From the NCBI RefSeq assembly GCF_900108095.1, contig NZ_FNWL01000003.1, positions 50,501 to 114,500 of the forward strand: a stretch of 64,000 nt of DNA, given 5' to 3'. Positions 1 through 64,000 of this stretch are shown one piece after another. The stretch is from Natronorubrum sediminis (GTDB lineage: Archaea; Halobacteriota; Halobacteria; Halobacteriales; Natrialbaceae). The notes beneath the pieces are model-generated. The model was given only the letters and a program-made list of their open reading frames with translations, did not search any database and was not told where the DNA came from. A program made the translations under genes and the position numbers. Each line of letters starts with the position of its first letter. Positions within the stretch are counted from its first letter, which is position 1.

Positions 1-315
1 GACGACGCGGACGACGACGAAGCCGACGATGACGACGCGGACGACGAAGCCGACGATGACGACGCGGACGACGAAGCCGATGACGAACTCGATGACGTCG
101 AAGAGCTCATCGTCGAAGAGCTGAACATCGAAGAACTCACCGTCGAAGAACTGAACATTGAGGAACTCAACATCGAAGAACTCACCATCGAGGAGCTGAA
201 CATTGAGGAGCTCAACGTTGACGAACTCCCTCTCGATGACGACGATGTCGACTCTGACGACGACAAGGACGACAAGGTCGACGACGATGACGACGACACC
301 GACGCAGACTGCTGA
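1..315 (+). CDS. C-terminal end of a very acidic repeat protein (5' end outside window)
   Basis: The frame is open from base 1 to a TGA at 313-315, giving 104 residues. The first 26 residues are Asp/Ala/Glu repeats (DDADDEAD type). Then come nine five-residue units of the form EELNI, EELTV and EELTI, followed by a Lys-containing Asp-rich tail ending in DADC. No catalytic motif is visible. Such acidic low-complexity tails occur in secreted or cell-surface haloarchaeal proteins, but the N-terminus is missing, so location and function cannot be assigned. The single Cys as last residue is odd. Confidence is high that it is coding because the repeat register is held at protein level while third positions vary. 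Confidence 0.8.
   Translation, partial: DDADDDEADDDDADDEADDDDADDEADDELDDVEELIVEELNIEELTVEELNIEELNIEELTIEELNIEELNVDELPLDDDDVDSDDDKDDKVDDDDDDTDADC
100..234 (+). repeat. Nine tandem 15-bp units encoding EEL(N/T)(I/V) pentapeptides
   Basis: Nine consecutive units read EELIV, EELNI, EELTV, EELNI, EELNI, EELTI, EELNI, EELNV and DELPL. Codons vary between units (ctg/ctc, gaa/gag, atc/att), so the protein sequence appears selected rather than freshly amplified. The upstream 1-78 is a separate Asp/Ala/Glu repeat. Confidence 0.85.
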
Positions 316-360
316 GTAACTACTCAGCTCGAATCAGTTAGTAGCCAATACTTCTTTTTT
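311..360 (+). terminator. Hairpin plus T-tract terminator at the end of the acidic repeat gene
   Basis: A perfect 8-bp stem with a 2-nt loop (GCTGAGTA-AC-TACTCAGC, 311-328) contains the TGA stop codon, and a T6 run ends at 360. Archaeal termination needs mainly the T-tract, so the hairpin may instead stabilise the 3' end. Confidence 0.55.
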
Positions 361-1033
361 GTACACTGCACGCCGTTAGCGACCGCCTGCAACCATTCTG
401 AAAGGGAGTTACGCGTCGACCGAAGTGGCGAACGACGTGAGCAACGCAGCCGACACGTGCCCCGTCCGTTCTCACCAACGGGTATTCCTATCGACTCGAG
501 CGAGTCGTTGTTATTCTCCCCGCACAGAAGCGTGAACCGACTCGACCGTACTCTGGCTGGGACGCTCTTCGCGGAGACCCGTGTCGAGAGTCATCACAGC
601 CGACCACAGCGAAATTCGTCGAACGAGACCGTCGATGGTCCATTAGTCGATTGTTACACTCCACTTCTACTGAGATCGCCACTGACCCGAGGGGCTTCGT
701 CGACTCCTCTCTACATCGCTCGCGTCGGGATCGTAAGTGGCCTGCGCAATATGGACCAATCGTTCACCACCGTGACGGTGTGTATCCCGACGTGGAGGAC
801 GAAGCCTGTGTCCGTTCCTTTCACAAACTCCACTTTCGTTTCGACGCCGATAGGGGTATTCACCTCGTGGCGAAATTACACTCGATGTCCGCCGCTGAGA
901 ACGGGTTTCTGCTGATCAAAAGGTGCGTTTGGGTGCAATCCATGCGTGCTCGGACCTGTCCGAACTGTTTCGAATACCTACACAGTTTATAATAATTATA
1001 GTAATTGATGATAGCTCTGTGTTAGCAGTTGTG
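316..1033. other. Intergenic stretch without a supported gene
   Basis: Apart from the terminator hairpin arm and T-tract at its left end and a TATA box at its right end, I see no convincing gene. Open frames here have irregular codon use, high Ser/Arg/Thr and none of the acidic composition of the neighbours. It could contain an eroded gene, but nothing recognisable remains. Confidence 0.5.
986..994 (+). promoter_or_regulatory. TATA box for the Tat lipoprotein gene
   Basis: The AT-rich element tttataata lies 40-48 nt before the ATG at 1034, in an AT-rich island within GC-rich DNA. It predicts a start of transcription near 1015 and a short leader. Confidence 0.5.
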
Positions 1034-1657
1034 ATGAGAAACAATAACGTTTCCCGTCGTACGGCTATCAAAGTATCCGGTGCTGCCGTTATGGTCGGAT
1101 TGAGCGGCTGTGCTGACGATACCGGTCAAGAAAGTGAAGGGGATGACAACCCGGACGAAACCGACGACAACGGGGAGTCCGACGTCGACCCGATCGATGG
1201 CTCGGCCGAGAGCGTCGACGAAACGGTCGAGGAGGTTAACAGCGGCCCGATCGCCGATACCAACGAAAACGTCGAAACCATCAACGCCGAGTTAGAGAAC
1301 GTCGACGAAGTCGAGGGAATCGACGACGTTGCCGCCGAAACCGTTGACGAAGCCCAAGACGAAGCGGACCGCCTCGAGAGTGAGGTCGATCGACTTCAGG
1401 ACGACATCTTCACGCAGGTTGTCGCCGAGATCAACGCCCAATCAGAAGAACTCCTCGGTGAGGAAATCGCCGATCCGGTCGAAACCCCTGATGAAGCTCG
1501 GGACGAAGCCCAAGAAATCGACGACGAATTCGGCAATGCGGCCGAGGAAGCGGTCGAGGCACTGAACGACGCTGCGGACAACGTCGAGGAAAATCAAACG
1601 CACCTGAACGGCGCAGCCGATGCGCTAGAGGACGTCGAGGAGGACGAAGACGAGTAA
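1034..1657 (+). CDS. Tat-exported lipoprotein with acidic coiled-coil body
   Basis: The 207-residue product begins MRNNNVSRRTAIKVSGAA, a twin-arginine signal (SRRTAIK), with a lipobox-like LSGC at about residues 22-25. It is therefore probably exported folded through Tat and anchored by a lipid on Cys25. The rest is Glu/Asp/Ala-rich with Val/Ile/Leu at heptad-like spacing (for example about residues 50-130), suggesting a long helix or coiled coil. No enzyme motif is seen. The start was chosen because it places the signal at the N-terminus and fits the TATA box; an upstream in-frame ATG at 923 would bury it. Function is unknown. Confidence 0.8.
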   Translation: MRNNNVSRRTAIKVSGAAVMVGLSGCADDTGQESEGDDNPDETDDNGESDVDPIDGSAESVDETVEEVNSGPIADTNENVETINAELENVDEVEGIDDVAAETVDEAQDEADRLESEVDRLQDDIFTQVVAEINAQSEELLGEEIADPVETPDEARDEAQEIDDEFGNAAEEAVEALNDAADNVEENQTHLNGAADALEDVEEDEDE

Positions 1658-1826
1658 CGACGACCTCACTGGGCACTCGGAAACGAACGTCTGTTCACAC
1701 TCGAGCAATCGCGCTGGCGAGAGTATCGAGTTTCGCGACCAGCTATCGACTCGTTGTCGTTGGTTCTCGCTTCGAAGACGAGCCCATCTCCCGCCAGCGG
1801 AGTGTCCCGGAATCGACCCGCCCAGA

Positions 1827-2111
1827 TTACCGTCGTGCCTCGAGTTCGGCCTCGAGGTCCTCGAGACTCATCTCTTTCATCGAGAGCAACACCAGCAGAT
1901 GGTAGACGATGTCGGCTGCCTCGTAGGCGACCTCGTCGTGATCGTCGTCTTTGGCCGCCAGAACGAGTTCCGTGGATTCCTCGCCGAGCTTTTCTAACAC
2001 TGCGTTTTCGCCCTTCTCGTGCGTGAACAGCGACGCGGTGTAGGAGTCCTCCGGGAGCGTTTCCTTCCGATCTTCGATGACGGCGAACAACTCCTCGAGC
2101 GTGTCGTCCAT
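1827..2111 (-). CDS. hisE: Phosphoribosyl-ATP pyrophosphatase HisE
   Basis: Ninety-four residues, the usual length for stand-alone HisE. It hydrolyses PR-ATP to PR-AMP and pyrophosphate, the second step of histidine synthesis, in the cytosol. The MazG-like all-alpha fold is indicated by KLGEESTELVLAAK and HDEVAYEAADIVYHLLVLL, which carry the acidic metal-binding residues (EE..E and E..D). The ATG directly abuts the stop codon of the preceding bifunctional-nuclease-family gene, so the two are almost certainly cotranscribed. HisI, which normally follows in the pathway, is not in this window. Confidence 0.93.
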   Translation of the reverse strand: MDDTLEELFAVIEDRKETLPEDSYTASLFTHEKGENAVLEKLGEESTELVLAAKDDDHDEVAYEAADIVYHLLVLLSMKEMSLEDLEAELEARR

Positions 2112-2579
2112 CTACATCTCACCCGTGACGGTGCGAATATCCTCGAGTTGCTCGAACGTTTCGCTCTCGTCGCGTCCGTCCTCGAAGACGTCTTCGGTAA
2201 TCTCGATCGGGACGTTCGTTCGGGCCGCAAGCGCGAGCGAGTCACTCGGTCGACAGTCGATGACCGTCTCGCCGCGTGGCGTCTGGACGTGCAGGTCGGC
2301 GATGTAGGTTCCGCCCCGTCCGTCGGCACGCTCTTTGATTTCGTTGACGACAACGCGGTCGACACGACTCCCCAGTTCCTCCAGCACGTCGAGGAGGAGG
2401 TCATGAGTCAACGGCCGGCCGATGTCTTCGGCCTCGAGCCCGCGCGCGATACTCGTCGCCTCGTTGAATCCGATGAAAATCGGCACGACGTCGTCTTCGT
2501 CGGCGACCTCGAGAACGACCACTGGAACTGGTCCCTGTGGCGTCCCCGCGACGCGAACCGCGTCGATGGATGCCTGCAT
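2112..2579 (-). CDS. Bifunctional nuclease family protein (BFN/DUF151)
   Basis: The 155-residue product beginning MQASIDAVRVAG matches the BFN/DUF151 family: VVVLEVADEDDVVPIFIGFNEATSIARGLE, cut here into its known parts, is the hallmark N-terminal beta-alpha unit, followed by PLTHDLLLDVLEELGSRV and VIDCRPSDSLALAAR. Plant and bacterial members have been reported with nuclease activity or as stress regulators; the archaeal role is not established. The start at the second in-frame ATG was chosen because the first 18 residues of the longer frame are basic and unlike the family. It is followed without a gap by hisE. Confidence 0.88.
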   Translation of the reverse strand: MQASIDAVRVAGTPQGPVPVVVLEVADEDDVVPIFIGFNEATSIARGLEAEDIGRPLTHDLLLDVLEELGSRVDRVVVNEIKERADGRGGTYIADLHVQTPRGETVIDCRPSDSLALAARTNVPIEITEDVFEDGRDESETFEQLEDIRTVTGEM

Positions 2580-2695
2580 ATCGCTATCCTTGCGTGCGAG
2601 AGAGAAAACATGTCCGGTCGCGAATGCATGCACGGAATTGACTCTGGGTTACCATGACCGGTATTGGAATTGGGGCTCGAGTGTGGGAACCCGCT

Positions 2696-3319
2696 TCAAA
2701 CGTGCTCGAGCGCGGGTACGCTCGCGTCTTTGTTCTCGAAAAACGCCAGTTCGTGGATGCGACTGTCCAGCGTCAGTTCGGGGTGGAAGGCAGTGCCGAC
2801 GACGGGGCCGTCTCGCACGGCGACCGGTCGGCCGTTCCACGATGCCAGCACCTCGACGGTCTCGCCAACGTCGTCGATTGCGGGTGCGCGGATGAACACT
2901 GCCGGATACGGTTCGTCGTCGGCCAATCCGTCGACTGCGAGCGGCGCTTCGAAGCTGTCTTTCTGGCGGCCGAAGGCGTTTCGCTCGATGGTTACGTCGA
3001 CGAGATCGAGTTCCTCGACCCGGTCATCGTTCGCGTCGCTCGAGGCGACGATCAATCCGGCACACGTCACGAACAGCGGTTTGTTAGCGCCGACGTGATC
3101 GCGGAGTTCCGGTGCGATACCCTCGCTCTGGACGAATCGGGAGATGGTCGTCGATTCGCCGCCGGGCATGGCGAGGAGGTCGCACTCGGGGACCAGCCCC
3201 GACTCACGGATTTCGTGGACGGTGACCTCGCGTCCGTGGGCGCTCACTGCGCGTTCGATAGCCGCCGCGTGCTCTTCGACGTCGCCCTGAACGGCGACGA
3301 CGCCAGCGGTCAGTGACAT
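2696..3319 (-). CDS. pdxT: Pyridoxal 5'-phosphate synthase glutaminase subunit PdxT
   Basis: The 207-residue product starts MSLTAGVVAVQGDVEEH. It is the class I glutamine amidotransferase of the PdxST complex: it releases ammonia from glutamine and passes it to PdxS for vitamin B6 synthesis. Visible motifs are LLAMPGGESTTI, the nucleophile region LFVTCAGLIV with Cys, and the His-Glu pair in GTAFHPELT near the C-terminus. The start was set at the conserved family start rather than nine residues earlier. It lies 23 nt after the VOC gene on the same strand. PdxS is not in the window. Confidence 0.93.
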   Translation of the reverse strand: MSLTAGVVAVQGDVEEHAAAIERAVSAHGREVTVHEIRESGLVPECDLLAMPGGESTTISRFVQSEGIAPELRDHVGANKPLFVTCAGLIVASSDANDDRVEELDLVDVTIERNAFGRQKDSFEAPLAVDGLADDEPYPAVFIRAPAIDDVGETVEVLASWNGRPVAVRDGPVVGTAFHPELTLDSRIHELAFFENKDASVPALEHV

Positions 3320-3342
3320 GGCCGCGGATAGGCGGAGGGGTA

Positions 3343-4242
3343 TCAAAAAGGCCGCGTCCCCGATTCCGACTCGGTGACGAGCCGAACGATCGTGCCGTCG
3401 GGATCGCTGACGGCGATTCCGTCGCCTCGCTCGTCGACCGCGTGCCCGTCCGCCTCGAGTCGCGTTCGAATCTCCTCGAGCGCTTCACTCGAGGGCACGA
3501 CGAGTTCGAACCACGCCAACCCCTGCTCGTCGGGGGATCTCGGGTTCGAGCGCCGATTCCAGGTATTGATCCCGATGTGGTGATGGTAGCCGCCTGCAGC
3601 CAGAAACACCGCCGACGGTGCCGTGTCCATCACGTCGAAGCCCAGCGCGTCCGCGTAGAACGCCCGTGACTCCTCGAGCGAGGAAACCTCGAGGTGGACG
3701 TGTCCGACGGTCGTGTCAGGTGGCACCGTCTCCGCTGGCGCTGCACTCGGGCCGTCCGCCTCCGCCGTGGGCCTCTTCGCTTCTTCTAGTTCCTCGAGAT
3801 CCAGCGGCCACGAGCCGATCTGTAGGCTCCCGTCGTCCTCGCGGGGCCATTCCGACTCGGGACGGTCGACGTACACCTCGACGCCGTTTCCCTCCGGATC
3901 TCGACAGTAGAGGGCCTTACTGACGCCGTGATCCGACGCTCCACTGAGCGTCCAGTGATCTCTGATTCGAGCGAGCACATCCGCTAACGCTGCGTCGCTG
4001 GGAACGCGAATCGCCACGTGGAACAATCCGGCTGACGCCTCGTCTCGAGGGCTGGCGTCCGGCTCGGCGTCTATCTCGAGCAGTGGCGTCCCATCGACGC
4101 CGAGCACCGCCGGGTCTCGGTTCACGACCTCGAGGCCGATCACCTCGCGGTAGAACTCGATGACCGTCGACTCATCGCTGACGGTCAGTGCACATCGACC
4201 GAGTCGCGTCGACGCCGGCCGTTGCAGGTCGGGACTGGTCAT
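3343..4242 (-). CDS. VOC-superfamily dioxygenase-like protein (CatE type)
   Basis: The 299-residue protein has two vicinal-oxygen-chelate modules (about 12-130 and 185-295), the CatE/catechol 2,3-dioxygenase layout. Module 1 shows LFHVAIRVPS and GVEVYVDRP; module 2 shows GHVHLEVSS and HHIGINTW, supplying two probable metal-ligand histidines. At the place where the family normally has its Glu ligand the sequence reads GTIVRLVTE, with Arg, so catalysis is uncertain. The ATG at 4242 lies about 26 nt after a TATA box, implying a leaderless transcript that probably continues into pdxT. Confidence 0.82.
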   Translation of the reverse strand: MTSPDLQRPASTRLGRCALTVSDESTVIEFYREVIGLEVVNRDPAVLGVDGTPLLEIDAEPDASPRDEASAGLFHVAIRVPSDAALADVLARIRDHWTLSGASDHGVSKALYCRDPEGNGVEVYVDRPESEWPREDDGSLQIGSWPLDLEELEEAKRPTAEADGPSAAPAETVPPDTTVGHVHLEVSSLEESRAFYADALGFDVMDTAPSAVFLAAGGYHHHIGINTWNRRSNPRSPDEQGLAWFELVVPSSEALEEIRTRLEADGHAVDERGDGIAVSDPDGTIVRLVTESESGTRPF

Positions 4243-4264
4243 ACGCCGAATACGTGCTCTTCGC

Positions 4265-4273
4265 CTATATACT
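4265..4273 (-). promoter_or_regulatory. TATA box of the VOC-pdxT operon
   Basis: On the minus strand agtatatag is centred about 26 nt upstream of the ATG at 4242, the spacing expected for a leaderless archaeal transcript. Confidence 0.6.
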
Positions 4274-4453
4274 GTCGAACGGTGTCTCCTCTCAGTCTGC
4301 AGTGTTCGTCGAAACGTCGTGTTTTGCATTCGACTGGAAGCCCGTCGGGCGTCGCCACTCGAGGATATTGTGAAAGGGAAAGTTGGGGTGGGGGGATTGG
4401 GGGTGGCGATAGACTATCGCAGATCGCCATTTGTGGGTACGATTCGATGCAGC

Positions 4454-4467
4454 GTAAGTATACTTAC
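4454..4467. repeat. Perfect 14-bp palindrome
   Basis: GTAAGTATACTTAC is a perfect palindrome in the AT-rich gap between the stop of the response-regulator gene and the VOC promoter. It may be an operator or a 3'-end structure. Confidence 0.5.
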
Positions 4468-4501
4468 TAATTATGTTGCCATTTCCCGAATCGGATACTA
4501 A

Positions 4502-6607
4502 TTATCTAGAACTGCCATCGAACACGAGGGAGACGAGCTTTCGCTCGGCCGCTCGCAAGTGGTACTGATACGTCGGTGAGGAAATATCGAGTGCCGCCGC
4601 AAGATCCTCACCAGTGCTGTCACGTGGCCACTCGAAAAAGCCGCTGTAGTGGGCCGCTTGCAGGGCTTCGAACTGCTTCGTCGTCAATCGCTCCTCGAGG
4701 TGCGTCTCGATCTGTCGGACCGACCGCGTCGTCGTCTCCCGTCGCGCCTCGAGTTCGACGTCGGCGTAGTGGTCTTGAATCGCCTCGACGAGTGATCTGG
4801 TCTGGACCTGTTGGGACACCTCGAGGGCGAGCGTCGTCGTTCCATCCGCCGCCGTCGCTCGCTGTAAGTGCACGTCGTACGTTCGTAGTACGTTCAAAAT
4901 CGGTGACGACGTAACCGTGAGTTCGAACAACGTCTGTTCGTCCCCCTCCGAGACGACCGACACCGTCTCGATGGATGCCCATTGCGCTACTGATGGGAGC
5001 GTGGACGTCGGTGCACTGACGAAGACGACGTACGAATCGCTCTCTCGGCTGATGACGCCTTCGACCGTAATCGCCCCGTTTACTCGCTTTGCAACGCGAT
5101 TGAGTAGCAACCGGGAGTCGTGACACGCGACCTCGATCTCGAGTCGGTTGTCGGTTACCATCGCGTGCGTGCGCTCGACCGACCGAATTGCGTGTCCGAT
5201 CGTCTCACCGAGTTCACCGAGAACGTCCTGTTCACGCTCGCCAACCGAGTCCGCACCCTTAACGTGGACGAGCAAGACGCCGTAGTGACGGTCCATATCG
5301 GTCAGTGCCACCGCGAGGACCGTCTGATAGCCGTACGTCAGGGCTTCCTTTCGTCGCTGGCTCCACCCCTCTTCCTCGAGGACGTTTCTGACGACGCGTA
5401 CGTCTCCGTCCTCGAGAGTCTCATCGATCAGTTCGAACTCCGGCGTTCGATCACCGTCGTCACGAACTCGATCGATAAACGCCGTGTCGACGCCAGCCCA
5501 GGCGGTTGGTTCCATCGGATCGTTGCTATCGGCGATCCAGGCGAAACAGTAGCGTTCCGTGTCGGCTAACCGATCACAGACCGTCGTCTCGATCTCCGAG
5601 CGCGTCGACGCCTGTGTCACACCGTGGGTAATCTCCCTGACGATCTCGTTCGTGTGATTGAGCTGCGTCAACTCCTCGTTCTGGCGCGTGAGCGTCCGAT
5701 CGTGCTCTCGAAGGAGTTGTTCTCGTTCGGCACGGTCGAGGGCTGCCTCGGTGTTCGCTGCCAACGTGTGAAACAGCTCCTGCATGGTCTCGTCGAACCC
5801 GTCGACGGTCTTCGTTCCCGCAACCAACATGCCGTGCGTTCCGAGTGGCACGAGTAACTCACTTTGATTCGGTGGCGTCGCGTTCAGCGCCCCCGCATCC
5901 TGACTCACATGCTTGTAGTAGGCACTTTCCCCCTCTGAAAAGACGGACCAGAGGTTCCCATCTTCGCGCGTGATGGATTCGTCTGGATCGATGATTCCGT
6001 CCGATTTGGCAGACACCGCTGCCGACTCGAGTCGTCCTTCACCTGGTTCGAACGCGTACGCTGCAGCGACCGAAACGTCTAAAATGTCACTCGCAGTTTC
6101 GACGGCAACCTCGTAGATCTCGGCTTTCGTCCCCGCTCGCATGAGGTCCCGGGTCGCCTCGTGTAACGCCGTCACCGTCCGCTGGTAGCGCCGTTTACTC
6201 TCGTGTAACGCCGTCTCAGTTCGATACTGCGAGACGGCGTTCGTAATCTGATTCGCGAGCACCGCGTACTGATCCGATCCGGAGTCTTTCTGTAAATACT
6301 GGGTCACTCCCGCCGCAATCGCCTCGCTCGCCACGGCTTCTGACCCTCGACCCGTAAACAGAATAAACGGTAGTTCGGGATCACTTTCACGAACCCGATC
6401 GAGCAACTCGAGGCCCGTTAGCGTCGGCATCTCGTAGTCGCTCACGATACAATCGATCGGCTGTTTCTCGAGGCACTCGAGCGCCTCACAGGCGCCCGTC
6501 GCCGTTTTGGTCACGATCGCGTCGCGCTCTCGCTCGAGCATTTCACCGGCGAGTTCGGCAAATCCGGGTTCGTTATCGACGACGAGGACGGTGATCGGTT
6601 GCGTCAT
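4502..6607 (-). CDS. Bacterio-opsin-activator-type response regulator (receiver, GAF, HTH_10)
   Basis: A 701-residue regulator. Residues 1-120 form a receiver domain with phosphoacceptor Asp57 in CIVSDYEMP, Thr85 in LFTGRGSE and Lys107 in YLQKDSG. A helical linker and a GAF-like domain (about 150-310) follow, then a second GAF-like region (about 320-470), a bacterio-opsin-activator GAF-HTH linker domain, and a C-terminal HTH_10 domain beginning LTTKQFEALQAAHYSGFF and containing YQYHLRAAERKL. Family members are haloarchaeal transcription regulators responding to light, oxygen or redox. Its kinase is not adjacent. Input signal and targets are unknown. Confidence 0.87.
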   Translation of the reverse strand: MTQPITVLVVDNEPGFAELAGEMLERERDAIVTKTATGACEALECLEKQPIDCIVSDYEMPTLTGLELLDRVRESDPELPFILFTGRGSEAVASEAIAAGVTQYLQKDSGSDQYAVLANQITNAVSQYRTETALHESKRRYQRTVTALHEATRDLMRAGTKAEIYEVAVETASDILDVSVAAAYAFEPGEGRLESAAVSAKSDGIIDPDESITREDGNLWSVFSEGESAYYKHVSQDAGALNATPPNQSELLVPLGTHGMLVAGTKTVDGFDETMQELFHTLAANTEAALDRAEREQLLREHDRTLTRQNEELTQLNHTNEIVREITHGVTQASTRSEIETTVCDRLADTERYCFAWIADSNDPMEPTAWAGVDTAFIDRVRDDGDRTPEFELIDETLEDGDVRVVRNVLEEEGWSQRRKEALTYGYQTVLAVALTDMDRHYGVLLVHVKGADSVGEREQDVLGELGETIGHAIRSVERTHAMVTDNRLEIEVACHDSRLLLNRVAKRVNGAITVEGVISRESDSYVVFVSAPTSTLPSVAQWASIETVSVVSEGDEQTLFELTVTSSPILNVLRTYDVHLQRATAADGTTTLALEVSQQVQTRSLVEAIQDHYADVELEARRETTTRSVRQIETHLEERLTTKQFEALQAAHYSGFFEWPRDSTGEDLAAALDISSPTYQYHLRAAERKLVSLVFDGSSR

Positions 6608-6687
6608 TGATTTCGATTCGGTCTGCCGTGAGGACAGTCTCTGATTGCGAACACTCGATTGAGTACTAAATAAGTAGCTCTTGAAGG

Positions 6688-7140
6688 TTATCCGGTCCGA
6701 TCGTGGCTGTGTTTGGGGCGACAGTTTTCAGGAATCGTTCCGTCGAACTCGTAGGAGTCTGCCCAATTTATCGATGGATGATCGATACGTGAATCGAATC
6801 GTAACTCCATCTTTTGGGTCGTTGCATCCACCTCGTTGACCCAGTACAGTGTGTCAGTAGCGGGGTAGTACACGAGGAACGCATCGATTGCATCACCATA
6901 CGTGTGCTCGTAGTACTCTCCATCTTTCGTCGTTTGTGAGTGCGTATTGAAACGTATCGTTTCGGCCTTGTTCTTCCACGCTGTCTTGCACTGAATTCGG
7001 TAGAGATCCCCGCTATCACCGACGACGAAATCGTACTTGTCGTTGTCTCCAAATGGAATTGAAACGTTGTACCCATACTCGATCAGTGTCGCAAGTACTT
7101 TCGACTCAGTCCGATCTCCAACGTCCTTCGAATTAGACAT
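6688..7140 (-). CDS. PD-(D/E)XK nuclease-like protein
   Basis: The 150-residue product starts MSNSKDVGDRTESKVLATL. It looks like the group-I-intron-associated PD-(D/E)XK endonuclease family: an N-terminal helix with Glu (RTESKV), then YDFVVGDSGDLYRIQCKT, giving the Asp and a QxK variant of the (D/E)xK catalytic strand. The base composition is visibly lower in GC, with relaxed codon use compared with the neighbours, which suggests recent acquisition. It sits between the response regulator and tRNA-Asp genes with tRNA remnants just upstream. The longer reading start at 7248 runs through the tRNA remnant and is rejected. Nuclease activity is inferred only. Confidence 0.72.
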   Translation of the reverse strand: MSNSKDVGDRTESKVLATLIEYGYNVSIPFGDNDKYDFVVGDSGDLYRIQCKTAWKNKAETIRFNTHSQTTKDGEYYEHTYGDAIDAFLVYYPATDTLYWVNEVDATTQKMELRFDSRIDHPSINWADSYEFDGTIPENCRPKHSHDRTG

Positions 7141-7224
7141 ACCGTGGTTGCCTTTACTTTCCGATAAAAACATGCGGCGTCGAGAACACTTTCGCCTTTT
7201 GACAGCGGTTAGCCGATCAAAAAG

Positions 7225-7247
7225 CTCCTGGAGCGGGGTTTGAACCA
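7225..7247 (-). repeat. tRNA T-arm/acceptor remnant 1 (att-like)
   Basis: Nineteen of 23 bases match the 3' end of the nearby tRNA-Asp genes (T-arm plus acceptor strand). The remnant is followed by a flank, accacggtcg(t/c)ttcgct, shared with remnant 2 but absent from the intact tRNAs. No full tRNA can be folded here. Confidence 0.6.
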
Positions 7248-7351
7248 CGGTCGTTTCGCTGGCTGTGTTCGTTTCACTTATAGAATCAAATCCCTATCGA
7301 AGGTTCTCACAGACAAGTGACTCGCGTTACTCGTCGTGTTAGTTTGTAAAA

Positions 7352-7424
7352 CGCCCGGAGCGGGATTTGAACCCGCGTCACAACCGTGACAGGGTTGTAT
7401 GATGGGCCACTACACCATCCGGGC
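7352..7424 (-). tRNA. tRNA-Asp (GTC), copy 1
   Basis: Seventy-three nt. The acceptor stem GCCCGGA/TCCGGGC pairs perfectly and the discriminator base is G, as usual for tRNA-Asp. The anticodon arm CAACC-CTGTCAC-GGTTG carries anticodon GTC, and the T-loop is GTTCAAATC. The CCA end is not encoded. It is identical to copy 2, 368 bp away. Confidence 0.96.
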
Positions 7425-7450
7425 TTACAACACATCGTTTTCCGGTAACA

Positions 7451-7460
7451 CTCTTAAGGG
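7451..7460 (-). promoter_or_regulatory. TATA box of tRNA-Asp copy 1
   Basis: On the minus strand cccttaagag is centred about 31 nt before the tRNA 5' end. The flank between box and gene (acgatgtgttgtaag) is also shared with copy 2, so the promoter was duplicated with the gene. Confidence 0.55.
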
Positions 7461-7585
7461 TTGTGCTCTGGAGATTGGCTGACTCACTTCCCCCACCGTC
7501 TTGGCGGAATTTTCTAGTACGGAAGTGTGTATGGAACCCTCTTCTCGAGCCGTGGTTCACTCGCGAATTGACGTCAATAGAATAC

Positions 7586-7643
7586 ACCCAGTGCGGGATT
7601 TGAACCACGGTCGCTTCGCTCCACTCCCTGTTTCAAATTCCGC
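7586..7643 (-). repeat. tRNA T-arm remnant 2 with an inverted partner
   Basis: The segment 7586-7607 matches the tRNA-Asp T-arm in 18 of 22 bases and shares its following flank with remnant 1. A second T-arm-like piece in the opposite orientation (tttcaaattccgc, ending at 7643) makes an imperfect inverted repeat with it. The stretch 7425-7719 holds no supported protein gene. Confidence 0.55.
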
Positions 7644-7719
7644 TTCGTGTCGTCTATTCCGCTCACGGATGACGAGCACACGCTACGCGGTGCTCGGTAG
7701 AATTGTTCGCGGAAGAAGA

Positions 7720-7792
7720 CGCCCGGAGCGGGATTTGAACCCGCGTCACAACCGTGACAGGGTTGTATGATGGGCCACTACACCATCCGGGC
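7720..7792 (-). tRNA. tRNA-Asp (GTC), copy 2
   Basis: Identical in all 73 nt to copy 1: perfect acceptor stem, anticodon GTC, G discriminator, no encoded CCA. Its upstream flank is also near-identical to that of copy 1 before diverging, so the pair arose by duplication of a tRNA plus promoter unit. Confidence 0.96.
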
Positions 7793-7820
7793 TTACAACA
7801 CATCGTTTCCCGGTGACGGT

Positions 7821-7830
7821 ATTAAGGCTT
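7821..7830 (-). promoter_or_regulatory. TATA box of tRNA-Asp copy 2
   Basis: On the minus strand ccttaat is centred about 32 nt before the tRNA 5' end, matching the arrangement at copy 1. The rest of 7793-8102 contains only AT-rich promoter-like elements (near 7918-7928 and 8013-8022) ahead of rpoH. Confidence 0.5.
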
Positions 7831-8102
7831 TCCAATCGAGTGCCGTGTGGTACGGGGAATCGGGACACGACGCCGGCACATCGACGCACTTTGTCACTGC
7901 TACACATGCTCCACAAGGAATTTAACTGATACTGGGATAGTAGCAGATGTGATCGGCACCTTCGATCAGGGTTGCCCGGTCGGCTAGCTACTGCTTCCGC
8001 TCGAGTTAGAAACCGTTAAATGCGTCCCGCCGGTATCTTCCTGTAGTATCCCGTGACAGCCGTTTCTCTCCCGATAGCCCACATGCACATCAACCTCAAC
8101 AC

Positions 8103-8330
8103 ATGGTAGACGTAAGCCAACACGAACTCGTACCGGAGCACACTGTGCTCGATGAGGACGTCCTCGAGGGTGTCCTGACCGAGTATGACATCGACCGTAC
8201 AGACTTACCGAAAATCAAGCGCACCGATTCAGCCTTGCCGGACGAAGCGGAGGTCGGAGACGTCATCAAAATCGTTCGGGACTCACGGACAACTGACCAA
8301 GCAGTCGTATATCGACTTGTGGTGGAATAA
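8103..8330 (+). CDS. rpoH: RNA polymerase subunit H (Rpo5)
   Basis: Seventy-five residues, the normal archaeal length, corresponding to the C-terminal domain of eukaryotic RPB5. It is part of the jaw that contacts downstream DNA. The motifs [12 protein letters not shown] and [10 protein letters not shown] are family-typical. Its TAA overlaps the rpoB'' ATG by one base (taatg), showing tight translational coupling at the head of the polymerase operon. Confidence 0.97.
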
Positions 8331-9904
8331 TGGCAACTGAACTGAACAGATCAAAACGACGCGACATTTCACGCGAATACTTCTCGAAGGAACGACTCGC
8401 AGAACACCACTACCGTTCGTTCAACTCCTTCCTCAACCGGGGGATGCAACGGGTGGTCGACGAGAAGGAGACGATCGATACGGACATTGGCGATAAAGAG
8501 GGCGAAGAACCGGTTCACGTCAAACTCGGCGACGTTCGCGTCGTCACGCCTCGAGTTCGGGAAGCAGACGGCTCCGAAGAACTGCTCTACCCGCAGGAGG
8601 CTCGACTCCGCAACATCACGTACTCCGCGCCGGTCTTCATGGAAATGTCGATCGTCAAGGGCGAGGAGGGTGACCAGCGCGTCGTCGACTCGACGGAGAC
8701 GAAGATCGGTCGGATGCCGATTATGGTCGGCTCCGATAAGTGTAACATTGCCGGCTTCTCCGACGAAGAACTGATCGAAATTGGCGAGGATCCTGCCGAT
8801 CCCGGCGGCTACTTCATCGTCAACGGCTCCGAGCGCGTGCTAATGACCAGCGAGGACCTCGCGCCGAACAAGATCCTCGCAGAGTACGACACGAAGTACG
8901 GCGACGAGATTCAGGTCGCCAAGACGTTCTCCCAGCGCCGTGGTTATCGAGCCCTCGTGCTGTGTGAACGAACGCGAGACGGGCTCCTCGAGGTTTCCTT
9001 CCCCTCGGTCTCGGGCTCGATCAACTTCGTCACGCTCGTGCGCGCACTCGGACTCGAGAGCGACGAAGAGATCGTTCACAAGGTCTCGAACGACCCCGAG
9101 GTCGTCAAGTACATGCTCGAGAACCTCGAGGAAGCGGAGGTTCAGACCGAGGAAGAAGCGATCGAGGAACTCGGTAAACGCGTCGCCTCCGGCCAGGGCA
9201 AGAACTACCAGCTCAAACGTGCGAACTACGTCATCGACCGATATCTTCTCCCGCACCTCCACGAGGACGGCGTCGAGGAAGAAGACGTCCGAATCAACAA
9301 AGCACACTATCTCTGTCGGATGGCCGAAGCCTGTTTCGAACTCGCCTTGGGCCGTCGCGATTCGGACGACAAGGACCACTACGCGAACAAGCGACTGAAG
9401 GTCAGTGGCGACCTGATGAAGGATCTGTTCCGAACGGCGCTGAACAAACTCGCACGGGACGTGAAGTACCAACTCGAGCGAGCGAACATGCGAAACCGGA
9501 ACCTCTCCGTTTCGACGGTGGTTCGCTCGGACGTGCTCACGGAGCGCCTCGAGCACCCGATCGCGACTGGCAACTGGGTCGGTGGTCGATCCGGTGTCTC
9601 ACAACTGGTCGATCGAACGGACTTCATGGGCGTGCTCAGCCACCTTCGCCGTCTGCGATCGCCGCTGTCGCGTTCACAGCCACACTTCGAGGCGCGGGAC
9701 TTACACGCGACCCAGTGGGGTCGCATCTGTCCCTCCGAGACGCCTGAGGGACCGAACTGTGGGCTAGTGAAGAACTTCGCGCAGGCGATGGAACTCTCCC
9801 AGAACGTCGAGGACGAACAGGAACTCAAACGAGAACTGGCATCGATGGGCGTCGAGGGCATTCCGGGCCTCGAGGGCATCGAGCGATCGACCGCAGACGA
9901 CTAA
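8330..9904 (+). CDS. rpoB2: RNA polymerase subunit B'' (N-terminal half of beta)
   Basis: The 524-residue product is the N-terminal part of the second-largest subunit, which is split in two in halophiles and methanogens. It begins with SREYFSKERLAEHHYRSFN and ends after the fork-loop region containing HATQWGRICPSETPEGPNCG, a strongly conserved beta motif. It lies 6 nt before rpoB'. Confidence 0.97.
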   Translation: MATELNRSKRRDISREYFSKERLAEHHYRSFNSFLNRGMQRVVDEKETIDTDIGDKEGEEPVHVKLGDVRVVTPRVREADGSEELLYPQEARLRNITYSAPVFMEMSIVKGEEGDQRVVDSTETKIGRMPIMVGSDKCNIAGFSDEELIEIGEDPADPGGYFIVNGSERVLMTSEDLAPNKILAEYDTKYGDEIQVAKTFSQRRGYRALVLCERTRDGLLEVSFPSVSGSINFVTLVRALGLESDEEIVHKVSNDPEVVKYMLENLEEAEVQTEEEAIEELGKRVASGQGKNYQLKRANYVIDRYLLPHLHEDGVEEEDVRINKAHYLCRMAEACFELALGRRDSDDKDHYANKRLKVSGDLMKDLFRTALNKLARDVKYQLERANMRNRNLSVSTVVRSDVLTERLEHPIATGNWVGGRSGVSQLVDRTDFMGVLSHLRRLRSPLSRSQPHFEARDLHATQWGRICPSETPEGPNCGLVKNFAQAMELSQNVEDEQELKRELASMGVEGIPGLEGIERSTADD

Positions 9905-9910
9905 TCAACT

Positions 9911-11740
9911 ATGAGCAGCCAAGAGCGAGAAGCGAAAGTCTACGTCAACGGATCGCTGGTGGGGACCCACCCAGATCCACACGAACTGGCCGAACAGATT
10001 CGCGAATCACGACGCATCGGCGACGTCAGCGAGATGGTCAACGTCTCCGTGAAAGAGCGGACGCGTGAAGTGATCGTCAACGCAGACGCCGGCCGAGCAC
10101 GCCGACCACTGCTGGTTGTCGAAGACGGCGAGCCACGGATCTCCCAACAGGAGATCGAGGCACTCCAGGACGACGACCTCGAGTTCGAGGACTTAGTCGA
10201 GCACGGCTACATCGAGTTCATCGACGCCGAGGAAGAAGAGGACATCTACGTCGCCGTCGACGAAGACGATCTGACCGAGAAACACACGCACCTCGAGATC
10301 GATCCTCAACTCATCTTCGGGATCGGTGCGGGGATGATTCCGTACCCAGAACACAACGCCTCCCCGCGTATTACGATGGGGGCGGGGATGGTCAAACAGT
10401 CGCTGGGACTACCGAGTGCGAACTACCGAATTCGCCCGGACACGCGCCAGCACCTGCTGCACTACCCGCAGCTTTCGATGGTCAAGACGCAGACGACGGA
10501 GCAGATTGGGTTCGACGACCGTCCGGCCGCCCAGAACTTCGTCGTCGCCGTGATGAGCTACGAGGGGTTCAACATCGAGGACGCGCTGGTCATGAACAAA
10601 GCCAGCGTCGAGCGTGCACTCGCGCGCTCGCACTTCTTCCGGACCTACGAGGGCGAGGAACGACGCTACCCCGGTGGTCAGGAGGACCGCTTCGAAATCC
10701 CGAGCCAGGACGTCCGTGGCGCACGCGGTGAGGAAGCCTACGCCCACTTGGACGAGGACGGCCTCGTGAATCCGGAAACGACCGTCGACGAGAACTCCGT
10801 GCTACTCGGCAAAACCTCTCCGCCGCGATTCCTGGAGGAACCCGACGACATGGGCGGCCTCTCACCACAGAAGCGTCGGGAGACCAGTGTTACGATGCGC
10901 TCGGGAGAGAGCGGCGTCGTCGACACGGTTACGCTGATGGAAGGCGAGGACGGCTCGAAGCTCTCGAAGGTCTCCGTGCGCGACGAGCGAATCCCCGAAC
11001 TCGGGGACAAGTTCGCGTCCCGTCACGGACAGAAGGGCGTCGTCGGCCACCTCGCACCCCAGGAGGACATGCCGTTTACCGAGGAGGGAGTCGTTCCCGA
11101 CCTCGTCCTCAATCCACACGCGTTGCCATCGCGGATGACCGTCGGGCACATCCTCGAGATGATCGGCGGCAAACTCGGCGCGATGGAGGGACGACGCGTC
11201 GACGGGACGCCGTTCCTCGGCGAGGACGAGGATGAACTTCGCGACGGTCTCGAGGAGAACGGCTTCAACTCCGCGGGGAAGGAGACGATGTACTCTGGCG
11301 TGACGGGAGAGAAGATTGAAGCCGAAATCTTCGTCGGGATTATCTTCTACCAGAAACTCTACCACATGGTCTCGAACAAACTGCACGCCCGTTCGCGCGG
11401 TCCCGTGCAGGTTCTCACTCGACAGCCAACGGAGGGTCGCGCCCGCGAAGGTGGACTCCGTATCGGTGAGATGGAACGGGACGTCTTCATCGGCCACGGT
11501 GCCGCGATGACGCTCAAGGAACGACTGCTCGACGAGTCCGACCGCGAGTTCATCAACGTCTGTGGCCAGTGTGGGATGAGCGCGGTCGAGAACGTCGAAC
11601 AACGACGTGTCTACTGTCCGAACTGCGACGAGGAGACCGACATCCACGAGATCGAGATGAGCTACGCGTTCAAGCTTCTCTTGGACGAGATGAAGGCACT
11701 GGGTATCGCGCCACGACTGGAACTGGCAGACGCCGTTTAA
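9911..11740 (+). CDS. rpoB1: RNA polymerase subunit B' (C-terminal half of beta)
   Basis: The 609-residue product carries the active-centre half of beta: [19 protein letters not shown], the region [15 protein letters not shown] with catalytic-centre basic residues, and a C-terminal zinc ribbon with Cys551, Cys554, Cys569 and Cys572 (CGQC...CPNC). Three bases separate its stop from the rpoA' start. Confidence 0.97.
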
Positions 11741-11743
11741 ACA

Positions 11744-14668
11744 ATGCAACACAGCACACCAAAAGATATCGGATCGATCAACTTCGGGCTGATGGAGCCC
11801 GAGGAGTACCGGGAGATGAGCGCGACGAAGATCATCACCGCCGACACCTACGACGACGACGGGTTCCCCATCGACATGGGGTTGATGGACCCGCGCCTCG
11901 GCGTGATCGATCCCGGCCTCGAGTGTAAGACCTGCGGGAAACACTCCGGTTCCTGTAACGGCCACTTCGGGCACATCGAACTGGCCGCGCCGGTCATCCA
12001 CGTCGGCTTTACGAAGCTCATTCGACGACTCCTGCGAGGGACTTGCCGAGAGTGTTCGAAGCTCCTGCTCACCGAGGACGAACGAGAGGAGTTCCGAGCG
12101 GACATCACGGAGTCTCGAAAGCTCGGTCGTGACCTCAACGACGTCACCAAAGCCGCGATCCGACAGGCTCGAAAGAAGGATCGTTGTCCGTTCTGTGGGG
12201 AGGTCCAGTACGACATCGACCACGAAAAACCAACGACGTACTACGAGGTCCAACAGGTTCTGACGAGCGAGTACTCCCAGCGCATCGCTGGTGCGATGCA
12301 GGGTGACGAGGAAGCCGGTATCGAACGCACGACGCCGGACGAACTCGCCGAGAAGACAGAGATCGAACTCACTCGAGTTAACGAGATCCTCTCGGGATCG
12401 TTCCGTCCGCGCGAGAGCCAGCGAAAGGCGATCGAGAAGGCACTCGACATTGACCTCACGGAAGAGGACACGAACAAGTTGATGCCGAGTGACATCCGGG
12501 ATTGGTTCGAAGCAATTCCGGACGAGGACATTCAGGTCCTCGGTATCGACGCCGATCGCTCCCGGCCGGAGTGGATGATCCTGACCGTCCTCCCCGTGCC
12601 GCCGGTCACCGCACGGCCGTCGATTACACTCGACAACGGCCAGCGATCCGAGGACGACCTCACGCACAAACTGGTCGACATTATCCGGATCAACCAGCGA
12701 TTCATGGAAAACCGTGAGGCTGGTGCGCCACAGCTGATCATCGAGGACCTCTGGGAACTGCTCCAGTACCACGTCACCACCTTCATGGACAACGAGATTT
12801 CGGGCACGCCGCCAGCGCGACACCGCTCCGGACGGCCGCTCAAGACCCTCTCCCAGCGTCTCAAAGGGAAGGAAGGTCGCTTCCGTGGCTCGCTCTCCGG
12901 GAAGCGTGTCAACTTCTCGGCCCGGACCGTCATCTCGCCGGACCCAACCCTCTCGCTGAACGAGGTCGGGGTTCCAGACCGTGTCGCAAAGGAGATGACC
13001 CAGACGATGAACGTCACCGAGCGCAACCTCGAGGACGCCCGTCGGTTCGTCTCTAACGGACCGGAAGGCCATCCGGGTGCGAACTACGTCCGACGGCCGG
13101 ACGGTCGCCGACTGAAGGTGACCGAGAAGAACTGCGAGCAACTCGCAGAGAAGGTCAAAGCCGGGTGGGAGGTCAACCGCCACCTCATCGACGGTGACAT
13201 CGTCATCTTCAACCGCCAGCCGTCGCTCCACCGGATGTCGATCATGGCCCACGAGGTCGTGGTCATGCCGTACAAGACGTTCCGACTCAACACCGTCGTC
13301 TGTCCGCCGTACAACGCTGACTTCGACGGCGACGAGATGAACATGCACGCCCTCCAGAACGAGGAAGCCCGCGCGGAGGCCCGCGTCCTCATGCGCGTCC
13401 AAGAACAGATCCTGAGCCCCCGCTTCGGTGAGAACATCATCGGCGCGATTCAGGACCACATCTCGGGAACGTACCTGCTCACGCACGACAACCCGCGGTT
13501 CAACGAGACGCAGGCGCTCGACTTGCTTCGGGCGACCCGGATCGACGAACTGCCGGAACCCAGCGGAATCGACGACGAAGACGAACCGTTCTGGACCGGC
13601 CACGACGTCTTCTCCGAACTCCTCCCCGACGACCTCAATCTCGAGTTCACCGGGACCGTCGGCGATCAGGTCGTCGTCGAAGACGGGCAACTCCTCGAGG
13701 GAACGATCGCCGAGGACGAAGTCGGCGAGTTCGGCGGCGAAATTGTCGACACGATCACGAAAGAGTACGGCAACACTCGCTCGCGAATCTTCATCAACGA
13801 GATTTCGACGCTCGCAATGCGTGCGATCATGCACTTCGGGTTCTCGATCGGGATCGACGACGAGACGATCCCGGAGGAAGCACAGTCTCGAATCGACGAG
13901 ACGATCGAGGACGCGAACGATCGTGTCGAGGAACTCATCGAAGCCTACGAGAACAACGACCTCGAGAGTCTCCCCGGTCGAACGATCGACGAGACCCTCG
14001 AGATGAAGATCATGCAAACGCTCTCGCGTGCGCGTGACAATGCAGGGAACATCGCCGACGAGCACTTCCAGGACGACAATCCGGCCGTCGTCATGGCAAA
14101 CTCCGGTGCGCGTGGGTCGATGCTCAACCTGACACAGATGGCCGGTGCAGTCGGTCAGCAGGCAGTCCGAGGAGAGCGCATCAACCGTGGCTACGAGGAT
14201 CGAACACTGAGTCACTACGAGCCAAACGACCTCTCCGCGGAGGCACACGGGTTCGTCGAGAACTCCTACACCAGCGGCCTGACGCCCCGGGAGTTCTTCT
14301 TCCACGCGATGGGTGGCCGCGAGGGCCTGGTCGACACGGCAGTCCGGACCTCGAAGTCCGGGTACCTCCAGCGTCGTCTGATCAACGCCCTCTCCGAACT
14401 CGAGACCCAATACGACGGGACGGTCCGAGACACCTCGGACACCATCGTCCAATTCGAGTTCGGCGAGGACGGCACCTCGCCGGTTCGCGTTTCATCTGGA
14501 ACGGACAACACCATCGATGTTGACGAGATCGCGACGCGCGTACTCGATTCGGAGTTCGACTCCGAGGCCGACCGAGACGACTTCCTCGGTACGAAGCCAC
14601 AACTGACGAACCTCTCGGAGCACGCGGATGATCGCCTCGAGGGAACGGAGGTGACCTCCGATGACTGA
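11744..14668 (+). CDS. rpoA1: RNA polymerase subunit A' (N-terminal part of beta')
   Basis: The 974-residue product has the clamp zinc site (Cys61, Cys64, Cys71, His74 in [14 protein letters not shown]) and the magnesium-binding [12 protein letters not shown] with Asp526, Asp528 and Asp530. Another clamp motif, [10 protein letters not shown], is near residue 150. The length is normal and no intein interrupts the catalytic motif, although inteins occur here in some haloarchaea. It overlaps rpoA'' by 8 nt. Confidence 0.97.
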
Positions 14669-15851
14669 GGTCGACTACGACGTGAGCGACGACACGATCG
14701 CCGTCGTCGAGGACGCCGACCTTCCGCGACGACTCAAAGACGAGGTCTACGAGACGATCGAATCGCGAGACGACGCGACGGTCGAAGACGCCGACGAACT
14801 CGCGAAAGCCGTCGAAACGCGCTACGTCGATACGCGTGTCGACCCACTCGATCCCGTTGGAACCGTCTCGGCGCAGTCGATCGGCGAACCCGGAACGCAG
14901 CTGACGATGAACACGTTCCACTACGCCGGTGTTGCGGAGATCGACGTGACTCAGGGGCTCCCACGCCTCATCGAACTCGTCGACGCGCGGAAGACCCCGG
15001 ATACGCCGATGATGACGGTCTATCTGGAAGACGAATACGCCACCGAACGCGAGAACGCTCACGAAGTCGTCTGGAAACTCGAGGCGACGAAGATTCTCGC
15101 ACTCGGTGACGTCTCGACGAACGTCGCCGACATGCGGGTTCAGATCTCGCTCAACGAGGACACGTTAGAAGAGCGCATGATCACGCCCGACGAGGTTGCC
15201 GAGATAATCGAGGACAACCTCGGCGTGAGCACGGTTCAGCAGGGAACCGAGATTCAGTTCGGTCCGGAAGAGCCGTCGTACCGAGACCTCCTGCAGTTAG
15301 TCGAAGAACTGCGTGACATCACGTTCAAGGGAATCGAAGAGATTTCCCGCGTCGTTATTCGCCGCGAAGAACTCGAGGACGGCGAGGAGTTCGTCCTCTA
15401 TACGGAAGGGTCGGCCTTCGGTGACGCCCTCGAGATCGAGGGTATCGACGCCTCGAGAACGACGTGTAACAACATCCACGAGATCCATCGAAATCTTGGT
15501 ATCGAGGCAGCTCGCGAAGCGATCATCGAGGAGACGAACAACACGCTGGCCGAGCAGGGTCTCGACGACGTGAACGTTCGGCACCTGATGCTCGTCGCCG
15601 ACATGATGACCAACGAGGGGACGATCGAGTCGATCGGTCGCCACGGCATTTCCGGATCGAAAGACTCCGTCCTCGCACGTGCGGCATTCGAGGTTACGGT
15701 CAATCACCTCCTGAACGCGGCGATCCACGGCGAGATCGACGAACTCGACGGCGTTACCGAGAACGTTATCGTCGGCAAACCGATCAAGCTCGGAACCGGG
15801 GACGTCGACCTGCGGATGGGATCGACCGGTCCGAGTAGTCAAGCTGACTGA
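14661..15851 (+). CDS. rpoA2: RNA polymerase subunit A'' (C-terminal part of beta')
   Basis: The 396-residue product supplies the trigger loop and bridge-helix partner, with [19 protein letters not shown] and [12 protein letters not shown], followed by the jaw and cleft regions. The ATG lies inside the rpoA' stop region (gatgactga), so translation is coupled. Its stop overlaps the next gene by one base. Confidence 0.97.
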
Positions 15852-16270
15852 TGGGCGTCACCCTCGAGGACGAGGCACGTCAGTACCTCGCGGCCTTCGA
15901 AGACGTGACGGAGACGACGGGACGGGATTGTCTCGTCGACGATGAGAAGCTACTGATCGTCGTAAACAGCGGCGAGATGGGCGAGGCGATTGGTCCGGGC
16001 GGCCAGAACGTTACGCAGTTCGAGGATCGAGTCGACAAATCGGTTCGGCTCGTCGAAGACGCGGATGATCCCGAAACGTTCGTTGCGAACGCGCTCGCAC
16101 CCGCTGCGGTGTATAACGTAACCGTCAGCGAAAACGACGACCTCGTCGCCTACGTCGAGGTCGCAGACGAAGATCGCGGCGTTGCGATCGGTTCGGGCGG
16201 CGAGACGATCGAGCGGGCGCGTACCCTCGCGGATCGCCATTTTGGGTTCGACGATGTGCAGTTGATCTGA
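15851..16270 (+). CDS. nusA: NusA-like transcription factor with two KH domains
   Basis: The 139-residue archaeal NusA lacks the N-terminal polymerase-binding and S1 domains of bacterial NusA. Two KH modules are visible through [14 protein letters not shown] and [15 protein letters not shown], both GxxG loops for RNA binding. Its place after rpoA'' is conserved in archaea. A role in elongation or termination is inferred from the family. Confidence 0.93.
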
Positions 16271-16585
16271 GTCGGTCTGCGTGCAGTCGCGTACGTTTGT
16301 TTTGAGCCGCGTTCTCACTCGAGAATCTGTTGGAATGCCAATCAGCAACAGCGGGCGAATCTGGGTTTCGACGAGCTTATTCAACTTCTCCCCGTCGGGA
16401 TCCGTCGTTCACAAGCATTCGTACGAGGGGAAACGGATCGGCAACCGTTCGGATACCTCCTGTCCGCCGAGGCGCGCTACGCCGTGCTCTGTCCGTAACT
16501 CGAGTCGTTCTGAAACGCGCTCAGATTCCTCGAGGGGGGTACGTCGAGCGTTCTCGAGGCGTAACGTCCGACTCCAAAAGGGGAC

Positions 16586-16594
16586 GCTTAAGTG
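16586..16594 (+). promoter_or_regulatory. TATA box of rps12
   Basis: The element gcttaagtg is centred 27 nt before the rps12 ATG, so rps12-rps7 has its own leaderless promoter inside the polymerase operon. The remaining gap 16271-16585 contains no supported gene. Confidence 0.6.
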
Positions 16595-16616
16595 CCTCCG
16601 TCGGATACCGACGTGC

Positions 16617-17045
16617 ATGGCAAACGGCAAATACGCCGCGCGCAAGCTCAAGAAGGACCGCCAGAATCAGCGGTGGTCCGACTCTGACTACGCGCGCCGT
16701 GCACGTGGACTTCGAGAGAAGTCGGACCCGCTCGAGGGTGCCCCACAGGCTCGCGGTATCGTCCTCGAAAAGGTCGGCATCGAAGCGAAACAGCCCAACT
16801 CGGCGATTCGAAAGTGCGTCCGAGTGCAGCTCATCAAGAACGGAAAGCAGGTCACCGCGTTCTGTCCCGGTGACGGTGCCATTTCGTTCATCGACGAACA
16901 CGACGAAGTCACCATCGCCGGTATCGGTGGGGCGAAGGGTCGTGCGATGGGTGACCTTTCCGGTGTCAACTACAAGGTCGACAAGGTCAACGGCGTCGCG
17001 CTGAAAGAACTCGTTCGCGGAAACGCAGAGAAACCGGTGCGATAA
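16617..17045 (+). CDS. rps12: Ribosomal protein uS12
   Basis: The 142-residue protein starts [20 protein letters not shown], the archaeal/eukaryotic form of uS12 at the decoding centre. The conserved loop [15 protein letters not shown] is complete. A much longer open frame exists upstream, but the family start and the TATA spacing fix the ATG at 16617. It is followed by rps7 after 2 nt. Confidence 0.97.
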
Positions 17046-17047
17046 TC

Positions 17048-17656
17048 ATGGCGACAGAAGATCAACCAGATCCAGACGCCCCTGCTGGCGGCGCAGACGT
17101 GGGCGCACAGTTGTTCGGCACGTGGGATATCGACGAAATCGCGTACGAAGATCCCTCGACCGAACGCTACATCACGGTCACGCCGGTCGCTCACACCGCC
17201 GGTCGACACGCCGGCAAACAGTTCAAGAAGTCTCAGGTCTCCATCGTCGAGCGCTTCATCAACCGACTGATGCAGACCGAGGAGAACACGGGGAAGAAAC
17301 AACAGACGCTCAATCACGTCCGCGATGCGTTCGAACTCATCAACGAGCGGGTCGACGAAAACCCGATTCAGGTACTCGTCACCGCTGTCGAGAACGCAGC
17401 TCCGCGTGAGGAGACCGTCCGCCTGAAATACGGTGGTATCTCCGTTCCGAAAGCTGTCGACGTCGCACCTCAGCGACGAGTCGACCAGGCGCTCAAGTTC
17501 CTCGCAGAGGGTGTCTACAACGACTCGTTCAAAACGCCGACGCCGGCCGCAGAGGCTATCGCGAGTCAGCTCATCGGCGCGTCTAACTACGACGTCCAGA
17601 CGTACGCTGTGAGTCAGAAAGAAGAAAAAGAGCGCGTTGCGGCAGCAGCACGCTAA
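17048..17656 (+). CDS. rps7: Ribosomal protein uS7
   Basis: The 202-residue protein organises the 3' major domain of 16S rRNA. It carries the uS7 core (NRLMQTEENTGKKQQTLNHV, EETVRLKYGGISVPKAVDVA) after an acidic haloarchaeal N-terminal extension of about 30 residues. In many archaea EF-2 follows directly; here about 4.4 kb separate them. Confidence 0.97.
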   Translation: MATEDQPDPDAPAGGADVGAQLFGTWDIDEIAYEDPSTERYITVTPVAHTAGRHAGKQFKKSQVSIVERFINRLMQTEENTGKKQQTLNHVRDAFELINERVDENPIQVLVTAVENAAPREETVRLKYGGISVPKAVDVAPQRRVDQALKFLAEGVYNDSFKTPTPAAEAIASQLIGASNYDVQTYAVSQKEEKERVAAAAR

Positions 17657-17817
17657 CTCCGACGCGATATTTTCTCTCTCGACGCCAGCTCTTCTCGAGA
17701 GAAATCTTTCGATGCCGTCGGTACGGAGATTGCCCCGTCGAACATCCTCGTGAACACAACTGACTGTGTTCTTGATACAACTCGGGAGAGTGGTTCCACT
17801 CTGGGTTTACTTGTGAG

Positions 17818-17838
17818 AATTTTTCAGAAAAATTTATT
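17818..17838 (+). promoter_or_regulatory. 17-bp palindrome overlapping the TATA box of the small membrane peptide gene
   Basis: AATTTTTC-A-GAAAAATT (17818-17834) is a perfect inverted repeat running into the TATA-like aatttatt (17831-17838), about 33 nt before the ATG at 17868. The position suits an operator. Confidence 0.55.
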
Positions 17839-17867
17839 CCACGCTGGGACGATGTATCTATTGCACC

Positions 17868-17993
17868 ATGACGGACCTTACCACGCACCTAAAGAATCAC
17901 CCACGAATGATTGGCGTTCTGTTCACAATATTGCTCGCCCTCTCACAGGCGGGAACCGCTGCTGCGAATATGGAATTCTACCCGGGACCGTAA
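17868..17993 (+). CDS. 41-residue membrane peptide (DUF7503-like)
   Basis: A short gene encoding MTDLTTHLKNHPRMIGVLFT followed by a hydrophobic stretch (about residues 14-33, ILLALSQAGTAAAN) and the tail MEFYPGP. It looks like a small haloarchaeal peptide family that I recall as DUF7503. The sequence could be a single membrane helix or a signal-like peptide ending at AAA. It has its own TATA box and converges on the CHAT gene with a 7-nt gap. Function is unknown; its position suggests, but does not prove, a link with the CHAT pair. Confidence 0.72.
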   Translation: MTDLTTHLKNHPRMIGVLFTILLALSQAGTAAANMEFYPGP

Positions 17994-18000
17994 CTGAGTG

Positions 18001-20085
18001 CTAGAGTCGCTCAGTTACGTCGTCACTCCAGTGTATTTCACCGTCGACCAGAAGCGGTGTCTCTTTCAATCGGAGAAAGTCCTCGAGCTGTTGGGGTGTC
18101 GCGGAGATCGATTCGATTCGTTTAGGGTGCAAGTAGTACGACTTGATAGGCTCTAAATGGGATGTAACGACACTCCCCTTTTTCGTCCCAGCGCCTTCGT
18201 AGGTTTCGAGCGAAACGGTGAGTTCGTCAGCACTGGCGGCATCGTCTATCTCGTCGTGAAACACGCACAGTGCTGGTACGCCGGTCGTTGGCTGAGCGAT
18301 CGTCGTCGTTCCGTCGCCGACGATCTGATACTGGCCCGCGACGGTGCTTTCCTTTCGTGCGAGATTGAGCGCAGCGTAGAGTGAGAATCCGTGGTTCAAG
18401 AGGTGTGCGACAACGCTGCCGACGTTGATGGCTCCGTCGTTGACGACGTCGCCACGGGTCGTAATGCCACCAATACTTCCCGATTCGATCAAGTGAATCC
18501 CCTGTTCGTGGGATTGACAGGCGTTGAGGATGAACGCCTTCGCACCGACTTGGTCGACGGTCTCCGCGCTCAGGACGCCATCTGTACACTGAAACCCATC
18601 GGCGTCGATGTGGCCGATATAGTGGAAGAAGTCACCGTTGCTCGAGAGGATCGCCTCGAGTTCTGCGACGGTGACGTCGTAGGAGACGGTCACGTCGAAG
18701 GGAAGTTCCTCGTGAGTTCCGTAGACGCCGTTTACGGTCTCGAGTTCGTCTGACATCCGCTCGTCGGTGCAGACGACGTCGATCTCGATTGGATCCGCTC
18801 CAGGTCGTCGATCGACGTTGTTGTAAAATGCCGAGAGCGGTGTCGTACTCCGGAGCGCACTCTCGCTTGCGCGCTGCCACACCTGCTGTACTGTCTTTCC
18901 CGTCGTCGGAATATTCTCACTCGAGGACTCGGTTCCACCACGTTCGTGGCGATTGTCGGTGGTTCCCGACCGAGTGAAGTCAGCAACTGCCCGTCGCTGT
19001 TGTGTCGACGTAGATCGCTGCGTGACGTCGTTATCGGTCGTCTGGACGAGTGCGAGGTCGTTCGCGATAAACGGGAGGAACGGGGCCCGATCTGGAGTTG
19101 GACGACAGTGGACCTCGAGGCGCCACTCGGGAATGTGGTCTGCGATCACCGAATGCGGGACCTCGAGGTAGCGTTCGAGTTGCACCGCCAGTGGCTCGTC
19201 GTAGAGTGCGTCGATATCGAACGGGAGATGGGATTCGACGGCCGGCCGCTCGGCGAGGGGCAGCGGGGTGATTCCCGCCGTCCGAACGATGCAATCGAGG
19301 AAGAACACGTGCTTCAACACCCGCCCGACCGTTCGTTCGAAGGATTCCCCCGTATCGAGTGGATACTCGAAGCCGCGGTCGGTAGTGAGTTGTGGGCTGG
19401 GACCGGGGACGACCGACGCGCCGAGATAGTATGCCAGTGACACCACTGGAAACAGCTGTCGGTGTGTGGGCTGTATTGCAATTTCCACGCCCGTGTCCGG
19501 TGTGTCGAGCGAGTCTGGAATCGCTACTTCGTCACCGATCTTCAGTGAGGGCGGATGTCCACGAAGGGTTGGATACGATCGATCGGCCTCGAGCGTCTTC
19601 AGTGCGGACCCGAATGCGGAGACGGCCGTCATGACGTCCGTCGGTGCTGTCGTCGTCGTGATCTGTTGTGCTGGGCGCGTGTGATACGACCGGGCACCGA
19701 CGACGACGCGCGTTTCGTCGCCAAAGGCGATGTGTGTTTGATCCGCGTCGAAGTAGACGTACGCACTCCCCGTTGCCTCGAGGTAGATTTTCAGGGAGGC
19801 GGAGAGTTCGAGTGTGTACTGTCCGGCAGGCATCGACGTCGGGTTCGGCGGTTTCGCCTCGGCGACCATCGCGCCACTCTCGTCTCGGATGTAGACGTGC
19901 TTGTTCGTCGGGAGCGTGATCGTGTTCGTCGATATCTCGACCGCTGCATCGACCGGATACTCGAGACGACCAGTGCGTACGGGTGTTGGCGACACCGTCG
20001 TCTGTGTCGTGAGCCGATAGCGATGTCGCTCGATCGGATCGATAATGACGATTCCATCGTTGGTCCGTTTGAACTTCGGTTTCAT
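18001..20085 (-). CDS. CHAT-domain (caspase-like) protease-family protein
   Basis: A 694-residue protein. Residues about 430-610 resemble a CHAT cysteine-protease domain: FFHYIGHIDADGF supplies the catalytic His (His492) and AFILNACQSHEQG the catalytic Cys (Cys523), followed by GSIGGITTRGDVVNDGA and LYAALNLAR, typical of CHAT folds. Residues 1-130 are beta-rich, the middle is mixed, a Ser/Thr-rich linker spans about 355-400, and residues 610-694 form a C-terminal beta extension. No signal peptide or membrane helix is evident, so it is probably cytosolic. CHAT proteases elsewhere act in separase-like, caspase-like and phage-defence roles. It lies 66 nt after its partner gene on the same strand. 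Confidence 0.8.
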   Translation of the reverse strand: MKPKFKRTNDGIVIIDPIERHRYRLTTQTTVSPTPVRTGRLEYPVDAAVEISTNTITLPTNKHVYIRDESGAMVAEAKPPNPTSMPAGQYTLELSASLKIYLEATGSAYVYFDADQTHIAFGDETRVVVGARSYHTRPAQQITTTTAPTDVMTAVSAFGSALKTLEADRSYPTLRGHPPSLKIGDEVAIPDSLDTPDTGVEIAIQPTHRQLFPVVSLAYYLGASVVPGPSPQLTTDRGFEYPLDTGESFERTVGRVLKHVFFLDCIVRTAGITPLPLAERPAVESHLPFDIDALYDEPLAVQLERYLEVPHSVIADHIPEWRLEVHCRPTPDRAPFLPFIANDLALVQTTDNDVTQRSTSTQQRRAVADFTRSGTTDNRHERGGTESSSENIPTTGKTVQQVWQRASESALRSTTPLSAFYNNVDRRPGADPIEIDVVCTDERMSDELETVNGVYGTHEELPFDVTVSYDVTVAELEAILSSNGDFFHYIGHIDADGFQCTDGVLSAETVDQVGAKAFILNACQSHEQGIHLIESGSIGGITTRGDVVNDGAINVGSVVAHLLNHGFSLYAALNLARKESTVAGQYQIVGDGTTTIAQPTTGVPALCVFHDEIDDAASADELTVSLETYEGAGTKKGSVVTSHLEPIKSYYLHPKRIESISATPQQLEDFLRLKETPLLVDGEIHWSDDVTERL

Positions 20086-20151
20086 GGCGAGGACGATTCG
20101 GACTGGCGTCGTGCTGGTGCACAGTAGACGACTCGGGTGGTGGTGCGGCGA

Positions 20152-20871
20152 CTACTCGCGCGAGATCCAACCGGAACTGCGGTTACCCTCGTTGATCGAC
20201 CACTGTTCTTGGAACGCTCCGTCTCGTTCGCGAAGCTCGACGACGATGTCAAACAGTGGTTCGAGAAGGGAGACGGCGTCTGCGTCGCGCTCGAGTGGGA
20301 GGTGATAGTGGATCATGCCGCTTGAGTCCTGTACTTTGCCGGTGGTCAGATGCACGAACTTGAAAACACGTTCGACGCCGTATTCCTCGAGCAGTGGCAC
20401 CAGTGAGTCGACACCGACGCGGAGGGCTGCGGGTTCGAATCCGTCGTTGCTCGCCTCGAGCGTGTCGACCGCCCTCGATATTTCGACGGCGAGGTCGGTA
20501 AGTGACGTCGTTCTCGCGGGTGTTTGCTCGAGCGCAGGCGACGAACGTTCCTCGAACGTAGACTCGTTGTTGTCGGTACTGACGCTCCGGGCGTGTGTTT
20601 CGTAGCTGATGAGTTCGAGGGGGTCGGACGACAGTTGCGCTGCGTCGAGCACGTCGGTGGTTCGGTACGGTCGGCCGAGGGTAGAGACCAGAACACGATG
20701 GCGTGACTGGGCAGCCGATTGGCCCAGGAGACGGTGACAAATATCTCGGCGGTAGTCAGTATCGACGGCACCGACGACGAGGACGCTTGCACCCGAACGT
20801 TTCAGTTGTGACAACGTTTTGGTAAACTTCCCCTCGCTGGTCGTCTCACCCCAGCTGTCTCGCGAACTCAT
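20152..20871 (-). CDS. Degenerate KaiC/RecA-like protein (DUF7504-like)
   Basis: The 239-residue product starts MSSRDSWGETTSEGKF. An N-terminal strand-loop GASVLVVGAVDTDY occupies the P-loop position but lacks GKT/S, so nucleotide hydrolysis is doubtful. The C-terminal part (MIHYHLPLERDADAVSLLEPLFDIVVELRE, in two conserved pieces) resembles haloarchaeal KaiC-like proteins I recall as DUF7504. The start was set at 20871, because the longer frame continues through the promoter. It is the first gene of the unit with the CHAT gene and is probably its regulatory or sensor partner; this is inferred from position only. Confidence 0.75.
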   Translation of the reverse strand: MSSRDSWGETTSEGKFTKTLSQLKRSGASVLVVGAVDTDYRRDICHRLLGQSAAQSRHRVLVSTLGRPYRTTDVLDAAQLSSDPLELISYETHARSVSTDNNESTFEERSSPALEQTPARTTSLTDLAVEISRAVDTLEASNDGFEPAALRVGVDSLVPLLEEYGVERVFKFVHLTTGKVQDSSGMIHYHLPLERDADAVSLLEPLFDIVVELRERDGAFQEQWSINEGNRSSGWISRE

Positions 20872-20897
20872 CGATATATTCCACACATCGGCGGGTG

Positions 20898-20912
20898 GAA
20901 CATTAAATGTTC
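20898..20912 (-). promoter_or_regulatory. 15-bp palindrome containing the TATA box of the KaiC-like/CHAT operon
   Basis: GAACATT-A-AATGTTC is a perfect inverted repeat whose centre is the only good TATA element (attTAAt on the minus strand), about 34 nt before the ATG at 20871. A protein bound here would block TBP. Confidence 0.55.
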
Positions 20913-21076
20913 GGGCTCGTTGGGACAGTGTGTCCGTTTGTGAGCCTGTCTCGATCGTTTCGGAGCGTTCGTGAAACACGACGTCTTGTCGAACAGACAG
21001 AAATGCAGAGCGGGTGTGACGGACGGAGACCGGTTTCGGTCGGAGGGCGTCACTTTCAGCAGGTGCGAAACGGCGG

Positions 21077-21832
21077 TTACTCTCCTGTGACTCCACCGTT
21101 ATCGACGTATGCGCGGGTCGCATCGACGAGCATCTGTCGATACGTACTCGAGTCCGGATTCGCGACGAGTTCGCGAAAGCGGCGTTTGAACCCCTCGAAG
21201 TCGACGCTCGGCGCGTCCATCGCGGCGGCGTACGCGAGATCGTACAGTCGGTGGTCGTCCTCGACGAGGTCGTGACGTTCGGCCAGTGCGAGCGCGAACG
21301 CGGCGTTGACGGCCGTGATATCCGGATCTGCACTCGCAGAGCGGCGCGTGAGTCCTGACCGAGACGGCGTCTCGGGTCGGTCGGCGACGGCCATCGCGAG
21401 GCTGGACTCGAGGAACGACAGGAGTTTTTCGCCGGGACCGACGGTGAGCGTGATGTCGTCGGCGTAGATATCCTTCATGTGATTTGCGATCTGGTAGCAA
21501 TGCGAGAGCTTTCGGCGCTCGACGCTCTTGCCGGCCAACCCGAGGTAGAGAACCTCTTCTGTCGATTGAGTGTGGGAAGGGTGGGCCTGCTCGTACCTGG
21601 CCATATGGGAGAACTCGTGAAGGGCAAGTTCGCGAGCCATCGCGCTCGAGGCGGCTTGCTTCGAGATGTTCAGGACGTGTCGGTCGTCGTAGTGTCCGGC
21701 CCAGGTTCGTTCGTCTGGGTCGTCTCGGAGGTGGACGTGGACGGGCAACGAGAGATCGTGTTCCGTTTCGAAGAGGTCACGGGCCCCGAGGAACGGAGAA
21801 GTCGGCCCTGCACCCTGTACGCGGAGATCCAT
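21077..21832 (-). CDS. HEFSH putative zinc metallopeptidase (DUF5781-like)
   Basis: The 251-residue product has ARELALHEFSHMARYE, an HExxH zinc-peptidase signature (His72, Glu73, His76), preceded by a beta-rich N-terminus and followed by a mostly helical domain. It resembles a haloarchaeal family I recall as DUF5781. There is no signal peptide. The ATG at 21832 is preferred to the in-frame GTG at 21847 because the TATA-like caaaagacat at 21861-21870 predicts transcription starting near 21840. It is divergent from EF-2 and 205 nt upstream of the KaiC-like gene on the same strand. Activity is predicted, not shown. Confidence 0.75.
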   Translation of the reverse strand: MDLRVQGAGPTSPFLGARDLFETEHDLSLPVHVHLRDDPDERTWAGHYDDRHVLNISKQAASSAMARELALHEFSHMARYEQAHPSHTQSTEEVLYLGLAGKSVERRKLSHCYQIANHMKDIYADDITLTVGPGEKLLSFLESSLAMAVADRPETPSRSGLTRRSASADPDITAVNAAFALALAERHDLVEDDHRLYDLAYAAAMDAPSVDFEGFKRRFRELVANPDSSTYRQMLVDATRAYVDNGGVTGE

Positions 21833-22076
21833 GGGTATCTGTATCACGTTCTGCCGCCCTATGTCTTTTGCGCTCGTACTGTCCGATTACTGATGGGTAA
21901 GTGGTCGTTCCTCGACGTTGTATTCACGCGTTCGAATCCCGTCGTTTCGTCTTTACAGGCTGCATGTTATTCACTCACCCAGATTGGAAATTATGGCGTA
22001 ACGTGCGCGAATCCGACGGATTCGAGCGGCGACGAAACACTACCCTTTTGACCCCGCTACCGATAATAGGATGTAT

Positions 22077-24263
22077 ATGGGCCGACGCAAGAAAATCGTC
22101 CAAGAGTGTGAACGGTTGATGGACGAACCGGAGAACATCCGGAACATCGCCATCGCCGCTCACGTCGATCACGGAAAAACAACCCTTTCTGACAATCTCC
22201 TCGCTGGTGCCGGCATGATCTCCGACGAGACTGCCGGCGAACAGCTCGCGATGGACACGGAAGAAGACGAACAAGAACGTGGGATCACCATCGACGCGGC
22301 GAACGTTTCGATGACCCACGAGTACGAGGATACCAACCACCTCATCAACCTCATCGACACGCCCGGCCACGTCGACTTCGGTGGCGACGTGACCCGTGCG
22401 ATGCGCGCCGTCGACGGTGCGCTCGTCGTCGTCGACGCCGTCGAGGGTGCCATGCCACAGACCGAAACGGTTCTGCGACAGGCACTCCGCGAGGGCGTCA
22501 AGCCGACCCTGTTCATCAACAAGGTCGACCGTCTGATCTCCGAACTGCAGGAAGGTCCCGAGGAGATGCAACAGCGCCTCGTCTCGGTCATCAACGACGT
22601 CAACGAACTCATTCGTGGCATGACCGAGGAGATGGACGACATCGACGACTGGACCGTCTCCGTCGAGGACGGCACCGTCGGCTTCGGTTCCGCACTGTAC
22701 AAGTGGGGTGTCTCGATGCCGTCGATGCAGGCCACCGGCATGGACTTCGCCGAGATCATGGAACTCGAGCGCGCCGACAAGCGCCAGAAACTCCACGAGA
22801 AGACGCCGCTGTCGGACGTCGTACTCGACATGGTCTGTGAGCACTTCCCGAACCCCGTCGACGCGCAGCCACGGCGTATCCCACGCATCTGGCGTGGTGA
22901 CGACGAATCTGAACTCGCAGAGGGCATGCGCCTCGTCGACGAATCCGGCGAGGTCGTCTTCATGGTCACCGACATCGGGATGGACCCACACGCCGGCGAA
23001 ATCGCCTCCGGTCGTGTCTTCTCGGGAACGCTCGAGAAGGGCCAGGAGCTCTACGTCTCCGGGACCGCGGGCAAGAACCGCGTCCAGTCCGTCGGGATCT
23101 ACATGGGTGGCGAGCGCGAGGAAGTCGACAACGTTCCCGCGGGGAACATCGCAGCCGTCACCGGCCTGCGAGACGCCATCGCGGGCTCGACGGTCTCTTC
23201 CGTCGAGATGACGCCGTTCGAGTCGATCGAGCACATCTCGGAACCGGTCATTACAAAGAGCGTCGAGGCCCAGACGATGGACGACCTCCCAAAGCTCATC
23301 GAGACGCTGCGCCAGGTCTCCAAGGAGGACCCGACGATCCAGATTACGATCAACGAGGACACCGGCGAGCACCTGATCTCCGGACAGGGTGAACTCCACC
23401 TCGAGGTCATCACCCAGCGTATCGAGAAGAACCAGGGCATTCCGGTCAACACCGGTGAACCGATCGTCGTCTACCGCGAGCAGTCCCAGCAGCCAAGCGA
23501 CGAGATCGAAGGCATCTCGCCGAACCGCCACAACCGTTTCTACGTCTCCGTCGAGCCGATGTCGGACGAACTCGTCGACACGATCAAGCTGGGCGAGGCG
23601 TCGATGGACATGCCAGAGCAGGAGCGTCGAGAGGCTCTGCAAGAGGCCGGCATGGACAAAGACGACTCCCAGGAAGTCGAGCACATCCACGGGACGAACA
23701 TCCTCATCGACGATACGAAGGGGATTCAGCACCTGAACGAGACGATGGAACTCGTGATCGAGGGATTCGAGGACGCCCTCGACAACGGGCCGCTCGCGAA
23801 CGAGCCGGTTCAGGGGACCCTCATTCGACTCCACGACGCTCGACTCCACGAGGACACCATTCACCGCGGCCCGGCACAGGTCATTCCGGCAACCCGAAAC
23901 GCGCTCCACAAGGCGCTGATCGACGGGAGGATCAAGCTGCTCGAGCCGATGCAGGACGCTCGTATCGACGTGCCAAACGACCACATGGGTGCCGCCTCCG
24001 GCGAGATCCAGGGTCGACGTGGCCGCGTCGACGACATGTACCAGGAGGGTGACCTCATGGTCGTCGAGGGTATCGCACCCGTCGACGAGATGATCGGCTT
24101 CGCGAGCGACATCCGCTCCGCGACCGAAGGTCGCGCCGCCTGGAACACCGAGAACGCCGGCTTCGAGGTCATGTCCGACTCCCTCCAGCGCGAAAAGATC
24201 ATGGAGATCCGCGAGCGCAAGGGCATGAAGCTCGAGTTGCCGCCGAGTATCGACTACATCTAA
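22077..24263 (+). CDS. fusA: Translation elongation factor 2 (aEF-2)
   Basis: The 728-residue GTPase translocates tRNA-mRNA on the ribosome. G motifs are [22 protein letters not shown] and NKVD. The diphthamide loop [13 protein letters not shown] carries His596, the residue modified in archaea and eukaryotes. The start at [15 protein letters not shown] matches the family; an ATG two codons earlier (22071) is the alternative. Its usual neighbour rps7 is 4.4 kb upstream. Confidence 0.97.
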
Positions 24264-24282
24264 GGCCCGTTTTTCTCTTCGA

Positions 24283-24304
24283 GTGCGCTTCGCGCACCGT
24301 TTTT
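24283..24304 (+). terminator. Hairpin-T terminator after EF-2
   Basis: GTGCGC-TTC-GCGCAC is a perfect 6-bp stem with a 3-nt loop, followed by a T5 run (24300-24304). An earlier T5 tract lies at 24270-24274. Confidence 0.65.
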
Positions 24305-24688
24305 GCCACGCCAGTCAGCACCTGCCCTCGAGCACGGCGTTCGTGTTCACCTTCGGACGTTCGCGAATCGTTGGGTGCAGTACTGACCCGTCGCCGATAG
24401 TCGACGGTTCGTTCGGTTGTCTCTCTTAGGCTGACCCGCTCCAACCGAGTTGGTAGTCAGGGTTCTGGCGGGTGAGTTGACCAATCCACCTCACTATGGG
24501 CGCTTCGTTCATGCTCAACTCGAGTCGAGGACGAACGCCAGCCACTGCTCGTCGCTTCGGTACTCGAGTGACCGTGGCCATGACACAGCGGTGGTTAGGT
24601 CGTCCGACATTCGGATAGCGATCGAACCGGTGAGAAGATTGTTACTGTGTTCGACAGGAACGCTCGTCGTCGACCGGGGCGAAATGAG
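24305..24688. other. Non-coding gap between EF-2 and serS
   Basis: The two genes converge here. Open frames on either strand have neither the acidic composition nor the codon pattern of the neighbours. I see no RNA gene or repeat. Confidence 0.5.
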
Positions 24689-26068
24689 TTACTCTCGTTC
24701 GCCCGCACCGAGTGCGGCCTCGCCGACCTTCTCGTGGCCCTCGATGACCTCCTGGCCGCCCATGTACGGCCGCAACGGTTCGGGGATCGTCACCGTGCCG
24801 TCGTCGTTCTGGTAGTACTCGAGGATCGCGACCATCACGCGGGGGAGTGCGAGCCCCGAGGCGTTCAGGGTGTGGAGGTACTCGGCCGACTCGTGGCGCT
24901 CAGGGCGATAGCGCAGCCCGGCGCGTCGGGCCTGAAAGTCCTCGAAGTTCGACGCGCTCGAGACCTCGAGCCAGCGGCCGCCTTCTTCGGGGCCGACATC
25001 CATGTCGTCGCCGGGGGCCCAGATTTCGATGTCGTAGGTCTTCGCGCTCGCGAAGGTCAGGTCGCCGGTACAGAGTTCGAGGATGCGATACGGAAGTTCC
25101 AGTCGGCGCAGGACTTCTTCGGCTTCCGAGAGGAGCTCCTCGAGTCGGTCATAGCTTTCCTCGGGTTCGACGAAGTTGACGAGTTCGACCTTGTTGAACT
25201 GGTGGACGCGGACGATGCCGCGGGTTTCGGTGCCGTGTTCGCCGGCCTCCCGGCGGAAATTCGGGGTGTAGGCCTGGTGTTTGAGCGGGAGGTCGTCTTT
25301 GAGGAGGATCTCGTCGGCGTACATGTTGGTGACGGGAACCTCCGCGGTCGGACAGAGCCAGAGGTCGTCGTCGTCGTAGTCCTCTTCGTTGCTGGCGCCC
25401 AGTCGGTAGGCGTCGTCCGCGAACTTCGGGAGCTGGCCGGTGCCGCGCATCGATTCGCTCGAGACGGGAATCGGCGGGAAGAGATCGACGTACTCCTGCT
25501 CGCGGTGGACGTCCATCATGAACTGGACGAGGGCGTGCTCGAGTCGTGCGCCGTCGCCTTTGAGGAAGTAAAAGCCAGAGCCCGTCGTCTTCGCGCCGCG
25601 GCCTTCGTCGATGATGTCGAGATTCTCGCCGAGTTCGTAGTGGGGGGTGATTTCGTCGGCGTCGACGCGGAGGTCCTCGAAGCCCCAGCGCCGGTCCTCG
25701 ACGTTGTGGCGCTCGTCGACCCCTTTCGGGACGCTTTCGTCTGGGAGTTGGGGAACCTCGAGCATTCGCTCGTCGAGTTCCTCGCGCAACTCGGCGGCTT
25801 CGGCTTCGACGTCCTCGATTTCGGCTTTCAGCTCCTTCGACTGGGTGATCGCCTCGTCCTTTTCGTCCTGTTTGCCGTCGGCGACTAATTCGCCAATTCG
25901 TTGGGTGACCTGATTGCGCTCGTGGCGCAGTTCGTCACCGCGAGCTTTCAGTTCTCGCCACCGTTCGTCGATCTCGAGGAGGTCGTCGAGGTCGACGTCT
26001 GCACCGCGGGCCTCGAGCGCGTCGCGTACCTCTTGGGGGTTCTCGCGAAGATAAGTCCGGTCGAGCAT
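24689..26068 (-). CDS. serS: Seryl-tRNA synthetase
   Basis: The 459-residue class II synthetase charges tRNA-Ser. The N-terminal coiled-coil arm that grips the tRNA long variable arm is seen at about residues 28-110 (ELKARGDELRHERNQVTQRI). The core has CPTAEVPVTNMY, motif 2 PNFRREAGEHGTETRGIVRV, cut at its known centre, and motif 3 ASGLALPRVMVAILE. This is the common bacterial/eukaryal-type SerRS, not the rare methanogen form. Confidence 0.96.
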   Translation of the reverse strand: MLDRTYLRENPQEVRDALEARGADVDLDDLLEIDERWRELKARGDELRHERNQVTQRIGELVADGKQDEKDEAITQSKELKAEIEDVEAEAAELREELDERMLEVPQLPDESVPKGVDERHNVEDRRWGFEDLRVDADEITPHYELGENLDIIDEGRGAKTTGSGFYFLKGDGARLEHALVQFMMDVHREQEYVDLFPPIPVSSESMRGTGQLPKFADDAYRLGASNEEDYDDDDLWLCPTAEVPVTNMYADEILLKDDLPLKHQAYTPNFRREAGEHGTETRGIVRVHQFNKVELVNFVEPEESYDRLEELLSEAEEVLRRLELPYRILELCTGDLTFASAKTYDIEIWAPGDDMDVGPEEGGRWLEVSSASNFEDFQARRAGLRYRPERHESAEYLHTLNASGLALPRVMVAILEYYQNDDGTVTIPEPLRPYMGGQEVIEGHEKVGEAALGAGERE

Positions 26069-26207
26069 TGCTCGTGGCTTCTTCGTGGCGGGGCAAAACC
26101 GTGTCGGAAGGCAGTTCTAGTGGCGATTGTCGCAGTTGGTGAAAATCCGGGGCGAATATGGCGAGTCGCGGGAAACGCTTTTTTCGGTACGGGACGGGGT
26201 TTCGCGT

Positions 26208-27416
26208 ATGGACCCGCTCGAGGGCGAAGCGTCGTCGGCATCGGTCGAGTACGAGCCCGTCAGCGTCAAGGACGTCCTCGTCGAGATGAAAGACACCGCA
26301 GAGTTGCTCATCGACCTCTCGTATTCGGCCGTCCTTCACCGAAACGCGGACCTCGCACACGAAGTATTGCGCTTAGAAGAGCGAATGAACGTCCTCGAGC
26401 TTCGCGCGCGGATGAGCCTTATGATGGCCGTCCGGAAGCCGGCGGACGCTGAAGAACTCGCGCCGGTGTTAGGGATCGTCGCGGCAACGGACTCGATCAG
26501 CGATGCGGCCGGCGACATCGCGAAGATCGTCTTAGAGGAGATGGGACTGCCCGATGCGATGCGGGCGGCGCTTCCGGAAGCCGCCGAAACCCTCGTTCGA
26601 GGCGTCGTCGACCCGAACTCCGCGTACGCAGGTCGAACGCTCGCGGATATCGACCTCGAGTCCGAAACGGGCGTTCGCGTGATTGCCCTCCGTCGCGGGG
26701 ACGAGTGGCTGCTCAATCCCGGGCCGGAGACGACCATCGAGGGAGATGACGTCGCGCTCCTTCGCGGACCCGACCCGGCGATCGGTGAGGTCTGTACGGA
26801 ACTCACCGGTGAGACGTTCGAGCCCCCGACGATCGACGACCCGGGTATTCCGGATCTCGAGCGAGCGGTCGATACGATCGTCCACATGAAGAACCTCTCC
26901 GAGCTAGCGGTCGATCTGGCTTACAGCAGCGTCTTGTTCGACAGCGCAGAGTTAGCAGAGGAAGTTCGTAACCTCGAGGTCGAAGTCGACGCGATGCAGT
27001 CACGATTCGAGGCGTGGACGTTGCGCGCGGCCGCAGATGCGGACAATCCGGTTGTCTTGCGTGGGCTCATTCGCCTCGGAACCAGCACGGAGGTAATAAG
27101 CGACGCGGCGGTCGACATCAGCGAGGGCGTCCTTCGGGATATCGACGTCCACCCGGTCGTCCAGCAGGCGGTTCAAGAGAGCGACGAGATCATTACGCGA
27201 GTCGAGGTCAAACCCGAGAGCGAACTCGACGGGACCGCTGTGGTCGCGGGCGTTCCCGACGTCGAGTCGACGATGTCGGTGATCGCGATTCGCCGTCCCG
27301 GTGACGGCTGGCTGTTGGTCGCGGACTCGGACGCCGAACTGCGCGGCGGCGACGTGCTCATCTCGAAAGGAACGCGGACGGCTGCGGACGCCTTCGACGC
27401 GCTCTCGACGGTCTGA
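26208..27416 (+). CDS. Duplicated PhoU-like / RCK_C (TrkA-C) regulatory protein
   Basis: The 402-residue protein is built of two similar halves. Each has a helical PhoU-like domain (about 17-130 and 220-325: VEMKDTAELLIDLSYSAVL and VHMKNLSELAVDLAYSSVL) followed by a TrkA-C/RCK_C ligand-binding domain (about 135-215 and 335-402). It has no membrane segment and no NAD-binding RCK_N. Similar haloarchaeal proteins are annotated as potassium-channel or phosphate regulators, but the partner is unknown. Nearby mgtE genes suggest a role in cation control, by position only. The start is set before the first acidic segment (MDPLEGEASSASVEY). Confidence 0.82.
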   Translation: MDPLEGEASSASVEYEPVSVKDVLVEMKDTAELLIDLSYSAVLHRNADLAHEVLRLEERMNVLELRARMSLMMAVRKPADAEELAPVLGIVAATDSISDAAGDIAKIVLEEMGLPDAMRAALPEAAETLVRGVVDPNSAYAGRTLADIDLESETGVRVIALRRGDEWLLNPGPETTIEGDDVALLRGPDPAIGEVCTELTGETFEPPTIDDPGIPDLERAVDTIVHMKNLSELAVDLAYSSVLFDSAELAEEVRNLEVEVDAMQSRFEAWTLRAAADADNPVVLRGLIRLGTSTEVISDAAVDISEGVLRDIDVHPVVQQAVQESDEIITRVEVKPESELDGTAVVAGVPDVESTMSVIAIRRPGDGWLLVADSDAELRGGDVLISKGTRTAADAFDALSTV

Positions 27417-27502
27417 GTCGCTTTCACAGTCGCGTATCTGTCCTGCCGACTGTTGTTTACGTACTTGCGCGTTCACGGCTCGCGTACTCGCGCGTTCGCA
27501 TC

Positions 27503-27640
27503 TCACGTGTTCGTCGTGAGAATCGCGACCAACTCGAGGTAGACGAGCGCCCCGAGGAGGGCGACGGCGATGGCGACGAGGAGGGGGACGCCGGTTTTTA
27601 CGGCGAGTGGGACGCGACTCGTTTGAAACGACGGAATCAT
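27503..27640 (-). CDS. 45-residue single-helix membrane protein
   Basis: MIPSFQTSRVPLAVKTGVPL is followed by a strongly hydrophobic run (about residues 16-40, VAIAVALLGALVYLELVAIL) and the short tail TTNT. One membrane helix is clear. Its ATG overlaps the stop of a short upstream frame (atga), and a TATA box lies ahead of that frame, so the pair could be one transcript. No family is recognised. Confidence 0.5.
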   Translation of the reverse strand: MIPSFQTSRVPLAVKTGVPLLVAIAVALLGALVYLELVAILTTNT

Positions 27641-27786
27641 GCGTTTCCTCGCTCGGCGAGCTGTCGGTGTCCTTGTCCTCGACTGTCGGTGCGTCGGTGA
27701 TCGTCGGCGCGCTGGTGGTTGATGACGCGTGCGTGCGGGCGGACTCGAGTCGCTCGTTCGTGATGAGTGGTGACGTGTGAGGCCAT
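27637..27786 (-). CDS. Possible 49-residue basic leader peptide
   Basis: A frame beginning MASHVTTHHERATRVRPHAR starts about 25 nt after a TATA-like element (27808-27815), as expected for a leaderless gene, and its TGA overlaps the next ATG. The product is His/Arg-rich and basic, unlike the usual halophile proteome, which argues against it. A second frame starting at 27791 competes. It is listed because promoter spacing and overlap agree. Confidence 0.28.
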   Translation of the reverse strand: MASHVTTHHERATRVRPHARVINHQRADDHRRTDSRGQGHRQLAERGNA

Positions 27787-27894
27787 ACCATGTGGCCAAC
27801 AGCATGCTATTTGAATCTCAGTCAGACGCCTGACAGACGGCCACTCAGTCCCGGAATACGCCCGTCTCAACGGGGAAGTTACGGTTCGAGTCGC

Positions 27895-28476
27895 TTAGAA
27901 TCCGAGGACGCTTGCGGAAACGCCGATGAAGATGACCATACCGAAGACGTCGACGACGTTCGTGACGATTGGAATCGTCGTGTCGTCTGGATCGATCCCC
28001 AGCCGATAGGAGCCGTAGGTTGCGGCGAAGCTGAAGACGATCGCGATGACGGCGACGGACATGCCGCTGACGAGCGAGATGAACAGCAGCGACGGAAACC
28101 CGACGGCCCCGCCGAAGAGGACGATATCGATCACACCGGCACCGATCGCGAGGGCCGTGAATATCGTTACTGCAAGCGCGAGGATCGCCGCGATGTCAGC
28201 CCAGAGTTCTCGGTCGCGCGGATCGAGTTCGGTGGTCCCCAGGTGAAAGCGCGTCGAGAGTCGGGAGCTCAAAATCGCCCCGAGGTTTCCGCCCATGTCG
28301 ACCATCGTCGGAACCATCACCGCGAGGATAGCGATTTCCTCGATCATGTCCTCTGCGGACTCGAGGGTGATCCCCGCCCAGAGGACGATGGCCGAGAGCA
28401 CGATGAGCAGCGGAAACATGTTTCCGACGATCGACTTCCAGTCCCACGTCCCGAGTGAGCCCTGTGGAACGACCAT
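27895..28476 (-). CDS. Half-size MgtE-type divalent cation transporter, second subunit
   Basis: The 193-residue protein consists only of the MgtE membrane domain: five hydrophobic segments with VPTMVDMGGNLGAILSSRLS, the pore-helix signature, and TTIPIVTNVVDVFGMVIF near the end. The cytosolic N and CBS gating domains of MgtE are absent. It overlaps the preceding half-MgtE by one base, and the two presumably form a heteromeric Mg2+ (or Co2+/Mn2+) channel. Confidence 0.85.
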   Translation of the reverse strand: MVVPQGSLGTWDWKSIVGNMFPLLIVLSAIVLWAGITLESAEDMIEEIAILAVMVPTMVDMGGNLGAILSSRLSTRFHLGTTELDPRDRELWADIAAILALAVTIFTALAIGAGVIDIVLFGGAVGFPSLLFISLVSGMSVAVIAIVFSFAATYGSYRLGIDPDDTTIPIVTNVVDVFGMVIFIGVSASVLGF

Positions 28477-29051
28477 CAGAGCAATACCTCCATCGTCCCA
28501 ACGGCGAACAGTAAGAACAACATCCCGAAGATGTCGCCGAGCGTCGTAACGACTGGGCCGACGAGGTTGTCAGGATCGTAGCCGTATCGATAGCCCGCAA
28601 AGATCAACGCGAGCAAGCCGGCGATCATGACGAACGAGGTCAACACACCAGCGACCAACATGATCCCGACGAGTTCGTACAGAGCGGCGACGTCGTCCCA
28701 GCCCAACACCCACTCGAGAGCGAACCAGGTGAGCGCACCGATGACGACCGAGATCCCGATGCCGTTGACGAACGACGCCAACACGGCGTTGGTCAGCCGT
28801 TCGTTCCACTCGAAGCGGGGTTCGATCAGTCCCTGGTGGAGCCCGCTGGCGATTCGGCCGCCGAGTGCGCCGTAGACGTTCCCGCGAGTTGCCAGAAACA
28901 CAGGAATCATGACGAAGAGGCCGGGGAACCGTTCGATACTATCGACGAGCCCCTCGAGCACGATGCCAGCGAACAGTCCACCGCCGAGGGCGATCACCAG
29001 AATCGGCAGGGCCTCTCGGTAGATTGCCCAGAAGTCGCCGCGAACGCTCAT
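28476..29051 (-). CDS. Half-size MgtE-type divalent cation transporter, first subunit
   Basis: The 191-residue MgtE membrane domain has VMIPVFLATRGNVYGALGGR, the variant pore signature, and NLVGPVVTTLGDIFGMLFLL. The corresponding loop of its partner reads MVDMGGN, so the two halves differ in the pore. A TATA-like cgtttaacat about 25 nt before the ATG indicates a leaderless start. It is divergent from the full CBS-MgtE gene. Confidence 0.85.
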   Translation of the reverse strand: MSVRGDFWAIYREALPILVIALGGGLFAGIVLEGLVDSIERFPGLFVMIPVFLATRGNVYGALGGRIASGLHQGLIEPRFEWNERLTNAVLASFVNGIGISVVIGALTWFALEWVLGWDDVAALYELVGIMLVAGVLTSFVMIAGLLALIFAGYRYGYDPDNLVGPVVTTLGDIFGMLFLLFAVGTMEVLL

Positions 29052-29181
29052 ACCAGTGAGTCACTGAGTCTGATGTTAAACGTACCGGCACTGGACGCCG
29101 TTTTCGGTCTGTCTCGATCTCGACACCTGTTGGTTGTTACCGATATCCACGGGCCTCTGTGTCGATGTTAGTCGAAGTAGA

Positions 29182-29192
29182 ACTTATTTTTA
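29182..29192 (+). promoter_or_regulatory. TATA box of the leader ORF / mgtE transcript
   Basis: The element acttattttta lies 27-37 nt before the ATG of the leader ORF at 29219 but about 190 nt before the mgtE ATG. Transcription should therefore begin near the leader ORF start. Confidence 0.6.
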
Positions 29193-29218
29193 GCCTGTTC
29201 TAATAATCGATTATTTGC

Positions 29219-29395
29219 ATGCTGCACACCAATCACAGCAGTCGAGATGGAACTGCCATCAACGATACCGAACTCGTCGCTGCCGGTTACGAATTCACTC
29301 GGACGCTCGAGGACCTGATCCTCGACCTGCTTCAGGGAGAGTTTGCAGGAGTCATTCGCTCGCACAGCCGCGGTGAGGTGTATGGAGGCGAATAA
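29219..29395 (+). CDS. 58-residue leader ORF overlapping mgtE
   Basis: The frame encodes MLHTNHSSRDGTAINDTELV, then YEFTRTLEDLILDLLQGEF and RSHSRGEVYGGE. It starts about 32 nt from the centre of a good TATA box and ends 14 nt inside the mgtE coding sequence in another frame. The middle has an amphipathic acidic helix and halophile-like codon use. It may be a real small protein or a regulatory leader controlling mgtE translation. No family is recognised. Confidence 0.5.
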   Translation: MLHTNHSSRDGTAINDTELVAAGYEFTRTLEDLILDLLQGEFAGVIRSHSRGEVYGGE

Positions 29396-30449
29396 CCCCG
29401 ACCTCGAGTTCCACGCGGATCGGGCAGAAGAGATGGTCGACGACGAGTACGTCGCTGTCACCCAGGAAACGTTCGTCGACACCGCGATCGAGGAGTTCCG
29501 CGCGTTCGAACCCGACTCTGACGAAACGACCGTCTATTATCTCTACGTCACCGACAACTCCGGCCGACTCGTCGGCGTCATGTCACTCCGGGAGCTACTC
29601 AACGCACCCGAAGACGATGTCGTCGAGGCGCACATGTCGACCGACCTCATTACGATCAACGCCACCGCTGATCCGGAGTACGCCGCGAGCGAGATGGCCG
29701 AACGGGACTTTCCAGCTCTGCCGGTCGTCGACGACGACGGCGTGTTAGTCGGCGTCTTGCGAACCGACGACATGATCGATGTCGTCGAGGAGGAAGCGAC
29801 CGAAGACATCATGAAGAGCGCCGGTTTCTCGTTCGCCGATGTCGAAGCCAGTCGTTCGACGGCGATCCTCGAGTCCTCGATCACGAAAATTCTGCGGCTG
29901 CGCTTGCCGTGGTTGCTCGTTGCACTCGCCGGCGGACTCACCGCCGGACTGGTCATCGAAGGCTTCGAGGAGACCCTCGAGGCCATCATCGTGCTCGGCT
30001 TTTTCATCCCCGTCATTATGGACATGGGTGGCAACGTCGGCACGCAGGCCTCGACGATTTTCGTCCGCGGCCTCGCCGTCGGCCACATCGACGACCGAAA
30101 CGCGATGCGCCATTTCAGGCGTGAGGCTGGCGTTGGTCTGACGATCGGCGTCATCATCGGCGCAATCGGCTCCGCGGCGGCGTACCTCTACCTGATGTAC
30201 GTCCGCGGCCTCGAGGAACCCCTCGCAACGCACGGCGACGTACTCTCCGTGAGCGCCGTGTTGTTCGTCTCCCTCGCAGCCGTCTGTACGATCGCGAGCA
30301 CGGTCGGCTACGTCGTGCCGTGGATCGCCCACAAACTGGGCTACGACCCGGCGGCCGTCTCCGACCCGCTCGTCACGACGGTCAAGGACATCACCGCGCT
30401 GGTGATCTACTTCGGGATGGCGACGCTGCTGCTCGGTCATCTGGTCTGA
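29382..30449 (+). CDS. mgtE: MgtE magnesium transporter with CBS domain pair
   Basis: The 355-residue protein has two CBS motifs (about 20-145: LYVTDNSGRLVGVMSLRELL and LPVVDDDGVLVGVLRTDDMI) and an MgtE membrane domain with VIMDMGGNVGTQASTIFVRG and SDPLVTTVKDITALVIYF. The MgtE N domain of bacterial proteins is missing. CBS domains of MgtE sense cytosolic Mg2+ and close the channel. The start at 29382 gives the family N-terminus; it lies inside the leader ORF. Confidence 0.9.
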   Translation: MEANNPDLEFHADRAEEMVDDEYVAVTQETFVDTAIEEFRAFEPDSDETTVYYLYVTDNSGRLVGVMSLRELLNAPEDDVVEAHMSTDLITINATADPEYAASEMAERDFPALPVVDDDGVLVGVLRTDDMIDVVEEEATEDIMKSAGFSFADVEASRSTAILESSITKILRLRLPWLLVALAGGLTAGLVIEGFEETLEAIIVLGFFIPVIMDMGGNVGTQASTIFVRGLAVGHIDDRNAMRHFRREAGVGLTIGVIIGAIGSAAAYLYLMYVRGLEEPLATHGDVLSVSAVLFVSLAAVCTIASTVGYVVPWIAHKLGYDPAAVSDPLVTTVKDITALVIYFGMATLLLGHLV

Positions 30450-30555
30450 TTCGAACGCGATTCAGAACGGAACCTTTTCTTTTCGCACACGGTCTCGAGC
30501 AATCGGCGACGGCATTCGAAACGGGGTTTCGGCGTGCGTTGCGTCGACTCGAGTT

Positions 30556-30948
30556 TCAAACGACTCCGACCGAGACGACTCCCCAGGCGAGGGCGATCGC
30601 ACACAGCGAGAGGCCGAGGTTGCCCGCGGCGTTCGCCACGGCGAGGAGTCGATCGCCGCGTTCGTAGAGCTGGACGGTTTCGACGGAAAACGATGAGAAG
30701 GTCGTAAACGCCCCGCAGATGCCGATGCCGACCAGTTGGATCGTCGTGTCGCCCGCGCCCAGAAATGTCGCCAGCCCGAAGACGAAACTGCCGAGCACGT
30801 TGACCGCGAGCGTCGGCCACGGGAAGCGCTCGCTCGAGAACTGGAGGTAGACCCAGTGGCGTAACAGGGCGCCGATCGCACCGCCGGTGCCGACGACGTG
30901 TGCCGGTTCGGGCTCGAACGCGAGGCCCACTATCGACTCGACGCTCAC
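30556..30948 (-). CDS. crcB: Fluoride channel subunit CrcB/FluC (B)
   Basis: The 130-residue protein has four hydrophobic segments with GGAIGALLRHWVYLQF, LAVNVLGSFVFGLATFL and GICGAFTTFSSFSVETVQL, the FluC signatures. It exports fluoride through a small dimeric channel. The start is GTG, overlapping the previous crcB by 4 nt (gtga). Two non-identical adjacent copies suggest a heterodimer. Confidence 0.92.
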   Translation of the reverse strand: MSVESIVGLAFEPEPAHVVGTGGAIGALLRHWVYLQFSSERFPWPTLAVNVLGSFVFGLATFLGAGDTTIQLVGIGICGAFTTFSSFSVETVQLYERGDRLLAVANAAGNLGLSLCAIALAWGVVSVGVV

Positions 30949-31358
30949 GCCGTCTCACCCTCGGTTGTGCTCACGTCACCGCTGTCGCGAAACTGCCGGG
31001 CGAGTTCGCGACTCGCGATGACGGCGGCGAAGCCGAGTCCGTAGTTTCCGGCGACGATAGCGACGAAGAGGAACGGGTCGGCCGCCAGCGACGACTGGAC
31101 GGCGAACGTGCTGTAGGTCGTCAGCGACGAGAGAAAACCGGTCGTGAAGACGGTTCGGGATCTGCTCCCGACGTATCCCGTGTATTCGGCCTCGTAGACG
31201 AGAAAGCCGAGCAGGAAGCAGCCGAGCACGTTGGCCAGCAAAACGGCCTGTATCTCGGTGAACGCGCCGAGTGCGAAGTACCGGAGATTCGCGCCAGCGA
31301 AGCCGCCGATGGCGATCAGGGCGAGCGTCTCGAGTCGAACGAGGGGGTGGTCTGCCAT
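30945..31358 (-). CDS. crcB: Fluoride channel subunit CrcB/FluC (A)
   Basis: The 137-residue protein is the first gene of the pair. GGFAGANLRYFALGAF, LLANVLGCFLLGFLVYE and TGFLSSLTTYSTFAVQ are the FluC motifs. The start MADHPLVRLETLAL is preferred over a longer frame because the upstream part encodes a fluoride riboswitch, which ends about 10 nt before this ATG. Confidence 0.92.
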   Translation of the reverse strand: MADHPLVRLETLALIAIGGFAGANLRYFALGAFTEIQAVLLANVLGCFLLGFLVYEAEYTGYVGSRSRTVFTTGFLSSLTTYSTFAVQSSLAADPFLFVAIVAGNYGLGFAAVIASRELARQFRDSGDVSTTEGETA

Positions 31359-31368
31359 GGCTGATGGT

Positions 31369-31454
31369 GGTACAGGGACCGTCAGCCGTCCTCGCGGTCG
31401 GTGAGGGCCCGACGCGAGGCAGTCGGCAGTTGGATTAGGCGGGCCCCATCGCCC
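31369..31454 (-). promoter_or_regulatory. Fluoride riboswitch (crcB motif)
   Basis: Read on the minus strand, GGCGATGGGGCCCGCC followed by TAA matches the conserved 5' half of the crcB motif (GGCGAUGG-N-G-NN-CGCC-UAA). GGCTGACGGTCCCTGTACC matches the 3' half (GCUGAUGAY-CCU-C type). Between them is a long GC-rich hairpin: CCTCGCG-TCGG, a 7-nt loop, then CCGA-C-CGCGAGG. A TATA-like taattctg at about 31487-31494 puts transcription start near 31464. The element ends about 10 nt before the crcB ATG, so control of translation start is the likely mode. Confidence 0.82.
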
Positions 31455-31567
31455 AGTTGTGTCGAGGTTCACACACCAGTGGCTTCAGAATTACGGTCTC
31501 ACGACTCCGATGACGGTCTCCTGACCGTAGCGGGTCGCGATGGCCGACACAGAAGGAAAAGACCCAA

Positions 31568-31586
31568 GTTTAGACTTGCTCTAAAC
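31568..31586 (+). promoter_or_regulatory. DtxR/SirR-like operator before the CDF exporter
   Basis: GTTTAGA-CTTGC-TCTAAAC is a perfect 7-bp inverted repeat ending 6 nt before the ATG at 31593. The TTTAG...CTAAA form resembles sites of DtxR-family metalloregulators. It lies where RNA polymerase would start transcription. Confidence 0.6.
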
Positions 31587-31592
31587 CAGACG

Positions 31593-32498
31593 ATGGCAAT
31601 CACCGAGGACGAGCGACGTGGGTTTACTCGAGCGTCGTGGGTCAACGTCCTCGGGAACGCAGCGAAAATCGTCGTCGAGGGGGCCGTCGGATTAGCCTTC
31701 GGCAGCGTCGCGCTGATCGCCGACGCGGCCCACTCGATCGCGGACCTGGTCGCGAGCGGCGTGGTCTTGATCTGGGGGCGCAGTTCCTACGACGAACCCG
31801 ACGATACGCACCCCCACGGCCACGACCGGATCGAACCGCTGACCGCGCTGTTCGTCGGTGCGATGATCGCGCTCCTCGGATTGAATCTGCTCTACGAGTC
31901 GGCTCAGGGGATCCTTCAGGGCGTCGACGTCGTTTTTCACCCGTTGTTGCTCGGCGCGCTGGCGTTCGCGATCCTGGATATGCACCTCGTCTACCGCTAC
32001 ACGTCCCTCGTCAACGAGGACCTCGACTCGACGGCGCTCAAAGCGCTCGCGACGGACTGTCTGAACGACATCTACACCTCCTTCGCCGCCGTCGTCGGGG
32101 TCATCGGCGTGTTGCTCGGCTTTCCGCTGCTCGATCCCCTCGCCGGCGCACTCGTGAGCGTTCTGGTCGTCTATCAGGGCGTCGAGATCAGCCGCGAGAA
32201 CGTCGATTACCTCATCGGTGCGGCACCCCACCCCGAGAAGCGAGGCGAGATTACCGAAACGCTCCGTGAGCACCCCAACGTGCAGGGCGTCCACGATCTC
32301 ACCGTCTTCTATGACGGTCCCGTCCTCGAGGTCGAAGTGCACGTCGAGGTCGACGGCGACATGCCGTTCCGACAGGCACACGACATCGAGTCGGACCTGA
32401 TCGATCGACTTCGCGCGCTCGAGGACGTCGGTGACGCACACGTCCACCTCGACCCGTCGGGGATCGGCGAGTGGAAAGACTGTCGAGACGACCGCTGA
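31593..32498 (+). CDS. CDF-family cation efflux protein
   Basis: The 301-residue exporter has six membrane segments and a C-terminal cytosolic domain (about 215-290: HPNVQGVHDLTVFYDG, VEVHVEVDGDMPF). Metal-site residues appear as HSIAD in TM2 and DCLND in TM5. The DxxxD in TM5 is more like Mn2+/Fe2+ CDFs than Zn2+ transporters, so the substrate is uncertain. The start was placed after the palindromic operator. It converges on the histidine kinase with a 3-nt gap. Confidence 0.88.
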   Translation: MAITEDERRGFTRASWVNVLGNAAKIVVEGAVGLAFGSVALIADAAHSIADLVASGVVLIWGRSSYDEPDDTHPHGHDRIEPLTALFVGAMIALLGLNLLYESAQGILQGVDVVFHPLLLGALAFAILDMHLVYRYTSLVNEDLDSTALKALATDCLNDIYTSFAAVVGVIGVLLGFPLLDPLAGALVSVLVVYQGVEISRENVDYLIGAAPHPEKRGEITETLREHPNVQGVHDLTVFYDGPVLEVEVHVEVDGDMPFRQAHDIESDLIDRLRALEDVGDAHVHLDPSGIGEWKDCRDDR

Positions 32499-32501
32499 GG
32501 C

Positions 32502-33728
32502 TTACCCGTCGCCGGCAGCAGTCCTCGCGGATCGGTTCGTCGATGCCGACTTACCCGTGTCGTCAGTGACGTCCGTGTTGTCAGTATCGTCCGCTTCGCC
32601 GGTACCGTTCGCACCACGACCGTCGGTACCGGCCCGTGGCAACGTAACGGTGAACCTCGAGCCGTCGGGGCTGGTCTCGTTCAACTCGACACAACCGCCG
32701 TACCGATTCGACAGAATGTGGACGAGGTACAGTCCAAGCCCGTGATTTCGTGACTTTCGCTCGAACAGCGTCCGTCGGGTCTCCTCGGAAATCCCAGGAC
32801 CGTTATCCGCGACTTCGACAGTTGCTGTGTCGGCTGTCGTCGTCACGGTGACCGTGACGTGTGGCCTGTCGCTGTCGTTGTGCTCGAGCGCGTTCTCGAG
32901 GAGGTTGATGACGATCCACTTAACGCCGCTGTTCGCGCTGACGGCCACGTCGTCGGGAATCGTCGTCTCGATCTCAAGGTGGTCGAACCGTTCGTTAAAA
33001 GACTGCACCTCCTCGCGTACCAGCGCGCTCAGGTCGACGCTCGTCGTCGGGTCCTGCGTTTGGCTGGCGTTCAACATCGCTCGCACGTCGTCGATCACGT
33101 CGGTGAGTCCCTCGCTCTCGCGGTCGATCGTCTCGAGACTCGAGCGATGGCGATGTTCGTCGCCCACCTCCTCGAGCAACAACGACGCGTGCCCGCTGAT
33201 TATCTGAGCGCTGTTGAGTACCTCGTGACGGAGGAGGTCGTTTAGATACGTCAACACCTCGCGTTCGTCCTCGAGTCGCTCCGCCCGGACGGCTACGGCC
33301 GTCGCCTCGACTTCGCGTTGGATCGCTCGTGCTTCGATGAATCCGAACGTGAATCCAGCGATTGCACCGGTGTTCACGGCGAAGTGCGCCCAGGCGACGT
33401 CGCCGGCGAATGAGTACCACGGAAAGAGGACGATCATCGCGAGATTGATCGCCAAAAATCCGAGTCCGACAGCTGTCGTCCAGTAGACGACCCGGCAGTA
33501 GCGATCGACGCCGATCTGACTTCGCTCGAGGCGGTATCCGCCCCAGACGAGTCCGAGTGCGGGAGCGGCAATCGTGACCATGCTGAGCGCGATCGCTGTC
33601 GTATCGAGCACCGAACGAAACCAGACCGCCCAGCCGAGAAAGACCGCGATCGAGAGCAGGCCGAATCCGCTGACGAGCCACGACAATTTCGCCTGGCCTG
33701 CCTGGCAGAGCGCACGAACGGTGCTCAT
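32502..33728 (-). CDS. Membrane sensor histidine kinase
   Basis: The 408-residue kinase begins MSTVRALCQAGQAK. About five hydrophobic segments (residues 15-140) are followed by a helical linker, a HisKA dimerisation domain with the phosphoacceptor His in LNDLLRHEVLNSAQII, and an HATPase_c domain (INLLENALEHND, VADNGPGISEE, HGLGLYLVHIL). The C-terminal 40 residues are a Thr/Asp/Gly-rich tail. It belongs to the haloarchaeal group with 7TM-like sensors and no extracytoplasmic domain. No response regulator is adjacent. The in-frame GTG-type extension upstream lacks a membrane start and was dropped. Confidence 0.88.
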   Translation of the reverse strand: MSTVRALCQAGQAKLSWLVSGFGLLSIAVFLGWAVWFRSVLDTTAIALSMVTIAAPALGLVWGGYRLERSQIGVDRYCRVVYWTTAVGLGFLAINLAMIVLFPWYSFAGDVAWAHFAVNTGAIAGFTFGFIEARAIQREVEATAVAVRAERLEDEREVLTYLNDLLRHEVLNSAQIISGHASLLLEEVGDEHRHRSSLETIDRESEGLTDVIDDVRAMLNASQTQDPTTSVDLSALVREEVQSFNERFDHLEIETTIPDDVAVSANSGVKWIVINLLENALEHNDSDRPHVTVTVTTTADTATVEVADNGPGISEETRRTLFERKSRNHGLGLYLVHILSNRYGGCVELNETSPDGSRFTVTLPRAGTDGRGANGTGEADDTDNTDVTDDTGKSASTNRSARTAAGDG

Positions 33729-33807
33729 CGGCCCCTCACCATCGGTTCGACCGGTCCAACCACCCACATCTATCGTTAGTAACACGACGCGCGCTAAAGG
33801 GTGTACC

Positions 33808-33845
33808 GGCCAACGGACGAGGGTAAGGCCAACGGACGAGGGTAA
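33808..33845 (+). repeat. Two exact tandem copies of a 19-bp sequence
   Basis: ggccaacggacgagggtaa occurs twice in a row with no mismatch, 75 nt upstream of the MBL-fold gene. It lies in the divergent gap with the kinase gene. Confidence 0.75.
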
Positions 33846-33919
33846 CCGGCCGACGGGTGGCACTATTGCGTTGTCACCGGGAAACGAGCTTTTAACCGTA
33901 CAGCCGTGAGGATACGGGT

Positions 33920-34846
33920 ATGGATTCGGCTATCGGCGACGTACAGGAAGTGACGGCGGGCGAGTGTACGGACTGCTACTTCCTCGACACTGGGATGTAC
34001 GAGACGGCCGGCTACGGTGGCGTCTACATCGTCGACGACGACAACCCGGCCGTCGTCGAGACGGGACTCGGGACGAACCACGAACTCATTCTCGAGGCCC
34101 TCGAGGAACTCGAGATCGCCTACGAAGACCTCGCGGCCATCGTCGTCACGCACATTCACCTCGACCACGCCGGCGGCGCTGGCCTCCTCGCCGAGGCGTG
34201 CCCGAACGCGGACGTCTACGTTCCCGCACCCGGGACCTCGCTGCTCGCGGACCCCTCGAAACTGGTCGCCGGAACGAAAGCCGCCGTCGGTGACCAGTGG
34301 CAGTACTACGTCGACCCGTTGCCCATCGACGAGGACCGAATCGTCAGCGTCGAGGAGGGGGACGTCATCGACCTCGGGACGCACGAACTCAGGGCCCACC
34401 ACGCACCCGGCCACGCGTTCCACCAACTGGTCTACGAAGATCCCGCGAACGACGCCGTCTTCGTCGGCGACGCCGCGGGTATCTGGGCACCCGGTCCCGA
34501 GACGATCACGGAGACTTCTCCACCCTCCGACTTCGACCTCGAGGAGTGTCTTGCGGACGTCGAGATGCTGCAGGAACTCGACCCAGACGTGCTCCTCTAC
34601 ACTCACTTCGGCCCGCGAGCGGTCGGCGACAACGCCGAGGCCGCACTCGAGGAGTACGCCACCGTCCTCACCGAGTGGGTCGATGAAGTCGAATCGAAAC
34701 GGGAGGAACTCGAGGGCGACGAGGCCGTTCTCGAACACTTCGCGGCCTCGAGCGAGATGGCCGACACGTGGGGAGCAGAGAAAGCGAGTGCGGAAGCGGT
34801 GATGAACGCGCGCGGCGTTCTCGGCTATCTCGACGCCGACGAATAA
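33920..34846 (+). CDS. MBL-fold metallo-hydrolase
   Basis: The 308-residue metallo-beta-lactamase fold protein has THIHLDHAGG (HxHxDH), HHAPGHAFH, VFVGDAAG and a late His in YTHFGPRA, completing a dinuclear metal site. The C-terminal 80 residues are helical and acidic. Substrate cannot be told; such proteins include glyoxalase II-like and other hydrolases. The start MDSAIGDVQEVTAG fits the fold. Confidence 0.87.
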   Translation: MDSAIGDVQEVTAGECTDCYFLDTGMYETAGYGGVYIVDDDNPAVVETGLGTNHELILEALEELEIAYEDLAAIVVTHIHLDHAGGAGLLAEACPNADVYVPAPGTSLLADPSKLVAGTKAAVGDQWQYYVDPLPIDEDRIVSVEEGDVIDLGTHELRAHHAPGHAFHQLVYEDPANDAVFVGDAAGIWAPGPETITETSPPSDFDLEECLADVEMLQELDPDVLLYTHFGPRAVGDNAEAALEEYATVLTEWVDEVESKREELEGDEAVLEHFAASSEMADTWGAEKASAEAVMNARGVLGYLDADE

Positions 34847-34977
34847 CTCGAACCGGAGGACGTGGAAATCCCTGTTGCCGTGTGCACAACGTCGATTTCT
34901 CTCGTTGCCCAAAGGGACGGCTCATCGTTACCAACCTCTATCAAAAACCACGGACACCGGTAGCAATCGCGATTGAG

Positions 34978-35364
34978 TCACTCGTCCTTCCAGATGAGGC
35001 CCTCGGTCGTCGTGGTCAACACGGTGTCACCGTCGTCGTTCTCGCAAACGACGTCGCTCGTGAACTCGTAGCGGTCATCTCGTTCGACGACCGTATCGTA
35101 CGTCGACCGGCAGGTGATCCGTTCGCCGGTAAAAACCGGTCGACGAAAGTCGAGTTCCATCGTGCTGGCCAACACGTCGTTATCGCTACCCAGTTTCGTC
35201 GGCAATGTCGCAGTCAGTAACCCCTGAACCATCACTCGCCCGTTTTCGTCCGGTTCAGTGTGACGTGACTGATCGTCACCGGTGAGTTCGCCAAACTGCT
35301 GGACGTCTTCGACCGTAAACGTTCGCTCGAACGTTCTCGTCTCGCCTTCGACTGGCTGAGTCAT
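34978..35364 (-). CDS. MaoC-like hotdog-fold protein
   Basis: The 128-residue protein starts MTQPVEGETRTFERTFTVED, with DVQQFGELTGDDQSRHTEPD in the hydratase-2 (MaoC) motif position and VQGLLTATLPTKLG. It probably acts on acyl-CoA thioesters or belongs to the related FAS1-like dehydratases. The catalytic Asp/His pair of R-hydratases is partly visible (GDDQSRH). The ATG is preferred to the TTG one codon earlier. Confidence 0.8.
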   Translation of the reverse strand: MTQPVEGETRTFERTFTVEDVQQFGELTGDDQSRHTEPDENGRVMVQGLLTATLPTKLGSDNDVLASTMELDFRRPVFTGERITCRSTYDTVVERDDRYEFTSDVVCENDDGDTVLTTTTEGLIWKDE

Positions 35365-35564
35365 CAATATCGATCGTACTAATTACGCCCCTGAAACAAG
35401 AGGATAGCGGTATAACAGCGGTGGAATCGGTATACCCCCCGTCTCAGTGACTGCTCCACTGCTATCGTCCTCCACGAATCCACTCGAGGCCCGAACCCTC
35501 CTCCGCACGCTCGAGCCAACCGTACGGCCGGACGTTTAGATAGTTCCGGCCCGAACACACGGGT

Positions 35565-36002
35565 ATGAGCGACATCCTGTTGGCGGCGATCGTCGTCATC
35601 CCGCTTACCTGGCACCTCGCGCTCACCGCGTTCGTCTACCACGACGCCGGGAAGGTCGGCCTCGAGCCACCGAAGAAGTGGGCGGCGATCACGTTCTGTA
35701 TCCCGATTTTTGGCTTCTTCATCTACATCTTCGAGCGCAGCGAACTCGATTATAAACCCGAAGAAGATCCCTACAAGGGCCAGAACTACAACATTCACCC
35801 CTCGAGGGCCGATGATTCGCCGCTTCGCTCTCGGGGAGACGACCGGCCGGACCCCGGCGACGCCGAATGGGACGGGACGAGCGACGATGCGTGGACCGAA
35901 ACGGAGAGCGCTAGCGACGGAGGCGATGGCGACGAGTGGGGAGCAGATCGCGGCGAGTGGGGCAACCAAGACGACGACGCCGTCGACCAAGGATCGCGGT
36001 AG
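35565..36002 (+). CDS. Small membrane protein with acidic disordered tail
   Basis: The 145-residue product has two hydrophobic segments (about 3-25 and 41-57, FCIPIFGFFIYIF) joined by HDAGKVGLEPPKKW, resembling the PLDc_N/phospholipase-N membrane motif. A tail of about 80 residues rich in Asp, Gly, Ser and Trp follows. No function is assigned. Confidence 0.75.
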   Translation: MSDILLAAIVVIPLTWHLALTAFVYHDAGKVGLEPPKKWAAITFCIPIFGFFIYIFERSELDYKPEEDPYKGQNYNIHPSRADDSPLRSRGDDRPDPGDAEWDGTSDDAWTETESASDGGDGDEWGADRGEWGNQDDDAVDQGSR

Positions 36003-36109
36003 CGTCGACGGTCGGTCGGCCTCGGCAACTCAGTTTTTGTCCCAAAACACAGATCGAAAATCGACACGCGAACGTCTGAAAGTCACCGACGGCGACCGAC
36101 AGCCGCCGC

Positions 36110-37798
36110 TCAGTCGTCTGCGGGTGCGCTCGCCGCACTCGAGTCGAAGCGTTCGGCTGGCACCGTGCCGTCGTCGTTCCACTCGCGCTCCTCGTAGTAC
36201 TCGGAGAGTCCCGTTTCGAACTCCGGCACTTCGTAGGGCAGCGTGTCGTCCCCGCGGTCGAAGCCGCGCTGGTTATTGAAGTGACGCTCGAGCGAGACGA
36301 CCTCGCCGCCGAGTTCGAGGAGTTCCTCGTAGTCAGCGTCGAGGAGGGTCTCGAGGCGCTCGGGGGTCATGAAGTCCCGCGAGAACTTACAGAGGACGCC
36401 GCTGTCTTTGATCGCGTTGATGTTCTCGAGTTCGATGACCTTCGGCGGCTTGCCCTCGAGGCCGTCCTTGTCGAAGGCATCGTCGGCGTCGACGAGTGGG
36501 TACTCGTAGGGGTAGAACTCGGCGTACATGTGGTCGGCACCACGATTCGAGGTGGCGAAGGCGAGTCCCTGTCCGTTGAGGGTGCGCCCGTCGTGGGCGG
36601 GGAACTCCATGCCCTTGACCGTCCAGTTCTCGACGCCGAGTTCGTCGTGGAAGGCGTCAATTCCCTCCGCGAGCGTGTCGCCGACATCCTCGCGGTAGGC
36701 GATTTTCTCGACGAGGTCGTGGATCAGGTCGACGTTGCCGAACTCGTCTTCGCTTTCGAGGTAGGCCGCGACGACGTCGCCCGCCGAAATGGTGTCGAGG
36801 CCGAGTTCGTCACAGAGCTTGTTCGATTTCATCACGTCGACGACGTCGTCCACGCCCGAGTTCGAGCCGAACGCCATGACCGTCTCGTACTCCGGCCCTT
36901 CGGTGACGACGTCGCGCTCTTCGTCTTTCGTCGGCAGCTTGCACGCGAACGCACAGGCCGAACAGGTCCCCTTCTTGTACTTCTTCTCGGCGACGGCGTC
37001 GCCCCCAATGTCCGCTGCGCCTTCGAAGGAGAGTTCCGAGAAGTACCGCGTCGGGAGGGCTTCGACCATGTTCGCGTACTCCGTGACGGAGGTCGTTCCC
37101 GACTCCTTCATCGGGTGGTCGGCCTGGGCGGCCTCGCCGTGAATCTCCATCTGAACCGGCGGAATCTCGACTTCGTTGGTCGAGTCGCCGTCGAACGTGA
37201 TCGCCTTCACGTTCTTCGCACCGAGGACGGCTCCGAGACCGCCCCGTCCGAACGCGCGCTCACGCGAGGTCATGATCGACGCGAAGCGCACCTCGTTCTC
37301 GCCGGCGGGGCCGACGACGACCGTGTGATCTTCCTCGAGGCCGTGTTCGTCCTCGATGTACTCGCAGGTGTCAGTGACGGTCGCCTCTGCGAGATCCGGA
37401 ACGGCCTCGAACTCGACGCCCTCGTCGGTGACGTGGACGATCACCAGTTCGTCGCTCGAACCGGTAATCTCGACGGCGCTGTAGCCCGTGCCGGTGAAGT
37501 TTCGCGAGAGGAATCCTCCCGCGTTCGAGGAGAGGAGGCCGTCGGTGAGCGGCGAGACACCCGTTGCGGACATCCGGCCGGTAAAGCTCATCGTCGAGTG
37601 CTGGAGTGGTCCCGTCGCCAGATACAGACGGTTCTGGGCACCCAGCGGGTCAACGTCGAACGGAACCCGATCGTGGGCCAGTTTCGTTCCGAGCGCACGA
37701 CCACCGAGGTACGACTCGAGGACATCGTCGATATCCTCGGTGTCACTCGTTTGCTCCCCAACGTCGATCGTACACAGTGGTCCCCGGACGTGTTTCAT
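36110..37798 (-). CDS. Aldehyde ferredoxin oxidoreductase family tungsten/molybdenum enzyme
   Basis: The 562-residue protein starts MKHVRGPLCTIDVGEQ. It follows the AOR layout: N-terminal pterin-binding domain with YLGGRALGTKL and GRMSATGVSPLTDG, ERAFGRGGLGAVLGAKNVKA, and the iron-sulfur cysteines CSACAFACKLP (CxxCxxxC) plus a later Cys in GVLCKFSRDF. The enzyme would oxidise aldehydes to acids using ferredoxin and a bis-pterin W or Mo cofactor. The specific substrate is unknown. The start was set at the family N-terminus. Confidence 0.92.
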   Translation of the reverse strand: MKHVRGPLCTIDVGEQTSDTEDIDDVLESYLGGRALGTKLAHDRVPFDVDPLGAQNRLYLATGPLQHSTMSFTGRMSATGVSPLTDGLLSSNAGGFLSRNFTGTGYSAVEITGSSDELVIVHVTDEGVEFEAVPDLAEATVTDTCEYIEDEHGLEEDHTVVVGPAGENEVRFASIMTSRERAFGRGGLGAVLGAKNVKAITFDGDSTNEVEIPPVQMEIHGEAAQADHPMKESGTTSVTEYANMVEALPTRYFSELSFEGAADIGGDAVAEKKYKKGTCSACAFACKLPTKDEERDVVTEGPEYETVMAFGSNSGVDDVVDVMKSNKLCDELGLDTISAGDVVAAYLESEDEFGNVDLIHDLVEKIAYREDVGDTLAEGIDAFHDELGVENWTVKGMEFPAHDGRTLNGQGLAFATSNRGADHMYAEFYPYEYPLVDADDAFDKDGLEGKPPKVIELENINAIKDSGVLCKFSRDFMTPERLETLLDADYEELLELGGEVVSLERHFNNQRGFDRGDDTLPYEVPEFETGLSEYYEEREWNDDGTVPAERFDSSAASAPADD

Positions 37799-37939
37799 AT
37801 GGACACTAGTGCCGTCCGCGTCTGCAAAATGGTACCGGTTCCTGTCGTCGGAGCAAACAGTTGTGTGGGGTGAGTCGACTACGAACCACTCGAGTGAGTC
37901 AGCCGAGAGCCCGGAGTTCACCCTCGACTCGAGGGAGAG

Positions 37940-38212
37940 TCAGTCGGCCGAAGACGGCGTCGTCACGTCGTCTCCCGGAACGTGCGTTCGGTCGTCGAGA
38001 ACGACCTCGAGTCGGTCGTCTGCAAATAGGCGGTCGATCTGATCGTAGGTGAATCGGCCATCACACTCCGTGCCGAGGAAGGTGATGAATCGGTCGGATC
38101 GGTCGACGACGGTCGCTAGCGAATCGCCGGTTCGATAGTAGTAGCGGACCGTGGTTCCGGGGAAAAGCGCGTCGGCGGTCGTCTGGAGGGACAACGCAGG
38201 GGAAGGGACCAT
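37940..38212 (-). CDS. Haloarchaeal hypothetical protein (90 residues)
   Basis: The product begins MVPSPALSLQTTADALFPGT and contains VRYYYRTGDSLATVVDRSDR and a Cys in ECDGRFTYDQIDRLF. The composition is acidic and codon use typical, so it is likely a real gene. I recognise no family. The ATG at 38212 is preferred to a GTG four codons earlier. It lies between the AOR gene and the acyl-CoA synthetase gene, all on the same strand. Confidence 0.65.
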   Translation of the reverse strand: MVPSPALSLQTTADALFPGTTVRYYYRTGDSLATVVDRSDRFITFLGTECDGRFTYDQIDRLFADDRLEVVLDDRTHVPGDDVTTPSSAD

Positions 38213-38293
38213 ACCCGTGGACACGCGAGCACTGATATCTGTCTTGTGGATTGGGGCCGGTCGACGACGACCGTCGCCGCCAGCGCAAGCCGC

Positions 38294-40252
38294 CTACTCG
38301 TCCTCGTAGATCCGATCCACGCGGTCGTCGAACTCGTCCAAGATGACGCGGCGCTTCTTCTTCATCGTCGGCGTCAGCATCTCGTTTTCTTCCGTGAACT
38401 CCTGTGGGACGAGTTCGAAGCGCTTGATCGTCTCGTGTTTCTCGAAGTCCTCGTTGACTCGCTGGACTTCCTCGCCGACGTACTCGCGGACGCGCTCGTC
38501 GTCACACATCTCCTCGAGGTCGTCGGGGAGGTCGATGCCCTCCTCGTCAGCCCAGTCGCGGATGTGCTCCGTGTTGGGGACGACCAGCGCGCCGATGTAC
38601 TTCTCGTCGTTGCCGACGACCATACACTGCTCGACGACTTCGCTGGCCGCGAAGCCGTCCTCGATCGGCCCGGGGGCGACGTTCTTCCCCGTCGAGAGGA
38701 CGATGATCTGTTTCACTCGGTCGCGGAACTCGAGGTAGCCGTCGGGTCGAAGGTGAACGATGTCGCCGGTTCGGAACCAGCGCTCGCCGTCGTCGTCTTC
38801 CGTGAACGCCCCTTCGGTCGCGCCGGGCTTGTTCCAGTACCCCTGCGTAACGTTGGGGCCGTTGACGAGGAGTTCACCGACGTCGCCGGGATCGTCCGCA
38901 AACGCCTCCTGATCCGCGACGCTCTCGTCGACGTCCAGTTCGACGCCGGGGAGCGCCGGACCGATGGTGCCGATCTCGACCGCTTCCGGCGGGTTCGTCG
39001 AGACGACTGGCGACGTTTCGGTGAGGCCGTAGCCCTCGTAGATCGGGAGCCCCATCGCGTGGTAGAGTTGGCAAAGCTCCGGCGAGAGGCTGCCGCCGCC
39101 GCTGATCAGCAACTCGATCTCGCCGCCGAGCGCCTCGCGAACGGTCGAGAAGACCAGTTTGTCCGCGAGGCGTTGCTTCGCGTTCAGGATCGGACCCGGA
39201 GAGTCCGCTCGCTGGTACTCGACGCCGACGTCGGTCGCCCACTCGAAGATCCGTCGTTTGGCACCGGATTCGCTGGCCTGTTCGCGGATGCCGTCGTAAA
39301 TCTTCTCGTACACACGCGGAACGCTCGTCGCCGTCGTCGGCTGAACGGTCGCGAAGTCCTCTTGGAGGGTGTCCGGGTCCTCCGCGTAGGCGACGCAGGC
39401 TCCGGTCGCGAAGAGCACGAAGTGTCCAGCCGTCCGCTCGAAGACGTGTGCCAGCGGCAGGTACGACATCGCCAGCGAGTCTTCGTCGAGTGCAGGAACG
39501 TCGTCGGGTTTGTCCGGCCGCGGAGCGAACCGTTTTCGGACCGCGTTGACGTTCGAGCGAAAGTTCTTGTGGGTCAACTGGACGCCCTTGGGCTGACCCG
39601 TCGTTCCGCTCGTGTAGATCAGGCTCGCCAGGTCGTCCATCTCAGGCGCGTCGACGCGTTCCTGGTGGGCCTCGAGGTCGAACGTCTCCTCGCCGCGCTC
39701 GTAAACGTCCGCGAGGGTCATGATGTCGTCGCGGTCGTCGTAGCCCGACACTTCGTCCATCGAGACGATGAACTCGAGGTCGAGGTCGTCTTCGACCGTG
39801 AGTACCTTCTCGAGGAGGTCCTCGTTTTCGACGACGACGGCGGAGGCGTCCGGGTCGTCGAGGAGGTACTCGACCTGATCGGGCGAGGAACTCGTGTAGA
39901 CGGTGGTGATGACGGCACCCGCACTCAAGAGTGCAAAATCACACTGGGCCCACTCCATTCGCGTATTGGCGAAGAGTCCGACTCGATCGCCCTGACCGAC
40001 TCCGAGGTCGTGAAACCCTGCCGAGACATTGCGGACGATATCGCGCATCTCGGAGTAAGAAATCGAGCGAAACTCGCCGGAATCGGCGGCCGGAAGGACC
40101 GAATCGGTCAACGACCGGTCGTAGATTCCGCCCTTGTACTGCTGGGCCGGCCGGTTCGCGTTCCGTTCGACGGTATCCTCGAACAGGCGGCCAAGTGTCG
40201 TCTCCCCGATTACCTCGTCCTCGTACTCTCGTTCGGCATCCCGCCAACTCAT
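38294..40252 (-). CDS. Long-chain acyl-CoA synthetase (AMP-binding)
   Basis: The 652-residue adenylate-forming enzyme begins MSWRDAEREYEDEVIGE. It has the P-loop SLIYTSGTTGQPKGVQLTHK, A5 YEGYGLTETSP, and the C-terminal WFRTGDIVHLRPDGYLEF and DRVKQIIVLSTGKNVAPGPIE. Catalytic Lys would be in the MKKKRRV segment. It activates fatty acids to acyl-CoA for beta-oxidation or lipid remodelling. The thiolase 0.5 kb upstream on the same strand fits fatty-acid or polyester metabolism. Confidence 0.93.
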   Translation of the reverse strand: MSWRDAEREYEDEVIGETTLGRLFEDTVERNANRPAQQYKGGIYDRSLTDSVLPAADSGEFRSISYSEMRDIVRNVSAGFHDLGVGQGDRVGLFANTRMEWAQCDFALLSAGAVITTVYTSSSPDQVEYLLDDPDASAVVVENEDLLEKVLTVEDDLDLEFIVSMDEVSGYDDRDDIMTLADVYERGEETFDLEAHQERVDAPEMDDLASLIYTSGTTGQPKGVQLTHKNFRSNVNAVRKRFAPRPDKPDDVPALDEDSLAMSYLPLAHVFERTAGHFVLFATGACVAYAEDPDTLQEDFATVQPTTATSVPRVYEKIYDGIREQASESGAKRRIFEWATDVGVEYQRADSPGPILNAKQRLADKLVFSTVREALGGEIELLISGGGSLSPELCQLYHAMGLPIYEGYGLTETSPVVSTNPPEAVEIGTIGPALPGVELDVDESVADQEAFADDPGDVGELLVNGPNVTQGYWNKPGATEGAFTEDDDGERWFRTGDIVHLRPDGYLEFRDRVKQIIVLSTGKNVAPGPIEDGFAASEVVEQCMVVGNDEKYIGALVVPNTEHIRDWADEEGIDLPDDLEEMCDDERVREYVGEEVQRVNEDFEKHETIKRFELVPQEFTEENEMLTPTMKKKRRVILDEFDDRVDRIYEDE

Positions 40253-40674
40253 ATACGTGTGACAGTACCTGCCGTGCGATAAAACGTGCTGAAACTCCAG
40301 CAATATTCATCGGCGTTTATTCGTCTCGAGAACAACGTTTCCAGCCCTGAAGCCGCCGAAATAGCCGTATCCCTGAGTGGTATCGTTTGGCTGATGGTTT
40401 GGCAGGATACTTCGAGTCTGCGCGCGAACAGTGAGGACAGGACGGTCCCAACCGATTTGCTCACTCACGGTGTTCGTTCGCGTATCCACCGGAAGACGCG
40501 TACGTCTTCCGAGCCTTCGCTCGCGTACTCGCGAAGACCTCGCACGCTAGCGTCGATCAGTTCTCGCCGGTGCTCGAACGTGATCGAGAGCGCGCGCCAA
40601 CCGCCTCCCCTTCCCCCTCTGAGAAACCCGTTCGAACTTCGCGGTTCTCGGCCGTTGGCCTCCGAACCGCGCCG

Positions 40675-40708
40675 TAGTTGACGTCGAACTCGATCGCTGC
40701 TCCCTGAC
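40675..40708 (-). repeat. 34-bp copy of the thiolase 3' end
   Basis: These 34 bases are identical to 40797-40830, which encode the last residues of the thiolase (GAAIEFDVN) and its stop region. The copies lie 122 bp apart in direct orientation, leaving a second, detached gene end. Confidence 0.85.
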
Positions 40709-40712
40709 GCAC

Positions 40713-40783
40713 CCACCTTTTGTCTCGGCCGACTCGCTCGCGTCGCTCACTCGCGGCCTCGCAAAACCTGGACCAAAAGGTGG
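40713..40783. repeat. 10-bp inverted repeat with 51-nt loop
   Basis: CCACCTTTTG (40713-40722) pairs perfectly with CAAAAGGTGG (40774-40783). The unit lies between the two thiolase-end copies. The loop is Cys-Gly-rich in base terms (repeated ctcg/gcgg). Confidence 0.65.
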
Positions 40784-40795
40784 AAACTGCAATCC

Positions 40796-41932
40796 TTAGT
40801 TGACGTCGAACTCGATCGCTGCTCCCTGACCGAAGCCGACGCAGAGCGTCGCCAGTCCGAGGCCGCCGCCGCGTTTCTGGAGTTCGTGAATCAGCGTCAC
40901 TGGCAGGCGCGCACCGGAGGCACCCAGCGGGTGGCCGATGGCGATTGCGCCGCCGTTGACGTTGAATCGGTCGGGGTCGATGCCGAGTTCGTCACGCGAG
41001 TACAGCGACTGACTTGCGAACGCCTCGTTGAGTTCGACCAGTTCGTACTCGTCGATGTCACGCCCGTTTCGCTCGAGGAGCCCTTCCGTCGCCGGGACTG
41101 GGCCGATTCCCATGACGGTTGGATCGACGCCCGCGACGTTGTTCATGCCGACCTCGGCCATGATCTCGAGGTCGTTCTCTTCGGCAAACTCCTCGCTGGT
41201 GATGAGTAGCGCGGAGGCACCGTCGGAGATCTGAGAGGCGTTTCCGGGCGTAACGGAGCCGTCGGATTTGAAGACGGTCGGCAGTTCGGCGAGTTTCTCG
41301 GCAGTCGTGCCGGGGCGGATGCCCTCGTCTTCGGAGACGGTCTCTTCGTCGGTTTCGATCGGGACGATCTCGTCGTCGAAGCGGCCTTCTTCGGTGGCTT
41401 TCTCGGCGTTTTGCTGGCTGCGGGCGGCGTACTCGTCTTGTTCCTCGCGGCTGACGCCGTACTCCTCGGCGACCTTCTCGGCGGTCATCCCCATCTGGAG
41501 TTCGCCGACGTTGTAGAGTTCGGCCAGTCGCGGGTGAATGTCCGACATGCCGTCGCCCATCGGGACGCGGCTCATGCTCTCGACACCGCCGGCGATGATG
41601 GCGTCGCGGTTGCCCGCGGCGATGGCGTCCGAAGCGGAGATAACCGACTGCATCGAGGAGGCACACCAGCGGTTGATCGTCGTCGCGGGGACGCTCTCGC
41701 CCAGTTCCGAGAGGAGGGCGATGACGCGAGCGAGGTTGTTGTCCTGTTCGCCGCGTTGCTGGGCGCAGCCCCACATCAGATCGTCGATGTCCTCGCCAGA
41801 CAGTCCAGTCTCGGCGAGAATTTCGTCGATGAGCGGCACGGAGAGATCCTCGCTGCGGAGATCGGCGTACACACCGTCTTCTTTCCCCTGCGGGGTTCGT
41901 ACAGCCTTCACCACGACTGGTGTCTGTGACAT
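40796..41932 (-). CDS. Thiolase (acetyl-CoA C-acyltransferase)
   Basis: The 378-residue thiolase has the acyl-accepting Cys in [14 protein letters not shown], the conserved [18 protein letters not shown] with catalytic His, cut here into VNGGAIAIG and HPLGASGAR, and the second Cys in [11 protein letters not shown]. It cleaves 3-ketoacyl-CoA or condenses acetyl-CoA. The start [20 protein letters not shown] is the family start. Confidence 0.94.
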
Positions 41933-42053
41933 ACTCTAGCGAATAACCCTCGTAAACTTAAATCCGGTCGAACTGCCGTACACAGGCTAGGTGTTTACGC
42001 CAAATGCGACCCACTGCCGGTCGGACCGTCCCGCTCGCCTCAAACCGAGTTCG

Positions 42054-43517
42054 CTATCGAGTCTGCTCGTGATCCGGAAGGTGAACCGTCATCCGATGCT
42101 CGTCCGAGGGTCTGTTCGGTACCTTCACCGTTCGCTCGAGGCCGTCTCCGTCTCGTGACACGCCCGTCACGGAGACGACGTCGTCCGGCGGATCGGCCGC
42201 TGGAATGTGCGTGTTGATCCCGGTCAGAAACGGCAGTGCCTGAAACGCGGGCACCGGCTGCGTAACGTCGGTCTCACCGTCTTCGCCGGCGTCGAACACC
42301 ATCGGCGTCACGATGCCGTCCTCGAGCGGGGCCGTCGCATCGGTGAGTACGCTCGTCTCGTCGATCAGGAGTTCGTCGCTGGCGTCGCCCTGGTCGGCCC
42401 ACCACTCCTTGTCGCGGTTGATCACCAAGGCGGTGTGATCGGGACCGCGGTCGACGAGTTCGTCAGTGAGGCCGCCGGGTTCGCCGACGAGCAATCGAAC
42501 GAAGCCGTTGCTCCGGAGTTCGGGCTGGCGGTAAACGTGGCTGCTCACGCCGTTGCACTCGCGCACGACGAACTCGTGGTGGTCGGTTCCGTCGACTTCG
42601 AGTGGCCCCCACCGACCGTCGTCTTTTATCGTTTGCGTCGCAACCGTCTCTTCTCGAGCGCCCGTCTTCGGGTTGATCGCGTACACCTCGAGGGTAGCGC
42701 CCTCGAGACCGACGTTGTCGGGGAATACGAGCGCTCGACCAGACACGGTAACCTCGTCAGCGGGTTCAGGTTCGATCTGGGTCGTCTCCGGCGGGTCGTC
42801 GGTCAGGAACTCGTAGATTGCTCCGAACGCCTCCTCGCTGGTGGCGACTTCGACGTGGCCTTGCTCGAAGAACTCGTTCTTTGCGCCACCGATTTCGGCG
42901 TCTTCGTTGCCGAGCGCCCAGAGGGCGAGCGTGGGGACGCCACCCGGTGGGGAATCGGCCTCCCTCCCGTCGATGTTGACGTAGTTTGCGACCGATTCGG
43001 CACGGTCCGGATCGGCGAGATAGCTCTGGAGCACCTGTGTCCCGAGGGAGTGGGCCAGCACGTCAACGCCGTCGGCACCCGTCTCCGCCAGCAGGCGTTC
43101 GACTCGCTCGTGGACGCCCGCGATAACGTCCGCTTGGATTTCCTCGAACGCGAGGCTGTCGTACTCGTAGGCGGCGAGGTACTCCTGTGGATATCCGTTG
43201 CTCGTAAAGCGCATCGCCTGCGATTCGAACTGTGTCGCCGACCCCATGCCGCCGTGGACGAAGAGAACGGGTCGGTCCGGGCCGTCCGATTTTGGCTTCT
43301 CGTCTTCCTCGTCCGATTTCGACTCCTCGGTGTCGTCTTTCTTGCCGTCCCCGTCACCGGTTCCGTCGTCGCTACTCGAGTCGTCTCCGTCGTCTCCCTC
43401 GGCGTCGTCGCTGGTACCGCTCGCACAGCCTGCAAGTGCCGCCAGTCCACCGACACTCGCTGTGACACCGGCCAGTTCGAGAAGTCGCCGCCGCGATTGT
43501 GCGTTCTCATCGGTCAT
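42054..43517 (-). CDS. Tat lipoprotein with lipase-like alpha/beta-hydrolase domain
   Basis: The 487-residue protein begins with a twin-arginine signal (QSRRRLLELAG) and lipobox LAGCASG, so it is exported and lipid-anchored. A linker of about 50 residues rich in Asp/Ser/Lys follows. The hydrolase domain has PVLFVHGGMGSATQFE (oxyanion region) and the nucleophile elbow LAHSLGTQVLQ. The elbow has Ala in place of the first Gly of GxSxG. The C-terminal 230 residues are beta-rich. It is similar to haloarchaeal secreted lipases/esterases; substrate is unknown. Confidence 0.85.
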   Translation of the reverse strand: MTDENAQSRRRLLELAGVTASVGGLAALAGCASGTSDDAEGDDGDDSSSDDGTGDGDGKKDDTEESKSDEEDEKPKSDGPDRPVLFVHGGMGSATQFESQAMRFTSNGYPQEYLAAYEYDSLAFEEIQADVIAGVHERVERLLAETGADGVDVLAHSLGTQVLQSYLADPDRAESVANYVNIDGREADSPPGGVPTLALWALGNEDAEIGGAKNEFFEQGHVEVATSEEAFGAIYEFLTDDPPETTQIEPEPADEVTVSGRALVFPDNVGLEGATLEVYAINPKTGAREETVATQTIKDDGRWGPLEVDGTDHHEFVVRECNGVSSHVYRQPELRSNGFVRLLVGEPGGLTDELVDRGPDHTALVINRDKEWWADQGDASDELLIDETSVLTDATAPLEDGIVTPMVFDAGEDGETDVTQPVPAFQALPFLTGINTHIPAADPPDDVVSVTGVSRDGDGLERTVKVPNRPSDEHRMTVHLPDHEQTR

Positions 43518-43746
43518 GATACGCCAGTAGTATTAACGAATTTCAATAAAGTAATCAACTGGTTACCGACTGTCGTTCTCGTGGCCATCAGTTACTACTC
43601 GAGTGGGCCAGTCACGGTTCAATCCCGTGCGTCGTTGTCTGGTGGGTGCAGGATTCCCAATACGTTCGGAGGGAACGGATTTCGCGGAGACGGCGACCCT
43701 TCCCTCGAGAACAACGCTTATCCCGAATTGCTGGCAATACGCGGCT

Positions 43747-44646
43747 ATGGACGAGGACGGATTATCTGCCGCTCGAGACGACGCCGACGATGAACCGGCG
43801 TCCGATCCCGATCACGACGCCGAATCTCCCTCCGAATCGAACGCGAGTGCTGTGGCGGCTGACACGCCTGCCGAGAAGGGCACGTCGGACGAGATGCTCG
43901 AGGACACCGACGAGAGAAGCGACGAGTCGGATGCTGTGGATGCGCACGGCGATGAGGTGGCTACTGGCGGCAAGCAGCCGACCGACAACGACGCGGAGGA
44001 CCGTCCGGCCAACGGCGACGCAGCCGATAGCCCGGTCGACGGTGAATCGAACGACAATCGACCGGCCGACGACGATCGAGAGGATGAGGCGGTGGTCGAA
44101 ACCGAGTCGTCCTCGATGCCGAGCGTGCCCGACACCGAGCCGGAAGCGAGTGACGTACCCGAGGACGTCCAGAAGTACGCGCGCTTCACGAAGATGGACG
44201 GCGCGCAGTACGAGCGCGTCAACGAGTTCCTGCGCGATCGAACGTACATCACGGCTCGAGAGTGGGCGATCGCCCGTCTCTGTTCTGACTTCCGGACCGA
44301 AACCGGCGTCGAGATGACCAAAATCGGCGAGAACCTCCCTGAACTCGTCCCCTTCATGACCGACACCTACACTCCACAGGCCGTCAACCAGGCCCGTTCG
44401 TCGTTCGAGGAGAAGGTTCGGACGGCCGGCGCGACCTTCCTCTACGGCGCGATGTGTGACTTCTTCACCGCCGAGGAACTCGACGACGTCATGTACGAGT
44501 CGACGGAGGTCGCGAAGTTCTTACTCGAGGTCGAAGGCGTCGACCTCTCCGTCGAGGACGAACTCGAGGCCGAAGAACGGATCTCGAGCGTGATGCGCGA
44601 CGTTCGCGAGGCGAGTGAGCAACTCCGAGAAGAAGACGACGCCTGA
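43747..44646 (+). CDS. Haloarchaeal hypothetical protein with acidic disordered N-terminus (DUF5806-like)
   Basis: The 299-residue protein has about 140 N-terminal residues of Asp/Glu/Ser/Ala-rich disordered sequence, then a conserved domain: DVQKYARFTKMDGAQYERVN, REWAIARLCSDFRTETGVEM, YTPQAVNQARSSFEEKVR and FLYGAMCDFFTAEELDDV. I recall this C-terminal domain as DUF5806. It may be a regulatory protein, but no DNA-binding motif is certain. The start is at the first ATG giving the acidic tail. Confidence 0.82.
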   Translation: MDEDGLSAARDDADDEPASDPDHDAESPSESNASAVAADTPAEKGTSDEMLEDTDERSDESDAVDAHGDEVATGGKQPTDNDAEDRPANGDAADSPVDGESNDNRPADDDREDEAVVETESSSMPSVPDTEPEASDVPEDVQKYARFTKMDGAQYERVNEFLRDRTYITAREWAIARLCSDFRTETGVEMTKIGENLPELVPFMTDTYTPQAVNQARSSFEEKVRTAGATFLYGAMCDFFTAEELDDVMYESTEVAKFLLEVEGVDLSVEDELEAEERISSVMRDVREASEQLREEDDA

Positions 44647-45008
44647 GCCGATTGCTCTCGTCGTCGACTAACGAGTGCCTGCCCGTCGTTGTTCGTACGC
44701 GAACAGTCTCGTTCGCGTGGTAGGTGCTCCGTTCCGGGTCGTGTGGCACTGCGTTCTCGAGGTGCGCGATTCGTCGCTCGCGGGCCCTCGCCTGCTCGAG
44801 TCGAGTCCGTCTGTCTCGAGTATCGATGAGTTTTCGAGCGGACCGATAGCAACCACCGGGGAGTGGTTTCTTCGTCCCCCTACGAATCGTGTCACACTAC
44901 CACACTGTCCGTCATGTACTCAACAACTATCGAGCAGACAGTTGCTCACAATCAGATAGTCTCTAGCGGACTCGATACAATCACGAATCGGACGTAAATT
45001 TTCATCGG
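44647..45008. other. Intergenic stretch without a supported gene
   Basis: The open frames are Arg/Thr/Ser-rich and irregular. The last 60 nt before the next gene are AT-rich and hold promoter-like DNA. Nothing else is recognised. Confidence 0.5.
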
Positions 45009-45968
45009 ATGACGACAAATACAACTGCTAGTGACGAACGAACGACTGACGAGGTCGACGGTACTGATCCGGCTGACGGAGCGAGCGACGCGAGCGTCAC
45101 TCGACGACGCGCGCTACACATGGGCGGCGTCGTCGGTCTCGGTGGCCTGCTCGGCGGGATCGGTGTGGGATCGGACACTGCGGCGGCGTCCCGTGACTCG
45201 AGTTCGGTTGTCCATCTCGATTACGACGACTACGACGACTGGAGCGACATCTACCGGGTGTCGAACGGCAACAGCGACGCCCTGTCGCTCGTCGCGTCGC
45301 CGACGTACTCGGGCGAGCGCGCGTTACAACTTCAGGTTTCTGAGGGCGACCACTGGGGTGTGAGCACCCAATACGACTTCGAGGACGGTTTGCTCGAACT
45401 CAACGGGCGCGTGCGCTTTGCGCTCAACACGAACTGGTCGATGGACGGACGTAACTACGCGAACTGTCGTCTCTGGAACTGTGCGATTTCCCACGGTGAG
45501 GGCAGCGCAGGTAGCGGCGATACCGACGGGACGAACGGCTGGAGTAACCGCCTGTACGTGACGAGTCGCGGAACGAATCCTGACGGCCCGTTCCACCTGC
45601 TCTCGAACACGTACCACATGGATCACCCCGGCTGGGGCGATCAGGACTATCTCATCGACGGCGAACCGGAGGCGATCGCCGCACCCGAGATCGAACCGGG
45701 TACGTGGTACGAATTCGAGTACTACGTCGCCGTGAATACGATCGCGGCCGGCATGGCGATTCCAAACGGCGTCGTTCGCTACTGGCTGGATGACGAACTC
45801 ATCTACGACCGCGGTGACTTCCGGTTCACGACGGACCAGGAGAACAATATCATCGACTCGAACGGTCCCGTCGGCCACTACGGCGGAACCTACACTGCAC
45901 CCCAGAACCTCTACGCTTACTACGACGACCACTCGATGGCACTCGATAGTACGTTCTGTGATTGTTAA
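45009..45968 (+). CDS. Tat-secreted jelly-roll protein, possible polysaccharide lyase
   Basis: The 319-residue protein has a twin-arginine signal (VTRRRALHMGGVVGLGGLLG), an Asp-rich mature start and a beta-sandwich body with LNGRVRFALNTNWSM, FHLLSNTYHMDHPGW, WYEFEYYVAVNTI and VRYWLDDELIYDRGDFRF. The pattern is like concanavalin-like polysaccharide lyases or carbohydrate-binding folds (PL14/PL20 type). Two Cys at the C-terminus (CDC) and two in CRLWNCAIS may form disulfides. No catalytic residue is certain. Confidence 0.75.
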   Translation: MTTNTTASDERTTDEVDGTDPADGASDASVTRRRALHMGGVVGLGGLLGGIGVGSDTAAASRDSSSVVHLDYDDYDDWSDIYRVSNGNSDALSLVASPTYSGERALQLQVSEGDHWGVSTQYDFEDGLLELNGRVRFALNTNWSMDGRNYANCRLWNCAISHGEGSAGSGDTDGTNGWSNRLYVTSRGTNPDGPFHLLSNTYHMDHPGWGDQDYLIDGEPEAIAAPEIEPGTWYEFEYYVAVNTIAAGMAIPNGVVRYWLDDELIYDRGDFRFTTDQENNIIDSNGPVGHYGGTYTAPQNLYAYYDDHSMALDSTFCDC

Positions 45969-46158
45969 CTCACAACACGCACGTAGCCGCTGACGGAGCG
46001 AAACGCGGTCGTTCGTCGAACAACTGATTTCGCCACACGCGAATGGCCACTGTTCGAATTCGTCGACCGAGGGACAACGGACGGTTCAGACGTCTGTCCC
46101 GTCGGTCGGTCCACGTCTACTACGACAGGCAACCCGTTACTCGAGCGCGGAATCGACC

Positions 46159-46704
46159 CTACTGCGTCCACTCGCGAACGTCTGCTTCCTCGAGAAAGAG
46201 CGACGGATCGTCGTGTGAGAAACTGATCCACCGCTCGGTCTCGTGATTGGGGCCGCGCTCAGCGGCCGCGCTGGCATCGACGTCGGTAGACTCGCCTTCA
46301 CTCAGCACGTGTACCAGTAACTCCTCCTGTACGAGTGCGGTTTCGAACACATGCTGTGCGTCGGTGATTTCGTACGCGAGCGGGACGACTACTGCCGTCT
46401 CGTGCTCGTCGTCGCGTTCGATCGCGAGTGCGAGTCGCTGTGCCGATTCGTCGGGCGGGGGTCGATAGTACACCTCCGCGGCGGTGACCGTGACGTCACC
46501 GCGCTCGATCACGTCCTCGAGCAGGTTGTACTCGTCCGCCGAGACTGCCACGTCGAATCCGGTGCGTTCCTCCCGTGCAACTGGCGTGATCTCCTCCGGT
46601 TCGAGTACGATCGTCTCCCAGCCATTCGCCTGATACTCCTCGGCGATCGCCCTCGCATCCTCGAGGAGCACCTCCCACTGTGAGTCCGGTGTCTCATCGG
46701 TCAT
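46159..46704 (-). CDS. Haloarchaeal hypothetical protein (DUF7529-like)
   Basis: The 181-residue acidic protein begins MTDETPDSQWEVLLEDARAI. It has an alpha-beta pattern with YQANGWETIVLEPEEITPV, YNLLEDVIERGDVTV and VVPLAYEITDAQHVFETAL. I recall this family as DUF7529, with low certainty. It is a cytosolic protein of unknown role. Confidence 0.75.
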   Translation of the reverse strand: MTDETPDSQWEVLLEDARAIAEEYQANGWETIVLEPEEITPVAREERTGFDVAVSADEYNLLEDVIERGDVTVTAAEVYYRPPPDESAQRLALAIERDDEHETAVVVPLAYEITDAQHVFETALVQEELLVHVLSEGESTDVDASAAAERGPNHETERWISFSHDDPSLFLEEADVREWTQ

Positions 46705-46803
46705 CGGGATTCCCCTCGAGGTGGATCGACTCGACGTGTTGAACGGTGGCGTAAGTGTAACATAGTCCTACGTCGACGGCCGGCCGGAAAAACGGTCGTG
46801 CTC

Positions 46804-47514
46804 TCAGGTGCCGACGGACTCGATTCGAACTGGTGCTCGCTCGTCGCCGACGAGTGCGTCCTCGAGCGCCGAGCGAACGGCTGTGGGATTGCTCGGACCC
46901 CCTGCCGCTGCGATGGTTCCGACGGTGGCGGGCTCGAACTCGAGTGCGAGCGCGTCGTACACTGACTCGAGGACGTTCGCCACCTTCTCGCGGTTCGCCA
47001 CGAGTACGACACCGGCGACGACGGCGACGTCCTGTCGGACTCGCTGGGCGAGTCCGGCTACCTTTCGTCGGTTTCCGTCCGAACTCACGAGAGAGAGCGA
47101 GTGTGTCCCCGGACAAAACGAGCGTTCGGGTTCGCCGCGGCCGACCTCGAGTTCGCCGCCGAGTCGACCGAGTGCGTCCTCGAGGTCGGCAGTCGCCTGC
47201 TCGTACCGTTCGGTGGTTCCCCGGCGGAAGTCCTCGATCGGTTCTACGCGGGTGAACGCGAGTGACGTTTCGCCGTCGAACGCGACTGCACGACCGCCGA
47301 CGTCTCGCTCGAGGGGAACGAATCCGCGCGCTCGAGCACGCTCACGGGCCTGCTCGTAGCCCTCCTGTCGCTTATCTCGCCGACCGAACGCGACCTGTCG
47401 GTGGGGTCGCCAGACGCGCATCGCCGACTCGCCGTCGGCGACGCTCGAGTAAAGTTGGCGACTGAGTTCCCGGTCCGCATCGACGGTCGCCCCCCGGCCG
47501 CGAATCACGCGCAT
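46804..47514 (-). CDS. Lipoate-protein ligase family protein
   Basis: The 236-residue protein resembles the biotin/lipoate ligase (BPL_LPL_LipB) superfamily: MRVWRPHRQVAFGRRD, ERDVGGRAVAFDGETSLAF (core with GGRAV), SFCPGTHSLSLV and KVAGLAQRVRQDVAVVAG, where the lysine of the KVAGxAQR motif is the substrate-activating residue. It would attach lipoate or octanoate to E2 or GcvH proteins. It is slightly shorter than the usual ligases, lacking the accessory C-terminal domain. Confidence 0.85.
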   Translation of the reverse strand: MRVIRGRGATVDADRELSRQLYSSVADGESAMRVWRPHRQVAFGRRDKRQEGYEQARERARARGFVPLERDVGGRAVAFDGETSLAFTRVEPIEDFRRGTTERYEQATADLEDALGRLGGELEVGRGEPERSFCPGTHSLSLVSSDGNRRKVAGLAQRVRQDVAVVAGVVLVANREKVANVLESVYDALALEFEPATVGTIAAAGGPSNPTAVRSALEDALVGDERAPVRIESVGT

Positions 47515-47650
47515 CGTCTCGGTGATCGTTCCGTGGTGAGTTATGTCCTTCTTCCCACGAGATGTTTGTCACGCTCGGTCCTCAAGACCCCCTATCTCGT
47601 GAGCAGAGAGTCGACTGAGAGACGACGGAGAGCGTCGTGTGAAGGACAAA

Positions 47651-47658
47651 AGATTTAG
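47651..47658 (+). promoter_or_regulatory. TATA box of secG
   Basis: The element agatttag is centred 28 nt before the ATG at 47683, consistent with a leaderless transcript. Confidence 0.6.
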
Positions 47659-47682
47659 TGCTATCGTCTCGTACGGTGACGT

Positions 47683-47844
47683 ATGGATAAAGGACAGAAT
47701 ACCGGTGGGCTGATGTCCAGTGCCGGGCTCGTTCGGTACTTCGACGCAGAAGACTCCAACTCGATCAAGATCGACCCGAAGACGATCATCGCGACCGGTG
47801 TACTCATCGGCGTGTTGATCCAACTTCTCACCTTCGTCGCGTAA
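47683..47844 (+). CDS. secG: Preprotein translocase subunit Sec61-beta/SecG
   Basis: The 53-residue protein begins [20 protein letters not shown], the conserved archaeal Sec61-beta cytosolic segment ([16 protein letters not shown]), followed by [20 protein letters not shown], a single membrane helix. It is the small non-essential subunit of the SecYE-beta channel. It has its own TATA box. Confidence 0.94.
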
Positions 47845-47959
47845 TCGCTCGCCCGTATTTTCGCCGACTACCGTACCGACCGAAGAGCACCGTCCTCCAT
47901 CGACCACCGTCCACCTCGAGGAAACACCGGCCTTCTCGCCTTACTCCGACCGCTCGCGG

Positions 47960-48709
47960 TTAGTGAGACCCGATCGAGTCCTCCCACTCGATCCACTCTT
48001 GTTCCCAACCCCGCCGTGACTCGCTTCGTCGGATAGCGTGCTCGCGATCCTCTCGAGCCGTTCGATTCCGCTCGACGGCACCCGACTGTTCGCCATCGAC
48101 GAGCAACGGATCTACCGAGACGGCGTCGAAGGCACGTCGCTCCCTGTCTGCCGACACTGCTTCGAGTCGCTGGCGCTGCGTTCCACGTGGATAGACCAGT
48201 CTCCCGCCGTCGGCCAGTTGCTCGAGCAACGCTTCCGGCGGATCGACGGCGGCCGCCTCGAGCAAAATTCGATCGAACGGTGCGTACTCTGGTAGGCCAC
48301 GCGCTCCGTCGCGCCGGTCGACGAGGACGCCGCCGTAGCCCGCTCGCTCGAGGTTCTGGCGAGCGTCGATGACGAGCGGTCGGGAGATATCGATGGCGTG
48401 AACGTTGGTGTCGCCGACGATTTCAGCCGCGACGGCGGCCGTGTAGCCAACGCCTGCGCCGACGATCAAGACATCGTCGCCGTCCTCGAGTCCGAGTGCT
48501 TGCAGAAACTGCGCGGCCGTACTCGGGGCGAGCACGCGGGTTCCGAGCACGTCGTGGACTCGGTCCGCGTAGGCCGTCTGTTCGTCTGGGAGAAACTCGT
48601 GGCGCGGAACGTCACGCATCGCGACGGCGACGGTCTCGTCGTGGAGGACGTCCTTCGCAGCGGACTCTAGCCCGTCGACCATATCCTCTCGCAGTACCGC
48701 GGGGTCCAT
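47960..48709 (-). CDS. pcm: Protein-L-isoaspartate O-methyltransferase
   Basis: The 249-residue SAM-dependent methyltransferase starts repair of isoaspartyl damage in proteins. It has the SAM motif DVLIVGAGVGYTAAVAAEIV, cut as VLIVGAGVGYT, plus DISRPLVIDARQNLERAG and GRLVYPRG. The start MDPAVLREDMVDGLESA is the family one. The C-terminal 40 residues are Arg/Glu-rich. The HVO_0476-like zinc gene is upstream on the same strand. Confidence 0.93.
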   Translation of the reverse strand: MDPAVLREDMVDGLESAAKDVLHDETVAVAMRDVPRHEFLPDEQTAYADRVHDVLGTRVLAPSTAAQFLQALGLEDGDDVLIVGAGVGYTAAVAAEIVGDTNVHAIDISRPLVIDARQNLERAGYGGVLVDRRDGARGLPEYAPFDRILLEAAAVDPPEALLEQLADGGRLVYPRGTQRQRLEAVSADRERRAFDAVSVDPLLVDGEQSGAVERNRTAREDREHAIRRSESRRGWEQEWIEWEDSIGSH

Positions 48710-48816
48710 ACCCCGGCTATCGGTTTGGTGGTTATCAATGGCCCGCTTGCGCGAGCGTTGTGCAGACTGAAACAACCGACAAACGGTGAGAAGAGGTGCT
48801 CTCGAGGCTGAATTTC

Positions 48817-49476
48817 CTACCAGGCCGACCAGGCGCTGGTCTGTTCGTCGTATGCGTAGACGCGTTTCGTGTCCTTGGCGAAGACCGCGTCGCCGTCCAC
48901 TTCGAAGCGCTTGCGTCGGTAGCCCGTCGCGTCGTCGCGCACGACGACGGCGTCGATTTCGAACTCGTCGTCGCCGAACGAGTCGACTGCGCCGACCTCG
49001 AACTCGTAGTCGCCGGGGACGTGGACAGTAATACTTCGACTGTCGTTTCGCGAACCATCTTGGGGGTGGACGGTGACGTTGACGGCCACGTTGTCGACTT
49101 CCCGCGTCCAGACCGTCTCCACGTCGTCCACGACTGCCTCCTCTCGTCGCTTCTGTTGGTCGAGCTCGAGACTCGTCACCCGAACCGTCGAGAGCACCTC
49201 GTCGGTCTCGAGGATGAACTCGTCGCCGGTCTCGATCGTCTCGCCTTCAGCCGTCGTGACGTTCGCGGTGAAGGACTCGCCTTCCTGGGAGACGACGACG
49301 TCGAGCGTGACTTCGCTCTCTTGTTCGGGCTGGACCTTGTGGACGTGTGAACACTCGCTACAACGAACCGTAACTGTCCCGCCGCCTTCCGTCGTCGTCA
49401 GGACCTCATGAACCGTCTCGAGGTCCGGCGAACACGACGGACACGCCGTCGGAACTCGATCCGGAATATCGTTCAT
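48817..49476 (-). CDS. HVO_0476-family zinc-finger protein
   Basis: The 219-residue protein has an N-terminal zinc ribbon (CPSCSPDLE...CSECSHVHKV) and a beta-rich body including TREVDNVAVNVTVHP and IDAVVVRDDATGYRRKRFE, as in the haloarchaeal family named after HVO_0476. It is placed directly upstream of pcm, a neighbour I recall from Haloferax. Function is unknown; a nucleic-acid or regulatory role is possible from the ribbon. Confidence 0.87.
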   Translation of the reverse strand: MNDIPDRVPTACPSCSPDLETVHEVLTTTEGGGTVTVRCSECSHVHKVQPEQESEVTLDVVVSQEGESFTANVTTAEGETIETGDEFILETDEVLSTVRVTSLELDQQKRREEAVVDDVETVWTREVDNVAVNVTVHPQDGSRNDSRSITVHVPGDYEFEVGAVDSFGDDEFEIDAVVVRDDATGYRRKRFEVDGDAVFAKDTKRVYAYDEQTSAWSAW

Positions 49477-49622
49477 ACCACGTCCTAACGGCTGCGTCCC
49501 TAAAAGCCGATTGAACCTGTGGCTGGAGCTGATTCAGACATACCCCGCTGTGCTACCGACCACCCACTGTTTCCCCCACCTGCCGTCTTCCCCCACTCGC
49601 CGTCTTCCCCTCCCACGGCCGA

Positions 49623-50573
49623 CTACTCGGCCTGCGGCAGGTCGATTTCGACGCCGTCAGCGAAGACGGTCGGTTCTCGCAAGATACCATCGAGGTGGAT
49701 CGGCGCTTCCGTCTCGCCGCCGATTCCCGCGTTGTCTCCGACCGCGATGTGGACGGTGCCACCGGCTTTCTCGTCCAATAATACCGAGCCGACGAGTTCG
49801 GTGACCGCGACGTTCGTTCCGATCCCCAACTCCGCGAGGTTGTAGGCGGCATCACCAACCTCGTCTGCGGCCGTTTCGACCGTTTCCCGAATCTCGTCGT
49901 CCGAGATGTGCGTTACGAGCCCGTCTTCGACCTCGAACGTCAGCTGCTGACCGTCCTCGAGCAATCCGTGGGGACGCATCGTGCCGTCGACGACGAACGT
50001 TCCCTCGGCCGTTTCGGGGCTGATGAACACCTCTCCTGCGGGGAGGTTCGACATGATCCCCGGTTCGTGGACGATTCCGGTATCCGAGAGCCACGCTCGG
50101 TTTCCAACCGCGAACGTGATGTCCGTGCCAGCCGGCGTCGTTACGCGAATCTCGTCTGCGTCGTCGACCTGCTCGCGGACGTCCTCGCAGTGGGCCGCGA
50201 TCGACTCGTAATCGGCGTCCAACCCCGTCGTAAACACGTCTTCGGTAATTCCTGGCAGCGTCGCGACTCGCGCACCTGCGTCGTTCGCTTCGGTGCGAGC
50301 GCGGGTGTGACTCAAACTCTTCGTCGTCGGCGCGAGGACGACGTCCGCACCGGCCATCGCCGCTGCGACGGGTTCCGGCGGTTCGGCCCCGTGTGTCTCC
50401 CCGGGTGGATAGCGGATAATACTGGCATCGTCGGTGATCTCGCTTGCGACCGCGTACAGCGACTCGCCGATCGGTTCGCGTGTATCGTCGGTAACGATCA
50501 CACAGGATTCGTCCGACTCAAGCGCCAGACATTGTCGAACAGCGGTTTCGGCAGCACTCTCACGTGTCGTCAT
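49623..50573 (-). CDS. M29-like aminopeptidase (leucyl/aminopeptidase T type)
   Basis: The 316-residue protein has the metal-ligand regions of the M29 family: MSNLPAGEVFISPETAEGTF, ELGIGTNVAVTELVG, SVLLDEKAGGTVHIAVGDN and EAPIHLDGIL. The enzyme would remove N-terminal residues from peptides using a dinuclear metal site. It is shorter than the classical 410-residue members but carries all blocks. It is cytosolic. Confidence 0.83.
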   Translation of the reverse strand: MTTRESAAETAVRQCLALESDESCVIVTDDTREPIGESLYAVASEITDDASIIRYPPGETHGAEPPEPVAAAMAGADVVLAPTTKSLSHTRARTEANDAGARVATLPGITEDVFTTGLDADYESIAAHCEDVREQVDDADEIRVTTPAGTDITFAVGNRAWLSDTGIVHEPGIMSNLPAGEVFISPETAEGTFVVDGTMRPHGLLEDGQQLTFEVEDGLVTHISDDEIRETVETAADEVGDAAYNLAELGIGTNVAVTELVGSVLLDEKAGGTVHIAVGDNAGIGGETEAPIHLDGILREPTVFADGVEIDLPQAE

Positions 50574-50657
50574 TGCCGTATATGTTCGTCACTTCTTCCG
50601 AAAGTTGTTCGTGTTCGCTCTCCGCGTGCCGGCTACGACAGTGTTTTCAGGTTGGAG

Positions 50658-51845
50658 TCATCGAGACAGCGACTCGAGTTCCGCGGGTGTCGCGAGAACG
50701 TACGCCGTGTCACCAGCCTGTAGAGCTTCACTCTCCGCCGGGAGCGCCACCTCCTCCCCGTTTCGCTCGAGCAAAAGGACGGTTCCCGGAACCCAGTCGA
50801 CGAACTCGCTCTCGAGCGGCCCGTCCGCGTCGATTTTGATCGCCACGACCGTTTCGGCTGCGCCTCGGATTGCAGCGACGAGCGCGTGCCAATCGGCCGG
50901 CGTCTCCGGTCCCGTCGTCAGCCGGTATCGCTTTCGGGGTTCGAACGCGTTCGCGTCGTCCTCGTCGACGAGGAGCGTCACGACCGATCCGGAACTCGAG
51001 CGAAGCGTTCCCGTGGCGACCAACTGGCTCGAGTCGCCCTCGTCCGTCCAGACTTCGATCGGATCGCCCGCGCTCGCGTTCGCCGAGAGAGTGCTTGCGA
51101 TAGCGACGGCGACCTGACCCGGCCCGAGCGTCGGGCTGATTCCGGATCGCTTCCCACCCACCGAGACCGACGAGACGGTCCCGTCGGCTGTGAGTTCGAC
51201 GCGAACGTAGCCCACGTCGAAGTCCGTCTCGATTCGGGATTCGATTCTGGTGCGACGAGCCGCGAGGGACAACCCACTCGGGAGGAGAAACCGTCGTCCC
51301 TCGAGCACTCGTGACACCGATTCGTCGACCGCCGGATACCCCTCGGCATCGTCGATCGACGACGGGAGGGTGACGGCGACGGCGAGTCCTGCCGACTGGA
51401 GTAATTCGGTGACGGTCCCGGATCCGGTGGCATCGAATCGCCGTATCTCGTAGCTCCCACACGCCAGTCGATCGCCGAGTCGGTGGCCCCCAATCGCCGC
51501 GACCGTTCCGGCCGCTAGCACTCCGAAGAGAAACGTTCCGGACGTGTAGTGTGTCAACGGCGCATCGGCGATGACGGCGTCGTGGCGAATCGCACCCGCA
51601 GTGAGCCAACTCGCCGGCAGCGCCAGACCCGCGAGCACTGCGGGTCCAGCGGGCAGTTTCCGTACGGTCATCGCTCGGTAGCCAAACGCACCGATGAGTG
51701 CGACGATACCGGCGACCAAGCCGTACCCGAGGATGTCGAGTAACGCCACGCGGGTCCACTCGAGCGTCGTTCCGTCCCCGACCGAGACGCTGCTCGAGAG
51801 TCCACTGTCGGCGCTGAGCGCTTCGAAGCCGATGGTTGCGATCAT
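50658..51845 (-). CDS. Membrane protein with TrkA-C/RCK_C-like domain
   Basis: The 395-residue protein has three hydrophobic segments (about 33-58, 66-90 and 98-120) and then a cytosolic part with a cystatin-like middle and a C-terminal RCK_C-like domain (about 318-395: LVAAIRGAAETVVAIKID...GDTAYVLATPAELESLSR). There is no P-loop filter and no NAD-binding RCK_N, so it is neither a typical channel nor TrkA. It is cotranscribed with the similar gene upstream, separated by 1 nt. Probably a regulatory cation protein. Confidence 0.75.
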   Translation of the reverse strand: MIATIGFEALSADSGLSSSVSVGDGTTLEWTRVALLDILGYGLVAGIVALIGAFGYRAMTVRKLPAGPAVLAGLALPASWLTAGAIRHDAVIADAPLTHYTSGTFLFGVLAAGTVAAIGGHRLGDRLACGSYEIRRFDATGSGTVTELLQSAGLAVAVTLPSSIDDAEGYPAVDESVSRVLEGRRFLLPSGLSLAARRTRIESRIETDFDVGYVRVELTADGTVSSVSVGGKRSGISPTLGPGQVAVAIASTLSANASAGDPIEVWTDEGDSSQLVATGTLRSSSGSVVTLLVDEDDANAFEPRKRYRLTTGPETPADWHALVAAIRGAAETVVAIKIDADGPLESEFVDWVPGTVLLLERNGEEVALPAESEALQAGDTAYVLATPAELESLSR

Positions 51846-51846
51846 C

Positions 51847-53166
51847 TCAGTCGCTCACCTCGGGTTGTCGTGCATCTCGATCTGGGATCGGTGCCATGTG
51901 CTCAGCACGCTGTGGGCCGAACGCGCTTTCATCCGGCCCAAGCAAAAACGCGTCCGAGCCATCCGCGAGCGCGTCCTCACCGGGGAAGAACGCCCACTCG
52001 GACGCGGGTTCCGCCGGCTTCGTGTCGGCGGCCTCGGCCCCGTGGACCGCAGCGATCGTAAGTTCGTGTTCGTCGTCCAAAACGGCCGATTTCACGTTCT
52101 CGGTGATCGATACCTGCCGGATCGATGTTCCCGCTCGCTCGAGCAACGAGACCGCCTCGAACGCTGGTGCGGTATCGTTCGGCGTTGCGACGATCCGGGC
52201 TCGAGACGCCTCGAGAAGGATACTCGCGTCGACCGTCGGAACGGCGACGGTTACGAACCCTGCTCCACTACTCGCCGGCGAACCGAGTGGGTGAGCGTGG
52301 CTCCGTTTCTCGAGTCGGTCGACCGTCGTTCCGGTGCCAGTGTCCGGTTCGGTCGCCCGTGTATGCGCTTCGGCGTCATACGTCTCGTCGGCGACCCCGA
52401 GTCCCGCCTCGTTGGTGACGCCGAGTACCGTTCCGGCGACCGAATCCGACGCCGTTTCGACGACAACTGTATCGCCGCGAGCCAATCCCGCCGAAAGCAG
52501 GGATCGAACCGAGACGGCGCGGTAACCGTTAGGGACGTGCTTCGACAGTCCGTTGGCGGGCGGAGCAGCCCTGATCGTTGCACGGCCGCGACTGTCGACG
52601 GTGACGGCGACCGCCTCGAGACCGTCTCTCGTTCGGAGTCGGTCCTCGAGTCGACTCTCGAGTGCGCACAGTGGAAGGTCGGCGGGGAGTCGCCAGGCAC
52701 CGTCCTCAAGTGTGCGCCGTCGTTGCGGTGTCAACGGCGGATACCCCTCGAACTCGCGGATCTTGCCGCTCGAGCGAATCGTGACCTGTCCCATTGCGTC
52801 GACCGCATCGACCGCATCGGCGCTAAGTGGCTGCGCTCGTTCGACCGATTCGCCGGCAAACTGCGGCAGATCGAGCGCGAGTTGTCGCCCCCAACTCGTC
52901 GCGTAGACGCCGAGGAGCACGCTGAACCCGAGTCCGAGCAGTCCCTCGAGTGGTGATGTCTGCAGGTCGAGCACACCGGCAGCCGTGCCCGTGGTTGCGG
53001 CGAGGAGCGCGGTTCCGAGGCCGCCGACGAGGGCGGGCACTGCCTTGGCTGACACCTGCGTTACTACGAAGCTGAGACCGCCATTGAGCGTGGCGAAGAC
53101 GACCGAACACAGGAGAACGAACGAGACGCTCGTCAGCACCTCGACGGGGGTGAAGAGCTGCTCCAT
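51847..53166 (-). CDS. Membrane protein with TrkA-C-like domains, first gene of the pair
   Basis: The 439-residue protein has three hydrophobic segments (about 8-30, 38-62 and 70-90), a linker, and a long cytosolic part with two RCK_C-like regions. It mirrors its downstream neighbour: both have the order membrane part, VDxVxxxRR-type beta region, RCK_C. ATG at 53166 (MEQLFTPVEVL) is preferred to a GTG eight codons upstream. Confidence 0.75.
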   Translation of the reverse strand: MEQLFTPVEVLTSVSFVLLCSVVFATLNGGLSFVVTQVSAKAVPALVGGLGTALLAATTGTAAGVLDLQTSPLEGLLGLGFSVLLGVYATSWGRQLALDLPQFAGESVERAQPLSADAVDAVDAMGQVTIRSSGKIREFEGYPPLTPQRRRTLEDGAWRLPADLPLCALESRLEDRLRTRDGLEAVAVTVDSRGRATIRAAPPANGLSKHVPNGYRAVSVRSLLSAGLARGDTVVVETASDSVAGTVLGVTNEAGLGVADETYDAEAHTRATEPDTGTGTTVDRLEKRSHAHPLGSPASSGAGFVTVAVPTVDASILLEASRARIVATPNDTAPAFEAVSLLERAGTSIRQVSITENVKSAVLDDEHELTIAAVHGAEAADTKPAEPASEWAFFPGEDALADGSDAFLLGPDESAFGPQRAEHMAPIPDRDARQPEVSD

Positions 53167-53399
53167 TAGCAGCCCCTCGATTGTTGCCACCGAGTTCTCG
53201 TCCCACCTGGACGAGGCGAACGCTCAGCAGTACTCGAGAGCGCTCTCGAGTCGGGCGATTCACTCGGATCGATGCCGATTGCTGCTGGTCCCCGTCGGTT
53301 CGCTAGCTGGTCTGATTTCGCTGATTTTAGTAGCTCAACTGATCTGTGTGGCGGTCTCGTCGGTTGTGTACTGATTGAACCCATCGTTCGAATCGACCG

Positions 53400-53990
53400 T
53401 TAGGACTCGACCCGAATCTCCGGGTTCGGCTGCTCGTCGATGTAGTTACTGTCTGACGGCGGGACGACCTCGAGTTCGAGCGTCCCGATATCTTGATCCG
53501 CACGCAGACTCTGATTGCCGTCGAATTTGAGGACCGCCTGATGGTCGTCGATGTCGGAATGGTCCTCCGCATCGTCGTCGTCACCGGTATCCGCAGCGAT
53601 AACGCCGTCGAGTTGGGCGTCGCCGGCCGTCGCGATCACCGTCGCGTCTTCGACGTTGTTCCCGTTTTCGTCGATGACGTCGACCAGTACTTCGTCGTCG
53701 CCTCTCGTGTCCGTGCCGTCTGCTCCGGCCTCGATTATCTGATCCTCGTCGTTGACCTCGACGGTCACTTCGGTGTCGCCGACGTCGCCGATGCCGCCGA
53801 GCATGTTCAACATGAGTGCGAGTGCCGCGACGCCGACGACCAGGGCGATGACGAGCCGAATTGGCAACCCCTCGATCGCCCGATCGTCTCGAGTGAACGG
53901 TGTTCGTGAGTGGTTTCGTGAGCGCGAACGCGACGATCGATCGGTCGTCGCCCGCTCAGTTCGCTCCGAAGAGTGTGTGTCCGATAGCAT
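53400..53990 (-). CDS. Pilin-like secreted protein (DUF7382-like)
   Basis: The 196-residue protein has a basic Ser/Arg-rich N-terminus of about 40 residues, then RAIEGLPIRLVIALVVGVAA, a hydrophobic segment resembling archaeal type IV pilin H-domains (GLP core with the cleavage point after Gly), followed by an acidic immunoglobulin-like domain (VTVEVNDEDQ, VLVDVIDENGNNVEDATVI). A Shine-Dalgarno ggagg sits 5 nt before the ATG. It is divergent from the HerA-like gene and next to pilB/pilC, which supports a pilin role. Confidence 0.72.
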   Translation of the reverse strand: MLSDTHSSERTERATTDRSSRSRSRNHSRTPFTRDDRAIEGLPIRLVIALVVGVAALALMLNMLGGIGDVGDTEVTVEVNDEDQIIEAGADGTDTRGDDEVLVDVIDENGNNVEDATVIATAGDAQLDGVIAADTGDDDDAEDHSDIDDHQAVLKFDGNQSLRADQDIGTLELEVVPPSDSNYIDEQPNPEIRVES

Positions 53991-54035
53991 GCCCCTCCTT
54001 GGCTGCGTCTTTGCACTTAAACTCTCGACCGAGCG

Positions 54036-54043
54036 TTCAAATA
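54036..54043 (+). promoter_or_regulatory. TATA box of the HerA-like gene
   Basis: ttcaaata is centred 26 nt before the GTG start at 54066, implying a leaderless transcript. The divergent pilin-like gene has its own TATA (gtttaagt on the minus strand, about 54015-54022). Confidence 0.55.
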
Positions 54044-54065
54044 CGAATCCGCGCCAGATCCCTAC

Positions 54066-55118
54066 GTGAGTTTCATACTCGGACGTCGCGGTGCGCTCGA
54101 AGCGGGACCGGTGGGGCGACTCGGTTCGTATCGCGCTCGCGATGGCAGCGAAGGTGCACCGCTGCACGTCGATTTCGACGGACCCCACGCGATGTTAGTC
54201 GTCGGAAAACGTGGATACGGGAAATCCTACACGCTGGGCGTCCTCGCGGAGGGGCTCGCTCGAGCGCGAGGCGTCGCACCGGTGATCGTCGACCCGATGG
54301 GTGTCTTCGACACGCTCGCCGCCCCGTCGACCGAATCACCGGTTCCGGCGACGGTGATCGCAGAGCCGGCTGTCGCGCCGACTGCACTCGACCCCAGCTC
54401 GTGGTGTGCGCTGCTGGGCCTCTCGCCCGAGAGCGGCGCAGGGGGGCTGATCTGGCGGGCAGCGCAGCGCGAAACGACGCTCTCGGGAATGCTGGCTCAC
54501 GTCGAGAACGCTGGTGCACCGTCCGCCGATACGCGAGCCGCGAGTAATCACCTGCGACTCGCCGAGGCGTGGGACGTCTTCGATTCAGACGGAATCGAGG
54601 CAGCGGCGCTCGCCGGGCCCGAAGTCACGGTACTCGACGTTTCGGGACTCGAGTCCGCGCCGATGAACGTCGTCTGTCGTGGCGTCGCGGAGACGCTCTA
54701 TCGCGCTCGCGTCACGGAAACCATCGACCGACTGCCGTGGGTGCTCCTCGACGAGGCGCACACGTTCTTCGACGGAGTCGCTGAACCGGCGCTTCGACGG
54801 ATCCTGACGCGCGGGCGTGCACCCGGTGTGAGCCTCGTCTCGGCGACCCAGCGCCCGAGTGCGATTCCGCCGGTCGGCATCTCTCAGGCCGATATTCTGG
54901 TTTCCCATCGGCTGACAGCTCAGGCGGACCTCGAGGCGCTGGAACGAGCACAACCGACGTACCTGAACGGGTCGTTATCGGACGCGGATCGACTGCCCGA
55001 GGCCCCCGGTGCGGTCGTCATCATCGACGACACGACCGAGACGATTCACTCGGCACAGATACGAACGCGGGACACGCCACACGGCGGTGACAGTCCACGT
55101 GCGAGCGATGTCGTGTAA
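54066..55118 (+). CDS. HerA-like ATPase
   Basis: The 350-residue ATPase has Walker A VGKRGYGKSYTLG (Lys53), a Walker B region LPWVLLDEAHTFFDGV, and a sensor/arginine-rich segment LRRILTRGRAPGVSLVSATQ, as in the HerA/FtsK-like DUF87 group. Such ATPases translocate nucleic acid or move protein filaments. A GTG start is used, fixed by the TATA spacing. Its position directly before the pil genes suggests a link to pilus function or DNA uptake, but that is inference. Confidence 0.82.
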   Translation: MSFILGRRGALEAGPVGRLGSYRARDGSEGAPLHVDFDGPHAMLVVGKRGYGKSYTLGVLAEGLARARGVAPVIVDPMGVFDTLAAPSTESPVPATVIAEPAVAPTALDPSSWCALLGLSPESGAGGLIWRAAQRETTLSGMLAHVENAGAPSADTRAASNHLRLAEAWDVFDSDGIEAAALAGPEVTVLDVSGLESAPMNVVCRGVAETLYRARVTETIDRLPWVLLDEAHTFFDGVAEPALRRILTRGRAPGVSLVSATQRPSAIPPVGISQADILVSHRLTAQADLEALERAQPTYLNGSLSDADRLPEAPGAVVIIDDTTETIHSAQIRTRDTPHGGDSPRASDVV

Positions 55119-55168
55119 TCTCTCTGGTGGCTGACTCTGCTCTCGGACCTGAATCGGCCGTGATGGTC

Positions 55169-55176
55169 TTTAAATA
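55169..55176 (+). promoter_or_regulatory. TATA box of the pil gene cluster
   Basis: tttaaata lies centred 26-27 nt before the ATG at 55199, making it the likely promoter for the coiled-coil, DUF7311-like, pilB and pilC genes. Confidence 0.65.
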
Positions 55177-55198
55177 CGATGGCGCGGCCAACACCCCC

Positions 55199-55861
55199 AT
55201 GACCGATATCGAGCGGATCGACCAGCGACTTTCCGCAGTCGAGCGCGCGGTCGTCGACAACGATCTCGAGTTCGATCGACTCGAGGATCTCGCGACGTTG
55301 ACAGCAACCGTCGACCGACTCGAAGCGCGCCTCGAGGAACACGAGCGCCGACTCGCCGAACTCGAGGGATCCGTCGATGCCGTTAGCGGGTTCGTCGACA
55401 ACGTAGGGACAGTCAACGACGGCGTCGAGCGACGAGCCGATGCGGCGATTGCAGCCGTCGACCGACTCGAGTACCGTCTGGACGAGTTCGAGCGCGTCCT
55501 CGCGAACCGAGACGCAGCGAATCCGACATCAGACCGCGTTGACGAAGCACCCGGCGTTCCCCCAGCCAGGTCGAGCGAGGCTGTGCAAGCCGAGTCTGGC
55601 GTGGCTGTCTCGGCGGAGTCGGCGGCCCGATCCGAACGCGACGGAATTTCGGCCCCGAGTACACTCGAGGAGAGGCCAGATCGGGTGACAGCCAGCGCCG
55701 AGGCCGTCGCATCGGACCTTCTCGACGACGCTGCCGACGAGATGGGATCGGAGAGGGAATCACCAGCCATCGACGAGCACGCGTCGAACTCGTCCGAGGC
55801 TGGTGGAAACGAATCCGACTCGAGGTCGTTCGTCGCCTCATTGCGGGCCCGGTTCGCGTGA
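55199..55861 (+). CDS. Coiled-coil protein (DUF7310-like)
   Basis: The 220-residue protein starts MTDIERIDQRLSAVERAVVD. About 100 residues form a coiled coil (EARLEEHERRLAELEGSVDA and RLEYRLDEFERVLANRD) followed by an acidic Ser/Ala-rich disordered tail. I recall the family as DUF7310. It overlaps the next gene by 4 nt (gtga), a sign of coupling. It is probably a pilus assembly accessory. Confidence 0.78.
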   Translation: MTDIERIDQRLSAVERAVVDNDLEFDRLEDLATLTATVDRLEARLEEHERRLAELEGSVDAVSGFVDNVGTVNDGVERRADAAIAAVDRLEYRLDEFERVLANRDAANPTSDRVDEAPGVPPARSSEAVQAESGVAVSAESAARSERDGISAPSTLEERPDRVTASAEAVASDLLDDAADEMGSERESPAIDEHASNSSEAGGNESDSRSFVASLRARFA

Positions 55862-56322
55862 TTCGCTACGTCCTCATCGTGTTGGTGACAGTTGCGCTGC
55901 TCGTACTTTCGATGCCCGCGATCGACCGGGCAGCGACGCTCAACAGTGAGCGACAGGTCGATACCACGCTCGCGTCGATCGACGACGCCGTGACCGATCT
56001 CGAATCGAACGAGGAGGTGACACCGGCGGGCCATCCCGATCCACAGCGCGTCGTCGACCTGGCGCTTCCCGCGAGTACGCTCACCACGGAAGGAGTTGAC
56101 CACTTCGAACTGGATCCACACGAGAGTAGCGGCTATACCCACGCCCGGTACGTCCTCGCGGACGGGACGACGCGTGAACAGACGATCGACGCGACCATCG
56201 TCTGGAACGATCCTGATCGCACCGGTTCGACCGAAATCGGTGGCAGCAGCGACCAGCAACTCGTCTTTCGCCTCGTCGAAACCGACGACGGCGACCCCAT
56301 CGTCGTCGCATCCTATGCCTGA
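55858..56322 (+). CDS. Pilin-like membrane-anchored protein (DUF7311-like)
   Basis: The 154-residue protein starts with GTG and has an N-terminal hydrophobic helix MIRYVLIVLVTVALLVLSMP followed by IDRAATLNSERQVDTTLASI and a beta-rich extracellular part. The layout resembles minor pilins with an uncleaved helix anchor. I recall DUF7311. It overlaps pilB by 8 nt. Confidence 0.78.
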   Translation: MIRYVLIVLVTVALLVLSMPAIDRAATLNSERQVDTTLASIDDAVTDLESNEEVTPAGHPDPQRVVDLALPASTLTTEGVDHFELDPHESSGYTHARYVLADGTTREQTIDATIVWNDPDRTGSTEIGGSSDQQLVFRLVETDDGDPIVVASYA

Positions 56323-58279
56323 GTTTAAACCGGATCACGCGGCCAGTATCGGCATGTCTCAGGATGGTGTCACGAACGCACTCAGGTCCGTTTTCGCCGA
56401 CCTCGAGTGGCCCTCACTGTTCGACGACGGCGAGACGGGGGCTGCGTGTACGTGTCGACTCACGTTCGAAGACGACCGGTTGCTCATCGACGCAGACGGG
56501 TGTGACGGCGACCTCGCGAGTTCCCCGGCGTGTCGACACGCCGCCGTCGAAGCCCTCTCAGACCGTGACGTCTCGGGAATCCGCACCCGTTCGAGCGGGA
56601 TCGAACGCCGCTACGACCAGCGAGGCGTGGACCTCCTCGGTGCAGCAGGCCGCTTCCTCGAGTTGCTCGGAGACCGAGACGAACGTCTCGCTGAAGCCGT
56701 TACGCGCGACCCGCTCTCGGTGACGCCGGACGTCGCCGACCAAATTGGCCCCGTCGGCGACGTCGCACTCGAGTCGGGCCTTCTCGAAGCAGTCCGTGCC
56801 GTCGATAGCTACGAATCGGCGCTCTACTCGGCCACTGGCCTCACCATCGGTCACTACTTCCTCGATCATCGACTGGGCGACGACGGGCGCCTCGAGGACG
56901 CCCGGACGCTCGAGACCGGCAGCGAAGCCCGCATCTACGTGCGACCGGATAGCGTTCCGCTGTACGTCCTCGACGTCGTCGATCAGACGCTCTCAGAGGC
57001 GGAGCGAGGGCACCTCCTCGCAGGCTACGAAGCCATCGCAGAGGGCTACGTTGAGGGTGATCGGGCGGCCTCCCGTGCGATCGAGTACGCGACGGACGAG
57101 CCGGCAGATCCGGTACTGGCTCGCGTCCTCGCCAAGCACACGAGTGGATACGGCATTCTCGAGGATTTATTCGCCGACGAACGGGTGACGGACGTCTACG
57201 TGACCTCGCCCGTGTCGAAGAACCCGATTCGCGTCGTCGTCGACGGCGAGTCCATGACGACGAACGTCCACTTGACATCGGATGGCGCTGGTGCGCTGGC
57301 CTCTCGCGTGCGCCGAACCAGCGGGCGCGCGTTCTCGAGAGCGAACCCGACGGTCGATGCGGTCGCTACGCTCGAAAACGGCACGGGCATTCGCGTCGCA
57401 GGTGTGACCGAACCGGTCGCGTCGGGAGTCGGGTTCGCGTTTCGCGAGGAAGCTGGGGATCGCTTCACGCTCCCCGCGCTCGTCGCGAATGGAACCATGC
57501 CAGCGGCTGTCGCCGGCTTTCTCTCGGTCGCCATCGAGCGAAACGCCGCCGCGTTGATCGCCGGCACTCGAGGCTCTGGGAAGACGACGCTGCTCGGAAC
57601 GCTGTTGTACGAACTGACGCCCGATACGCGAACCGTGTTGATCGAGGATACGCCGGAGTTGCCGGTCGAGTCGCTCCAGTCGGTCGACCGAGACGTTCAG
57701 GCGCTCCGAACCGGCTCGGACGACGGTCCGGAACTCTCCCCGGGCGAAGCGCTCAAGACGGCTCTCAGGCTGGGCGATGGTGCGCTCGTAGTCGGTGAAA
57801 TTCGCGGGGACGAGGCGCACGTCCTCTACGAGGCGATGCGCGTCGGTGCGAACGCGAACGCCGTGCTCGGAACGATCCACGGTGATGGTGGCGACGACGT
57901 CTACGAACGCGTCGTCTCCGACCTCGACGTCGAACCCTCGTCGTTCGGTGCGACGGATCTCGTCGTGACGGTCCAAGCCCACGAGACGGAGACCGGACGG
58001 AGCCGCCGTGTTGCGACGGTCGAGGAGGTCATCGCCAACGGCGAGGAAATCTGGTTCGAGTCGCTGTACGAACTCGAGGGCGAACGGGCCGTCTCGACCG
58101 GTCGGATCGATCGCGGTGAGAGCCGACTCGTCGATCACCTGGCTGGACCGACCGAGGCGTACGCGTCGGTTCGTCGGGAAATTGCCGACCGAACCGAGGA
58201 AATTTCGGCTCTCGTTTCCGACGGACGGACCACTCCGCGTGACGTCGCAGCGGCGTACGCCGATCGGAGGCTCGAGTGA
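56315..58279 (+). CDS. pilB: Type IV pilus assembly ATPase PilB
   Basis: The 654-residue secretion ATPase drives pilin polymerisation. Motifs are Walker A IAGTRGSGKTTLLG (about residues 417-424 for the GxxGxGKT), RTVLIEDTPELPVESL, Walker B LRLGDGALVVGEIRGDEAHVL and the His box GANANAVLGTIHGD. A Cys-rich N-terminal segment (CTC...GC...C, near residues 40-75) is typical of haloarchaeal PilB. The start is set at MPEFKPDHAASIGMS, overlapping the previous stop. Confidence 0.92.
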   Translation: MPEFKPDHAASIGMSQDGVTNALRSVFADLEWPSLFDDGETGAACTCRLTFEDDRLLIDADGCDGDLASSPACRHAAVEALSDRDVSGIRTRSSGIERRYDQRGVDLLGAAGRFLELLGDRDERLAEAVTRDPLSVTPDVADQIGPVGDVALESGLLEAVRAVDSYESALYSATGLTIGHYFLDHRLGDDGRLEDARTLETGSEARIYVRPDSVPLYVLDVVDQTLSEAERGHLLAGYEAIAEGYVEGDRAASRAIEYATDEPADPVLARVLAKHTSGYGILEDLFADERVTDVYVTSPVSKNPIRVVVDGESMTTNVHLTSDGAGALASRVRRTSGRAFSRANPTVDAVATLENGTGIRVAGVTEPVASGVGFAFREEAGDRFTLPALVANGTMPAAVAGFLSVAIERNAAALIAGTRGSGKTTLLGTLLYELTPDTRTVLIEDTPELPVESLQSVDRDVQALRTGSDDGPELSPGEALKTALRLGDGALVVGEIRGDEAHVLYEAMRVGANANAVLGTIHGDGGDDVYERVVSDLDVEPSSFGATDLVVTVQAHETETGRSRRVATVEEVIANGEEIWFESLYELEGERAVSTGRIDRGESRLVDHLAGPTEAYASVRREIADRTEEISALVSDGRTTPRDVAAAYADRRLE

Positions 58280-58282
58280 CCG

Positions 58283-60004
58283 ATGTCGTCGCTCGACACA
58301 CTCGTGGTGCACCTTTCCGCGCTCTACCCCTACGAGGTCGATGCGGGCGAGGAACTCGCCGAGTCACTTTCGTTTATCGAGTCGCCCCACGACGCCGAGA
58401 CGATCGTTCGGGCGGGGTACGGCGGCGGAATTCTCGGTGCGGTGATTCCACTCCCGCTACTGTTGACGGAGACGCCACTCTCGTTCGTCTTGTTCTTCGT
58501 GTTGGTGACTCCGCTTGCAGCAATTCACTCGATTCACTCGCTGCCACACCTGCAGGCGGCGTTTCGCCGAACGGAGGCTCTCGGCGACACGCCGAATCTC
58601 GTCGGTCGCGCCGTGTTACGCATGCAAGTCCAGCCGGCCCTCGAGAGCGCCGTTCGGTTCGCGGCCGATACTGGCCGCGGTCCGCTCGCGGCAAGTCTCA
58701 ACGGCCACATCGACCGATCGATGGGGACCGCACAGACCGGGCTCCTCTCGTTCGCCGAGGAGTGGGCGACGTGGTTTCCCGCATTGCGACGCTCTGCACA
58801 CCTGCTCGCGACGGCCCAGGACGCTCCTGATGGGGAACGAATTCGGACGCTCGACCGGGCACTGTCGGCCGTCCTGACCGGCACGCGAAATCAGATGGCG
58901 GACTTCACGGCAGCGATTCGCGGGCCGACGACGGCACTGTTCGCGTTCGGCATCATGGTTCCACTCGCACTGATCGCGCTCGTGCCTGCCGTTCCGATGG
59001 TCGGCATTCCGGTCAACATCTGGATCTTCGTCCTGTTGTACAACGTCGTTCTCCCGGCGTGTCTCGTCGCTGCGAGCCTCTGGTTGCTCACCCGTCGCCC
59101 GGTCGCCTTTCCGCCACCGAACGTCAGCCACGACCATCCCGACGTTCCCGACCGGCTCTGGATTCGCGGCTTATGGGGCGTACTCGCAACGGGAGTTGGC
59201 TATGCGATCACGGCTTCGTTCGGACCGCCCCATCTGGCACCGGTCATCGGTGTCGGCCTCGGTCTGGGGACGGCTCTCTTCGCGATATTCACGCCCATTC
59301 TCGCGGTTCGAAACGACGTCCGGGCCGTCGAAGCACACCTCACCGACGCCCTCTACATCGTCGGTCGACAGGTCGCCGAGGGCGAGTCCGTCGAGTCAGC
59401 CATCGAACTCGCCGCCGAGCGGGTCCCAGCCGAAACTGGCGCGGTCTTCGAACACGCGGCCGGGGTTCAGCGTCGCCTCCACGCAAGCGTCGAAGCGGCT
59501 TTCCTCGGCGAATACGGCGCGCTGAAAGCCGTACCGAGCCCTCGAGCCCACGGGACTGCTGCGTTGCTCGCAATCGCCGCCGAGGAAGGTAAACCGGCGG
59601 GAAGAGCCATCGTTTCGATGGCTGACCATCTCGAGGAACTCGACGAGGTCGAAGCCAAGACCAAACGGAGCCTCAAACAGGTGACGGAGACCCTCGACAA
59701 CACGGCGGCGTACTTCGGGCCGCTCGTCGCCGGCGCAACGGTCGCGATGGCCGAGATGATTGCCGACGAGAACGTGATGGACACGACGGATCTCGACGCC
59801 GCTGCGTTCCCCGCCGAATCGCTCGCGATCGTCGTCGGTGTCTACCTGATCGCGCTCTGCGTGATCCTCCTCCCGCTTTCGATCGCGCTCCGATACGGGA
59901 TGGACCGCGCGCTCTTTGGCTATCACGTCGGCCGGGCGCTCATCGCGTCGATGATCATCTACGGCCTCTCCGTCTCGGTTCTCGAGTCCGTGCTGGTGTT
60001 TTGA
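58283..60004 (+). CDS. pilC: Type IV pilus membrane platform protein PilC
   Basis: The 573-residue protein carries two T2SSF domains. About seven to nine hydrophobic segments are seen (for example residues 49-80, 214-265, 300-345, 490-560), with cytosolic helical parts between. It anchors PilB at the membrane in the archaeal type IV pilus machine. It starts 3 nt after pilB. Confidence 0.92.
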   Translation: MSSLDTLVVHLSALYPYEVDAGEELAESLSFIESPHDAETIVRAGYGGGILGAVIPLPLLLTETPLSFVLFFVLVTPLAAIHSIHSLPHLQAAFRRTEALGDTPNLVGRAVLRMQVQPALESAVRFAADTGRGPLAASLNGHIDRSMGTAQTGLLSFAEEWATWFPALRRSAHLLATAQDAPDGERIRTLDRALSAVLTGTRNQMADFTAAIRGPTTALFAFGIMVPLALIALVPAVPMVGIPVNIWIFVLLYNVVLPACLVAASLWLLTRRPVAFPPPNVSHDHPDVPDRLWIRGLWGVLATGVGYAITASFGPPHLAPVIGVGLGLGTALFAIFTPILAVRNDVRAVEAHLTDALYIVGRQVAEGESVESAIELAAERVPAETGAVFEHAAGVQRRLHASVEAAFLGEYGALKAVPSPRAHGTAALLAIAAEEGKPAGRAIVSMADHLEELDEVEAKTKRSLKQVTETLDNTAAYFGPLVAGATVAMAEMIADENVMDTTDLDAAAFPAESLAIVVGVYLIALCVILLPLSIALRYGMDRALFGYHVGRALIASMIIYGLSVSVLESVLVF

Positions 60005-60050
60005 TCATCGTCGCTAACGCCGTCTCGCTGTCAGTTCCAACGGCCGCGGG

Positions 60051-60059
60051 TTCAAAAAG
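60051..60059 (+). promoter_or_regulatory. TATA box of the ParA/MinD-KaiC fusion gene
   Basis: ttcaaaaag is centred 25 nt before the ATG at 60080, so this gene can be transcribed apart from the pil genes. Confidence 0.55.
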
Positions 60060-60079
60060 GAAGCCGCACCAGACACCCT

Positions 60080-61438
60080 ATGATCGCCATCGCCGGTGCG
60101 AAAGGTGGATGTGGAAAGACAGTAACGACACTCGGACTCACGGAGGCGTTCGCTCGAGAAGGCACGCCAGCTATCGCGATCGACGCTGACAGACAGCTCC
60201 CGAACGTACACGTTGCAGGCGGTGTCGACCGCGAACCGACACTCGCAATGATCTCGACTGACACTGGAAGTAGCGACCGAACAGGTGACGCTGACGGCGT
60301 CGATCTTCGATCGATCGCGCAGGTGAGTCCGCGAACCACGAGCGCCGGCATCGTTCCGGCTCCGGCCCCCACCGACTCACTCGACCTCGAGTCCGTACTG
60401 GGGAGTCTCGAGAGCGAAACCGGTCAGCTACTCGTGGACTGTCCGTCCGGTGCGGGGCCGGACGTGGTGGAACCGCTCTCGGCTGCCGACGGCGTCGTCG
60501 TCGTCACGACTGACGGGGATCGAAGTCTGAAGGCTGCCAAAACGACGGTCGCGATGGCTCGTCGACTCGGCGTGCGCGTCCTCGGCGTCGTGGTGAACAG
60601 GTGCTCGAGCGTTCCACCGGCGATCGAGTCGTGGGTCGACGTACCGGTCCTCGGTGTGGTTCCGGAGGCGAAGTCGCCGCTGACGGACGAGGCGACGACG
60701 AGTGCCTACGCGGACGTCGTCGAAACGCTGCGGACGCGACACGTGACCGATCAAACGGCGGTTGCGTACGACGACGACCGATTGTCGACGGGGATTGTGC
60801 CACTCGACCGCCATCTCGGCGGTGGCCTCGCTCCGGGGTCCGTCCTCGCGGTGACGGCCGAGCCTGCCAGCCAGTCCGAACACCTGGTCTACGAGGCCAC
60901 GGCTCCTCGCGGAACGCTGTATCTGACGACCGACCGATCGGCCGACAACGTCCGGCGGGCCCTCGAGACGACCACCGTCGACACTGGAACCCCAACGATC
61001 CGCCGCGTCACTGGCGACGACCGACTCGAGGATGCGACGGCCTTCATCGAGAAGTTACCAACGGGTGCGACCCTCGTCGTCGACGTGATGGGCCCACTGG
61101 AACGCCACGATCGAGAAGCGTACGTCTCGTTCTTGAACGATCTGAAGGATCGACTGGTCGAAACCGAGAGTATCGCGTTGTTGCACTGTCTCGAGGGCGC
61201 TGTCAGTCCCGAGCACAGAACCGCGACGATTCACGCGGCCGACGCAGTCGTCGCCGTCGAGTCGGCACCATCGGTCCGCGAGTCGGCGAGCGGACGCGAA
61301 CTCACGATTCGGAAGTGTCGGCACGAACGAGTGAGTTCTGCGCCGATCGACCTCGAGGGAACGGACGCTCGCGCGAATCTCCACGAATCGACGTCAGCGT
61401 CGACGACCACTCGGGACGCGGAGACTCCGGATCAGTAA
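60080..61438 (+). CDS. MinD/ParA ATPase fused to a KaiC/RecA-like domain
   Basis: The 452-residue protein starts MIAIAGAKGGCGKTVTTLGL, a deviant Walker A (KGGCGKT, residues 9-15) of the MinD/ParA family, with DADRQLPNVHVAGGV and LLVDCPSGAGPDVVEPLSAAD. From about residue 230 a second domain follows: RLSTGIVPLDRHLGGGLAPG and SVLAVTAEPASQSEHLVYEA, the KaiC/RecA layout but without a clear second Walker A Lys. I recall the second half as DUF7125. It is probably a spatial organiser or regulator. Confidence 0.85.
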   Translation: MIAIAGAKGGCGKTVTTLGLTEAFAREGTPAIAIDADRQLPNVHVAGGVDREPTLAMISTDTGSSDRTGDADGVDLRSIAQVSPRTTSAGIVPAPAPTDSLDLESVLGSLESETGQLLVDCPSGAGPDVVEPLSAADGVVVVTTDGDRSLKAAKTTVAMARRLGVRVLGVVVNRCSSVPPAIESWVDVPVLGVVPEAKSPLTDEATTSAYADVVETLRTRHVTDQTAVAYDDDRLSTGIVPLDRHLGGGLAPGSVLAVTAEPASQSEHLVYEATAPRGTLYLTTDRSADNVRRALETTTVDTGTPTIRRVTGDDRLEDATAFIEKLPTGATLVVDVMGPLERHDREAYVSFLNDLKDRLVETESIALLHCLEGAVSPEHRTATIHAADAVVAVESAPSVRESASGRELTIRKCRHERVSSAPIDLEGTDARANLHESTSASTTTRDAETPDQ

Positions 61439-61491
61439 TGTGCCAAAGACGTACTCGCCAGAGAGGCCGAACCGATACGCGAGACGGCTGT

Positions 61492-62187
61492 TTACAGGAC
61501 GCCGACGCGACCCGAGAGGCGCTTTTCACAGCGTTCGATCGCTCGCGCGAGCGATTCGAAGCCGGCGGTTCCCTCACTGGTAGGGTGCCAGTCACGTACT
61601 GGTCGCCACTGGGCCATCGCCTCGTCGATCGCCGCTCGTTCCTCGATTACCGTCGTTTTCGCCCCGAACCTTCGTTCGACTCGAGTCGCGAGTTCGTCGT
61701 CTGGCGTTCTGACGCGATTGAGAACGACCGCCGCAATTGGGGTCTCGAGGTCGCGCGCGAGTGCTCGCGTTCTGAGCGCATCGACGAGTGCGGATTCGGT
61801 CGGCGTCGTGACGAGGACCGCGGCGTGTACACTGTGTAACTGGGTTCCGACGTCGCGTGCCAGCCCCGCCGGGCAATCGACGACGACGCGGCCACATGAT
61901 CGCTCGAGTCGCCCGAATACGTCCTCGAGCGCAGCGAGGTTCGCCGCGCGAGCACCGGCGAGCGTTCGCCCACAGGGCAGGACGCGAACCGAGCCAAACG
62001 AGTCGACGGCCTCGAGCGGGGTTGCCCGCCCCGCGAGCACGTCGTGGAGGTCGGGGCCGTGCCCGCGAGGGAGGTCCGCCGTCGAGAGGTCGGCGTCGAC
62101 GACGACGGCGTCGAGTTCTCGAGCGAGGTTCAACGAGACGGTCGATTTGCCGACGCCACCTTTCCCGCCGGTGACGGCGACGATCAT
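61492..62187 (-). CDS. minD: MinD/ParA-family ATPase
   Basis: The 231-residue protein begins MIVAVTGGKGGVGKSTVSLN, with the deviant Walker A GGKGGVGKST, then VVDADLSTADLPRGHGPDLH and VVVDCPAGLARDVGTQL. It resembles the haloarchaeal MinD paralogues that position pili, archaella and chemoreceptors. Its ATG overlaps the preceding stop (atga). It converges on the MinD-KaiC fusion with a gap of 53 nt. Confidence 0.9.
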   Translation of the reverse strand: MIVAVTGGKGGVGKSTVSLNLARELDAVVVDADLSTADLPRGHGPDLHDVLAGRATPLEAVDSFGSVRVLPCGRTLAGARAANLAALEDVFGRLERSCGRVVVDCPAGLARDVGTQLHSVHAAVLVTTPTESALVDALRTRALARDLETPIAAVVLNRVRTPDDELATRVERRFGAKTTVIEERAAIDEAMAQWRPVRDWHPTSEGTAGFESLARAIERCEKRLSGRVGVL

Positions 62188-62555
62188 GGCGCCGGTGGCA
62201 ACACGTCGGTCGGTGGCGCCCACCCCTCGAGTGTGGCGAGCGTTTCCGCTGGTGTCGCACTTTCGTTGCCGGAACGTCGACACCGACGTTCGTCGCAGCG
62301 TTCGAGTGGTGGCTCCGTCGGCTGGGCTGGACTTGCGAATCCGATTCCTCGAGTGCGTCCCGGTTTGATCGTTCCGTTCCACGTCTTCCCGTCCCACTCG
62401 GGTGTGGTGATGCCGTCGCGTCGTGGCGGCCAGACCGGTCCCTCGAGTCGACTCTCGAGACGGACCGTCTGGGGCGTCGTCTGCGTGTTTCGAACGAGCG
62501 CCGTCACGAACGTGACGCCATCTCGGCGCGTCACGTCGTAGTCGAGTGTGACCAT
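62184..62555 (-). CDS. Small haloarchaeal hypothetical protein (DUF7857-like)
   Basis: The 123-residue protein starts MVTLDYDVTRRDGVTFVTAL. It appears as one beta-sandwich domain (VRLESRLEGPVWPPRRDG, MVGTIKPGRTRGIGF type) with a Cys pair CDERRC. I recall DUF7857. It is translationally coupled with the downstream minD. A TATA-like ctttttagg lies about 29 nt upstream. Confidence 0.75.
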   Translation of the reverse strand: MVTLDYDVTRRDGVTFVTALVRNTQTTPQTVRLESRLEGPVWPPRRDGITTPEWDGKTWNGTIKPGRTRGIGFASPAQPTEPPLERCDERRCRRSGNESATPAETLATLEGWAPPTDVLPPAP

Positions 62556-62739
62556 GCCGATGGTTTCCGGCGGCTTTTCCTAAAAAGTCACACACGAACG
62601 AGCGGACGATCACTGGTTTTCATCGACGACGGTACGTCCCGAAATACTCACGATAGCCGACGTAAAACTCTCTTCTGAGTAACAATCGATCGCGAAGCCT
62701 CGAAACGGTTATCCCGTTCGGTAGTGCAGTTTCGGGCAT

Positions 62740-63753
62740 ATGATTCAGGTCGCCATCAACGGCTACGGCACGATCGGCAAACGCGTCGCGGACGCCGTTC
62801 GAGCACAACCAGACATGGACGTTCTCGGCGTTGCCAAGACGCGACCCAACTTCGAGGCCGAGACGGCACTCGAGAAGGACTTCGACCTCTACGCAGCCAT
62901 CGAAGAACGCGCCGACCAGTTCGCCGAAGCCGGACTCGAGATCGCGGGCCCCGTCGAGGACCTCGTCGACGCAGCCGATATCGTCGTCGACGCTACGCCC
63001 TCCGGAATCGGTGCCGAGAACAAGGCCCTCTACGAGGAGTACGACACGCCCGCACTCTACCAGGGTGGCGAGGACGCCGACCTCGTCGACACGAGTTTCA
63101 ACGCACGATCGAACTTCGCGGACGCCGTCGGTGCCGACCACGTCCGCGTCGTCTCTTGTAACACGACCGGCCTCTCCCGTGTGATCGCGCCCCTTCGCGA
63201 AGCCTACGGTGTCGAGAAGGTCCGGGCGACGCTCGTCCGCCGCGGTGGCGATCCCGGACAGACCGATCGCGGCCCGATCAACGACATTCTGCCGAATCCG
63301 GTGACGATCCCCTCCCATCACGGTCCCGACGTGGAGACCATCTTCGATGACCTCGACATCGACACGCTCGGGATGAAAGTCCCCGCGACGCTGATGCACA
63401 TGCACAGCCTCAACGTCACCCTCGAGGCCGAGGTCGACGCTGCAGACGTTCGCGAACTGCTGGCCGAGGAGTCGCGTCTGTTCTTGATCCCCGAGACGAT
63501 GGCCATCGACGGCAGCGGGAAACTCAAGGAGTACGCGATGGACGTCGGTCGCCCGCGCGCCGACATCTGGGAGAACTGCATCTGGGAGGAATCCATCTCG
63601 ACCGTCGGGCGCGACCTCTACCTCTTCCAAGGGATCCACCAGGAGAGCGACGTCGTCCCCGAGAACGTCGACGCGATCCGTGCGGTCCTTGGCGAAGCCG
63701 ACGCCGAAGAGAGCATCGAGTTGACCAACGAAACGATGGGTGTCGGGCTGTAA
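62740..63753 (+). CDS. gap: Type II (archaeal) glyceraldehyde-3-phosphate dehydrogenase
   Basis: The 337-residue NAD(P)-dependent enzyme has the Rossmann motif [17 protein letters not shown], the catalytic Cys in [12 protein letters not shown], and [12 protein letters not shown] and [18 protein letters not shown], all typical of archaeal type II GAPDH. It reversibly oxidises glyceraldehyde-3-phosphate; in haloarchaea this form is mainly gluconeogenic. The start is the first ATG with the Rossmann motif at the N-terminus. Confidence 0.96.
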
Positions 63754-63838
63754 TCGACGGCTTTCCGATCTCTACTCGAGAGTTTCGCCGCCGTTACGGT
63801 CGGTGATTTCGTTCACCCCGAACAACTAGTGACGACAG

Positions 63839-63850
63839 AAAGTTTTTGCC
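63839..63850 (+). promoter_or_regulatory. TATA-like box of the small Hsp20-like gene
   Basis: aaagtttttgcc is centred about 28 nt before the ATG at 63873. The element is less canonical than the others. Confidence 0.4.
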
Positions 63851-63872
63851 TCGCGGTCTACTATCTCCTCGT

Positions 63873-64000
63873 ATGCGCCGAGACGACCGCGACGAACCCT
63901 TCGATGATCTGTTTCGCGAGATCGAGCGGATGATGAACGAGATGATGAACGGTGCAGATGGGAACGTCGATTTCGCCTCCTCGGGTGACGTCGACAACGG
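63873..64000 (+). CDS. Start of a small heat-shock (Hsp20/alpha-crystallin)-like protein, 3' end outside window
   Basis: Forty-two codons are present: MRRDDRDEPFDDLFREIERM, then MNEMMNGADGNVDFASSGD. The acidic, Met-rich amphipathic N-terminus resembles the N-terminal arm of haloarchaeal Hsp20-family proteins. The alpha-crystallin domain lies outside the window, so the call is tentative. Confidence 0.6.
   Translation, partial: MRRDDRDEPFDDLFREIERMMNEMMNGADGNVDFASSGDVDN

What the first reader, a model, noticed from the sequence alone, without database searches (positions are those of the whole stretch)
17818..20912. A CHAT-protease module between rps7 and EF-2
Seen: a 694-residue protein with the CHAT His/Cys pair (GHIDADGF, NACQS), directly downstream of a degenerate KaiC-like protein on the same strand, and a 41-residue membrane-helix peptide converging on it with a 7-nt gap. 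Known: CHAT proteases in bacteria and archaea act as caspase- or separase-like effectors, often controlled by a sensor partner. Inferred: the KaiC-like protein is the regulator or switch and the peptide a target, toxin or membrane signal. The module interrupts a ribosomal/translation neighbourhood that is contiguous in many archaea, so its presence here is likely selected. I know of no described function for this set.
Basis: partly seen in the sequence, partly recalled or inferred. Interest (0 to 1): 0.75.

Follow-up and report, generated by a model that had tools for sequence, protein, structure and literature searches.

The report
Haloarchaeal CHAT protease with membrane peptide
Nearly all salt-loving archaea carry a caspase-like protease that standard annotation misses, and its gene almost always faces a gene for a tiny conserved membrane peptide, often with an inactive KaiC-like protein beside them, so this looks like an undescribed protease switch and a candidate source of the unexplained 'caspase activity' of these cells.

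Summary
Window 17868-20871 holds a 41-aa peptide (Pfam DUF7503), a 694-aa CHAT-fold protease and a Walker-A-less KaiC-like protein (DUF7504). This is a conserved haloarchaeal module. DUF7503 occurs in 122 of 146 Halobacteriales genomes and never without the CHAT gene (both 122, CHAT only 7, neither 17). All 60 peptide regions I fetched carry the CHAT gene, and in 59 the two converge (median gap 3 nt). Starting from CHAT instead, 72 of 80 loci have the convergent peptide and about 47 have DUF7504 upstream. The AlphaFold model (pTM 0.90) matches SAVED-CHAT, separase, gingipain and caspases, and His492/Cys523 are invariant. Pfam's CHAT model misses the family, and none of 12 haloarchaea tested has a Peptidase_C14 gene. 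The peptide is under purifying selection and has its own promoter, a conserved [YF]Lxx[HN]P[RK]M motif, a membrane helix, a signal-peptidase-like site and a 7-10-aa tail ending Gly-Pro. Most likely it is the protease's dedicated membrane partner, cleaved or docked at HP[RK]; this is inferred. The rps7/EF-2 location is confined to one clade, so no translation link follows. DUF7504 is optional. I found no description of the set in the searched literature.

The parts
17868..17993 (+). DUF7503 peptide gene, 41 aa: polar N-terminus with [YF]Lxx[HN]P[RK]M-type motif, hydrophobic helix, (V/A)xA site, tail ending GP
   Evidence: (PF24335 E 8e-21)
17825..17839 (+). BRE/TATA-like promoter of the peptide gene (CAGAAAAATTTATTC), 29-43 nt before the ATG
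   Evidence: AT peak and motif at the same place in 128 homologous upstream regions
18001..20085 (-). CHAT-fold cysteine protease gene, 694 aa: N-terminal beta-rich region, middle alpha/beta region, CHAT domain about 398-609, C-terminal extension
18610..18612 (-). codon of His492 (HYIGH), invariant
   Evidence: 155 of 155
18517..18519 (-). codon of Cys523 (LNACxS), invariant
   Evidence: 154 of 154
20152..20871 (-). DUF7504 protein, 239 aa: KaiC/RecA fold without Walker A, 66 nt upstream of CHAT, same strand
   Evidence: (PF24336 E 1e-54)

Best explanation
This is a haloarchaeal protease module made of a cytosolic CHAT (caspase/separase-like) cysteine protease and a dedicated single-pass membrane peptide, DUF7503, often with a pseudo-KaiC protein, DUF7504. 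Shown: the genes, their near-obligate linkage, the fold, the invariant catalytic pair and the purifying selection on the peptide. Inferred: the peptide inserts N-in/C-out, and the protease recognises its conserved cytosolic juxtamembrane motif [YF]Lxx[HN]P[RK]M and probably cleaves after the Arg/Lys, as its Arg-specific structural relatives would, or else is held at the membrane there until a signal arrives. Cleavage or release would convert membrane or extracellular state, sensed through the helix and the Gly-Pro tail, into a proteolytic response. DUF7504, lacking the P-loop, would be a scaffold or allosteric subunit in those lineages that have it. A regulatory, largely constitutive role fits better than phage defence, because the module is near-universal, mostly chromosomal, and single-copy in Haloferax.
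For: Co-occurrence in 146 genomes: both 122, CHAT only 7, peptide only 0, neither 17 (Fisher p = 5e-17; genomes are related, so the p-value is only a guide). Of the seven CHAT-only genomes, three have CHAT cut at contig ends, one is a broken gene and three carry a diverged CHAT subfamily. Linkage: 60 of 60 peptide regions carry CHAT, 59 convergent; 72 of 80 CHAT-seeded named loci have the peptide facing the CHAT 3' end; median gap 3 nt. Fold and catalytic pair. Peptide leader about 62% identical even between loci whose CHATs share only 35-40% identity, with Pro and Phe in 127 of 127 and Arg/Lys after the Pro in 126 of 127; pN/pS 0.19 for the leader and 0.31 for the tail. The leader conservation far exceeds what a mere signal peptide needs, so a protein partner probably reads it. 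Signal-peptidase (-3,-1) rule met in 129 of 130. Conserved promoter of its own.
Against: No protease activity, cleavage or interaction has been shown. The conserved Arg/Lys could serve membrane topology alone. A few intact CHATs have no recognisable peptide (tandem second copies in Natrialbaceae), so the protease can exist without it. Relatives in another family of the phylum carry a CHAT homologue with no peptide or DUF7504 beside it.
Confidence: 0.5

Rival explanations
1. The peptide is a secreted signal: signal peptidase cuts after the (V/A)xA site and releases a 7-10-residue peptide ending Gly-Pro, which acts as a haloarchaeal pheromone; CHAT processes it or responds to it.
For: Length (38-48 aa), (-3,-1) rule in 129 of 130, nearly fixed tail length (7-10 aa in 128 of 130), variable tail core but Gly-Pro end in 104 of 127, and tail under purifying selection.
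Against: The leader, disposable in a pheromone precursor, is the most conserved part. The tail drifts with CHAT divergence instead of diversifying quickly between close species. The Haloferax shape-changing quorum signal resisted proteinase K and was judged a small molecule (PMC12240190), which neither names nor excludes this peptide.
Confidence: 0.2
2. The peptide is an inhibitor or membrane tether (pseudosubstrate, securin-like) that keeps CHAT inactive; DUF7504 or a signal releases it.
For: Strict pairing, constant leader and a separate conserved promoter suit a constitutive inhibitor; separases, which have securin inhibitors, are among the nearest folds.
Against: No genome shows the pattern expected if CHAT were dangerous without it: peptide-free intact CHATs exist. 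No inhibitor resemblance was tested.
Confidence: 0.15
3. The set is an abortive-infection or toxin-antitoxin module: on phage sensing, CHAT activates the peptide as a membrane toxin, in the manner of CHAT-gasdermin pairs.
For: CHAT proteases activate membrane-permeabilising gasdermins encoded next to them (PMC12881547); some copies lie on plasmids and copy number varies between genomes.
Against: No PADLOC match, no homologue in viral contigs, near-universal presence in haloarchaea, one copy in each of 15 Haloferax genomes, and no gasdermin-sized partner.
Confidence: 0.12
4. The genes are linked only by inherited neighbourhood, and the peptide has an unrelated function.
For: Convergent genes are not co-transcribed; a same-strand displaced case exists (L221).
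Against: Linkage persists across many family-level groups while the surrounding genes change, and the genes are absent together within genera that otherwise have them.
Confidence: 0.03

Closest known systems
SAVED-CHAT protease (PDB 8tl0), nearest solved fold
   Same: CHAT catalytic fold with His-Cys pair
   Different: No SAVED domain is evident, no PADLOC match, a different N-terminal half, and a membrane-peptide partner
TPR-CHAT with gasdermin, and TPR-CHAT Csx29 (Craspase)
   Same: CHAT protease encoded beside a dedicated partner or substrate gene; Craspase structures match the fold
   Different: Partner is a 38-48-aa single-pass peptide rather than a gasdermin; no TPR region or CRISPR effector identified
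Separase (5fby) and gingipain R (4ief)
   Same: Same clan-CD fold; Arg-specific relatives (specificity from general knowledge)
   Different: Short archaeal protein, no cohesin or secretion context
Pfam DUF7503 (PF24335) and DUF7504 (PF24336)
   Same: Peptide and KaiC-like proteins are members above the curated cut-off
   Different: Both families are listed as unknown function; no link to a CHAT protease was found in the papers searched
Haloferax volcanii caspase-4-like activity (PMC3615174)
   Same: Abundant caspase-like protease activity in haloarchaea without a known gene; this is a caspase-fold protease present in all 15 Haloferax genomes tested
   Different: Whether this CHAT causes that activity is untested; CHAT relatives are often Arg-specific, whereas the activity was measured on caspase substrates
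Gram-positive peptide pheromone precursors (Phr, PapR; from general knowledge)
   Same: About 40-50 aa with an export signal and a short C-terminal peptide
   Different: Here the leader is highly conserved and the neighbour is a protease, not an RRNPP receptor

Membership tests
CHAT / clan CD cysteine protease | caspase-haemoglobinase fold | tested here: met
   AlphaFold2 pTM 0.90; Foldseek E 9.8e-8 to SAVED-CHAT, also separase, gingipain, caspases
CHAT / clan CD cysteine protease | catalytic His and Cys after adjacent core strands | tested here: met
   His492 after strand 484-490, Cys523 after strand 515-521; invariant in 155/155 and 154/154. Inter-atomic distance not measured.
CHAT / clan CD cysteine protease | match to Pfam PF12770 above the curated cut-off | tested here: not met
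   Window protein no hit; 10 of 61 homologues match weakly, best E 4.5e-4; none over cut-off in 12 genomes. Read as a sensitivity gap of the model, outweighed by the fold.
CHAT / clan CD cysteine protease | proteolytic activity | not testable with these tools
   needs biochemistry
Caspase/metacaspase (Peptidase_C14) | PF00656 match | tested here: not met
   no PF00656 match in 12 haloarchaeal genomes; the Haloferax volcanii control genome did not match either
DUF7503 (PF24335) | score over curated cut-off | tested here: met
   73.8 vs 27 bits
DUF7504 (PF24336) | score over curated cut-off | tested here: met
   186.2 vs 27 bits
KaiC ATPase | RecA/KaiC fold | tested here: met
   Foldseek best KaiC CI domain 5yz8, E 1.1e-7
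KaiC ATPase | Walker A (GxxxxGK[ST]) | tested here: not met
   absent in all 29 aligned DUF7504 proteins
CHAT-gasdermin pair | gasdermin-family partner | tested here: not met
   the partner is a 41-aa peptide of DUF7503
Known anti-phage defence system | PADLOC model match | tested here: not met
Secreted peptide pheromone | signal-peptidase site followed by short peptide | tested here: met
   sequence rule only: (-3,-1) rule in 129/130
Secreted peptide pheromone | release and density-dependent response | not testable with these tools
   needs mass spectrometry and cultures

The most novel reading that the evidence does not exclude
A near-universal haloarchaeal signalling or cell-fate system in which a caspase-fold protease, missed by Pfam's CHAT and C14 models, acts on one dedicated membrane peptide. 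It would be the genetic source of the long-known caspase-like activity of Haloferax, and a peptide-switched protease pathway unlike the gasdermin or CRISPR CHAT systems.
Probability: 0.25. Interest if true: 0.85.

Novelty: new variant of a known kind. Interest (0 to 1): 0.7.

Why it matters
Caspase-like activity in Haloferax volcanii was reported as a dominant proteolytic activity, while archaeal genomes were said to lack caspase homologues (PMC3615174). Here is a caspase-fold protease in 129 of 146 haloarchaeal genomes and in all 15 Haloferax genomes tested, one copy each, overlooked because the Pfam models do not recognise it. It comes with an almost obligatory 40-aa membrane partner. That gives a clean knock-out target in a laboratory archaeon, a specific substrate hypothesis, and a role for two Pfam families of unknown function.

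Tried and rejected
Translation link from the rps7/EF-2 location: rejected as general, only 17 of 140 loci, one clade. Known defence system: no PADLOC match and no viral homologues. Obligatory three-gene operon: rejected, DUF7504 directly upstream in 68 of 157 CHAT entries (undercount) or about 47 of 80 loci. Rapidly diversifying pheromone tail: not supported, tail identity tracks CHAT identity. Shared operator for peptide and CHAT/DUF7504: the conserved upstream motif is a BRE/TATA-like promoter found only before the peptide. Sequence-level PDB homologue: none. DUF7504 function from unlinked paralogues: neighbours in the own genome gave no consistent hint. Haloferax shape genes RdfA/DdfA: not this module. 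First pass of catalytic-column counting used a wrong offset and was redone. A supposed lack of the peptide in Halomarina oriensis was a divergent copy missed by the profile. No paper in the held library describes the set.

Full report
Observation. The three genes are present as described. CHAT is 18001..20085 on the minus strand (694 aa); the peptide is 17868..17993 on the plus strand (41 aa), its stop 7 nt from the CHAT stop; the KaiC-like ORF is 20152..20871 on the minus strand, 66 nt upstream of CHAT. Pfam assigns the peptide to DUF7503 and the KaiC-like protein to DUF7504; the CHAT protein has no hit in Pfam, NCBIfam or PADLOC. The flanks are rps7, DUF5781 and aEF-2.

Is it a module? Yes. 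In the own genome DUF7503 occurs twice, each time converging on a CHAT gene, and the second copy has the same three-gene order. In 146 Halobacteriales genomes DUF7503 is found in 122 and CHAT in 129; no genome has the peptide without CHAT, and 17 have neither (Fisher p 5e-17, a guide only because genomes are related). Of the seven CHAT-only genomes, three have CHAT cut at contig ends, one carries a broken gene, and three carry a diverged CHAT subfamily with 'GHC' at the active-site His. I fetched 60 peptide-seeded regions from many families: all carry CHAT, and 59 have the peptide facing the CHAT 3' end. In the exception (L120/L221) the peptide lies about 1.4 kb downstream on the same strand. 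Seeding with CHAT instead gave 80 named loci; 72 have the convergent peptide by profile and one more (Halomarina oriensis) has a divergent one. Over both sets 134 of 157 CHAT entries, fragments and tandem paralogues included, have it; the median gap between stops is 3 nt.

DUF7504. It stands directly upstream of CHAT on the same strand in about half of the loci (68 of 157 entries by a strict rule; about 47 of 80 by reading). On a FastTree tree of 144 CHATs its presence needs about 15 changes. It is therefore an optional partner. It is also a larger family, with five copies in the own genome, three of them not next to a CHAT. The model (pTM 0.85) is a KaiC CI-type fold but none of 29 sequences has a Walker A motif.

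The protease. The AlphaFold2 model from 61 homologues has pLDDT 89.4 and pTM 0.90. Foldseek against the PDB gives SAVED-CHAT, separase, gingipain R, the Craspase TPR-CHAT subunit and caspases; these cover about 200 residues, the size of the CHAT domain. His492 follows strand 484-490 and Cys523 follows strand 515-521. Both are invariant (155/155 and 154/154), as are His488, Gly491 and Cys500. I could not measure their distance because model coordinates are not released. Pfam's CHAT model does not reach its cut-off in any of 12 haloarchaeal genomes and Peptidase_C14 has no match there at all, which explains why the family has been overlooked.

The peptide. 127 anchored sequences share the pattern [YF]Lxx[HN]P[RK]MxG-xLFT, a hydrophobic stretch, LSQAG, (V/A)AA and a 7-10-residue tail; Pro and Phe are invariant, Arg/Lys follows the Pro in 126, and the tail ends Gly-Pro in 104. 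A signal-peptidase (-3,-1) rule is met in 129 of 130. The leader stays about 62% identical when the CHATs are only 35-40% identical, while tail identity falls with CHAT identity. In 25 independent close pairs pN/pS is 0.19 for the leader and 0.31 for the tail (uncorrected counts, pS of the tail high), so the peptide is a real, constrained protein. It has its own BRE/TATA-like promoter 29-43 nt before the ATG, conserved in 128 upstream regions and not found before CHAT or DUF7504.

Range. Only 4 of the sampled genomes of the phylum outside the order carry a CHAT homologue (E about 1e-70); no peptide or DUF7504 lies beside it in the three I opened. The peptide-free form may thus be older (inference). 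No homologue was found in viral contigs. Some copies lie on plasmids. All 15 Haloferax genomes tested have exactly one CHAT, and the Haloferax volcanii control genome carries both DUF7503 and DUF7504.

The rps7/EF-2 site. Only 17 of 140 loci lie by rps7, all but one with DUF5781; on the tree they fall in one clade. The simplest reading is that the module was placed there once and kept; no functional link to translation follows.

Mechanism. Shown: the linkage, fold, catalytic pair and constraint. Inferred: a cytosolic protease reads the conserved cytosolic end of a membrane peptide, because leader conservation goes far beyond what an export signal needs. Cleavage after the HP[RK] basic residue is the most specific guess, based on the Arg preference of separase and gingipain R (general knowledge); tethering or pseudosubstrate inhibition would use the same contact. 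A secreted-tail pheromone and a cell-death toxin are live rivals. The near-universal, single-copy, non-viral pattern argues for regulation or housekeeping rather than phage defence.

Literature. The held library has no paper naming DUF7503 or DUF7504 or a CHAT domain in haloarchaea or Haloferax. CHAT-gasdermin pairs are described elsewhere (PMC12881547). Haloferax volcanii shows strong caspase-4-like activity with no known gene (PMC3615174); this protease is a candidate, untested. Subscription papers and preprints were not searchable, so priority cannot be excluded.

Noticed in passing
G000:C2 copy, L042:4990-5110: The second CHAT gene of this genome is split by a 34-bp tandem duplication covering the active-site His stretch (DLDFLHYVGHV), which shifts the frame; could be a recent inactivation, a phase-variable switch or an assembly error.
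   Followed up: partly
L136, L137, L138, L141, L143, L144, L147, L148, L153: In Natrialbaceae-type loci a second, peptide-free CHAT gene follows the module in tandem; several are split into fragments.
   Followed up: partly
L127:3029-3297 and L075:1501-1767: Tandem duplicate DUF7503 genes (in L127 with identical protein sequences, next to one CHAT; L075 is near a contig end).
   Followed up: no
window 21077-21847 (-): DUF5781 protein next to EF-2 carries an HEFSH (HExxH-type) motif, so it may be a metalloprotease-like protein.
   Followed up: no
L171 and L188, just 3' of CHAT: In Halococcus the peptide leader seems replaced or decayed while an ORF end reading ...SACTYSGP remains, as if the Gly-Pro tail were kept without the usual leader.
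   Followed up: partly
L216, L217, L218: CHAT homologues in a non-haloarchaeal family of the same phylum (about 3 Mb genomes, possibly Methanocellaceae) without peptide or DUF7504.
   Followed up: partly
window CHAT residues Cys500 and His488: A second invariant Cys and a second invariant His near the active site in 154-155 sequences; role unknown.
   Followed up: no
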